Positions 1-38,831 of a stretch of 38,831 bases of DNA are shown here, piece by piece. The notes beneath the pieces were generated by a model that saw nothing but the letters and a program-made list of their open reading frames with translations, did no database searches and was not told where the DNA came from. Numbering within the stretch: the stretch's first letter is position 1; each line of letters starts with the position of its first letter. The DNA is from an uncultured Ruminococcus sp. (lineage in GTDB: Bacteria; Bacillota; Clostridia; Oscillospirales; Ruminococcaceae), in contig CAMOOV010000004.1 of assembly GCA_946621745.1 (NCBI GenBank), forward strand, positions 1 to 38,831, in the 5' to 3' direction. A program made the translations under genes and the position numbers.

Positions 1-59
1 AAATATATTTGACCGTAAGTATCCTGCACCGCCGGCTCTGTGCGGTATTGCCTTATCAT

Positions 60-875
60 TTATTCGCTGAGTGTGATCTGCACATTGCCGCTGCCGAGGA
101 GCGTTTGCAGTTCACTTTCGGAAAGCGCGGCAGTGCCGAGCTTTGTATAGCTCCATGTATTGGATCCGTAAAAGAGAACAATCTGATCGCCGGAATACAG
201 TACGATATCTCCGGGCTTTGTTGTCATCTGCACATCGCTGCGCACGATGCGCTGTCCGAGTGACCCGACCTGCTCAAATCCGCCGTACATCGAAAGGTCT
301 ATTGTCAGCGGCAGCATCGCTTTCAGTGCATCGACGGAAGCATTGTCTTCCCATGTAACAGGTATTTCCTGTTCGCCGATTTTCAATTTCATTTCATGCT
401 CCTCCTCCGGTTCGGTATGTTCGGTTGCTTCTGCTGTGACGACCGCACCGGTCCAGTCAATGATCCCTCCGAATTCATAGATATTCGTATAGCCCATGTC
501 CGCGAGCTTCTGTGCGGCCTCTTTGCTGCGCCGTCCGCTGCGGCAATATATGAGAATGATACTGTCAGGGTCGGGGAGGGCGGCCGGCCGTTCCGTTCCG
601 ATCGTTTCATTCGGAATCAGAATTGCGCCCGGAATGTGACCGCTGTCATATTCATCCTGCCGCCGCACATCCACGATGATATGCCCGTCCTTTGCACGCA
701 TCATTTCTTTTGCCTGCTCCTGTGAGATCTGCCGGTAGGATGCCTGCGGGATATCGCCGGCGGATGCTGCCGCAGAATGGCTGCTCTCTGAGAGTGGGGC
801 GCTTGACGGCGCTGTCCCGCAGGCGGATGCTGTGAGCAGGACTGCGGTGAGAATAACAGGCGTGATCTTTTTCAT
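60..875 (-). CDS. Rhodanese / cyclophilin-like lipoprotein
   Basis: A 271-residue predicted lipoprotein. The start is the ATG at 875, preceded by TCAGGAGGAA; an in-frame ATG further upstream at 950 would disrupt the signal peptide. The N-terminus MKKITPVILTAVLLTASAC is a lipoprotein signal with Cys19 as lipidation site. A Ser/Ala-rich linker leads to a rhodanese domain (about 48-145) with the active-site loop YCRSGRRS, Cys111 being the sulfur-accepting cysteine. A second domain (about 163-271, starting MKLKIGEQEIPV) resembles bacterial cyclophilin-like beta barrels. Rhodaneses move sulfane sulfur; the cyclophilin-like part has no clear assigned role. The gene lies divergent to the sulfur-type ABC importer at 1263, which suggests a link to extracellular sulfur handling, but this is inference from position. 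The rhodanese call is firm and the second domain is likely. Confidence 0.88.
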   Translation of the reverse strand: MKKITPVILTAVLLTASACGTAPSSAPLSESSHSAAASAGDIPQASYRQISQEQAKEMMRAKDGHIIVDVRRQDEYDSGHIPGAILIPNETIGTERPAALPDPDSIILIYCRSGRRSKEAAQKLADMGYTNIYEFGGIIDWTGAVVTAEATEHTEPEEEHEMKLKIGEQEIPVTWEDNASVDALKAMLPLTIDLSMYGGFEQVGSLGQRIVRSDVQMTTKPGDIVLYSGDQIVLFYGSNTWSYTKLGTAALSESELQTLLGSGNVQITLSE

Positions 876-940
876 GTATATTCCTCCTGATTTTTGCGCA
901 GGCGGCGCGTGCCTTGTGCAAATGCTGTCAACATACATAT

Positions 941-969
941 AGTTTATCATATAATTTGGGGGATGTCAA
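941..969 (-). promoter_or_regulatory. Sigma-A-type promoter of the rhodanese lipoprotein gene
   Basis: Read on the minus strand there is a TTGACA -35 box (969-964), a 17-bp spacer and a TAAACT -10 box (946-941). It lies about 65 bp upstream of the ATG at 875. Spacing and -35 match are ideal; the -10 is weaker. Confidence 0.65.
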
Positions 970-1071
970 GAACAGTACCGGGCATGATTCACAAACTGCG
1001 CAGAGGATTCGGCGGACTCATGATTTGAGGAATTCGTATAAAGCTAAATGTGGGCAGCTTAATCAGTTTTC

Positions 1072-1139
1072 CTGATAACTCACTATCATGTTTCGGTATT
1101 GGACAAATTCCGATCGGAATGGTATGATATGACCATAAC
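1072..1139 (+). promoter_or_regulatory. Promoter and operator region of the ABC importer operon (regulon promoter A)
   Basis: The -35 element TGGACA (1100-1105) lies inside GGTATTGGACA (1095-1105). A 17-bp spacer leads to TATGAT (1123-1128), then five bases, then CATAAC (1134-1139). CTGATAAC (1072-1079) sits exactly 15 bp upstream of GGTATTGGACA, the same arrangement as at 13586-13619. The spacer contains a perfect 14-bp palindrome, ATTCCGATCGGAAT (1107-1120). TGATA-N6-TATCA (1073-1088) is a further dyad. The shared elements point to a common regulator; the LysR protein at 12673 is the nearest candidate. Confidence 0.75.
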
Positions 1140-1158
1140 GAAACAGGGAGTGAAAACA

Positions 1159-1215
1159 ATGCAGACAATTACCGTTTACCTTTCCTATTCGGAGCGAATG
1201 CGATGTCGGAAATGA
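1159..1215 (+). CDS. Possible 18-codon leader ORF before the ABC importer
   Basis: A short ORF, ATG at 1159 to TGA at 1213-1215, begins just after AGGGAG with good spacing, between promoter A and the lipoprotein gene. It encodes MQTITVYLSYSERMRCRK, with one cysteine near the end. The analogous position in the metB operon holds a cysteine-rich leader peptide (9144). No terminator hairpin is visible between 1216 and 1262, so if the ORF is translated any control would be translational. Expression is not proven. Confidence 0.35.
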   Translation: MQTITVYLSYSERMRCRK

Positions 1216-1262
1216 ACCGTCCGCATGAAAAATCTGAAAACAATGAAAGGTGAATCCCAATT

Positions 1263-2495
1263 ATGAAACTTTATACAAAGATCACAGCGATCCTCGCATC
1301 GCTCACACTTCTGACCGGCTGCGGCGCACTGAACAATGCCGCACAGCCTGTTGCCGATAACGCTTCAAAGGCGGAATCCTCCGCAGCAGCCGAAAGCGAT
1401 GCCGACAAGCCGGATTGCTGCAAGACCGATTCCGAGGTCCCGGATTGCTGCGGAGACGGCGCCGATACATCGGACTGCTGCAAGGACGGCTCCTCTGCGG
1501 CGGAAAGCAAGCCTGAAAAGGCCGCGCCGGAAAAATCCGATCTCAGCCTCGGTTACCTCAATTCCACGGCGCATCTGCTCGCATTTGTCGCGCAGGAGGA
1601 GGGCTACTTCGCCGAGGAGGGACTGAATGTCACGCTGACACAGTTCTCCAGCGCCGGTGAGCTTGTTAACGGTCTCGAATCCGGCAAACTCGATGTTGCA
1701 TTCATCGGCTCTGTTCCGACGCTGACCTTCCAGAGCCAGGGACATGATGTGACGATCATCGGCGGTGCGATGACAAACGGCCACGGCTATGTCATCAAGG
1801 AGGAATTCGCCGAAAAGGATGAGGAGGGCGTTGAGATCCTCAAAGGCAGAAATGTCGCATCGGTCAAGAACAGCGTGCAGGATGCGGAATTGCAGATCCT
1901 GCTGAAGAATGCCGGCATTGAGATCGGCGAGGGCGAGGACAAGGTCAACATCGTATATTTCGACAGCCAGAAGGATGCCTACGCCGCACTCTCCAATGCA
2001 ACGATCGACGCCGCATCGGTCTATTCGCCGTATGCATCACTTGCGAAGTCGCAGGGCTACAAGGTCGTGTATTACTGCGCACATGAAAAGGCGCTGGAGA
2101 ATCAGCCCTGCTGCCGTCAGGTCGCGTCCACGGAAGCGGTCAAGGCAAATCCGAATACCTTCACCGCACTGGAACGCGCATTCATCAAGGCTTATCACCT
2201 GACGCAGGAGGATCACGAAAAGACGATCGCCGATGTCAAGAAGTACATTGACATTGAGGAGGACTTCATTGAAACAGAGGTCTACGGCGGCTACAGCGTT
2301 TCCAGCCCCGATCCCGATAAGCAGGGCACACTGACGCTCAAGGATACGATTGTAGCGCTTGGCTATACGGAAGACTATGACATTGAGCCGCTGTATAATA
2401 CCGCTATCTACAAGGCAGCTCTGGACAGCATTCTCGCTGAAAAATCTGATGAAATCTACAAATCTCTGGAGGCGCATTTCGATGCCTACGAATAA
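1263..2495 (+). CDS. ABC transporter substrate-binding lipoprotein, nitrate/sulfonate/taurine type, with CC repeats
   Basis: A 410-residue lipoprotein; signal MKLYTKITAILASLTLLTGC with lipidated Cys20. The start is supported by GAAAGGTGA 8 bp upstream. Residues 50-79 hold three successive 10-residue units, PDCC/PDCC/SDCC, with cysteine pairs at 52-53, 62-63 and 72-73. From about residue 92 the protein is a periplasmic-binding-type NMT1/SsuA fold (LSLGYLNSTAHLLAFVAQEE, then FIGSVPTLTFQ), with the family-typical QPCCRQ at 281-286. Such proteins deliver nitrate, taurine, alkanesulfonates, pyrimidines or related anions to a BPD-type permease. It is the first gene of a three-gene operon that overlaps the ATPase by 14 bp. 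Promoter sharing with cysteine and 2-oxoacid genes favours an organosulfur ligand, which is inference. The CC repeat is unusual and may bind metal or thiols. Confidence 0.9.
   Translation: MKLYTKITAILASLTLLTGCGALNNAAQPVADNASKAESSAAAESDADKPDCCKTDSEVPDCCGDGADTSDCCKDGSSAAESKPEKAAPEKSDLSLGYLNSTAHLLAFVAQEEGYFAEEGLNVTLTQFSSAGELVNGLESGKLDVAFIGSVPTLTFQSQGHDVTIIGGAMTNGHGYVIKEEFAEKDEEGVEILKGRNVASVKNSVQDAELQILLKNAGIEIGEGEDKVNIVYFDSQKDAYAALSNATIDAASVYSPYASLAKSQGYKVVYYCAHEKALENQPCCRQVASTEAVKANPNTFTALERAFIKAYHLTQEDHEKTIADVKKYIDIEEDFIETEVYGGYSVSSPDPDKQGTLTLKDTIVALGYTEDYDIEPLYNTAIYKAALDSILAEKSDEIYKSLEAHFDAYE
1410..1499 (+). repeat. Threefold 30-bp tandem repeat encoding CC pairs
   Basis: Three in-frame 30-bp units each begin with a (P/S)-D-C-C block, with TGCTGC for the two cysteines each time; the remaining seven codons of each unit diverge except for Asp/Gly richness. 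The repeat lies in the flexible linker between the lipidated N-terminus and the ligand-binding domain. Confidence 0.8.
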
Positions 2496-3300
2496 GATCG
2501 AGATCCGGAATCTTTCGGTCGATTATACCGAGCGCGGCAAACAGTTCAATGCGCTGCACGATGTATCATTCGGTGTTGGCGCGGGCGAATTCGTCAGCGT
2601 GATCGGCGCGAGCGGCTGCGGAAAATCCACGCTGCTCAGTGTATTGGAGGGACTCTATCAGGCCGCGGGCGGCAGTGTCGAGATTGACGGCACGCCGCTG
2701 CACGGCACGGGCCGCGAACGAGGTGTCGTGTTCCAGCATTATTCGCTGTTTCCGTGGATGACTACGCGCAGCAATATTGCATTTGGCATCAAGCAGGCGC
2801 GGCATGACCTCAGCCGGCGGGAGCGCTATCAGATCGCGGATGAATTCCTCGGAAAGGTCGGTCTTGCCGAATTCGGTAAGAAGTATCCCTCGCAGCTTTC
2901 GGGCGGTATGCAGCAGCGCGCTGCGATCGCCCGTGCGCTTGCGATGAATACGGAGATTCTGCTCATGGATGAGCCGTTCAGCGCGATCGACGCGAAAAAC
3001 CGCATCATCCTTCAGGAGCTGCTGCTCTCACTCTGGGAGGGCGACAGTCCCGAACACCGCAAGACAGTCGTGTTCGTTACGCATGATATTGATGAAGCGA
3101 TCCTGCTCTCAGATAAGATCGTCGTGCTGACGGCGCATCCCGGAACGGTCAATGAGATCGTGCAGGTGCCGTTTGAGCGTCCGCGGAACCGTGCGGAGCT
3201 GGTCAAAACCGAGGAATACGGCAGATTCCGGAATCGTCTGCTCTCGCTGCTCTATCAGGATGTGGCGGAGCGCATCGGCGGAGAGGAGGTCGTGCTATGA
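2482..3300 (+). CDS. ABC transporter ATP-binding protein (SsuB/TauB type)
   Basis: A 272-residue ATPase starting MPTNKIEIRN; the ATG at 2482 has GGAGG 9 bp upstream and overlaps the end of the binding-protein gene by 14 bp. Visible motifs: Walker A GASGCGKST (42-50), Q-loop Gln85, signature LSGGMQQR (139-146), Walker B ILLMDEPF (159-166) and the switch His in VFVTHDIDEA. Order and sequence match the NitT/TauT subfamily energising anion or sulfonate import. The protein is expected on the cytoplasmic face, bound to the permease encoded immediately downstream. Confidence 0.95.
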   Translation: MPTNKIEIRNLSVDYTERGKQFNALHDVSFGVGAGEFVSVIGASGCGKSTLLSVLEGLYQAAGGSVEIDGTPLHGTGRERGVVFQHYSLFPWMTTRSNIAFGIKQARHDLSRRERYQIADEFLGKVGLAEFGKKYPSQLSGGMQQRAAIARALAMNTEILLMDEPFSAIDAKNRIILQELLLSLWEGDSPEHRKTVVFVTHDIDEAILLSDKIVVLTAHPGTVNEIVQVPFERPRNRAELVKTEEYGRFRNRLLSLLYQDVAERIGGEEVVL

Positions 3301-4217
3301 CGCTGAAGGATCGCTTGCTCCGGGTGGCACATCTTTTGTTCGTGATATTGCTGCTTGTGCAGCTTTTGCCTGACAGATCGACGAAGGATGTGTATACCGG
3401 TGCGCTGATCGCATTTGCGGTCGGACTGGAAGCCCTCACGCTCGCACTGAGCTTCCTCATCAAAAAGAAAGAAAGCCTCACACTGCTGCTGGATATCGTC
3501 GGCTTTATCTTTGTGCTGCTTACGGTCTGGTCGCTGGCAACGGCAAAGTTCAATGTGCTGAATGATCTGCTGTTCCCGGCGCCGGGCAAGGTTCTGCATC
3601 AGTTTGCGGAGGACAGAGAGAAAATCATCATCAATATCAAAAGCTCGCTCGGTATTACGGTCAAGGGCTTTCTGCTCGCAGCGGCTGCAGCGATCCCGCT
3701 GGGACTGTTCCTCGGCTGGAATGCGCGGCTCGGCGGCGCTGCGACCTATATCTCCAAATTCTTCAGCTCGATTCCGCCGATCGTCTATATTCCATACGGT
3801 ATCGCGCTGCTGCCGACCTTCCGTTCGGTCTCGGTCTTTGTCATTTTTCTGGCGACCTTCTGGCCGGTCTTTGCCGGCACGATGAGCGGTGTCATGCACG
3901 TCGATCAGCGCATCATTGACTCCGCAAAGGTGCTGAATGTCCCGAAGCCGGAAATGCTTTTCTCAGTGATACTTCCGGCGGCGCTCCCGCAGATCTTCCT
4001 CGGCTGCAATCAGGGACTGAGCGTTTCGTTCATTCTGCTGACCTCTGCGGAGATGATCGGCGCAAGAGACGGCATGGGCTACTATGTCAAATATTATTCC
4101 GATTTCGGTGACTATACGCGCACGATCACCGGCCTGCTGGTCATCGGCGTTGTCGTCATCGGCGTGACATTTTTGTTCAATCTGCTCCAGAAGCGGATGC
4201 TCAGATGGAAAAAGTGA
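3297..4217 (+). CDS. ABC transporter permease (SsuC/TauC type)
   Basis: A 306-residue membrane protein overlapping the ATPase gene by ATGA. Three hydrophobic segments (about 10-25, 34-55, 63-80) precede the core BPD transporter domain, an N-terminal extension longer than in many SsuC proteins. The coupling motif typical of the family lies around DSAKVLNVPKPEMLFSVILP, followed by LPQIFLGCNQGLSVSFI. It forms the channel of the importer with the lipoprotein and ATPase. The substrate is not readable from the sequence; co-regulation with cysteine genes suggests a sulfur compound. Confidence 0.93.
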   Translation: MTLKDRLLRVAHLLFVILLLVQLLPDRSTKDVYTGALIAFAVGLEALTLALSFLIKKKESLTLLLDIVGFIFVLLTVWSLATAKFNVLNDLLFPAPGKVLHQFAEDREKIIINIKSSLGITVKGFLLAAAAAIPLGLFLGWNARLGGAATYISKFFSSIPPIVYIPYGIALLPTFRSVSVFVIFLATFWPVFAGTMSGVMHVDQRIIDSAKVLNVPKPEMLFSVILPAALPQIFLGCNQGLSVSFILLTSAEMIGARDGMGYYVKYYSDFGDYTRTITGLLVIGVVVIGVTFLFNLLQKRMLRWKK

Positions 4218-4272
4218 AGCTGTGAAAGGGATCCTTTGCTGCGGCAGGGGATTTCTTTTTTGCTTTGCAATC

Positions 4273-4371
4273 GTTTTACGGCGCTGTTCGCGTCGATTGT
4301 TTGATCTTGGAAAATCTCATTTCGCTTCCGGCGTGTCATCCAAAGTTTTTGGTCGAGCTTTTTTCAAAAAG
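4273..4371 (+). repeat. Dispersed repeat, copy 1
   Basis: About 99 bp closely matching the reverse complement of 12497-12594. The shared core runs from TTACGGCGCTG through CATTTCGCTTC and GTCATCCAAAG to TTTTTGGTCGAG and a TTTTTTCAAAAAG run. It occupies the gap between the ABC operon and the sigma factor gene. No coding function is supported for the frame running through it. It is probably a genome-wide intergenic repeat; an adjacent GGGGCAGCGCCC (4397-4408) is a short palindrome. Confidence 0.75.
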
Positions 4372-4462
4372 ATAGCAGGATTCCAAGGGGCAGCGCCCTT
4401 CGCTGTCCCTAAAGCTAAAAACGCAGAAATTCGTGCTTTTCTGAGCCGCCATAAAAATCATC

Positions 4463-4496
4463 AGCGCAGTATGAGCAATCATGCTGCGCTTTGTTA
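4463..4496 (+). terminator. Strong hairpin, probable terminator
   Basis: AGCGCAGTATGA (4463-4474), a GCAA tetraloop, then TCATGCTGCGCT (4479-4490) form a 12-bp stem with one G-T pair, followed by TTTGTT. It is the best terminator candidate after the ABC operon, though about 245 bp past its stop. The T-run is weak. Confidence 0.5.
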
Positions 4497-4561
4497 TACC
4501 GGAACACTGCACAAAACAGCTCATTTATTTTTGTGCAGATATACAAAATCAGGAAAAATTA

Positions 4562-4570
4562 TGCTATAAT
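4562..4570 (+). promoter_or_regulatory. Extended -10 promoter of the ECF sigma operon
   Basis: TGCTATAAT (TG at 4562-4563, TATAAT at 4565-4570) is a consensus extended -10 about 50 bp before the start at 4621. No convincing -35 box lies at the right distance. The AT-rich upstream sequence is consistent with an extended -10 promoter. Confidence 0.6.
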
Positions 4571-4620
4571 AGTTACCGTAAGAGATGATTGCCGACGTAT
4601 TGGTCAGAGGGGGTGATGCG

Positions 4621-5181
4621 ATGCAGGATGACAGCCGGATCATAGCACTGCTGCAAAAACGGGATGAGCAGGCAATCAGAATCATCAGGGAACAATACGG
4701 AACAATGTGTTTGCAGATCGCATATCGCATCACCGGCAGCCGCGAGGATGCAGAGGAATGCTTGAGTGATATGCTGATGACCGTCTGGAATACGATCCCG
4801 CCGATGATACCTGAAAAGCTGCCTGCATATCTTGTATCGCTCGTCAGCAGAAGGGCAATCGACAAGTATGAGCGCGCCCGCCGTCAGAAGCGCGGCGGTA
4901 TGCAGTTTGAAGGCGCACTGGACGAGCTGGCAGAGCTTCTCCCATCCGGAGAATGCGTCGAACAGCAGGTCGAGCAGCGGGAGCTTACAAATTATATCAC
5001 AAAGTGGCTGCGGTCGCTGCCGTCCGCTCACAGGCGTATTTTTATGCAGCGCTATTACTGGTCTGAATCGGTGCAGGAGATCGCGACGGCCAATCAAATG
5101 AGTTCAGATGCAGTCAAAATGCAGCTGATGCGTCTGCGAAACAAGCTGAAAGCATATCTGAGAAAGGAGGGATTGCTTTGA
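4621..5181 (+). CDS. ECF-type RNA polymerase sigma factor
   Basis: A 186-residue sigma-70 family protein. The ATG at 4621 is preferred over the in-frame ATG at 4585 because AGAGGGGGTGAT precedes it at normal spacing. Region 2 is residues about 15-85 (YGTMCLQIAYRITGSREDAE, then VWNTIPPMIPEKLPAYLVSLVSRRAIDKY, given here as parts). Region 4 is about 130-180 (SLPSAHRRIFMQRYYW, then the helix-turn-helix EIATANQMSSDAVKMQLMRL). Only regions 2 and 4 are present, as in ECF factors. It overlaps the downstream membrane protein gene, the usual arrangement of a sigma/anti-sigma pair, so it probably responds to an extracellular signal; regulated genes are unknown. Confidence 0.92.
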   Translation: MQDDSRIIALLQKRDEQAIRIIREQYGTMCLQIAYRITGSREDAEECLSDMLMTVWNTIPPMIPEKLPAYLVSLVSRRAIDKYERARRQKRGGMQFEGALDELAELLPSGECVEQQVEQRELTNYITKWLRSLPSAHRRIFMQRYYWSESVQEIATANQMSSDAVKMQLMRLRNKLKAYLRKEGLL

Positions 5182-6572
5182 CACCGCTTGAGATGATGAA
5201 AGCGCTGCATGATGTTCCGGAAGACCTGATCGACGCGCAGGACTTCATCTGCCATACAGAAGAAGATTCCGAAGCGCTGACAGCGATTCAGCTGAAAAGC
5301 ACTGCGCCTGCGCCGGAACAGCGCAGTATGCGCACAGAGGGCAATCCCCCGCGCAAGGAATACGGCATCACACTGCTGCCCTATCTTCTGACCGCAGGCT
5401 GCACGGCGGCCTGCATTGCGGGATTCGGGCTGATGATCCGGTTCTCAATGGGAAATGAGATCGTCGGTACGCAGTCCGAAATTCCGATATCCGTACAGGA
5501 AAGCGTTTCTTCCATGACAACTGCCGTCAGTACCGGAGAGAGGGCGGTGCTGACGGCAATCACAGAAACGCATACGGTACAGCAGACAGTGACCGTCACT
5601 GCGGAAGACCGGACAGAGCCCGTTTCCGTCACGGAAACGGATGCGGTCACGGAACCAGCCGCCATAACAGAAACGCTCGCTGCCGTGACTGCGGCGCAGA
5701 CTGAACCCCTGCCTCTGACTGAAACAACCGCTGTCCCGGAACTTCCCGCCGAAACGACTGCCGTGGATGTTTTAGATTCTTCTATGACTGAGGACGGCAC
5801 AGCGCACTCTGCTGATGCAATCACAAACGAACCGTCTGCGCCCGTCTGTGAAACGGGCGATAAGGACATGGATGCAATCCTTGATGATCGTGACAAAATG
5901 ACCGAATTCGGTTTCTCCGATGAAATGATCACTGCACTGAGAGATTCTGAACCGGTCAAGCCAATCAGGATCTTTGCATATGTAAATATGAAAAAAGGAT
6001 TCAATGTTTCTGATCTCCTGCCATCAGACGGCGGAACGATGCAAACAAGCATTGCTTTTCATTCTGACTTCGTTTCCTGCAACGGATATGTCGGCGGTCC
6101 TTCTTCCGCATTCAGCGCTGCCGATTTTGACGCTTCAACAGGAATGATTCACATATCATTCGGAACGGGCGGCTATTCCATTCTGATGAATACTCTCAAT
6201 ACCAATTTGTTCCGGGGAAAATACACTTATTCCGGAACTGCGCATCCTTATACTGATATGATAAGTGTGCAGAGGCCGGATGTTACAAATCCTTCCGCAT
6301 TATCAGATTCGCAGATTGATTCCTGCTTTGAATACGGAGTGATCGGCGCGGGCGATGTCAACGGCGACGGATTTATTTCTTCCGCAGATGTAACCCGGAT
6401 ACTGCGTTATGACAGCTGTTACAATCATGCGGGGCTGATTCCTGACGGGACAACTACACTTATGCTTGCTGCCGGTGATGTGAATTGTGACGGTGCAGTC
6501 GATATTGCAGATGCACACGCAGTCGCAGATCACCTGGCTGATCCGGCAAACAGCAGCTATTATTTCTGGTAA
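5178..6572 (+). CDS. Membrane-anchored dockerin protein, probable anti-sigma factor
   Basis: A 464-residue protein. The start is TTG at 5178, overlapping the sigma TGA, with AGGAGG 6 bp upstream, so translation is coupled. Residues 1-62 are a cytoplasmic acidic segment in anti-sigma position. One membrane helix spans about 63-88 (ITLLPYLLTAGCTAACIAGF). A Thr/Glu/Val-rich extracellular linker runs about 95-245, then a beta-rich region (about 262-375) of unknown fold. The C-terminus (about 390-455) is a dockerin-type I pair: GDVNGDGFISSADVTRIL and GDVNCDGAVDIADAHAVADHL, both with calcium-loop Asp/Asn patterns. Topology suggests that the dockerin or ectodomain senses the surface and the N-terminus holds the sigma factor. 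The N-terminal segment shows no clear zinc-finger anti-sigma motif, so anti-sigma function rests on gene order and topology. Confidence 0.8.
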   Translation: MTPLEMMKALHDVPEDLIDAQDFICHTEEDSEALTAIQLKSTAPAPEQRSMRTEGNPPRKEYGITLLPYLLTAGCTAACIAGFGLMIRFSMGNEIVGTQSEIPISVQESVSSMTTAVSTGERAVLTAITETHTVQQTVTVTAEDRTEPVSVTETDAVTEPAAITETLAAVTAAQTEPLPLTETTAVPELPAETTAVDVLDSSMTEDGTAHSADAITNEPSAPVCETGDKDMDAILDDRDKMTEFGFSDEMITALRDSEPVKPIRIFAYVNMKKGFNVSDLLPSDGGTMQTSIAFHSDFVSCNGYVGGPSSAFSAADFDASTGMIHISFGTGGYSILMNTLNTNLFRGKYTYSGTAHPYTDMISVQRPDVTNPSALSDSQIDSCFEYGVIGAGDVNGDGFISSADVTRILRYDSCYNHAGLIPDGTTTLMLAAGDVNCDGAVDIADAHAVADHLADPANSSYYFW

Positions 6573-6614
6573 TCATAAAACAAATCGGATGCTTCATTCA
6601 GGAGGCAGAGCTTT

Positions 6615-8876
6615 ATGAAGATGATGTCAGTTTTAACGGCGGGTATTCTGATCTTTTCCGCCATGCCGCTGCAATTTGCGGAAGCATCAAAAGCAGAATA
6701 TTCCGGCACCTGCGGAGAAAACATCACATGGAAGATCGAGGACGGCGTACTGACACTGACCGGCAGCGGTGAAACAAAGAATTATGCAGAGGGTACTGCG
6801 ACATGGATGCTGAATGCAGATGAATACGGCACTGTCCGGAAAATCGCAGTCGGCGGCGGCATTACATCTCTGGGGCGGAATATTTTTGCGCTGCTGAATA
6901 ATGTTGACGAAATTGAACTGCCGGATACACTGACGGCGATCGGTGAAAATGCACTGTCCAATAAGCCGCTTCTGACTTCGCTGCAAATGCCGGAGAGCAT
7001 TACATATCTGGGCGACGGCGCATTCAGCAATTCCGGCCTGACAGAAGCATATTTCCCGCCGGATATGGATGATCTTCCGGCACGCTGCTATGCCGGTACC
7101 AATATCAAATCGGTTGAGATTCCTGCGCACATCAAAAGGCTCGGAAAGAATTGTTTTTCGGATTCCGCTTTGGAGGAATGCATTTTTCCGGACACCGATA
7201 TCGAAATCGGCGCAGGCTGTCTGAGCGGATGCACAAATCTGACGAATGTGCATCTGCCGGAGGGCATTCATGCGCTGCCGGACAGACTTCTGAACGGCTG
7301 TACGGCGCTGGAAGCCTTTGAGATTCCGGAAAGCGTCAGCCTGCTCGGAAACGGCACATTCGCCTCCTGCGGTCTGCATACGGTTTCACTGCCGGCAGGG
7401 ATCACCGCATTACCGGAGGGCTGCTTTCAGTATTGTCAAAATCTGGAATCTGTATATATTCCGGATTCGGTTTCGGACATCGGCAGCAAATGCTTCTATG
7501 ACTGTCCGCTGCTGACAGAGATCCGTCTGCCGGAAAGCGCAGTCAGATTCGGCGTGAATGCATTGCCGGAGAGCTGGGTATCACAGCAGGGCGATTTTGT
7601 GACCGTATGCGGCGGACAGCTTTATCAGTACAACGGAACAGATGAAAATGTTGTCCTGCCGGAGTCGGTGACGGCGGTGCTGACAAACGCATTTCCACAC
7701 CGCTTCAACAATCCGCATCCGGTGCATTCCGTTGTCATCAACGACGGCTGCCGCACGGTCGAAAGCGGCGCATTCAGTTTTTGTTATGCGCTCGAATCTA
7801 TGACAATTCCGGATTCCGTCACAAGCATTGCAGCGGATGCGGTCACAGGCGGCGCATCGCCGGAAATTCATGCGAATTATTATACCGCCGCCCATGCATT
7901 CAGCGTACAGAACGGTTTTCCGTTTGTGCCGGTGCAGGAGGAAAAGCTGCCGGCAATGCGCGAACCGGATTATGCAGCGGAAACGCTTTCATTCGGCAAT
8001 AATCCCGGCTTATTCGGAGACGGATATCAGATGTCCGCATGGGCCATGGCGGAGCTGCTGGATGCATCGCAGCGTCCTGAAAAAATCGCAGAGGATGCAG
8101 CAAAGCAATGGGGCGGCTCCTGCTTCGGGCTTTCAGCGGTGACCGTTCTGGTTCATGCCGGACTGCTCTCGCCGCAGGATCTCGATCCGGAGGCGAAAAC
8201 GCTGCATGATGTCAAGCCGACGGATCAGGCAGTTTCCATCATTAATTATTATCACATGATACAGTCGCTCGATGCGTCGCAGACAAAGCCTGTGCCGCAG
8301 CTGCAAAACCTTGTGCTGGCTGTGCAGTATGCAGAACAGTATCAGAACGGCGGTGATCCGTTTGTTCTGTCTTTTCAGCGCGTCGGCAGCGGGAGCGGCC
8401 ATGCAGTTGTCGGATACGGCATCAAGCGCGGTGAATGGGAATGGGACGGCGTGACCTATGACCGCCGCATCCGCACATGGGACTGCAACTATTCCGAGCA
8501 GACGGACAAGAGCCAGTTTTATTTTGACAGCAATACGCTGCACTGGTGCATTCCCGCATACGGCGTTTACTATGCCGGAGAAAACGATTTCAACGCAAGA
8601 GTCGGTGTTCCGTGCGGCGATGCGGAGACACTCGACCGCTATCCTTATTTTGCATCTTCGCCGCTTGCCGGAGATGTGGATCTCAGCGGTACGGTCGAAC
8701 TCTCTGACGCTGTTTTTCTTGCGAAATTTATCTGCGAACAGGCTGACAGCACACTTTCTTACCGCGGCGCATATAACGCAGATTCAAACGCCGACGGACT
8801 TATGACGATTGACGATGCGATTGCGATTCTCAGGATCATCACAACTGAAAGCAATGTCGGTTCTGCTCTTTCATAA
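6615..8876 (+). CDS. Secreted LRR - papain-like cysteine peptidase - dockerin protein
   Basis: A 753-residue secreted protein: signal peptide 1-24, BspA/TpLRR-type leucine-rich repeats about 30-440 (recurrent LPDTLTAIGENAL-like units after the cap TCGENITWKIEDGVLTLTGSG, given in part), and a cysteine-peptidase-like domain about 465-670. Putative catalytic residues are Cys503 in GGSCFGLS, His596 in GSGHAVVGYG and Asp623/Asn625 in TWDCN. A dockerin-like pair closes it (about 686-748: GDVDLSGTVELSDAVFLAKF and DSNADGLMTIDDAIAIL). AGGAGG lies 10 bp before the ATG, and the gene is 42 bp after the membrane dockerin gene, probably in the sigma operon. The same domain order recurs in the giant protein at 33242. 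Peptidase activity is predicted only; substrates are unknown. It could be a cellulosome-bound protease acting on surface proteins. Confidence 0.87.
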   Translation: MKMMSVLTAGILIFSAMPLQFAEASKAEYSGTCGENITWKIEDGVLTLTGSGETKNYAEGTATWMLNADEYGTVRKIAVGGGITSLGRNIFALLNNVDEIELPDTLTAIGENALSNKPLLTSLQMPESITYLGDGAFSNSGLTEAYFPPDMDDLPARCYAGTNIKSVEIPAHIKRLGKNCFSDSALEECIFPDTDIEIGAGCLSGCTNLTNVHLPEGIHALPDRLLNGCTALEAFEIPESVSLLGNGTFASCGLHTVSLPAGITALPEGCFQYCQNLESVYIPDSVSDIGSKCFYDCPLLTEIRLPESAVRFGVNALPESWVSQQGDFVTVCGGQLYQYNGTDENVVLPESVTAVLTNAFPHRFNNPHPVHSVVINDGCRTVESGAFSFCYALESMTIPDSVTSIAADAVTGGASPEIHANYYTAAHAFSVQNGFPFVPVQEEKLPAMREPDYAAETLSFGNNPGLFGDGYQMSAWAMAELLDASQRPEKIAEDAAKQWGGSCFGLSAVTVLVHAGLLSPQDLDPEAKTLHDVKPTDQAVSIINYYHMIQSLDASQTKPVPQLQNLVLAVQYAEQYQNGGDPFVLSFQRVGSGSGHAVVGYGIKRGEWEWDGVTYDRRIRTWDCNYSEQTDKSQFYFDSNTLHWCIPAYGVYYAGENDFNARVGVPCGDAETLDRYPYFASSPLAGDVDLSGTVELSDAVFLAKFICEQADSTLSYRGAYNADSNADGLMTIDDAIAILRIITTESNVGSALS

Positions 8877-9066
8877 CCGCTGCCCGTAGATCTGACAAAA
8901 TATCAGAAGCTCATGATTGATGTCCCAACTATCTCTTGAAGATATCTGCTTGTCTTTTTTCCGTGAGACTGCGCAGCTATTCTTCAAGATTAAATTGGTA
9001 CATCAATAACGGCTAACTTATCAACACGGAGAAATGTTTCTGTGCAGATTTCCGAATATAGACTGA
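8877..9066. other. Intergenic stretch between the LRR peptidase and the metB operon promoter
   Basis: No gene is seen. TCTTGAAGATA near 8933 and TATTCTTCAAGA near 8982 can form an imperfect stem with a long loop, but no T-run follows, so a terminator is not claimed. AATAACGGCTAACTTATC near 9005 is a possible distal operator element, unsupported by comparison. Confidence 0.4.
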
Positions 9067-9119
9067 GCCTATTGACAAACATAAAGCTCCGTGCTATAAT
9101 GCATACATAACCGATAGGC
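9067..9119 (+). promoter_or_regulatory. Promoter of the methyltransferase-metB-cysK operon (regulon promoter D)
   Basis: TTGACA (9072-9077), a 17-bp spacer and TATAAT (9095-9100) make a near-perfect promoter. Five bases later comes CATAAC (9106-9111), as in the promoters at 1072, 13586 and 16560. GCCTAT (9067-9072) and ATAGGC (9114-9119) form an inverted pair flanking the core promoter; the promoter at 16540 has the same pair, 21 bp further apart. A dimeric regulator bound at both half-sites could cover the promoter; this is inference. Confidence 0.85.
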
Positions 9120-9143
9120 AATATATGTAAAAGGAGAACGACC

Positions 9144-9254
9144 ATGAAAACAATGTGCTGTATGCTGTGTTGTCAGACCGCAAAAAACAGGATCCGAATG
9201 TCTCGCACACACGCCATGCAGCAGCGATGTCGCCGCATCTTTCATGTATCATGA
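9144..9254 (+). CDS. Polycysteine leader peptide of the metB-cysK operon
   Basis: A 36-codon ORF with AAGGAG 7 bp before the ATG, starting about 38 bases after the predicted transcript start. It opens MKTMCCMLCC: cysteine codons at 5, 6, 9, 10 (9156-9161 and 9168-9173), methionine at 1, 4 and 7, and one more Cys at codon 29. The stop (9252-9254) lies 7 bp before a terminator hairpin. Clustered codons for the operon's own product amino acids are the hallmark of attenuator leader peptides, such as trpL or hisL. Downstream genes interconvert methionine-derived homocysteine/cystathionine and cysteine. The peptide probably acts in cis through ribosome stalling at Cys codons when Cys-tRNA is low. 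It is too short and basic at its end to suggest an enzyme; a secreted or metal-binding role is possible but less likely. Confidence 0.78.
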   Translation: MKTMCCMLCCQTAKNRIRMSRTHAMQQRCRRIFHVS

Positions 9255-9280
9255 ACATCAGCAGCGCGGAGTGCATTCGG
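9194..9280 (+). promoter_or_regulatory. Antiterminator pairing of the cysteine attenuator
   Basis: CCGAATG (9194-9200) is fully complementary to CATTCGG (9274-9280). CTC (9202-9204) and GC (9205-9206) can extend the helix with GAG (9269-9271) and GC (9266-9267) across small bulges. The downstream partner contains most of the terminator's 5' arm, so the two structures exclude each other. A ribosome stalled at the Cys codons (9156-9173) would leave 9194 onward free and allow this pairing. A ribosome moving on would cover it and let the terminator form. Confidence 0.65.
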
Positions 9281-9312
9281 CCCTGAAGCCGCCGGCATTC
9301 TGCGCTGTTTTT
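9262..9312 (+). terminator. Rho-independent attenuator terminator
   Basis: The arms CAGCGCGGAGTGC (9262-9274) and GCATTCTGCGCTG (9295-9307) pair over 13 bp with two G-T pairs. An inner CGGC/GCCG stem (9278-9281 with 9288-9291) caps the loop, and TTTTT (9308-9312) follows. It lies within the operon leader, after the leader peptide and 17 bp before the methyltransferase start, so it acts as a conditional stop. Confidence 0.85.
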
Positions 9313-9328
9313 ATGCATTGGAGGATTT

Positions 9329-11400
<2,072 letters not shown>

Positions 11401-11410
11401 GGTGAGCAGA

Positions 11411-12319
11411 ATGCAGTATTATGAATCCATGCAGGCGCTGATCGGGCATACGCCGCTCGTGCGTCTCGGCAATATCGTGACAAAGCAGGGCGTGAATGTG
11501 TTTGCAAAGCTGGAGCTGTGGAATCCGTCCGGCAGCGTCAAGGACCGCACCGGTCTGTATATGGTCAATGATGCGGAGCGGCGCGGTCTGCTCAAAGCGG
11601 GCGGCACGATCGTTGAAGCGACCGCGGGCAATACTGGTCTCGGCATTGCATTTGCGGCGCTGAACCGCGGATACCGCATCATCTTCGTTGTCCCGACGAA
11701 ATTCTCCGCAGAAAAGCAGGCATTGATGCGGGCGCTCGGCGCGGAGGTCATCAATACGCCGCGGGAATACGGAATGCTCGGCGCGGTGGAAAAGGCGGAG
11801 GAGATCAAGGCGGGAATCCCCGGCTCGATCTCGCTGGAGCAGTTCAAAAACCAGAGCAATCCGCTGGCGCATTATGAAACGACCGGCAGGGAGATCTGGG
11901 AATCGCTTGACGGGAAAATTGATTATGTTGTCGCGGGCGCGGGCAGCGGCGGAACCTATACCGGCATCCTGCGGTATCTGAAAGAGCGCGATCCGCAGAT
12001 CCGCGGCATTCTTGCGGATCCGGTCGGCTCGACAATGGGCGGCGGCGAACACAGCGACTATAACATTGAGGGCATCGGCAATGATTTTATCGCAGATACG
12101 ATGGATATGTCACTTGTCGATGATGTGATAAAGGTGACGGATGACGAAGCCTTTGAGACGGCTCGTCTGCTCGCGAAAACAGAGGGCATCTTTGCGGGAT
12201 CGTCCTCCGGCGCGGCAATGGCAGCAGTGCGGAAGCTGACGGAGCGCGTCAGCAGCGGCAATATCGTCACGGTCTTCCCCGACCGCGGCGACCGCTATTT
12301 CAGCACAGGTCTATACTAA
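11411..12319 (+). CDS. Cysteine synthase / cystathionine beta-synthase family protein
   Basis: A 302-residue fold-type II PLP enzyme starting MQYYESMQALIGHTPLVRLG; GAGGTGAG precedes the ATG, and an upstream in-frame ATG overlapping metB is rejected. The PLP lysine lies in NPSGSVKDRTG (about Lys43), the substrate loop in EATAGNTGLG, and the phosphate loop in VAGAGSGGTYTG. Length and motifs fit CysK (O-acetylserine plus sulfide to cysteine) or MccA-type O-acetylserine-dependent cystathionine beta-synthase (O-acetylserine plus homocysteine). Operon position next to a gamma-lyase family gene makes the second reading attractive. It is the last gene before a hairpin-rich gap. Confidence 0.92.
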   Translation: MQYYESMQALIGHTPLVRLGNIVTKQGVNVFAKLELWNPSGSVKDRTGLYMVNDAERRGLLKAGGTIVEATAGNTGLGIAFAALNRGYRIIFVVPTKFSAEKQALMRALGAEVINTPREYGMLGAVEKAEEIKAGIPGSISLEQFKNQSNPLAHYETTGREIWESLDGKIDYVVAGAGSGGTYTGILRYLKERDPQIRGILADPVGSTMGGGEHSDYNIEGIGNDFIADTMDMSLVDDVIKVTDDEAFETARLLAKTEGIFAGSSSGAAMAAVRKLTERVSSGNIVTVFPDRGDRYFSTGLY

Positions 12320-12354
12320 CCGGGATTTATGGGGCTGTATACGATAAATAAGGT

Positions 12355-12412
12355 ATCCGCTTCGCGGATGCTATTTAGAATGGGGAAAGCAGCCCTACGG
12401 GGTACTTTCCCC
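12355..12412 (+). terminator. Hairpins after cysK
   Basis: ATCCGC/GCGGAT (12355-12369) forms a 6-bp stem with a TTC loop followed by CTATTT. GGGGAAAG (12382-12389) pairs with CTTTCCCC (12405-12412). Neither has a full T-run, so termination is plausible but not certain. They lie in the same gap as dispersed repeat copy 2. Confidence 0.4.
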
Positions 12413-12496
12413 AAGCCCCAATCTTCCCCTTATAGAACGCTGGGGGAGTTTCGCTCTCTGCGGAGAGCGACGAGGGCTCTGCCCTCGACCCGCGAG

Positions 12497-12594
12497 CTTT
12501 TTGAAAAAAGCTCGACCAAAAACTTTGGATGACATCGCCCGAAGCGAAATGAAATTTCCCCAGACCGTAAAATAGGCGCGACCAGCGCCGTAAC
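12497..12594 (-). repeat. Dispersed repeat, copy 2 (inverted relative to copy 1)
   Basis: The reverse complement of this segment matches 4273-4371 from the ACGGCGCTG block through CATTTCGCTTC to a GAGCTTTTTTCAAAAAGCTC palindrome, which is complete only in this copy. The neighbouring CGAGGGCAGAGCCCTCG (12472-12488, on the minus strand) is another hairpin. Short frames on both strands here share protein-level similarity only because they are translations of the same repeat. The two copies bracket 8.1 kb containing the sigma operon and the metB operon. Confidence 0.75.
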
Positions 12595-12672
12595 AGCGAC
12601 GAAATTGATATGCTTCGCGAAACCATACCGTAGGGAAGCGGCTGTCGGCCCTGCCGACCATGAGGTGAAAAT

Positions 12673-13599
12673 ATGACGATACAACAGCTGAGATATGTTC
12701 TGACGATCGCGGAAACCGGCTCCATGAACAAGGCGGCGGAGCTGCTCTATGTTTCGCAGCCCTCGCTGACGGCATCCGTACAGGAGCTCGAAAAGGAGAC
12801 CGGCATCCGGATCTTCAACCGCAGCGGCCGCGGCGTGACCGTCACGAATGACGGCGCGGAATTCCTGCAATACGCGAATCAGGTCGTCGGACAGTTCGAG
12901 ATCCTGACCGAAAAATATACCGCAAAGGGCGGCGTCAAGAAGAAATTCGGCGTCTCCGCGCAGCATTATTCCTTCGCGGTCAAGGCCTTCGTCGAAATGG
13001 TCAAGCGCTTTGATACGGCGAAATATGAATTCGCGATCCGCGAGACAAAAACAGCAGAGGTCATCAGCGATGTTGCAGGGCTCCGCAGCGAGATCGGCGT
13101 GCTGTATCTCAACAATTTCAACCGCAAGGCGATCCTCAAGCTCCTGCATACGAACGGTCTGGAATTCACGCCGCTGACCAGATGCAGCGCATATGTGTAT
13201 CTCTGGAAAGGGCATCCGCTCGCGCAGAAAAAGCAGATCACCTTTGAGGATCTTGCGGATTATCCCTGCCTGTCATTTGAGCAGGGCGCAAACAGCTCGT
13301 TCTATTATGCCGAGGAGATTCTCAGCACGGCGGATTATCCGCGGACGATCAAGGCCAATGACCGTGCGACCATGCTCAATCTGATGGTCGGACTGAACGG
13401 CTATACGCTCTGCTCCGGCATCATCTGCGAGGAGCTCAACGGCTCTGATTATCTCGCCGTGCCGTTTGCGGCGGAGGATGAGGATGCAATGGAGATTGGC
13501 TATATCACGCTGAAAAAGTCGATCCGCAGCAAGGCCGGAACGATCTATATTGAGGAACTGAAACGCTATCTGGGTATAGATTTTTCTGATAACGGTTAA
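12673..13599 (+). CDS. LysR-family transcriptional regulator
   Basis: A 308-residue LysR regulator; GAGGTG precedes the ATG. The N-terminal winged helix-turn-helix (1-65) reads TIQQLRYVLTIAETGSMNKA, then SQPSLTASVQELEKETGI, and a periplasmic-binding-like effector domain occupies about 90-300. It lies between the cysteine genes and the oxidoreductase operon on the same strand. Shared sites CTGATAAC-N15-GGTATTGGACA occur before the ABC importer and the oxidoreductase operon, so it is the obvious candidate activator; its inducer is unknown. GTCGGCCCTGCCGAC just before the ribosome binding site is a small hairpin that might modulate translation. No clear promoter of its own is visible. Confidence 0.93.
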   Translation: MTIQQLRYVLTIAETGSMNKAAELLYVSQPSLTASVQELEKETGIRIFNRSGRGVTVTNDGAEFLQYANQVVGQFEILTEKYTAKGGVKKKFGVSAQHYSFAVKAFVEMVKRFDTAKYEFAIRETKTAEVISDVAGLRSEIGVLYLNNFNRKAILKLLHTNGLEFTPLTRCSAYVYLWKGHPLAQKKQITFEDLADYPCLSFEQGANSSFYYAEEILSTADYPRTIKANDRATMLNLMVGLNGYTLCSGIICEELNGSDYLAVPFAAEDEDAMEIGYITLKKSIRSKAGTIYIEELKRYLGIDFSDNG

Positions 13600-13653
13600 T
13601 CGCACTTTGGTATTGGACAGATCGCGGAAATCGGTGTATCATAACAGCATACC
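13586..13653 (+). promoter_or_regulatory. Promoter of the 2-oxoacid oxidoreductase operon (regulon promoter B)
   Basis: CTGATAAC (13586-13593), 15 bp, GGTATTGGACA (13609-13619), 17 bp after TGGACA, TATCAT (13637-13642), five bases, CATACC (13648-13653). Every spacing equals promoter A at 1072-1139. The upstream element overlaps the end of the LysR gene, and TAACGGTTA (13590-13598) is a short dyad within it. Confidence 0.8.
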
Positions 13654-13673
13654 GCAAAGATTGGAGAATGAAT

Positions 13674-14189
13674 ATGAAAGAGATCCTTTGGCTCGGACGC
13701 GGCGGGCAGGGCGCATTTACGGCGGCAAAGCTCTTCGGCGCGGCCTATACAGCGAATGACGATTCGCATTATGCGCTTGCATTTCCGTCCTTCGGCCCCG
13801 AACGGCGCGGCGCTCCGGTCAGGGCATTCACAAAGCTCGATGAAAAGCCCGTGCTCGACCGCAGTCAGACCGAGCAGGCAGATTTTGTCGTCGTGCTGGA
13901 CGATACGCTCTATACACCGGCGCTGCATGATCTGCTGAAGCCGGACGGCCGCATCATTGTCAATTCCAAAACGCCGATCCCCGATACCTTTACATTTGAC
14001 GGCGAAGCAGTCGCGGCGGAATTCCGGCTGCCGACGGTCAATACCGTCATGCTCGGCATCGTCTCGGCATTGTCGGATTACATTACCGAGGAACAGGCGG
14101 TCAGCGCCGTTGAGGGCTATATGCCGCTGAAAATTCAGGCGCGCAATACCGGCGCGGTGAAGCTGGCGAGAGAGGCGGTGCAGAAATGA
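13674..14189 (+). CDS. 2-oxoacid:ferredoxin oxidoreductase, gamma subunit
   Basis: A 171-residue subunit starting MKEILWLGRGGQGAFTAAKL. The ATG at 13674 is chosen over that at 13668 because TTGGAG lies 7 bp away rather than 1 bp. The GRGGQG loop, FPSFGPERRGAPV and the DRSQTEQADFVVVLDD region are typical of the gamma (PorC-type) domain. First of four overlapping genes in the order gamma-delta-alpha-beta. The complex decarboxylates a 2-oxoacid to an acyl-CoA with reduction of ferredoxin, or runs in reverse as a reductive carboxylase. Confidence 0.93.
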   Translation: MKEILWLGRGGQGAFTAAKLFGAAYTANDDSHYALAFPSFGPERRGAPVRAFTKLDEKPVLDRSQTEQADFVVVLDDTLYTPALHDLLKPDGRIIVNSKTPIPDTFTFDGEAVAAEFRLPTVNTVMLGIVSALSDYITEEQAVSAVEGYMPLKIQARNTGAVKLAREAVQK

Positions 14190-14479
14190 GACCGTATCTA
14201 AGAGAAAAGACATCATTCTCCGCTGCGGAGATTCCGGAGGCGACCGCCTTTGAAGCCGGCTATCTGGTATCGGTCAACAGCGGCTGGCGCAGCATCCGGC
14301 CGGTCATTGATACGGGACGGTGTGTCGGATGTGAACAGTGCTATCTGTACTGTCCCGACGGCGTGATCTCGATACAGAACGGCAGGCCCGTCATTGATTA
14401 TGATTTCTGCAAGGGCTGCGGCATCTGCGCAAAGATCTGTAAGATCGGCGCGATCGGAACGGAGGCGGAGCATCAATGA
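14186..14479 (+). CDS. 2-oxoacid:ferredoxin oxidoreductase, delta (ferredoxin) subunit
   Basis: A 97-residue protein overlapping the gamma gene by 4 bp. Two 4Fe-4S motifs are complete: CVGCEQCYLYCPDG (about 49-62) and CKGCGICAKICKIG (about 76-89). It carries electrons between the catalytic subunits and soluble ferredoxin. The N-terminal SVNSGWRSIRPVID is typical of PorD-type subunits. Confidence 0.93.
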   Translation: MRPYLREKTSFSAAEIPEATAFEAGYLVSVNSGWRSIRPVIDTGRCVGCEQCYLYCPDGVISIQNGRPVIDYDFCKGCGICAKICKIGAIGTEAEHQ

Positions 14480-15657
14480 GCAAGCGTTTTTTATCCGGCA
14501 ATGAGGCATTTGCTGAGGGCATCCGTCTTGCAAAGCCGGATGTGATTTCTGCCTATCCGATCACCCCGCAGACGATCGTTGTCGAACGGCTTTCGGAAAT
14601 GGTCGAGGACGGCAGTCTGAAATCGGAATTCATTCATGTGGAATCGGAGCATTCAGCGCTCTCCTGTGCGATCGGCGCAAGCGCGGCGGGCGCAAGAGCC
14701 TTCACCGCAACATCCTCACAAGGATTGCTTTACATGGCCGAATGTCTCTATTACGCATCCGGCGGGCGGTTCCCGATCGTCATGATGAATGCAGACCGCT
14801 CGACGGCGCTGCCGTGGAATATCTACGGCGACCAGCGCGACAGCCTTTCACAGCTCGACAGCGGCTGGATTCAGGTCTATGCGGAGAATGCGCAGGAAGC
14901 GCTCGACCTCGCACTGATGAGCTGGCGCATCGCGGAGGACAGCCGCGTTTCCACGCCGGTCATGGTCAATCTCGACGGCTTTGTGCTGACGCATACCTAC
15001 GAAACGGTTGAGATTCCGGAGCAGGCGCAGGCAGATGCGTTCCTGCCGCCCTATGTCACGGAGAACCGCGTCGATTTTGACGATCCGAAGAATATGGCAT
15101 TCTCGGCAGGCCCCGATACCAATTTCATTTTCAAATACAAGGCGCATCGGGGAATGCTCGCTGCAAAGGAAGTCATCGCGGAAACGGAGACCGCATTCGC
15201 AGAGAGCTTTGGCAGAAAATATACGGGAATGCTCGACAGCTACCGCACAGAGGATGCAGATTTTGTGCTCGTGACGCTCGGCAGCATCGCCGGACTCTGC
15301 CGTGAGACCGCCGACCGGCTGCGGGAGCAGGGCATCAAGGCCGGCGTTGTGCGTATCCGCTATATGCGCCCGTTCCCGAATGCGGAGATCGCCGCAGCAC
15401 TTCAGAATGCAAAGGCATTCGGCGTGCTGGAAAAGGATATCTCCTTCGGCAATGAGGGAACGGTCTATACAAATGTTAATTCCGCGCTGCAAAAGGCCGG
15501 TGTCCGGATCCCGGGCTATAATTTCATCGGCGGCTTGGGCGGCAGAAATATTTCTGCGCATGATATCGCGCAGATTTTTGAAGATATCCGCAGCGGGACG
15601 GATCATGTGAATTTCATCGGGATCGGAGGCGACGGCAATGGCGAATCCAACGGCTGA
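14476..15657 (+). CDS. 2-oxoacid:ferredoxin oxidoreductase, alpha subunit
   Basis: A 393-residue subunit overlapping the delta gene by ATGA. The diagnostic SAYPITPQT (about 20-28), EHSALSCAIGASAAGARAFT and SSQGLLYM are present, with a C-terminal transketolase-like domain ending FIGGLGGRNIS. Length fits separate-subunit POR/VOR enzymes rather than fused clostridial PFOR. The substrate (pyruvate, 2-oxobutyrate, branched-chain or aryl 2-oxoacid) cannot be read directly. It overlaps the beta gene by 20 bp. Confidence 0.93.
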   Translation: MSKRFLSGNEAFAEGIRLAKPDVISAYPITPQTIVVERLSEMVEDGSLKSEFIHVESEHSALSCAIGASAAGARAFTATSSQGLLYMAECLYYASGGRFPIVMMNADRSTALPWNIYGDQRDSLSQLDSGWIQVYAENAQEALDLALMSWRIAEDSRVSTPVMVNLDGFVLTHTYETVEIPEQAQADAFLPPYVTENRVDFDDPKNMAFSAGPDTNFIFKYKAHRGMLAAKEVIAETETAFAESFGRKYTGMLDSYRTEDADFVLVTLGSIAGLCRETADRLREQGIKAGVVRIRYMRPFPNAEIAAALQNAKAFGVLEKDISFGNEGTVYTNVNSALQKAGVRIPGYNFIGGLGGRNISAHDIAQIFEDIRSGTDHVNFIGIGGDGNGESNG

Positions 15658-16534
15658 ACGGCTTTCGCGTGACGAATATTTCTACGGGCACAAGGCCTGT
15701 GCCGGATGCGGCGGCAGTCTTGCCGTCAGAGCAGCGCTCAAGGTGCTGGGGCAGAATGCGGTATCCGTCCTGCCGGCGGGATGTATGTCGGCGGTCGGAT
15801 TCAATTTCCCGCAGCTCTGCTTCTCGAACAACTCGATCATTTCGACTTTTGCCGGAACCGCATCCATGCTGACCGGCATCGAAGCCGGACTGCGCGCCCG
15901 CGGATACAGCGATTTCACCGCGGTCGGCTTTGCCGGCGACGGCGGCACGGCGGATATCGGCATTCAGGCGCTCTCCGGCGCGATCGACCGCAATGACAAC
16001 ATCATCTATATCTGCTACGACAACGAAGCCTATATGAATACCGGCATCCAGAAAAGCGGCCTGACGCCGTTCGGTGCGCGCACCACAACGACGCCCGCCG
16101 GCGCCAATATCCACGGCAATCTCCGGCCGAAAAAGAATATGTTTGAGATCGCGGCTGCGCATGATATTCCCTATGCGGCGACGGCCAGCGTCGGCTATCT
16201 GCCGGATTTCATCCGGAAGGTCGAAAAGGCTGCGCAGATCAAGGGAACGAAATATATCCATGTGATCGCGCCCTGTCCGACGGGCTGGGGCATCGCGCCG
16301 GATGAAACGGTCGAGATCGCAAAGGAGGTCGTGGACTGCGGCCTCTGGTATCTCGCGGAATACGAGAACGGCGCATTCACGCTGAATCATAAGCCGAAGG
16401 ATTTCACAAGCGTCGAAGCATATCTGAAAAAGCAGGGGCGCTTTCAGCATCTCGATCTCGACGATATCAAGACCGTCATCGAATCGAGAGATCAAAAATG
16501 GTCATATATCGAAAGGAACTTCACTTATAAATAA
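15638..16534 (+). CDS. 2-oxoacid:ferredoxin oxidoreductase, beta subunit (TPP-binding)
   Basis: A 298-residue subunit. The N-terminus has GHKACAGCGGSLAVRAAL; the thiamine diphosphate/Mg site is GFAGDGGTADIGIQAL (about 92-107), followed by NDNIIYICYDNEAYMNTG. Conserved cysteines (CAGC near 20-23, CPTG near 216-219) match PorB-type subunits that bind a cluster. Last gene of the operon, followed directly by promoter C of the CoA-ligase gene. Confidence 0.93.
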   Translation: MANPTAERLSRDEYFYGHKACAGCGGSLAVRAALKVLGQNAVSVLPAGCMSAVGFNFPQLCFSNNSIISTFAGTASMLTGIEAGLRARGYSDFTAVGFAGDGGTADIGIQALSGAIDRNDNIIYICYDNEAYMNTGIQKSGLTPFGARTTTTPAGANIHGNLRPKKNMFEIAAAHDIPYAATASVGYLPDFIRKVEKAAQIKGTKYIHVIAPCPTGWGIAPDETVEIAKEVVDCGLWYLAEYENGAFTLNHKPKDFTSVEAYLKKQGRFQHLDLDDIKTVIESRDQKWSYIERNFTYK

Positions 16535-16539
16535 AATCT

Positions 16540-16616
16540 ATAGCCTATCATAAAACACAGGTATTGGACAAACCGCGCAGATGCGAGTATAATATAAACA
16601 TACCAATCCAATAGGC
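16540..16616 (+). promoter_or_regulatory. Promoter of the CoA-ligase gene (regulon promoter C)
   Basis: GGTATTGGACA (16560-16570) with TGGACA as -35, a 17-bp spacer, TATAAT (16588-16593), five bases, CATACC (16599-16604). ATAGCCTAT (16540-16548) and ATAGGCTAT (16611-16619) form a perfect 9-bp inverted repeat flanking the promoter. The metB promoter (9067-9119) has the same GCCTAT/ATAGGC pair. The CTGATAAC element of promoters A and B is replaced here by a weaker TCTATAGC. Confidence 0.82.
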
Positions 16617-16636
16617 TATCAAGGAGGATCATACCG

Positions 16637-17977
16637 ATGAGCAGAGATATCAACAATAAGTACTGGGATGAGGAGCTGGAAACGCTCCCCCGTGCAGAGC
16701 TGGAAAAGCGCCAGCTCGCCGATTTGCAGGAAATCGTGCAGTTCGCATACGACCACGCGCCGTATTACAAGCGCAGCTTTGATGAAGCGGGCGTGAAGCC
16801 GTCCGATATCAAGCAGCTTTCCGATCTGCAAAAGTTCCCGTTCATCAACAAGAAAACGCAGCGCGATACGCAGGGCGTCGGCTCGTTCCTCGGCGAGCTT
16901 GCAGCCGTTCCGGAGGAGGATGTCGTCTTCATCTCGACCTCATCCGGCTCGACCGGCGTGCCGACCATGAGCCCCTTCACGAAGAAGGACTTCGACGAGT
17001 TTCAGGAGACCGAGAGCCGCTGGTTCTGGCAGATCGGCATGAGACCGAATGACCGCTATGTTCATGCGCTGAACTTCTCGCTGTATGTCGGCGGACCGGA
17101 TGTCATCGGCGCACAGAACCTCGGCGCACTGTGCATCTGGGGCGGTACGCTTCCGAGCGAGCGCCTGCTGTTCATCCTGAAAACATATCAGCCGACGGTC
17201 ATCTGGACTTCGCCGTCCTATGCATGGCAGCTCGGTGAAAAGGCACTGAAATCCGGCTACGATCCGAAGAAGGATTTCAGCATCAAAAAGATCATCGTCG
17301 CGGGCGAGCTCGGCGGTTCGATCGACGCGACCAGAAAAGCAATCGAGGATATCTGGGGCGCAGAGGTCTTTGACTTCTACGGACTGTCCGATATTTTCGG
17401 CGCCTGCGCAGCACAGTGCGAATATCACGACGGTCTGCACATCGCAGAAAACCACATCCTCGTTGAGACGGTCGATCTCCACACCGGCGAGATTCTGCCG
17501 CCCGGCGAGACCGGCGAGCTGGTCTTTACGACGCTCCGCAAGCACGCAAGACCGCTGATCCGCTTCCGCACCGGCGATATCGGCCGCATCGACCAGACAC
17601 CGTGCAAGTGCGGCAGAACACACGGCCGGATCCATATTCTCGGCCGCAAGGATGATATGTTCATCGTCTCCGCCGTCAATGTATTTCCGAGCGATATCGA
17701 AGCGGTCATCCGCGAGCAGAGCGGCATCACCGGCGAATATCTCATCCGCATTTTCGAGAAGGATTTCACGAACAAATACGCTGTCGAGATCGAGAAGAAT
17801 TCCGATAATCCGAAGGATGATGAGATCGTCGCGGCAGAGGTTTCCGCAGCGCTCAAGGCGCGCATCGGCGTGAAGCCGGCAAAGGTCGTTGTACATCCGG
17901 ACGGCGGACTGAACACCCGCTCCGAGCATAAATCCAAGCGCATCATCGACGAGCGAAAACTTGACTATTCCATTTGA
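16637..17977 (+). CDS. Phenylacetate-CoA ligase family acyl-CoA synthetase
   Basis: A 446-residue adenylate-forming enzyme; AAGGAGG precedes the ATG. The AMP-binding loop STSSGSTGVPTMSPF (about 97-111), FYGLSDIFGA, and the C-terminal hinge RTGDIGRID with LGRKDDMFIVSAVNVFPSDIE are clear PaaK-type features. The family activates phenylacetate and related aryl or branched acids to CoA thioesters with ATP. Placed directly after a ferredoxin 2-oxoacid oxidoreductase and before an aminotransferase, it completes a possible acid to acyl-CoA to 2-oxoacid to amino acid route. The true acid is unknown. Confidence 0.9.
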   Translation: MSRDINNKYWDEELETLPRAELEKRQLADLQEIVQFAYDHAPYYKRSFDEAGVKPSDIKQLSDLQKFPFINKKTQRDTQGVGSFLGELAAVPEEDVVFISTSSGSTGVPTMSPFTKKDFDEFQETESRWFWQIGMRPNDRYVHALNFSLYVGGPDVIGAQNLGALCIWGGTLPSERLLFILKTYQPTVIWTSPSYAWQLGEKALKSGYDPKKDFSIKKIIVAGELGGSIDATRKAIEDIWGAEVFDFYGLSDIFGACAAQCEYHDGLHIAENHILVETVDLHTGEILPPGETGELVFTTLRKHARPLIRFRTGDIGRIDQTPCKCGRTHGRIHILGRKDDMFIVSAVNVFPSDIEAVIREQSGITGEYLIRIFEKDFTNKYAVEIEKNSDNPKDDEIVAAEVSAALKARIGVKPAKVVVHPDGGLNTRSEHKSKRIIDERKLDYSI

Positions 17978-18018
17978 TTATAGTATAATAGGTGTATCGG
18001 TCCTATGTCCGGTACACC
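17961..18018 (+). promoter_or_regulatory. Promoter and inverted repeat before the aminotransferase
   Basis: TTGACT (17961-17966), 17 bp, TATAAT (17984-17989) lies over the last codons of the CoA-ligase gene. Immediately after, GGTGTATCGG (17991-18000) and CCGGTACACC (18009-18018) form a 10-bp stem with one G-T pair at the predicted transcript start. It could be an operator or a 5' RNA hairpin; AATCTTTT follows, so partial terminator activity for upstream transcripts is also possible. AGGAGG follows at 18027-18032. Confidence 0.7.
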
Positions 18019-18037
18019 AATCTTTTAGGAGGACAAT

Positions 18038-19234
18038 ATGCCTGCATTATCAAGCAGAACCGCCAATTTCACCGATTCCGTCATCCGCCGGATGACACGC
18101 ATTTCCAATCAGTACGGCGCTGTGAATCTTTCGCAGGGCTTTCCGGATTTCGATCCGCCGAAGGAGATCCTCGACCGTCTGGCCGAGGTCACACGCGAGG
18201 ATTTTCACCAGTATTCGATCACATGGGGCGCACAGAATTTCCGTGAAGCGCTCGCCGCGAAGCAGTCGCATTTCATGGGCAGACCGATCGACCCGAACGG
18301 CGAGATCGTTGTAACCTGCGGAAGCACCGAAGCGATGATGGCTGCAATGATGAGCGTCACAAATCCCGGCGACAAGGTCATTGTGTTCTCGCCGTTCTAT
18401 GAGAATTACGGCGCGGATACGATCCTTTCCGGCGCGGAGCCGATCTATGTTCCGCTGATCCCGCCGGCGTTCACATTTGATGCGGATGTGCTGGAGGCGG
18501 CATTTCGGCAGCATCCGAAGGCGCTGATCCTCTGCAATCCGTCGAATCCCTGCGGCAAGGTGTTTACGCGGGATGAGCTTATGGTCATCGCGGAATTTGC
18601 GAAGAAATACGACACCTTTGTCATCACGGACGAGGTCTATGAGCATATCCTCTACGCGCCGCATACGCATACCTATATGGCATCGCTGCCGGGGATGTGG
18701 GAGCGGACGATCTCCTGCTCGTCGCTGTCCAAAACCTATTCGATCACTGGCTGGCGGCTCGGCTATGTCATTGCGCCGCCGGAGATCATCGACACGGTGA
18801 AAAAGGTGCATGATTTTCTCACAGTCGGCGCGGCGGCACCCTTGCAGGAGGCGGCCGTCACCGGCCTGAAATTCGGCGATGACTATTACCGCGGCTTGCA
18901 GGCGGAATACACCGAAAAGCGCGATTTGTTCCTCGCGGGACTGGACCGCATCGGCATTGCGCATACCGTTCCGGAGGGCGCGTATTATATTCTGCTGGAT
19001 GTTTCGGAATACGGTTATGAAAGCGATCTCGATTTTTGCGAAAAGCTCGCGCAGTATGTCGGTGTCGGCGCAGTGCCGGGATCGAGCTTTTTCAAGGAGC
19101 CGGAGAACCGCTATATCCGGCTGCATTTCGCAAAGAAAAACGAGACACTGAATGAAGCGCTCGAACGCCTGAGCGCGATCCGCACGAAAATGCCTGTGGC
19201 ACCCGGAAGACAGCCGGCTCAGAATATCCGATAA
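18038..19234 (+). CDS. Class I/II pyridoxal-phosphate aminotransferase
   Basis: A 398-residue aminotransferase; AGGAGG lies 5 bp upstream of the ATG. NLSQGFPDFDPPKEI (about 29-43), CNPSNPCGKVF (about 167-177), ITDEVYEH and the PLP lysine Lys232 in SLSKTYSITGWRLGY are present. These features resemble the methionine/aromatic aminotransferase group (YbdL, kynurenine or glutamine-transaminase-K type). It would interconvert a 2-oxoacid and its amino acid. Position beside the 2-oxoacid oxidoreductase and CoA-ligase suggests that they share the 2-oxoacid; the specific amino acid is not determined. Confidence 0.9.
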   Translation: MPALSSRTANFTDSVIRRMTRISNQYGAVNLSQGFPDFDPPKEILDRLAEVTREDFHQYSITWGAQNFREALAAKQSHFMGRPIDPNGEIVVTCGSTEAMMAAMMSVTNPGDKVIVFSPFYENYGADTILSGAEPIYVPLIPPAFTFDADVLEAAFRQHPKALILCNPSNPCGKVFTRDELMVIAEFAKKYDTFVITDEVYEHILYAPHTHTYMASLPGMWERTISCSSLSKTYSITGWRLGYVIAPPEIIDTVKKVHDFLTVGAAAPLQEAAVTGLKFGDDYYRGLQAEYTEKRDLFLAGLDRIGIAHTVPEGAYYILLDVSEYGYESDLDFCEKLAQYVGVGAVPGSSFFKEPENRYIRLHFAKKNETLNEALERLSAIRTKMPVAPGRQPAQNIR

Positions 19235-19352
19235 AAGAATCAGATGTGTGATCTGCTGCAAAACCGTTCTGCGGTCAGCCGGCCGGAGTTTTTGGTATGC
19301 ACATTATGATCTGCTTGTGCAGGGCGCGGATGCTTTGCAGCGCAGAATGTAT

Positions 19353-19431
19353 GAATCCCTCAGAATTCTATGGACAAAACAACGGAATCTTATCCGTTGG
19401 ATGTTAACAGAATTTTGAGGGATTCTTCTTT
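19353..19431 (+). terminator. Long nested inverted repeat, possible terminator or structured RNA
   Basis: GAATCCCTCAGAATTCT (19353-19369) pairs with AGAATTTTGAGGGATTC (19409-19425) over 17 bp with one G-T pair. The enclosed loop holds its own hairpin, AACGGA/TCCGTT (19381-19398). TTCTTT follows. It lies 119 bp after the aminotransferase stop, in a 417-bp gap with no gene. It may be a terminator with a cloverleaf-like top or a small RNA element. An earlier CCGGCCGGAGTTTTT near 19279-19293 is a weaker candidate stop for the aminotransferase. Confidence 0.5.
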
Positions 19432-19585
19432 GCGCGCGGGCAGATAATCTATTGTCAGCCGAACCGTTCCGGATGCGCTGATTACAGTTTTCACCGACTG
19501 CTAACGACTGATTGTCCGCGTGCAGCGAACATCCGTATGCACAAAAAGCACAGTTTTATCAGGCAATCTTTGTGCGCCCTGCGAA

Positions 19586-19614
19586 TTGATTTTTTTATGC
19601 AAATCGAATATACT
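19586..19614 (+). promoter_or_regulatory. Promoter of the aspartate kinase gene
   Basis: TTGATT (19586-19591), 17 bp, TATACT (19609-19614), 37 bp before the ATG at 19652. No leader peptide or riboswitch-like structure fits in the short leader. Confidence 0.7.
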
Positions 19615-19651
19615 ATATATGGTAATTTATCATTTGAAAGGATGAGTATAT

Positions 19652-21025
19652 ATGTCAGATATTCAAATCGGGAGCAAGGTCGTCAAATTCGGCGGCAGCT
19701 CTCTTGCAGATGCAGGCCAGTTCCGCAAGGTGAGGGCAATCATCGAATCCGATCCGCAGCGGAGATATGTTGTGCCGTCCGCACCGGGCAAGCGGCATTC
19801 CGCCGATATCAAAATAACCGATCTGCTCTATACCTGCCAGAAACTCGCATCGGCCGGTAAGGACTTTTCCGAGCCGCTGGAAATGATCCGCTCGCGGTAT
19901 CTGGAAATCGCGAAGGAGCTTGGTCTCGGCTTTGATCCGACTGACGAGCTTGACCGCATTGCACAGCGCCTGAGGGAGGGTGCAACGCGGGATTTTGCAG
20001 CAAGCCGCGGCGAGTATCTCAACGGCATGATGCTCGCGGATTATCTCGGCTTTCCGTTCATTGATGCGGCAGATGTGATCTGCTTCAATGAGAGCGGCAC
20101 GCTGCTGATGACTGAAACCATGATGCTTCTGCGCGAGCGCCTTGCTGAAACGAAGAATGCCGTGATTCCCGGTTTCTACGGCGCAGGCCCGAACGGTGAG
20201 ATCATCACATTCTCCCGCGGCGGCTCCGATATCACCGGTTCGCTGGTCGCAAGAGCGGTGCGCGCTGAGATCTATGAGAACTGGACGGATGTATCCGGCG
20301 TTCTGGTCGCCGATCCTCGCATTGTCAAGGATGCCGCAGTCATCAACACGATCACCTATGAGGAGCTGCGCGAGCTTTCGTACATGGGCGCGACGGTTCT
20401 GCACGAGGACGCGATCTTCCCGGTACGCGCTGCCGGCATCCCGATCAATATCCGCAATACGAATCAGCCGTCTGATCCCGGCACACTGATTGTTGCAGGC
20501 GACAGCGCGGATTCCGATGCGCAGACCGGCTACACGATCACGGGCATCGCCGGCAAAAAGGGCTTCTGCGCAATCAACATTCAGAAAGCAATGATGAACG
20601 CAGAGCTTGGCTTCTGCCGCCGCGTGCTGTCCGTTCTGGAGGATATGGGCATTTCGTTTGAGCATATGCCCTCCGGCATCGACACCATGTCGATCATTCT
20701 CGCGGAGGATGCGATCAAGGGCAGAGAAAAGACGGTTTTGTCCCGCATTCGCAAGGCAGTCGAGCCGGATGTCTGCGAGATTGAGCACGGCATTTCGCTG
20801 CTTGCGGTTGTCGGGAGAGGTATGCGCAGAACACGCGGTACTGCCGCCCGCATTTTCGCAGCGCTGGCTCATGCGCGCATCAATGTCAAGATGATCGACC
20901 AGGGCTCCAGTGAGCTGAACATCATCATCGGCCTGCTTGACGGCGATTTCGAGGAAGCCGTCCGCCGCATTTATGATATGTTCGTCAACAGCGCACTCAT
21001 TACCAAAGAGACCGAGACAGACTGA
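19652..21025 (+). CDS. lysC: Aspartate kinase
   Basis: A 457-residue monofunctional aspartokinase; GAAAGGATG precedes the ATG. The nucleotide-binding KFGGSS (12-17), FYGAGPNGEIITFSRGGSDITG (in parts, about 174-193) and the ENWTDVSGVLVADPRIV region are classic. Regulatory ACT domains fill about 310-457, so feedback inhibition is expected. It phosphorylates aspartate, the first step to lysine, methionine, threonine and homoserine, and thus supplies the backbone for the trans-sulfuration genes upstream. It has its own promoter and is followed by a strong terminator. The symbol is by family; several aspartokinase genes may exist. Confidence 0.93.
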   Translation: MSDIQIGSKVVKFGGSSLADAGQFRKVRAIIESDPQRRYVVPSAPGKRHSADIKITDLLYTCQKLASAGKDFSEPLEMIRSRYLEIAKELGLGFDPTDELDRIAQRLREGATRDFAASRGEYLNGMMLADYLGFPFIDAADVICFNESGTLLMTETMMLLRERLAETKNAVIPGFYGAGPNGEIITFSRGGSDITGSLVARAVRAEIYENWTDVSGVLVADPRIVKDAAVINTITYEELRELSYMGATVLHEDAIFPVRAAGIPINIRNTNQPSDPGTLIVAGDSADSDAQTGYTITGIAGKKGFCAINIQKAMMNAELGFCRRVLSVLEDMGISFEHMPSGIDTMSIILAEDAIKGREKTVLSRIRKAVEPDVCEIEHGISLLAVVGRGMRRTRGTAARIFAALAHARINVKMIDQGSSELNIIIGLLDGDFEEAVRRIYDMFVNSALITKETETD

Positions 21026-21040
21026 GACCAAGTATAAAAA

Positions 21041-21079
21041 ATCCGACAGCAGCGTTCAAACTGCTGTCGGATTTTTGTT
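21041..21079. terminator. Bidirectional terminator between aspartate kinase and GH30
   Basis: ATCCGACAGCAG (21041-21052) and CTGCTGTCGGAT (21061-21072) form a 12-bp stem with TTTTTGTTT on the plus side and AAAAA before it, giving a T-run on the minus strand as well. It serves both converging genes. Confidence 0.92.
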
Positions 21080-23667
21080 TATGCGATCATCGCTTTGAGC
21101 AGACTGAGATCTGCTGCGGTCAGAACGCCGTCATCATTGAGGTCGCCGGATTCCCAGTCTGTCATGCTGCCTGCGGTCAGCAGATATTGCAGCATCATTT
21201 CCGCGTCAGCATGATTGAGGGCTCCGTCCGCATTGACATCGCCGCGGATGATCTGCGGAACCTGATTCGGCTTGCTGCCGTAGATCGCGATCTCCGCGAT
21301 ATTGCAGCAATACACATTGTCCTTGTTCGCGCTGGTTTTCGGTGCGCCGGAGGGAACTGCATAGCGCACATACCGCGCCTCCGTATCGCCCTCCAGATCG
21401 CGGATGTAATTCATCGTGAATGCCGGAACACCGTCGATCGTGTGAATCTTTGTCCAGTTCGTACCGTCCTTGGAGATCTCGAAATACGCATCGGCACAGC
21501 GGTATTCGTAGCCGCTGCGCGGGCAGTATGCGATCGCCGCGATATCATAGAGCTCGCCGAGATCCGCCTGCACCCAGCCGTCGCCGACACCGTCGAAATA
21601 GGTGCCCTGATTGCCGTCAAAGACCTTGCTCTTGTCGTTCGCGGAATTGTTCCATGCATTCGAGCCGGTAACGCTGACCGGTGTCAGCGGCCTGACGCTC
21701 GGGCCGGTATGCGGTTCGCCGTAAAGCTCGATCTCCGCAATGTTGCAGCAGCAGACATTGTCTTTGTTATTCGGATTCTTCGGTGCGCCGTCCGGAGCCT
21801 GATAGCGGATATACCGGCCGGAGACAAAGCCCTGCGTGTTGTAATAATGCATTCCGAAGGACGGCTCTCCCTCGACCGTATAGATCGGTGTCCAGTCCAC
21901 GCCGTCATCGGAAATGAGGAACTGGCAGTCCGATGCGCGGTATTCATAGCCGCTGCGCGGGCAGTAGCCGATTGCAGTGATATCATAGCTCTGTCCGAGA
22001 TCCGCCTGCACCCAGCCGGCACCGACACCGTCGAAATAGGTGTTCTTATTGCCGTCGAACGCTTTGTCATAAGCGGTGCCTGCGTTATTGTTCCACGAAT
22101 TGGAGCCGGAAAGCACTGCCTTGGAAAGGTCGATCGGATTGGTGCGGGCGAGGCTGCCCTTTACGCCGTCGAGAATATAGGTCGTGACGGAATTGCCGGG
22201 GAGCGTGACATTCAGTCTGCTGCCGCTGAGCGCGGTCGTGCCGATGTCGTTCCAGTTCTCGGAATTGCTCGTGCGGATGCCCTTTGCAGCGCCGCCGAGT
22301 GCGGCGAATCCGGAGAGATCAAAGCTCAGATCGGAATTGCCGGACGATGTGTTGTATGCGACCAGCACGAGCTGTTCATTCTGCGGATCATATGCTGCCA
22401 TCGTCGAGCCGGAGGATTTGAGCATGATCATGCCCGGACGGATATAGCGCGTATACTGGCCAAAGCAGTAATATTTCTTGGAGAGAACGATCTTGTCTTG
22501 ATCGTGATCGGCAACAGCCGTGCCCCAGAAGCCCTTGCTCATGTCGATCATGCCGGAATCCTTCTTGCCCAGATAGCCTGCCGCGCAGACATGCTTGTCA
22601 ATGACCTGCCAGAGGATCCATGCGGAAGCGTTGAGGTCGTTGCAGTCGGTGGTGATGCGCTGCGAGAGCCAGAGACCGGGCGCCATGGCACCGGCATTCT
22701 GTCCGGCCTCGCCGTTGCCGTCAACCTCGCTCATCCAGAGGTTCTTGCCGGCGGAGAGTGCGGTGTTTTTGAGTTCGGTGCGCTTCCAGCCGCCGTATGT
22801 ATGCGTGTCGATGCGTCCGACCGCCTTTTTCGCATCGGCGGAGAGCTTGTTGAATGCGTCGATCTGTGTGTCGATCGAGGTTTCATCCGTGCCGGAGATG
22901 ATGACATCGCTCATGCCGCGGGCGGCCATAGACTTTTGCAGCTCCACGATGATCTTGGATTCGGAATTACCGAGATCGAAGTGACAGCCCTCCTGCTTCG
23001 GACTGTTCGCGCCCCAGAAATTGGTATAAGGCTCGTTCATTGCCTCAACGGACTGGATATCGACGCCCCATTCATCGCGGTAATGCTTGCAGACCTCTGC
23101 GAGATATTCCGCGAATGCGGTGTAGGAATCGTCCTTGAGGTTATTCGCGCCCGGATTGGTATTGCCGGTCGAGCAGCCGGATTTGCACATATAATACGGC
23201 GGAGAATTCGAGAACATTTCCACGATCGCATCATCGCCGGCAGCTTTAATGCACCGCATCAGGACATTGCGCTGATTGGCGTCAGCCGACCAGTCGTAGA
23301 CGGGCTGACCGTTGACGAGCTTGGTATAGCCGGGCATATTGGAGTCTGTGCGGGTGATGTGGTTGTGCTGCGGATTGTCGCCGCCGCCGATGTTGAAGCG
23401 CATGATGTTCAGGCGCAGGCCGTCATCTCCGAAGAAGATGTCAGCGGCCTGCTGCGCGAGCGAGTCGGAATAGCCGACGCGGTTTGCCCACCAGCAGAGC
23501 GAGGTGCCCCAGCCCTGAAAGACACCGTCATTGATGGCGTAGGTGTTGTCGGGCGAGACAACGACCGAGGTGGCTGCGGAAGCGGTGAGCGGGACCGATC
23601 CGCAGAGGGAACCGGCGAGGCAGAATGCCATCATGCCGGCAGCCCATTTTTTCTTTTTCGATTTCAT
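21079..23667 (-). CDS. Secreted GH30 glycoside hydrolase with two discoidin (F5/8-C) modules and a dockerin
   Basis: An 862-residue enzyme; the ATG at 23667 follows AAGGGGG, and an upstream in-frame ATG at 23700 is rejected. Signal peptide about 1-31. The catalytic domain (about 32-510) shows GH30 features: FQGWGTSLCWWAN, acid/base Glu212 in MNEPYTNFWG and nucleophile Glu314 in LWMSEVDGN. Two closely similar F5/8 type C modules follow (about 518-665 and 667-805), likely sugar-binding. The C-terminal dockerin (about 812-862) has GDVNADGALNHADAEMML and GDLNDDGVLTAADLSLL. GH30 includes endo-beta-1,6-galactanases, glucuronoxylanases and glucosidases. The NxHNHITRTDSN and NSPPYYM regions suggest a beta-1,6-galactanase-like branch, with modest confidence. 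It is expected in the cellulosome. Confidence 0.9.
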   Translation of the reverse strand: MKSKKKKWAAGMMAFCLAGSLCGSVPLTASAATSVVVSPDNTYAINDGVFQGWGTSLCWWANRVGYSDSLAQQAADIFFGDDGLRLNIMRFNIGGGDNPQHNHITRTDSNMPGYTKLVNGQPVYDWSADANQRNVLMRCIKAAGDDAIVEMFSNSPPYYMCKSGCSTGNTNPGANNLKDDSYTAFAEYLAEVCKHYRDEWGVDIQSVEAMNEPYTNFWGANSPKQEGCHFDLGNSESKIIVELQKSMAARGMSDVIISGTDETSIDTQIDAFNKLSADAKKAVGRIDTHTYGGWKRTELKNTALSAGKNLWMSEVDGNGEAGQNAGAMAPGLWLSQRITTDCNDLNASAWILWQVIDKHVCAAGYLGKKDSGMIDMSKGFWGTAVADHDQDKIVLSKKYYCFGQYTRYIRPGMIMLKSSGSTMAAYDPQNEQLVLVAYNTSSGNSDLSFDLSGFAALGGAAKGIRTSNSENWNDIGTTALSGSRLNVTLPGNSVTTYILDGVKGSLARTNPIDLSKAVLSGSNSWNNNAGTAYDKAFDGNKNTYFDGVGAGWVQADLGQSYDITAIGYCPRSGYEYRASDCQFLISDDGVDWTPIYTVEGEPSFGMHYYNTQGFVSGRYIRYQAPDGAPKNPNNKDNVCCCNIAEIELYGEPHTGPSVRPLTPVSVTGSNAWNNSANDKSKVFDGNQGTYFDGVGDGWVQADLGELYDIAAIAYCPRSGYEYRCADAYFEISKDGTNWTKIHTIDGVPAFTMNYIRDLEGDTEARYVRYAVPSGAPKTSANKDNVYCCNIAEIAIYGSKPNQVPQIIRGDVNADGALNHADAEMMLQYLLTAGSMTDWESGDLNDDGVLTAADLSLLKAMIA
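21280..22112 (-). repeat. Tandem duplication of the discoidin module
   Basis: Two coding units about 400 bp long with a period of about 441 bp. The peptides FDGVG(A/D)GWVQADLG, YCPRSGYEYR and NIAEI(E/A)(L/I)YG recur in order, with strong DNA similarity, pointing to fairly recent duplication. Confidence 0.85.
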
Positions 23668-23709
23668 TTCAAAAACCCCCTTATATATATGCCGAAGCAT
23701 TATGATTTT

Positions 23710-23738
23710 ATTATACTACTTTTCTTTTGAAAAATCAA
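23710..23738 (-). promoter_or_regulatory. Promoter of the GH30 gene
   Basis: On the minus strand: TTGATT (23738-23733), 17 bp, TATAAT (23715-23710), 43 bp before the ATG at 23667. It is divergent to the permease promoter 63 bp away. Confidence 0.8.
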
Positions 23739-23800
23739 TATCAAATTATCATCTGATTGTTTATTTTATCATCTATTTCGCCCATTATTTTATAATAGTA

Positions 23801-23829
23801 TTGCAGTTTGAAAAACAGTGTGCTATAAT
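23801..23829 (+). promoter_or_regulatory. Promoter of the permease gene
   Basis: TTGCAG (23801-23806), 17 bp, TATAAT (23824-23829), 35 bp before the ATG at 23864. Confidence 0.8.
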
Positions 23830-23863
23830 ATCCAACGAAATCAACACAGAAAGAGGATCGACA

Positions 23864-24988
23864 ATGCAGAGGATCGTTCAGTTTATCAAGGCGCAGCCCG
23901 TTCTGGTGATTGCATTTTTCGCGGCGGCTGTGACTGTTTTTTTAGTGCCGCCTGATGCGCAGTATGCAGGCTATGTGAATACCCGTGTGCTGATCCAGCT
24001 GTTCGGGCTGATGGCAGCGGTCGCGGGCGTGCGGGCGATCGGCGTCTTTGATGCCGCGGCGGCGCTGCTTCTCCGCAGAGCCGGAACGATCCGTCGGCTC
24101 GGCCTGATTCTCACGCTGATCTGTTATTTTGCATCCATGCTCGTGACGAATGATGTTGTGCTGCTGACATTTGTTCCGCTGACGCTGCTGCTCTTTGACC
24201 GCATTCCGGATGACCGGAGCCGTATTATCATCATCGTTCTGGAAACGGCTGCTGCAAATCTCGGCAGTATGCTCACGCCGGTCGGCAATCCGCAGAATCT
24301 CTATCTGTATGATGCATTCAACCTGAGCGCGGGGACATTTCTGCGCATCATGCTGCCGTCGGGTATCCTTAGTCTGATTTGTCTGATCCTGCTGACACTG
24401 CTCCTGCCGCGCTCTGCCTGTCATACCTCGGAGCGTAAGCGCCCGCCGATCCCGAAAGACAAAGCGGCCGCGTATCTGCTGCTGTTTGCGGTCTGCCTCG
24501 CAACGGTGTTCCGGCTGATACCGGTCTGGTCGGTTCTGGCCATGACAGCAGCAGTCTCTATGGTCTTCGATCATTCGCTGCCGAAAAAGGTTGATTATGC
24601 GCTGCTCGCGACCTTTGTCTGTTTCTTTGTATTTGTCGGGAATATCGCACGGATTGAGCCGGTACGCGATGCGATCGCGGATATGCTCAGCGGCCGCGAG
24701 CTGCCGGTGACGGCGCTGCTTTCGCAGTTCATCAGCAATGTGCCCGCAGCGGTCATGCTGGCGGGATTCACGAAAAACGGCTCCGCGCTGCTGCTAGGAG
24801 CGAATCTCGGCGGACTCGGAACGCTGATCGCATCGCTGGCGAGCCTGATCTCATTTCAGTTTTACCGCAAAGCGGCAGGCGCGCATACCGGACGGTATTT
24901 TGCAGTGTTTTCCGCGGTGAATTTCGGAATGCTGGCGGTGCTGATGCTTGCTGCAATGCTGATGCCGCAGAGCATCCCTTTGCAGTAA
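23864..24988 (+). CDS. SLC13 / ArsB-like anion permease
   Basis: A 374-residue polytopic membrane protein starting MQRIVQFIKAQPVLVIAFF; AAGAGGATCG precedes the ATG, and longer in-frame starts overlap its promoter. About ten hydrophobic segments. Family signatures of the ion-transporter superfamily are visible in both halves: VTNDVVLLTFVPLTLLL with GNPQNLYLYDAFNLS, and SQFISNVPAAVMLAGF with GANLGGLGTLIASLASL. Members carry citrate and other dicarboxylates, sulfate, arsenite or protons/sodium; the substrate is not clear. It is monocistronic between its own promoter and a strong terminator. At 374 residues it is somewhat short for the family but seems complete. Confidence 0.85.
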   Translation: MQRIVQFIKAQPVLVIAFFAAAVTVFLVPPDAQYAGYVNTRVLIQLFGLMAAVAGVRAIGVFDAAAALLLRRAGTIRRLGLILTLICYFASMLVTNDVVLLTFVPLTLLLFDRIPDDRSRIIIIVLETAAANLGSMLTPVGNPQNLYLYDAFNLSAGTFLRIMLPSGILSLICLILLTLLLPRSACHTSERKRPPIPKDKAAAYLLLFAVCLATVFRLIPVWSVLAMTAAVSMVFDHSLPKKVDYALLATFVCFFVFVGNIARIEPVRDAIADMLSGRELPVTALLSQFISNVPAAVMLAGFTKNGSALLLGANLGGLGTLIASLASLISFQFYRKAAGAHTGRYFAVFSAVNFGMLAVLMLAAMLMPQSIPLQ

Positions 24989-25002
24989 TACAATAGAACA
25001 AC

Positions 25003-25041
25003 AAAGCCTGAAAGCAGTACGAATGCTTTCAGGCTTTCTGT
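25003..25041. terminator. Bidirectional terminator between the permease and PHP genes
   Basis: AAAGCCTGAAAGCA (25003-25016) and TGCTTTCAGGCTTT (25024-25037) form a perfect 14-bp stem, with TTT on both strands. It serves the converging genes ending at 24988 and 25048. Confidence 0.92.
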
Positions 25042-25047
25042 TATATT

Positions 25048-25773
25048 CTATTTCTGCTCGCCGAACAGGATATCCTCCCGGTTTTCAATCAGTCCGCAGA
25101 TACCGCTGCGCACAATCATCGGATAATCCTCTGTGCTGTTGATCTCCTGCGTTGTCAGAATCCCGCCGCTGAATGCGCTTTCCCAATGCGCATCGGAGCC
25201 GGAGGTCTGCCGGAGCCCGAAGCTCTCCGCATACCATTTTGCACGGCCGTTGAAATCGGCCAGACGGTTTCCGCCGTTCCAGACCTCTGCGCCGTCCACA
25301 AGATCCGGCAGCAGCTTGATATACCGGACATAATTCTCCTGTCGGAATGGATGCGCATGAACAATGCAGCCATGCGATTTCTTTATCAGCCGGAGATATT
25401 CGATCGGCTCCAGCGTGACCGTTTCCGGATGCGCCGCGAGCCATTCCGGGGGCAGGCCGTAGGTCAGGAAGTCATTGCCCTCCCAGCTGTATTCCCAGCC
25501 GAAGCAGACACGCAGACCGATCTGCTCACCGGCCTCCTTCGCATGGTAATATCCGAGCGAGAACTGCCGCACCCATTCCTCCCACGGCAGCGAGCGGTCA
25601 ATCGCAGTATTCCCGTGATAAAAATGGTCGGTCACGAACATTCCGTCATAGCCGAGACTGCGGCAGACCCGTGCCATATCGGCAGCATCGGCCTGTCCGC
25701 AGGCGCTTCCCTCTTTTGTATGGGTATGCGTTTCCCAGCGCATCACGCGGGGCTGTTCTTTTGCTGTAGTCAC
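25048..25773 (-). CDS. PHP-domain metal-dependent phosphoesterase-like protein
   Basis: A 241-residue PHP protein. The start is GTG at 25773; AAGGA lies about 16 bp upstream, a long spacing, and the next ATG (25743) has no ribosome binding site. Metal-ligand motifs are visible: ETHTHTKEGSACG (about 14-26), VTDHFYHGN (about 46-54), HAHPFRQENY and GSDAHWESAF near the end. Related proteins include histidinol phosphatase and nucleoside-monophosphate or other phosphoesterases; the substrate is not known. Last of three minus-strand genes, after dut and a small membrane protein. Confidence 0.85.
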   Translation of the reverse strand: MTTAKEQPRVMRWETHTHTKEGSACGQADAADMARVCRSLGYDGMFVTDHFYHGNTAIDRSLPWEEWVRQFSLGYYHAKEAGEQIGLRVCFGWEYSWEGNDFLTYGLPPEWLAAHPETVTLEPIEYLRLIKKSHGCIVHAHPFRQENYVRYIKLLPDLVDGAEVWNGGNRLADFNGRAKWYAESFGLRQTSGSDAHWESAFSGGILTTQEINSTEDYPMIVRSGICGLIENREDILFGEQK

Positions 25774-25811
25774 GCTGATGATTCACTTTCCTTTTTGCCG
25801 GATTCGGCAGA

Positions 25812-26075
25812 TTATTTGATTGACGCGGCAACCTTCGGGGCTGCGAAAACCGCGATCAGAATGAGCACAATCATGATCGGATTCAGCACGAGATTGAAGC
25901 CGAGTGTCAGGGTCAGCGCAGTGAAATGTATATTTGTCGGGGCAAGATCCAGAGTGAAATTTGTTCCGAACCACTTGAGGATCGGCTCATCGAAGGTCAC
26001 CAGCCAGTTTCCGAGCAGATAGCCGCAAATAATTGCAATGATAATGAGCATCAGATATGTGAGCTTGAGTTTCAT
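25812..26075 (-). CDS. Small two-helix membrane protein (DUF4321-like)
   Basis: An 87-residue protein with two hydrophobic helices (about 5-26 and 53-82) joined by a polar segment; AAAGGAACATACAT precedes the ATG. Size, first helix with IICGYLLGNWLV, and closing helix resemble the small DUF4321 proteins of Clostridia, a tentative match. It lies 35 bp after dut and 38 bp before the PHP gene. No function is known. Confidence 0.7.
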   Translation of the reverse strand: MKLKLTYLMLIIIAIICGYLLGNWLVTFDEPILKWFGTNFTLDLAPTNIHFTALTLTLGFNLVLNPIMIVLILIAVFAAPKVAASIK

Positions 26076-26110
26076 ATGTATGTTCCTTTCTTTTGCGTGC
26101 TTTCTGTATT

Positions 26111-26548
26111 TTATGCACCTGTGGAGCCAAAGCCCCCGCTGCCGCGTTCTGTTTCGGGCAGCGTCTCAGCTTCACGGATATCCGGCAGGATTACCGGCGT
26201 GACGATCAGCTGCGCGATGCGAAGACCGTCTGTGACGGTGAATGCGGCATTGCTCTGATTGATGAGTGCGACGCAGATTTCGCCGCGGTAATCGGCATCG
26301 ACGATCCCGACACCGTTAGCCAGCGCAATGCCGTGCTTTGACGCAAGCCCGGAACGCGCACAGATCATCAGCATGACATCACTGCGCTCCGGCGCGGCAG
26401 AAAGTCCGGTCGGGATGAGCCGGATCTCATGCGGGAGTAATGTAACGGGTTCGTCCAGACAGGCGCAGAGATCCATGCCTGCGCTGCCGGAGGTTGCGCG
26501 CTGCGGGATGACTGCCTTGTCACGGAGTTTGCAAAAAGTCAGCTTCAT
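26111..26548 (-). CDS. dut: Deoxyuridine 5'-triphosphate nucleotidohydrolase
   Basis: A 145-residue trimeric-type dUTPase; AAGGCGGA precedes the ATG. The five family motifs are in order: AGMDLCACLD, ARSGLASKHGI, NGVGIVDADYRGEI, RIAQLIV, and the C-terminal glycine-rich RGSGGFGSTG. It hydrolyses dUTP to dUMP and pyrophosphate, keeping uracil out of DNA and feeding thymidylate synthesis. First gene of a three-gene minus-strand cluster with its own promoter. Confidence 0.96.
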   Translation of the reverse strand: MKLTFCKLRDKAVIPQRATSGSAGMDLCACLDEPVTLLPHEIRLIPTGLSAAPERSDVMLMICARSGLASKHGIALANGVGIVDADYRGEICVALINQSNAAFTVTDGLRIAQLIVTPVILPDIREAETLPETERGSGGFGSTGA

Positions 26549-26581
26549 GCAGATTCCGCCTTTCTGAAATCAATCAAATAT

Positions 26582-26610
26582 AGTATAGCACAATCCGGAA
26601 AATAATGCAA
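26582..26610 (-). promoter_or_regulatory. Promoter of the dut cluster
   Basis: On the minus strand: TTGCAT (26610-26605), 17 bp, TATACT (26587-26582), 34 bp before the ATG at 26548. Confidence 0.75.
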
Positions 26611-26871
26611 GTGGTTTCTGCAAATTCCTGCTGAATTTACGCATGGAGCAGGGGAGGACGGGACGGATTCTGATACGGATACGGAATGCCGGTCGGCGGG
26701 TTTTCTGATTTTCTGCAAGTTGTCTGCACAGGAGAATGTATACTGCTTTTCTTTTGACGGCCTTATGAAATATTCGTACAGATTTCATGCGTGATACGGA
26801 CAAATCATCTGAAAATGCTTGATTTTAGTTTCGATATATGCATTTTATCCAGTTTCTCTGCAATTCGCACA
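26611..26871. other. Gap between dut and GH43 promoters
   Basis: No gene is seen. ATGAAAT (26765-26771) and ATTTCAT (26782-26788) form a 7-bp dyad about 85 bp upstream of the GH43 -35 box, a possible operator. The rest is unremarkable, moderately AT-rich sequence. Confidence 0.4.
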
Positions 26872-26900
26872 TTGATTTGTACGGAACAATCGGATATAAT
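26872..26900 (+). promoter_or_regulatory. Promoter of the GH43-CE1 gene
   Basis: TTGATT (26872-26877), 17 bp, TATAAT (26895-26900), 37 bp before the ATG at 26937; GGGGGATTG provides the ribosome site. Confidence 0.82.
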
Positions 26901-26936
26901 ATAATTACCATATTATATATTTGGGGGATTGAAACC

Positions 26937-29468
26937 ATGAAAAAGAAAAAAATCATCCGCGGCGCAGCGGTTGCGGCGATGGCCTGCATCAGTGCGGCCT
27001 GTCTGTCCGGTTCGCTCAGCGCCAAAGCCCACAACCCGATTGTTCAGACAAGTTTTACGCCCGATCCGGCTCCGGTTGTATTCGGAGATGAGCTCTGGGT
27101 ATTCACCGGCTGCGACAAAGACGCTGCCAACAGTAACTATACCATGGTCGGCTGGCAGGCATTCTCCACAAAGGATATGCAGAACTGGACTGACCACGGC
27201 ATGATTCTCAAGGACAATGAGTTTTCCTGGTGTACGGAGGGAAATGCATGGGCATCCCAGTGCATCGAGCGCAACGGAAAGTATTACTTCTATTTCACGA
27301 CCACGGACGGCAACGGCCGCGGCAGAGCAATCGGCGTAGCCGTTGCGGATCAGCCGGAAGGCCCCTATAAGGATGTTCTCGGCAAACCGCTCTGCGGCCC
27401 GAACTGGTGGTATATTGATCCGACGGTTATCATCGACGATGACGGGCAGGCATGGCTGATGTTCGGAAATCCGACCTGCTATTATGTGAAGCTGAAAGAG
27501 GACATGGTCACGCTGGACGGCCCGATTCAGGAGTTCCCGATGACCTCAGAGGCATTCGGCCCCGGTAAGAATGGCTGCGGCTACGGCGAAGGCCCGTGGA
27601 TCTATAAGCACGACAGCCTCTATTATCTTGTCTATGCCTGCTTCTACGGCAGTGACGGCGGCGAGAGTCAGGCCTATGCGACGTCGTCTTCTGTCACCGG
27701 CCCCTGGAAATTCGGCAACCAGATCCAGAAGCAGTCAAACTGCTTCACCACGCACGGCGGCATTATCGACTATAAGGGGCACTCCTATTTGTTCTATCAC
27801 AAGAACGGACTCAAGGGCGGCGGCACCTTCAACCGCAGTGCAAGCTGCGAGGAATTCACCTATAATCCGGACGGCTCCATCCCGATGATCAACTTTACGG
27901 ATGAAGGACCGGCGCAGCTCGAATCGGTCAATCCGTATCAGCGTGTCGAGGCGGAAACGATCAACTTTGCTTCCGGCATCAAGACCGAGAAGATCGACGC
28001 CGGCACACTCGCGATCGGCTTCATCGAAAACGGCGATTACACCAAGATCAGCGGTGTGGATTTCGGTGACAAGGGCGCTTCGGAGTTCTATGCACGCGTC
28101 GCATCGAACGGTCAGGGCGGCAAGATCGAAGTGCATCTCGATTCCGCGACCGGTCCGATCGTCGGCACGGTCGATTGCCCCGTGACAGACGGCTGGCAGA
28201 ACTGGGTGACAGTAAACGGCAAGGTCTCGGGCGCAGAGGGCAAGCATGATTTGTTCCTGAGATTCTCCGGCGGAGACAGCTATCTGTTCAATGTGGACTG
28301 GTGGCAGTTCGTCGAGAACGGCGATACCTCCGCACATCCGGGGCAGGTTGTCAATGAATACGGCGGCGTCGTCACACAGAATAAGGATTCCGGCATTCTC
28401 GGCGATTATAACGGCGACGGCATTATCAATGCAGTGGATCTCAGCTATGCAAAGATGCTGATGCTCACGGGCGAGACCAACCGCAATACGATCAAGCCGG
28501 CTGATGTGGATGTCAACCGTGCGATTGAAAATCAGGACGGTGACCTCGAATGGTATCAGAAATATCTGATGACACCGGTCACGGCGTATCCGGAGAAAAA
28601 AGCATCGGCAGAGCCGGAGCCGGAACCGTATAATTATAATCCGGCCGTCACATTCCACAAGGCGCCGGAGCAGAACGGCAAGAATTATTTCAAGGATCAG
28701 CCTGCAAATCACGGTCAGGTCATTCAGGAAAACTATACCGGCATCAACGGCGCGAAGAAAATGTATGTCTATGTTCCTTACGGCTATGATGAGAGCAAGC
28801 AATATAATGTGTTCTATCTGATGCACGGCGGCGGAGAAAGCGAGGAAACCTGCTTCAACGACAACGGCATCAACATTGATGTGATGCTGGATAATATGAT
28901 CGCAAACGGCGACATTGAGCCGATGATTGTCGTAACGCCGACCTTTAACAAGGCACCGGACGGCGCAGGCGATGTCTGGAAGGAAATGCGCGAAACGATC
29001 ATTCCGTATGTCGAGAGCAAATACTCGACCTATGCGGAGAATACTTCGATTGACGGCCTGAAGGCGTCGAGATATCACCGTGCATACGGCGGCTTCTCGA
29101 TGGGCGGCGGCTCGACATGGAGAATGTTCTGCAATAACCTCGATATCTGTGCATACTTTATGCCGCTTTCCGGCCACAGCTGGGACGGTGCGAGCGGTGT
29201 GCAGAATGCGATCGACAAATTCGGTTTCAAGAAGGATGAGTATTATGTCTTTGCGGCGACCGGCACGAAAGATATTGCATACGGAAACATGGTTCCGCTG
29301 ATGAACGCGCTGAAGGCTGATACGCAGCGCTTCACCTACACGAGCGATTTCTCGAAGGGCAATCTCTATTTCCTTGAGGCACCGAACGAGTCGCACTGGT
29401 GGGGCATTGTCCGTCACTATGTCTATGATGCACTCCCGTACTTCTTCCATGAGCATCAGACCGACTGA
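26937..29468 (+). CDS. Secreted GH43 - CBM6 - dockerin - CE1 esterase, xylan-degrading bifunctional enzyme
   Basis: An 843-residue secreted enzyme; start at MKKKKIIRGAAVAA, an upstream in-frame ATG at 26838 being inside the promoter. Signal peptide about 1-31. A GH43 five-bladed propeller (about 32-330) has the base Asp43 in SFTPDPAPVVF and YIDPTVIIDDDG. A CBM6 module (about 333-465) follows with YQRVEAET and GDSYLFNVDWWQF. The dockerin (about 488-550) has a clear first loop, GDYNGDGIINAVDLSYAKML, and a degraded second (DVNRAIENQDGDLEWYQKYLM). The CE1-type esterase (about 595-843) has nucleophile Ser721 in GGFSMGGG and HGGGESEE. It likely removes xylose or arabinose units and cleaves ester side groups (acetyl or feruloyl) from xylan. 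The internal dockerin lets both catalytic parts flank the cellulosome attachment. Confidence 0.9.
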   Translation: MKKKKIIRGAAVAAMACISAACLSGSLSAKAHNPIVQTSFTPDPAPVVFGDELWVFTGCDKDAANSNYTMVGWQAFSTKDMQNWTDHGMILKDNEFSWCTEGNAWASQCIERNGKYYFYFTTTDGNGRGRAIGVAVADQPEGPYKDVLGKPLCGPNWWYIDPTVIIDDDGQAWLMFGNPTCYYVKLKEDMVTLDGPIQEFPMTSEAFGPGKNGCGYGEGPWIYKHDSLYYLVYACFYGSDGGESQAYATSSSVTGPWKFGNQIQKQSNCFTTHGGIIDYKGHSYLFYHKNGLKGGGTFNRSASCEEFTYNPDGSIPMINFTDEGPAQLESVNPYQRVEAETINFASGIKTEKIDAGTLAIGFIENGDYTKISGVDFGDKGASEFYARVASNGQGGKIEVHLDSATGPIVGTVDCPVTDGWQNWVTVNGKVSGAEGKHDLFLRFSGGDSYLFNVDWWQFVENGDTSAHPGQVVNEYGGVVTQNKDSGILGDYNGDGIINAVDLSYAKMLMLTGETNRNTIKPADVDVNRAIENQDGDLEWYQKYLMTPVTAYPEKKASAEPEPEPYNYNPAVTFHKAPEQNGKNYFKDQPANHGQVIQENYTGINGAKKMYVYVPYGYDESKQYNVFYLMHGGGESEETCFNDNGINIDVMLDNMIANGDIEPMIVVTPTFNKAPDGAGDVWKEMRETIIPYVESKYSTYAENTSIDGLKASRYHRAYGGFSMGGGSTWRMFCNNLDICAYFMPLSGHSWDGASGVQNAIDKFGFKKDEYYVFAATGTKDIAYGNMVPLMNALKADTQRFTYTSDFSKGNLYFLEAPNESHWWGIVRHYVYDALPYFFHEHQTD

Positions 29469-29484
29469 TATCTGAACACAAAAA

Positions 29485-29530
29485 CAGCTTCCCGGCCGCA
29501 GAGAAACGGTCGGGAAGCTGCTTTATGTTT
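29485..29530. terminator. Bidirectional terminator after GH43-CE1
   Basis: CAGCTTCCCGGCCG (29485-29498) pairs with CGGTCGGGAAGCTG (29507-29520) over 14 bp with one G-T pair. The plus side continues CTTTATGTTT; the minus strand has TTTTTG right after the stem, so it also stops the converging dockerin gene. Confidence 0.88.
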
Positions 29531-29532
29531 GA

Positions 29533-30216
29533 TTATTCCACCCGGAAGGGAAGTGTCGTTTTCTCACCGCCGCCGATGATATCAATATGATATTCGCCGG
29601 AGTTTGTTTTTCCGCCGATCTTCCATGACCATGCGGTATGCCCCTGACTGTCGGTATACTGATTCTCCAGCCCCTTTGCCGTGGAAGCGCCGGATGAATA
29701 ATATACATTGATATCATATTCGGTATTGGCTCTGCCGATGATATGCAGCGTGACCTCCTCGTTCCGCGTCACCCTGAATGGATACGGCGAAACAAGCAGA
29801 CTGCCGATCTGCGTATACACCGGCGCATCCGGAGCCGTCACAATGACGGGCGGATCAGTTTCCTGCGATTTCGTCTCAGCTGGCGCAGCAGCGGTGGTGG
29901 TACTGATTGTTACCGCTGTGGTTTCTGCGGGTGTTTCCGGCGCGATCTGCGATGCCTTGTGCAGTGCGGATCTGACATCCAGCAGGCAGAGCAGTCCGTC
30001 TGCGTCGCAGTCTGCATTTTCGATTCCCTGCGGCGAGAGGATAAGAGCGGGATTCTCAAAGATCAGGCGTGCAGATAAAACGGCATCCTCGACGGTGATT
30101 CTTCCGTCACAGTTCAGATCGCCCGGCAAAGTCACAGCTCCCTCAGCCTGTATGGAAAATAAGGCTGCAAACGCGGTCACTGCTGCGCACAATGCCGAGC
30201 GTAGTTTCTTTTGCAT
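29533..30216 (-). CDS. Small secreted protein with N-terminal dockerin-like repeats
   Basis: A 227-residue secreted protein; ATGGAGGACAGCT precedes the ATG. Signal peptide about 1-26. A dockerin-like pair follows directly (about 30-90): GDLNCDGRITVEDAVLSARL and ADCDADGLLCLLDVRSAL. A Thr/Ala/Pro-rich linker (about 93-130) leads to a C-terminal beta-sandwich-like domain (about 137-227) ending GEYHIDIIGGGEKTTLPFRVE. Dockerins are usually C-terminal, so the order is unusual. The C-terminal domain has no catalytic motif and may be an adhesion or spacer domain. Function unknown. Confidence 0.8.
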   Translation of the reverse strand: MQKKLRSALCAAVTAFAALFSIQAEGAVTLPGDLNCDGRITVEDAVLSARLIFENPALILSPQGIENADCDADGLLCLLDVRSALHKASQIAPETPAETTAVTISTTTAAAPAETKSQETDPPVIVTAPDAPVYTQIGSLLVSPYPFRVTRNEEVTLHIIGRANTEYDINVYYSSGASTAKGLENQYTDSQGHTAWSWKIGGKTNSGEYHIDIIGGGEKTTLPFRVE

Positions 30217-30263
30217 AGCTGTCCTCCATTTTCTGCTGTCCGATTCCGGCGCGGTAATAAAGC

Positions 30264-30289
30264 GGGCACCGCATTGGTCTGCGGTGCCC
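30264..30289 (-). terminator. Terminator after the NYN-domain gene
   Basis: GGGCACCGCA (30264-30273) pairs perfectly with TGCGGTGCCC (30280-30289). On the minus strand it is followed by GCTTTATTA, on the plus strand by no T-run, so it ends minus-strand transcription of the gene at 30327. Confidence 0.7.
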
Positions 30290-30326
30290 GTCTGTCAGCC
30301 GTGCGGACTGAACACGGCAATTCGTA

Positions 30327-31100
30327 TCAGCTGGTGAATGTCACGAAGCAGGGCTTCATGCAATGATAATATTGCTTGACAATCGCATTGTCAAAATGCT
30401 GCTGAAGCGCATTGTGAAATTCGATCTTGCTGTGACTGGTCTGAAGGCAGTGCAGAATCTCTGCTGCGATATCTGCATTGACCTTCGGTTTCACGAGGGA
30501 GAGGACGGTGTCCAGATCGACACGAATCCCTTCCGGCTCCTGAACGGCGACCGGTGCAGCGCCGGCCGGCTGAACCTGGATGACTGTTGCTTTTTTGCGA
30601 AGGCTGACGGAAGCACGCTTCGCCTTTTTTGCATTTCCGCCGGTCTGCTTTTCCGGCTTGACTTTCTGAGGTGCCTGCTGCGGCTTGACAGAAGCCTTTG
30701 GTTCGGACGCTTTCTGTTCCTTCTTGACCTTCAGGCCGATCGCGGATTTGATCGAGGGACAGAGATGCACCTTGACACCGAGATACTCCTGACAGAAGCG
30801 GATCGCAGACTGAAAACCGAAATCCTTGCTGATGATGTAATAGGAATCAGCCTTATCCTTGGCAATCAGATAGCCGAGGAATGTCACGAGCTGGAAATCG
30901 AGTGCATTTTTTCCGGTGCGTTCCAGACAGACGCGTTCCGGCAGGATACCGGAATCCATCATCTCGTCCATGATCTCGAAGGAAAGCGTGTTTGCAGCAT
31001 GGCTGTAGAACAGGATGATTCTGTCGGAACGGTCTGCCTGACCGATGCCGCGCAGCCCTGCCGCATTGACATTTTCATAATCAATGAGAAAAAGTCGCAT
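30327..31100 (-). CDS. NYN/PIN-like domain protein
   Basis: A 257-residue protein. The N-terminal LFLIDYENVNAAGL (about 3-16), RIILFYSHAANTLSFE, LDFQLVTFLGYL and SKDFGFQSAI carry the conserved acidic residues of PIN/NYN nuclease-like folds. A Lys/Pro/Ala-rich basic linker spans about 125-185, and a C-terminal segment (about 193-250) may be a separate helical domain. An RNA-binding or RNA-cleaving role is plausible. The ATG at 31100 has no nearby Shine-Dalgarno; AGGAGG at 31133-31138 lies 32 bp upstream and no usual start codon fits between. It follows the lipid kinase gene by 40 bp and is probably co-transcribed with it. Confidence 0.78.
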   Translation of the reverse strand: MRLFLIDYENVNAAGLRGIGQADRSDRIILFYSHAANTLSFEIMDEMMDSGILPERVCLERTGKNALDFQLVTFLGYLIAKDKADSYYIISKDFGFQSAIRFCQEYLGVKVHLCPSIKSAIGLKVKKEQKASEPKASVKPQQAPQKVKPEKQTGGNAKKAKRASVSLRKKATVIQVQPAGAAPVAVQEPEGIRVDLDTVLSLVKPKVNADIAAEILHCLQTSHSKIEFHNALQQHFDNAIVKQYYHCMKPCFVTFTS

Positions 31101-31140
31101 GATGTAGATGAGCGCCGACGGGGGCGTTCATTCCTCCTTG

Positions 31141-32103
31141 TTAGAAATCAGGCGTCTCTTTCCGTTCCTGTGTAAACAGCCTTTGCATCTCATCATTATT
31201 GTACGGTGCATCGTCACTGACCAGGAATGTGACAGCGCGATGACAAATGCCGATTTCAGAATCGCAGGATGCACCGCCGTATTCGCCGTCGATTGTCCAC
31301 GGGATCTCCTCATTGGAGATGAACCGCAGATTGCTCGCCCTGAAATATGAAACATATTTCTCATCAATATCCATATTGATATCCATGAGCTGCGAGATGA
31401 TCTTTCTCAGTTGGATGACATTCGGCGGCATACGAATGAGCATGACTTCAAAGGTGCCGTCATCGAGACGGAAATTATTGAGCTTGAGCATACCGCCGAC
31501 CGAAGCGGTGTTGCTGACCATGCCGAAGAGGAAATCATCCTCCACGGTCTTTCCGTCAAATTCGATCTTCATGTGAAGCGGGCGGATACCGGGCAGAAGT
31601 GTCAGACCGTGCAGCAGATAGGCCATGTGACCGATCACATTTTTCACATTCTGCTTGGTTTCGTAGACCGTTTCCGTAAAGGCACCGAAGGCTGCAACAT
31701 AAAGGAAATTCTGATTGTTAAATGTTCCGATATCGCATTGGAACGGATGACCGTCAATGATCTGCCGGACAGCCGTCTCAACATCGTCTGACATTTTGAG
31801 CGAGCGGCCGAAATCATTTGTCGAGCCGCAGGGGATATATCCGATCGGCAGGGGAGTCTGGCTGTGCATCAGTCCCTGCACAACTTCATTGAGCGTCCCG
31901 TCGCCGCCGGAGCAGACGATCAGATCATAGTTCCCGGTCAGACACGCATATTCCGCTGCCGCAGTCGCATCCCTGCGCCCCTGCGTCGTGCGCACGGTGA
32001 CTTCGTAGCCTGCTGCAGTAAATTGGTCAATTACAGCAGCGAGCTTGCTGCGGATCGCGCTTTTTCCGGATTGCAGATTGGAGATGAAGTAGAGCTTTTT
32101 CAT
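31141..32103 (-). CDS. Diacylglycerol kinase family lipid kinase (YegS/DgkB type)
   Basis: A 320-residue soluble lipid kinase; AAAGGATC precedes the ATG at slightly long spacing. The catalytic-domain signatures FISNLQSGKSA (about 6-16), VCSGGDGTLNEVVQGL (about 63-78) and PCGSTNDFGRSL (about 91-102) are clear, and the C-terminal beta domain is full length. It phosphorylates diacylglycerol or a related lipid at the membrane. GGGAATG/CATTCCC (32176-32198) makes a small hairpin near its transcript start. First gene of a pair with the NYN protein. Confidence 0.92.
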   Translation of the reverse strand: MKKLYFISNLQSGKSAIRSKLAAVIDQFTAAGYEVTVRTTQGRRDATAAAEYACLTGNYDLIVCSGGDGTLNEVVQGLMHSQTPLPIGYIPCGSTNDFGRSLKMSDDVETAVRQIIDGHPFQCDIGTFNNQNFLYVAAFGAFTETVYETKQNVKNVIGHMAYLLHGLTLLPGIRPLHMKIEFDGKTVEDDFLFGMVSNTASVGGMLKLNNFRLDDGTFEVMLIRMPPNVIQLRKIISQLMDINMDIDEKYVSYFRASNLRFISNEEIPWTIDGEYGGASCDSEIGICHRAVTFLVSDDAPYNNDEMQRLFTQERKETPDF

Positions 32104-32206
32104 TGCAGACAGATCCTTTATGTTTGTTCAGGACAGCCGCTCTGCGAGGAGCGATGAAAGAGAAGTCCTGTTGACGGGAATGGTTGCTATTCATTCCCAT
32201 ATTAGC

Positions 32207-32235
32207 ATTATAGCAAATTTCCACGGTAAAATCAA
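32207..32235 (-). promoter_or_regulatory. Promoter of the lipid kinase operon
   Basis: On the minus strand: TTGATT (32235-32230), 17 bp, TATAAT (32212-32207), about 100 bp before the ATG at 32103. It is divergent to the tRNA promoter. Confidence 0.8.
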
Positions 32236-32283
32236 GTCTTTTTTGTGAAAACGCAAAAATTTTGTGTTTTTTTCAAAAACCCC

Positions 32284-32312
32284 TTTACAAATCAGAAATT
32301 TTGTGTTATAAT
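32284..32312 (+). promoter_or_regulatory. Promoter of tRNA-Gln
   Basis: TTTACA (32284-32289), 17 bp, TATAAT (32307-32312), 28 bp before the mature tRNA. Confidence 0.82.
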
Positions 32313-32340
32313 ATCAAAGTCGTCGAGAGACAGACCGTTC

Positions 32341-32416
32341 TGGGGTGTCGCCAAGCGGTAAGGCAGCGGACTCTGACTCCGTTATTTCGAGGGTTCAAAT
32401 CCTTCCACCCCAACCA
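32341..32416 (+). tRNA. tRNA-Gln (anticodon CUG)
   Basis: A full cloverleaf: acceptor arm TGGGGTG with CACCCCA, D arm with AAGCGGTAAGGC, anticodon stem GCGGA/TCCGT enclosing CTCTGAC (anticodon CTG, reads CAG), T arm with GGTTCAAATCC, discriminator A and encoded CCA (32414-32416). It has its own promoter and terminator, with no neighbouring tRNAs. Confidence 0.97.
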
Positions 32417-32427
32417 ATGATTGAAAT

Positions 32428-32463
32428 GAGCTATCGGGAGATTCCCGGTAGCTCGTTTTCTTT
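32428..32463 (+). terminator. Terminator of tRNA-Gln
   Basis: GAGCTATCGGGA (32428-32439) and TCCCGGTAGCTC (32443-32454) form a 12-bp stem with a G-T pair and GAT loop, followed by GTTTTCTTTT. Confidence 0.9.
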
Positions 32464-32606
32464 TATACGCATATAACGAGTTTTCAAATATAGTATTTTG
32501 ATTGCCGGTAGTTTGCGTTTTGCAGGAGTCTATTTTCCCTCCTGCTACTGATCCTTTGCGGCACGGCTCGCAGTTCCTTCCCGTATCAAACCTTGGATGA
32601 ATCCAA

Positions 32607-32630
32607 AAATGTGACAGGTGTGTCACATTT
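32607..32630 (+). repeat. Palindromic repeat, unit 1
   Basis: AAATGTGACA (32607-32616), GGTG, TGTCACATTT (32621-32630): perfect 10-bp arms. The last 19 bp are the exact reverse complement of AAATGTGACACACCTGTCA found at 32841 and 32932. Confidence 0.85.
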
Positions 32631-32645
32631 GGACAGGTCTGCATC

Positions 32646-32827
32646 ATGGCGCTTTCGACCGTAAGTGATGATCCGTCAATTAAAACGATTCAGTTTTCAA
32701 TGTGCTTCATACCGAAAGGCTTTTGGACGAGACGGTTCGATATGATGTGCTGACAAAAAACTATCGCACTCTTCCTGAAGAAAAAGGAAGACTTCTGTTG
32801 GAAATGAGTGACGTACTGAACAAGTAA
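32646..32827 (+). pseudogene. Possible frameshifted gene remnant
   Basis: An ATG at 32646 opens MALSTVSDDPSIKTIQFS. A second frame then continues VLHTERLLDETVRYDVLTK, NYRTLPEEKGRLLLEMSDVLNK to a TAA at 32825-32827. Neither frame alone is convincing, but joined at about 32698-32702 by a one- or two-base shift they read as one natural-looking helical polypeptide of about 59 residues. A strong plus-strand terminator follows at 32882. No family is recognised. The repeats around it suggest a decayed mobile element. Confidence 0.4.
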
Positions 32828-32840
32828 GTGATCTTCGCAA

Positions 32841-32859
32841 AAATGTGACACACCTGTCA
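32841..32859 (+). repeat. 19-bp repeat, unit 2
   Basis: AAATGTGACACACCTGTCA, identical to unit 3 at 32932 and inverted relative to unit 1; it follows the stop of the gene remnant by 13 bp. Confidence 0.85.
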
Positions 32860-32881
32860 GCTTTTAGCCTTTTCATGATGC

Positions 32882-32917
32882 AAACAGTTCCACCTTGTGC
32901 ATGGTGGAACTGTTTTT
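32882..32917 (+). terminator. Terminator after the gene remnant
   Basis: AAACAGTTCCACC (32882-32894) and GGTGGAACTGTTT (32903-32915) form a long stem with an 8-base loop, followed by TTTTT overlap (to 32917) on the plus strand. It lies between repeat units 2 and 3. Confidence 0.85.
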
Positions 32918-32919
32918 AT

Positions 32920-33198
32920 CTATCTGAAATAAAATGTGACACACCTGTCAACTTTTCTATTGACTCTATATCTATCGGTTATTACTGCTTTTTCTTTAAT
33001 AAGCTCCTTGTGGTCAGAAATAAGTGTTATATCCGCATCAGAGCTAGAGTTTTCATTCTGCATACTCTCAATGCATTCACTCAATTTCTCTTCCGTGAAA
33101 GCTGGCTGAAGCCCCATTATAGGATTAACCAATAGTCGGGTAGAAGAATTCATCAAATTCAGATATCCGCCAAGCGCATATTGCTGTGCTTTAGTCAT
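32920..33198 (-). CDS. Hypothetical 92-residue protein, probably a fragment
   Basis: An AT-richer ORF beginning MTKAQQYALGGYLNLMNS and ending in VDRCVTFYFR. The last residues are encoded by repeat unit 3 (32932-32950), which suggests that the original gene was cut there. No Shine-Dalgarno is visible before the ATG. Composition is unlike the GC-rich neighbours, consistent with foreign origin. Residues 35-75 look helical and charged, but no family is recognised. It may be a non-gene. Confidence 0.3.
   Translation of the reverse strand: MTKAQQYALGGYLNLMNSSTRLLVNPIMGLQPAFTEEKLSECIESMQNENSSSDADITLISDHKELIKEKAVITDRYRVNRKVDRCVTFYFR
32932..32950 (+). repeat. 19-bp repeat, unit 3
   Basis: AAATGTGACACACCTGTCA, identical to unit 2 at 32841, 72 bp after it; the two bracket the terminator at 32882-32917. 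Confidence 0.85.
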
Positions 33199-33241
33199 GA
33201 TTTGATAATCAGTACCGAAGGTGGTTATCTTAGCAATGCAG

Positions 33242-36200
33242 CTATGGTGACAGGAGATCCTCCCACGCCGTCGGTTTTCCGGCGATCGTGTTCTCGGTGT
33301 AGTAGATCAGGATATACTGCGCATCGCCTGCGCCGACCTTGCCGTCGCCGTCCACATCCGCAGCCTTGAATGCCGTTTCCGGCAGATCGACAACGCCGCT
33401 GCCGAGGCTGTCGGTATATGCGACAAGCACCATCTGCGCATCCTTGTTCGTGATCTCGCCGTCTCCGTCTGCATCGCCGCGGAGATATTCCGGTTCGGCT
33501 TCCGGCTCCAGATCGGTTTCATATGTCCCGTTTCCGTCGGTATCTGCCGCAATGCCGATCGTCTTTTCGTCGATCTCATAAATACGGACAGAACCGTAAT
33601 CTGCCGTGAATGTCCGCTTTGCTTCGTTATCATAGGTATTCGCACGAACGGCCACATTTTTCAGGCTGTCGCCCGAAAGGATGATGCCCTTGCCGTCCGG
33701 CTCAAGCTGCATCCGGATATTGCCGCCGTTTCTGCCGCTGACCGTGATCTTGTGCCAGTCGATGACGCGGGCTTCCCGGTCAATGACCATTTCCATTTCA
33801 TAGGCGCCGCTTGTATTTTTGCATTCGATCTCTGCATCCGGCGTGAACAGCATCTTTTCCGACTGATCCGCCTTTGCGCTCATCAGATAATGCTCATATT
33901 CCATTGACATGGACATTGCCTGTGCAGTGCCCGGCGTCAGATAGAATCCGACATCGCTGTCGATATAGGCAAGCCGTTCGTCGATTGTTTCATCTGCATT
34001 CATATCCGCAGAAAACCGGATATTTCCGCTTCCGGCCGCTGCATTCAGCGTGCCGTCCGGCGATTTTTCCAGTGCGCCGTGATTGGAAAGGCCGTTCAGC
34101 GGCACATACCGGATACAGGCGCGGTCATATTTGAAATTCGGATCGTCACTGTCCGGTTTTTTGCCGCCGAACAGTCCGCAGCAGTTCATGATTTCCGGCT
34201 CAGTCAGCACCAGCGTGATCGAACCGCTGTGGTGAGCAGAGTGATTCATGACTGCGAGCTTGCTGTATTCCGATGGATTGTCGGTCATCGGAATGCACCA
34301 GAGCCACTTGTTCGTATTGATATACAGATCCTGTGAATGGCTCTGATAGGACGGCGCCTGATTGTCATAGATCCGGATGCAGACATCAAAGACAAAGTTT
34401 TCCGTATTGCTGATCGGGATGCTGCCGGCTTCGTGGCTGATATCGTATGCGACGACCGCATGGCCGATCTTGTTGTCACCCTGTCCCTGATAGACATATC
34501 CGAGCACGGCGGGCTTGCCGGCATCCAGCGCTTCGATCAGCGGCTTCAGCTTTTTCTCATCCGCAGCGCCTTCGGTCGCGCGGGTCACCTGCGCGATCGC
34601 CTTTGTGTACTGCATGAGCTGATAGTAATTGACTGCCGAACGGACAGCGTCCGAAATGTTGTCCTTGTCGATCTCCGCGAGGTGACTTGTGCTGCTGACA
34701 AGATCGGACGGCCTGAATGCGCCGTAGTAGCCGAGGATCGAGCTGACGCTCATGCCGTAGCAATAGCCGTAGACCGGGCTTTCCATCCGCTTGCGGATCT
34801 GTTCCTTTTCCGTATCGCTCAGCATGGACATCATGGTATTGTAATCTTCATCGCTCAGATAATAGGAGTATTTTTTGCCGTCGCGGACGCCGAGCAGATC
34901 GCGGTCATTGATGAAGCCCCATTCATCGAGACCGTAGCGGAACGGCTCCTGCTTTGCGGGTTCGGTCGTCGTGACGGCGGTTGTTGTTGTCGTCGTTGTT
35001 GTCAGTGTTGTCGTAGTGACTGCGGCTGTCGTTGTCGTTGTGACAGCGGTGCTGTCCAGCGGAATAAAGGTTTTGCCGGAGGATGCCGCATATGCTTCTG
35101 CCGTCGATCCGGTATATCCGCTGACAGCAAACTGATTGATATAGCCGTTGTAGGATTCGAGTGCTTCGAAGAATTTCCCGAAGTCAAACGCAGGATTCCG
35201 GAAGGTGACGGTTTCCAGACTTGCACAGCCGGAAAAAGCGCTTCTGCCGACCGCAGTCACAGACTCCGGAAGATCCATCGCTGTCAGGCTGACGCAGTCC
35301 GCGAACATATTTGCCGGGATCGTTTCGATCACCGCAGGCAGTCTGACTTCTGTCAGGGCTGTGCAGCCTTCAAAAATACCGGCTCCGATGTACTCTGTCA
35401 GGGAATCCGGCAGCTCTGCGGTTTCCAGACCGCTGCATCCGAGAAATGCGCCGTCACCGATCCAGTCCAGAATATCCGGGAGCTGAATCTCTGTCAGATT
35501 TTCACAGTATGCAAATGCCTGCTCTCTGATGATACGGACGGTCTTCGGAACCTGATAGGCCGTTCCGGACTTTGCAGGCGGATAATAATACAGCACATCC
35601 ATTGCCTTTGAGAACAGCACGCCGCCGACTGCAACATAAGAACGGTTCTCTGTATCGACGGTGAATTTTGAAAGAGATGTGCAGCCGGTAAACACCGAAT
35701 CATACAGATTCTCCAGCCCTCCCGGAATCTTGACCGATGTCAGGGATTCGCATTCTGCAAACGCATACCGTCCCAGTTCAAAGAGCCCCTTCGGAAGTGT
35801 GACGGATTCCAGCGATGTGCAGCCGCGGAAGGCGCCTTCACTTATGGTGCCGACCGAATCCGGCAGCTTGACGGCGGTCAGTGCAGTGCAGCCTGCAAAT
35901 GCATCCGGTCTGATTTCACGCATCGAGGCCGGAATCTGCACGCTTTCCAGATTGACACATTCCGCAAATGCGCCGCAGCCGATCCCGGTCAGGCCGTTCG
36001 GCAGGGAAACCGATGTAATGTGATCCCGCCGCGCATACCACGGCGCCTTTTTCGGATCCGGCGAATAGGAGTAGCGGTTGTCATAATCCTCCATCCAGCC
36101 GATTCCGCTGATCTCCAGCTTTCCGTCTGTATAGAGCGTCCATGTCAGGCTCTCGCCGCAGGTGCCGGTGTCAATGACATCCTCCGGCAGATCGGAGGCC

Positions 36201-38831
36201 AGCGCTTCAAATGTGATCCCGTTCGCATCTGCAAAATCATTGGCTGTTGAGTAGGAATAGCCGATCAGCGTGACGCCCTGCTGAACCTGAAATCCGCTCA
36301 GATCACAGTTTTTGTTCAGGATCGTGATGCAGGCATCCGGTGCGCAGCAGTTCCAGAAGGTGCCGAGCACGGTTACGGTTTCCGGAACCGTCAGCTCTGC
36401 AAGCGATGTGCAGCCGTCGAACGGCCCCCATAAGATCTGCGTCACGCCCGCGGGAATATTGACCGATGTCAGCGCAGAGCAGCCGCTGAACAGTCCGCTC
36501 TGCAAATCTGTCAGATCGTCCGGAAGAACGGCCTTTGTCAGATTTTTGCAGTTTCTGAAAATATAGCTTCCGCTCAGCTTCACGCCCGCCGGAACCGTGA
36601 TCTCCGTCAGATGCTGATTTTCTGCGAATGCATTTGCGGAAACATATCTGACCGAATCGGGGAATGTATACGGCTCCGCCTTATCCGGCGGAAACAGCAT
36701 CAGCGTGGTTTTCGTTTTATTATAGAGGATGCCGTCTTCGCTCATGAGCTTTTCATTGTCCGCACTGACATTGACCGCAGACAGCGCGGTGCAGCCGGAA
36801 ACGGCGGCCGCATCAAAGGATGTCAGCGAAGCCGGAATATCCAGCGCTTTCAGTGCAGTGCATTTCGTAAACGCATATCCGCCGACTGAAAGCACGCCCT
36901 CCGGGATTGTGACGGAGGCAAGTGCAGTGCATCCGTTGAATGCATTGGAGCTTACGGCGGTCACGGTCTCCGGCAGGGTGACGGAGGTCATCGCGGCATT
37001 TCCGGAAAATGCATATTCCGCGATGCTGCTGACGGATTCCGGAATCACAACCGCGCCGGAAGCCGCCTTGCCGTCAACCAGAATGCCGCCGACGGTCACG
37101 AGCGGATTCTCCGCCCGCTTTGCTTCGAGCCATGCCGTGCCGGTAAAGGCATTGCGGTGAATGGTTTTCAGACTGTCCGGCAGCTGAATCTGCCTCAGAT
37201 TGGTACAGCCGGAAAACGCATTCTCCACAAGATCTGTGAAGCCGTCCGAAACGACAGCCTTTCTGATCTCATCCTTGTGTTCTCTCCAATCTGTATAGAT
37301 GATCGGCATACTGCCGGAGCCGGAGAGCGTCAGCGTGCCGGCGCTGTCGAGTGTCCACGAAAGATTGCTGCGGGAACCGGAGGCAATGATCTCCGTCGGT
37401 TCTGCTGCGATCGCTTCAAATGTGCGGCCGTATTTCTCCGCATAGGCCTGCGCGGCCGAGCCGGCATAGCCGTGAATGACGGCGGTGGCGGGGATTGTTT
37501 CGGAGTTATCAGAAATCTCACATTCCGAATTCAGGACGGTGATGTCCTTCATTGCGCCGCAATCATAGAACGCCTCATTTCCGATGCTCGTGACACTGTC
37601 CGGAATCACGATTTCTGTCAGGCCGCTGCAACTCCAGAACGCCCAAGCTCCGATACTTGTAATGCTGTCCGGAATTGTAAAAGATGTCAGGCCGTTGCAG
37701 CAGGAAAACGCAGATTGCCCGATCCTTGTGACACTGTCCGCTATTGCGATTTCTGTCAGGTCGTTGCAGTAGCCGAATGCATTGTTTCCGATGCTCGTGA
37801 CGCCGTCTTCAATCACTACTTTCTTTATGCTTTTCCGCTCTGTATACCACGGCTCAACGTCGTAATCTATCCAGTTATTCATTTTCCCCGTGCCGTAAAT
37901 CGTCAGCGTGCCGGACTCCTCCAGCACCCATGACAGATTCTCGCCGCAGGTTCCGGATTTCGCAGAAGGCGCGTCTTTTTCAAGCGCTTCAAATGTGCGG
38001 CCGTATTTTTGCGCATACGCATAAGCGGTAGAGTCAAGGAAGCCATGAAGTATTCCGTGAAATGTGTGGTATTGTTGGCTTGTCGTTTCACCGCTGCTTA
38101 TCTCTTCCTGATAATAATTCGTAAATGTGTCAACGCCGCTGCAAATTTCGCAGTCCGGATTCAGAATTGTAACATCAGTTAAGGACTTACATTCAGAAAA
38201 GGCTGCTTCGTTAATCACTGAAACACTTTCCGGCAGTACGATTGATTTCAGAGATCTGCACATATCAAACGCACGCCATCCAATGCCGGTCACGCCGTCC
38301 GGAATGTTGATTTCCTCAAGATCAAATGCTGCTTCAAATGCCATGTAGCCAATGCAAGTCAGACTGTCAGGCAATATTATTTTTTTCAGATGACATCTGT
38401 CAAATGCATGATTCCCGCCCGCATTGCTGGTGGCAGATGAACTTCCGATGTACTTCACGCCGTCAGGAACAGTATATGTTTCCCCCTCGCGAGCAGGAGG
38501 ATAACAGATCAGTTCTGTCATATCTTTCGTAAATAATACGCCGTCAACAGAACAAAATGAAGGATTATCCGGTGAAACATGAATCGACTTTAATGATGTA
38601 CAAATGTAAAACGCGGACGCCCGAATGTTTGCACATCCGGAACCGATTGTAACATCAGTCAGATTTTCACATCCGCGAAACGCCTCGTATGCAACAGAAG
38701 TAACACCGTCCCCGATCACAACCTTCGTGATCTTGTCAGGCATCCCGGACCAGGGGCGCGAAGCCATTCCCCCGCTGCCGGAAATCGTAAGCGTTCCCGC
38801 ATCATCGAGCGTCCAGGTGAGATTCCCGCCG
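33242..38831 (-). CDS. Giant LRR - cysteine peptidase-like - dockerin surface protein (5' partial)
   Basis: The reading frame stays open to the window edge beyond the first in-window ATG (38767), so the N-terminus and signal peptide are missing; at least 1862 residues are visible. Four BspA/TpLRR blocks each begin with a cap like NL(T/S)W(T/V)L..(A/S)GTLTI(S/Y)G(S/T)G, followed by many VTSIGxxAFxxC units. A Thr-rich linker (complement of about 34960-35050) leads to a papain-like domain: Cys at 34762-34760 in YGYCYGMS, His at 34462-34460 in IGHAVVAYD, then RIYDNQAP. A beta-rich region and a C-terminal dockerin follow (GDADGDGEITNKDAQMVL and ADVDGDGKVGAGDAQYIL). The domain order copies the protein at 6615. 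LRR regions probably bind host, plant or bacterial surfaces; peptidase activity is predicted only. Confidence 0.9.
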   Translation of the reverse strand, partial: GGNLTWTLDDAGTLTISGSGGMASRPWSGMPDKITKVVIGDGVTSVAYEAFRGCENLTDVTIGSGCANIRASAFYICTSLKSIHVSPDNPSFCSVDGVLFTKDMTELICYPPAREGETYTVPDGVKYIGSSSATSNAGGNHAFDRCHLKKIILPDSLTCIGYMAFEAAFDLEEINIPDGVTGIGWRAFDMCRSLKSIVLPESVSVINEAAFSECKSLTDVTILNPDCEICSGVDTFTNYYQEEISSGETTSQQYHTFHGILHGFLDSTAYAYAQKYGRTFEALEKDAPSAKSGTCGENLSWVLEESGTLTIYGTGKMNNWIDYDVEPWYTERKSIKKVVIEDGVTSIGNNAFGYCNDLTEIAIADSVTRIGQSAFSCCNGLTSFTIPDSITSIGAWAFWSCSGLTEIVIPDSVTSIGNEAFYDCGAMKDITVLNSECEISDNSETIPATAVIHGYAGSAAQAYAEKYGRTFEAIAAEPTEIIASGSRSNLSWTLDSAGTLTLSGSGSMPIIYTDWREHKDEIRKAVVSDGFTDLVENAFSGCTNLRQIQLPDSLKTIHRNAFTGTAWLEAKRAENPLVTVGGILVDGKAASGAVVIPESVSSIAEYAFSGNAAMTSVTLPETVTAVSSNAFNGCTALASVTIPEGVLSVGGYAFTKCTALKALDIPASLTSFDAAAVSGCTALSAVNVSADNEKLMSEDGILYNKTKTTLMLFPPDKAEPYTFPDSVRYVSANAFAENQHLTEITVPAGVKLSGSYIFRNCKNLTKAVLPDDLTDLQSGLFSGCSALTSVNIPAGVTQILWGPFDGCTSLAELTVPETVTVLGTFWNCCAPDACITILNKNCDLSGFQVQQGVTLIGYSYSTANDFADANGITFEALASDLPEDVIDTGTCGESLTWTLYTDGKLEISGIGWMEDYDNRYSYSPDPKKAPWYARRDHITSVSLPNGLTGIGCGAFAECVNLESVQIPASMREIRPDAFAGCTALTAVKLPDSVGTISEGAFRGCTSLESVTLPKGLFELGRYAFAECESLTSVKIPGGLENLYDSVFTGCTSLSKFTVDTENRSYVAVGGVLFSKAMDVLYYYPPAKSGTAYQVPKTVRIIREQAFAYCENLTEIQLPDILDWIGDGAFLGCSGLETAELPDSLTEYIGAGIFEGCTALTEVRLPAVIETIPANMFADCVSLTAMDLPESVTAVGRSAFSGCASLETVTFRNPAFDFGKFFEALESYNGYINQFAVSGYTGSTAEAYAASSGKTFIPLDSTAVTTTTTAAVTTTTLTTTTTTTTAVTTTEPAKQEPFRYGLDEWGFINDRDLLGVRDGKKYSYYLSDEDYNTMMSMLSDTEKEQIRKRMESPVYGYCYGMSVSSILGYYGAFRPSDLVSSTSHLAEIDKDNISDAVRSAVNYYQLMQYTKAIAQVTRATEGAADEKKLKPLIEALDAGKPAVLGYVYQGQGDNKIGHAVVAYDISHEAGSIPISNTENFVFDVCIRIYDNQAPSYQSHSQDLYINTNKWLWCIPMTDNPSEYSKLAVMNHSAHHSGSITLVLTEPEIMNCCGLFGGKKPDSDDPNFKYDRACIRYVPLNGLSNHGALEKSPDGTLNAAAGSGNIRFSADMNADETIDERLAYIDSDVGFYLTPGTAQAMSMSMEYEHYLMSAKADQSEKMLFTPDAEIECKNTSGAYEMEMVIDREARVIDWHKITVSGRNGGNIRMQLEPDGKGIILSGDSLKNVAVRANTYDNEAKRTFTADYGSVRIYEIDEKTIGIAADTDGNGTYETDLEPEAEPEYLRGDADGDGEITNKDAQMVLVAYTDSLGSGVVDLPETAFKAADVDGDGKVGAGDAQYILIYYTENTIAGKPTAWEDLLSP

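Follow-up and report, generated by a model that had tools for sequence, protein, structure and literature searches.

We identified upstream of the methyltransferase-mccB-cysK/mccA operon in the window (the whole 38,831-nt stretch of DNA analyzed here, from an uncultured Ruminococcus sp.) what is very probably a ribosome-mediated transcription attenuator of the trp/his type that senses cysteinyl-tRNA. According to this model, transcription would proceed from the promoter at positions 9072-9100, and a ribosome would translate the leader. When cysteine is ample, the ribosome would pass the Cys codons and reach the stop codon at 9252, where only segments 3 and 4, the two arms of the terminator, would lie between it and the polymerase; the terminator (9262-9312) would then form, and transcription would end before the methyltransferase gene. 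When cysteine is short, the ribosome would stall at codons 5-10 and cover the RNA to about 9183, so that segment 2, the left arm of the antiterminator, would be free from 9188 onward and would pair with segment 3 while segment 4 is still to be transcribed. The terminator would then fail and, in the presumed direction of the response, the operon would be expressed, its products, as judged by homology, converting methionine-derived homocysteine to cysteine. The leader is presumably translated in the cell, with a shortage of Cys-tRNA as the likely signal.

All elements of this arrangement lie on the forward strand, and the leader ORF and the sites preceding it can be read directly. The sigma-70-type promoter (9072-9100), TTGACA-N17-TATAAT with the TG extension of an extended -10, agrees with the consensus at 12 of 12 positions, which bears out the consensus promoter of the original prediction. 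An AAGGAG Shine-Dalgarno (SD) sequence (9131-9136) is followed by the 36-codon ORF MKTMCCMLCCQTAKNRIRMSRTHAMQQRCRRIFHVS (9144-9254), which starts with ATG at 9144, ends with TGA at 9252 and has counterparts in relatives. Its Cys codons 5 and 6 (9156-9161) and 9 and 10 (9168-9173) belong to the stretch TGC TGT ATG CTG TGT TGT (9156-9173), the putative control codons, a cluster that is conserved; the MKTMCCMLCC leader, its ribosome site and these four Cys codons are thus as originally described. An SD-preceded ORF with four Cys in six codons arose in none of 2,000 dinucleotide shuffles of the window's 420 nt upstream, and one with three Cys arose in 23 of 2,000. Over 81 upstream sequences (80 relatives and the window), a three-Cys ORF was found in 65 real sequences versus 28 of 2,430 shuffled ones. 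The exact pattern TGTGYTGYATGMTGTGYTGY has eight matches across the 30 genus genomes, every one in this leader; with one or two mismatches allowed, it also matches elsewhere in these genomes. As a separate observation, the sequence CCGAATATAGnCnnnGnCTATTGACA (9052-9077), containing an inverted repeat ATAG...CTAT, lies across the -35 and is seen by eye in many upstream regions of the genus; it is possibly a LysR-type site.

We searched for relatives through the methyltransferase, and scored a leader when at least three Cys fell within seven codons in the 400 nt upstream of its gene; all counts cover related sequences, which are not independent of one another. In the genus, the methyltransferase is present in 18 of 30 genomes, and 17 of these 18 leaders have at least three clustered Cys, the 18th (L018) having CSC. 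The family search gave a methyltransferase match in 35 of 396 genomes; 16 of the loci (L049-L064) are at 48-71% identity, and of these 12 have a clear Cys cluster and L063 a weak one (CRC), and no Cys cluster was seen upstream in L055, L056 and L060. Among the named relatives (the best 80 of 430), 65 have the Cys leader immediately upstream of the gene, a weaker cluster (CSC) is present in L087, L105 and L135 have their upstream sequences cut by contig ends, and seven (L142-L146, L148 and L153) have no Cys leader. The other five, all titled Lachnospiraceae (L132, L134 and L149-L151), have the gene order mccB-cysK-methyltransferase, and there the poly-Cys leader and a terminator are located upstream of mccB instead. 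When the order (394 genomes) and class (391 genomes) were searched, with matches at E-values up to 1e-40, all seven loci from other families at 45-62% identity (L155-L157 and L165-L168, in seven families) were found to carry a poly-Cys leader, that of L166 with no ribosome site recognized by our search pattern. The leader is therefore present in relatives from eight families, i.e., the window's and seven others. In L156, L157, L165 and L167, the leader does not head the gene cluster: it is preceded on the same strand by a cysK-like gene (41-44% identity) and is thus flanked by cysK and the methyltransferase gene. A cluster of three Cys occurs in none of 24 distinct loci of distant paralogues at 30-38% identity (14 from the order and class searches, L163 being the same place as L073, and ten from the family search). 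Furthermore, a detector that requires an SD, an ORF, three Cys in six codons and a terminator recovered 61 of the 80 expected places when applied to both strands of 80 loci, with three matches elsewhere in 1,535,000 strand-bases, and these three are the leaders upstream of mccB in the rearranged operons of L149-L151. Conservation of the CC codons, proposed as a check with the original prediction, is thus seen for the clustered Cys codons of the orthologous leaders. In the sister species of the window (L002/L075), the leader has no stop before the terminator (L075:4560-4727) and would thus be translated through the hairpin; this stop-less leader represents decay, an assembly error or a real variant.

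In the window, folding agrees with the predicted 13-bp terminator stem, its TTTTT and the sharing of its 5' arm with the antiterminator. Segment 3 (9262-9274) pairs with 9295-9307 over 13 bp, or 15 bp with two flanking pairs, and segment 4 (9295-9312) comprises this 3' arm and the T5 tract at 9308-9312. The energy is -32.9 kcal/mol with the inner hairpin included, and a simple terminator scan missed the structure due to its loop limit of 8. The left arm of the antiterminator, segment 2 (9188-9204), consists of CAGG and CCGAATGTCTC, and the terminator-loop extension ATTCGGCCCTG (9275-9285) completes the antiterminator. We placed a stalled ribosome at codon 10 and folded the RNA in front of it as far as the terminator loop; the 7-bp pairing CCGAATG/CATTCGG of the original prediction was recovered within a longer helix of 11 pairs between 9194-9204 and 9269-9280 (one bulged base), plus CAGG/CCTG. 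However, this pairing is a local one: ATTCGGCCCTG was gained in the terminator loop of the window and its sister species, where together with C9274 it pairs with CCGAATG, and CCGAATG/CATTCGG is present in only these two among the 18 genus leaders, other letters pairing in the relatives. The window's 2:3 pairing alone is not better than that of shuffled sequences (p = 0.18), and individual p-values over the genus leaders range from 0.04 to 0.97, with one of 18 passing (L002, 0.040). An antiterminator is present in the genus, but its 2:3 pairing could not be told apart from that of shuffled spacers (0.69 versus 0.65). In alignment A3 (12 relatives and the window; L084, which our script did not find, and L085 were left out), 95.5% of the terminator cells are paired in the 13 sequences; double-sided changes are seen in two of 12 pairs, a number that 192 of 500 shuffles reached, and the covariation score was reached by 1 of 500. 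Equilibrium folding of the entire leader gave a stability within the usual range (z = -1.70, 12 of 200 shuffles being as stable), and we set such folding aside as uninformative. Of the competing folds suggested for examination, the antiterminator ahead of a stalled ribosome was obtained, but the equilibrium fold did not stand out.

For a wider comparison of the 2:3 pairing, we kept, of 102 distinct upstream sequences, the 76 in which a Cys ORF is accompanied by a terminator at least as strong as -10. Among the 75 leaders scored (L064 was dropped as too short), 27 have p < 0.05, mostly in the R. flavefaciens range; in L005, L009, L133 and L140, the hairpin chosen by the ungapped terminator finder was wrong or incomplete. 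Of 15 leaders tested separately, mostly from other lineages, five have p < 0.05, in a test where the hairpin chosen was wrong for L064 and unusual for L157. Other lineages have their own versions of the antiterminator, such as the 14 pairs of L149 (p = 0.005) and the 8-pair core of L136 (p = 0.025).

Compensatory changes are seen in both hairpins in the group related to Ruminococcus flavefaciens, whose alignment A2 contains 30 of 38 leaders (L088, L092, L099, L100, L106, L119, L120 and L126 had been left out beforehand as other leader types). In the terminator, 93.3% of the cells are paired, and eight of 13 pairs changed on both sides, a number reached in none of 500 shuffles; when the partner was slid by one to three columns, 28.5-59.4% were paired and the covariation scores were lower. 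The 13-pair antiterminator has 87.8% of its cells paired and six pairs changed on both sides, which four of 500 shuffles reached; 16 of its 20 doubly changed cells belong to the two outermost pairs, where 11 and 12 sequences lack pairing, as 18 sequences do at the innermost pair. Its 10-pair core is paired in 98.0% of cells and has four pairs with changes to both partners, each in a single sequence; no shuffle out of 500 reached this, and four of 500 reached the covariation score, while sliding the partner by one to three columns gave 25.2-76.9% paired cells and lower scores. Segment 2 looks like a duplicate of segment 4 (CGTATTCTGCG and GCATTCTGCGC), a likeness to be expected of two competitors for segment 3. 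In a third hairpin, which lies between segments 2 and 3 and whose loop contains the stop codon in some leaders, 84% of the cells are paired, with no covariation. The ORF part of A2 contains 22 internal gaps, of lengths 9, 12 or 15, in addition to 27 leading gaps of 18 that reflect only the choice of start codon, and the gaps behind the ORF have lengths 1, 2, 3, 14, 15 and 17. Compensatory changes, another check attached to the original prediction, were thus found for both hairpins in this group, but in the window's own genus the antiterminator was no better than shuffled. Late in the leader, we also noted a GCGATGT block (9224-9230; L119:4892-4900) that does not vary in the 30 rows of A2 or the 13 rows of A3, a constancy greater than the peptide would seem to require. 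The block had no covarying partner in these alignments, and an RNA polymerase pause was rejected as its role, since the window does not fit the pause consensus well.

The position of segment 2 relative to the Cys codons is consistent with the attenuation model. In 37 of 38 leaders (L086-L128 range), segment 2 starts 14-26 nt after the last clustered Cys codon (L100 has 85), with a median of 19 nt and quartiles of 17-22 nt over the 38, which is about where a stalled ribosome would end. In a model of the ribosome states of 72 leaders (three of the 75 were dropped, their terminators being weaker than -10), the terminator 5' arm is sequestered at 0.76 with the ribosome at the Cys codons versus 0.19 with the ribosome at the stop. 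Since the spacer-shuffled control gives 0.64, most of this contrast comes from having any spacer exposed; the control is exceeded most in the R. flavefaciens range (0.85 versus 0.66 shuffled). The genus geometry excludes L002, L005 and L009. About 28 nt separate segment 2 from the stop that follows it, and a ribosome at the stop leaves segment 2 uncovered; the cysteine-replete state of the model therefore needs the ribosome to stand between arms 2 and 3.

The operon itself begins with a SAM-dependent methyltransferase gene (9329-10228; TIGR00027, PF04072), followed by a cystathionine gamma-lyase/homocysteine desulfhydrase-like (MccB-like) gene (10240-11400; NF005810, PF01053) and a CysK/cystathionine beta-synthase-like (MccA-like) gene (11411-12319; TIGR01136, TIGR01139, PF00291). 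The best NCBIfam model of the MccB-like protein, NF005810, scores 575 bits, below its cut-off of 594, and the CysK/MccA-like protein scores 342.2 bits with TIGR01136 (cut-off 344.15) and 340.8 with TIGR01139 (350.95). The gene set is that of the methyltransferase-metB-cysK operon originally proposed, but is better read as MccB-like and MccA-like, and the operon probably serves methionine-to-cysteine conversion. By homology, it would thereby make the very amino acid that its leader reads, cysteine. L129 has a methyltransferase-LuxS-mccB-cysK operon (LuxS gene at L129:5848-6342), which fits a route from methionine through S-adenosylhomocysteine and homocysteine to cysteine; several other relatives have longer gaps between the methyltransferase gene and mccB, and in L136 the methyltransferase gene is followed by one for an NlpA-lipoprotein, which we take to be methionine-binding. 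The neighborhood recurs in many named relatives, with an ABC permease gene before the operon (3297-4217 in the window) and LysR and 2-oxoacid oxidoreductase genes after it (12673-16534). Elsewhere in the window, an inverted repeat with arms at 4276-4408 and 12462-12593 (82% identity over 136 nt) may be a dispersed element, and a direct repeat spans about 400 nt (21277-21671 and 21718-22112, 72%). At 5178-8876, two proteins end in repeats that resemble dockerins, and the second has BspA-type leucine-rich repeats.

Control could alternatively be exerted at the promoter, by a CymR-like Rrf2 protein or a LysR protein, with the leader ORF and terminator amounting to a fixed leaky terminator. Just 3' of the -10 hexamer lies, at the presumed transcription start, the conserved box CCGATAGG (9111-9118), a possible operator that resembles CymR-type sites. 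Such a protein would act at this box or at the inverted repeat beside the -35. The box or one of three close 8-mers occurs at the equivalent place in 49 of 54 relatives (L075-L128), and these 8-mers have 30 matches elsewhere on the same strand, about the number expected by chance. The genome of the window encodes one Rrf2 protein above the cut-off, a conserved ATAGnCnnnGnCTAT is seen by eye over the -35 in many genus upstream regions, and a LysR gene is located downstream in 51 of the 80 named loci (the best 80 of 430), which differ in length. Moreover, CymR governs mccAB in Staphylococcus aureus (PMC2869319). Nevertheless, promoter control would leave the Cys codons, the in-frame gaps and the covarying antiterminator unexplained, and we consider it highly improbable as a replacement for attenuation; a promoter regulator could act in addition to it.

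The Cys codons themselves might be there for the peptide, if the leader were a functional Cys-rich small protein, binding for example metal or persulfide, and the terminator were incidental. The peptide is rich in Cys, and in the R. flavefaciens-related group another block of conserved Cys (QRCC) lies close to the end of the peptide. However, between families only the Cys cluster appears by eye to be shared, its spacing (CCMLCC, CCCCC, CPCCCC and CCCxACC) and the rest of the peptide varying, the window's leader peptide has no NCBIfam or Pfam match, and in 37 of 38 leaders the distance from cluster to predicted antiterminator stays at 14-26 nt; such a role is extremely improbable. A dual attenuator, stalling at either Met or Cys codons, agrees with the methionine that feeds the pathway and with 58 of 65 leaders, in which a Met lies no more than two codons from the Cys cluster; seven of the 65, however, have no nearby Met, and induction of a methionine-consuming pathway by Met shortage makes little sense. 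We therefore regard dual sensing as very unlikely, and the methionine sensing that had been suggested for the interleaved Met codons as at most a lineage-specific addition. The cysteine attenuator originally proposed is supported by the conservation of the Cys codons and by the covariation of both hairpins in the best-sampled relatives.

A broader reading, which we hold tentatively and put at somewhat short of an even chance, is that these leaders belong to an attenuation system that is spread across the class Clostridia, works through leader peptides and is specific to cysteine, acting where T-boxes and repressors were thought to act. In such a system, the leader would follow the operon through its rearrangements, with the letters of the antiterminator renewed in each lineage and the Cys codons and spacing kept, and might join the sensing of Cys (in Ruminococcus, also of Met) with a promoter operator. 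The attenuator of the window would itself give a methyltransferase family a signal, cysteine shortage, and link this family to the conversion of methionine to cysteine in bacteria of the gut and rumen.

We rejected two established RNA regulators for the window: a Cys T-box had no Rfam match at 9040-9340 at E-values up to 1, and an S-box/SAM riboswitch had none in the leader. The sole Rfam match of the window is a tRNA, and five relatives' loci, out of 178, had no riboswitch or T-box match at the gathering score. In the literature searched, with most subscription papers outside our reach, we found no cysteine leader-peptide attenuator of Clostridia. Ribosome-mediated attenuators of the trp/his type are known from Proteobacteria, and share with the one described here a leader ORF with control codons, an intrinsic terminator and an antiterminator that uses the 5' arm of the terminator; the differences are the amino acid, cysteine, the clostridial host and the position of segment 2, which the ORF contains and which precedes the stop by about 28 nt. 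Similar genes for the same kind of pathway form the yrrT-mtnN-mccA-mccB operon of B. subtilis, which is under repressor control and not that of a leader-peptide attenuator. Similar genes of this kind are also those of S. aureus mccAB, which has CymR as its repressor instead of such an attenuator (PMC2869319).

Polycysteine leaders of mycobacteria reportedly lie upstream of cysteine genes. These ORFs are reportedly cysteine-responsive and leaderless (Canestrari 2020, cited in PMC13236596), whereas the window's leader has an SD and a terminator. In the cys/cbs leaders of Actinobacteria, the Cys run lies close to the stop, and a conserved terminator hairpin is lacking (PMC1262725); like ours, these and the mycobacterial leaders place Cys codons in series ahead of cysteine genes. 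The uORFC-8-2 motif of Rhodobacterales is a likely attenuator of cysS that likewise combines tandem Cys codons in a leader ORF with a terminator and predicted attenuation, but occurs in Alphaproteobacteria, usually has its Cys at codons 14-15, and controls a cysteinyl-tRNA synthetase (PMC8632094) instead of the methyltransferase found downstream of our leader. The His leader of hisS/hisZ in bacilli resembles ours in being a leader-peptide attenuator from the Firmicutes, a group that usually employs T-boxes, and differs in its amino acid, histidine, in its genes and in its host class, Bacilli; its source describes such systems as not shown until then outside Proteobacteria and Actinobacteria (PMC2965389). 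Compared with these systems, the leader described here would be a known kind of regulator in a new group of bacteria.
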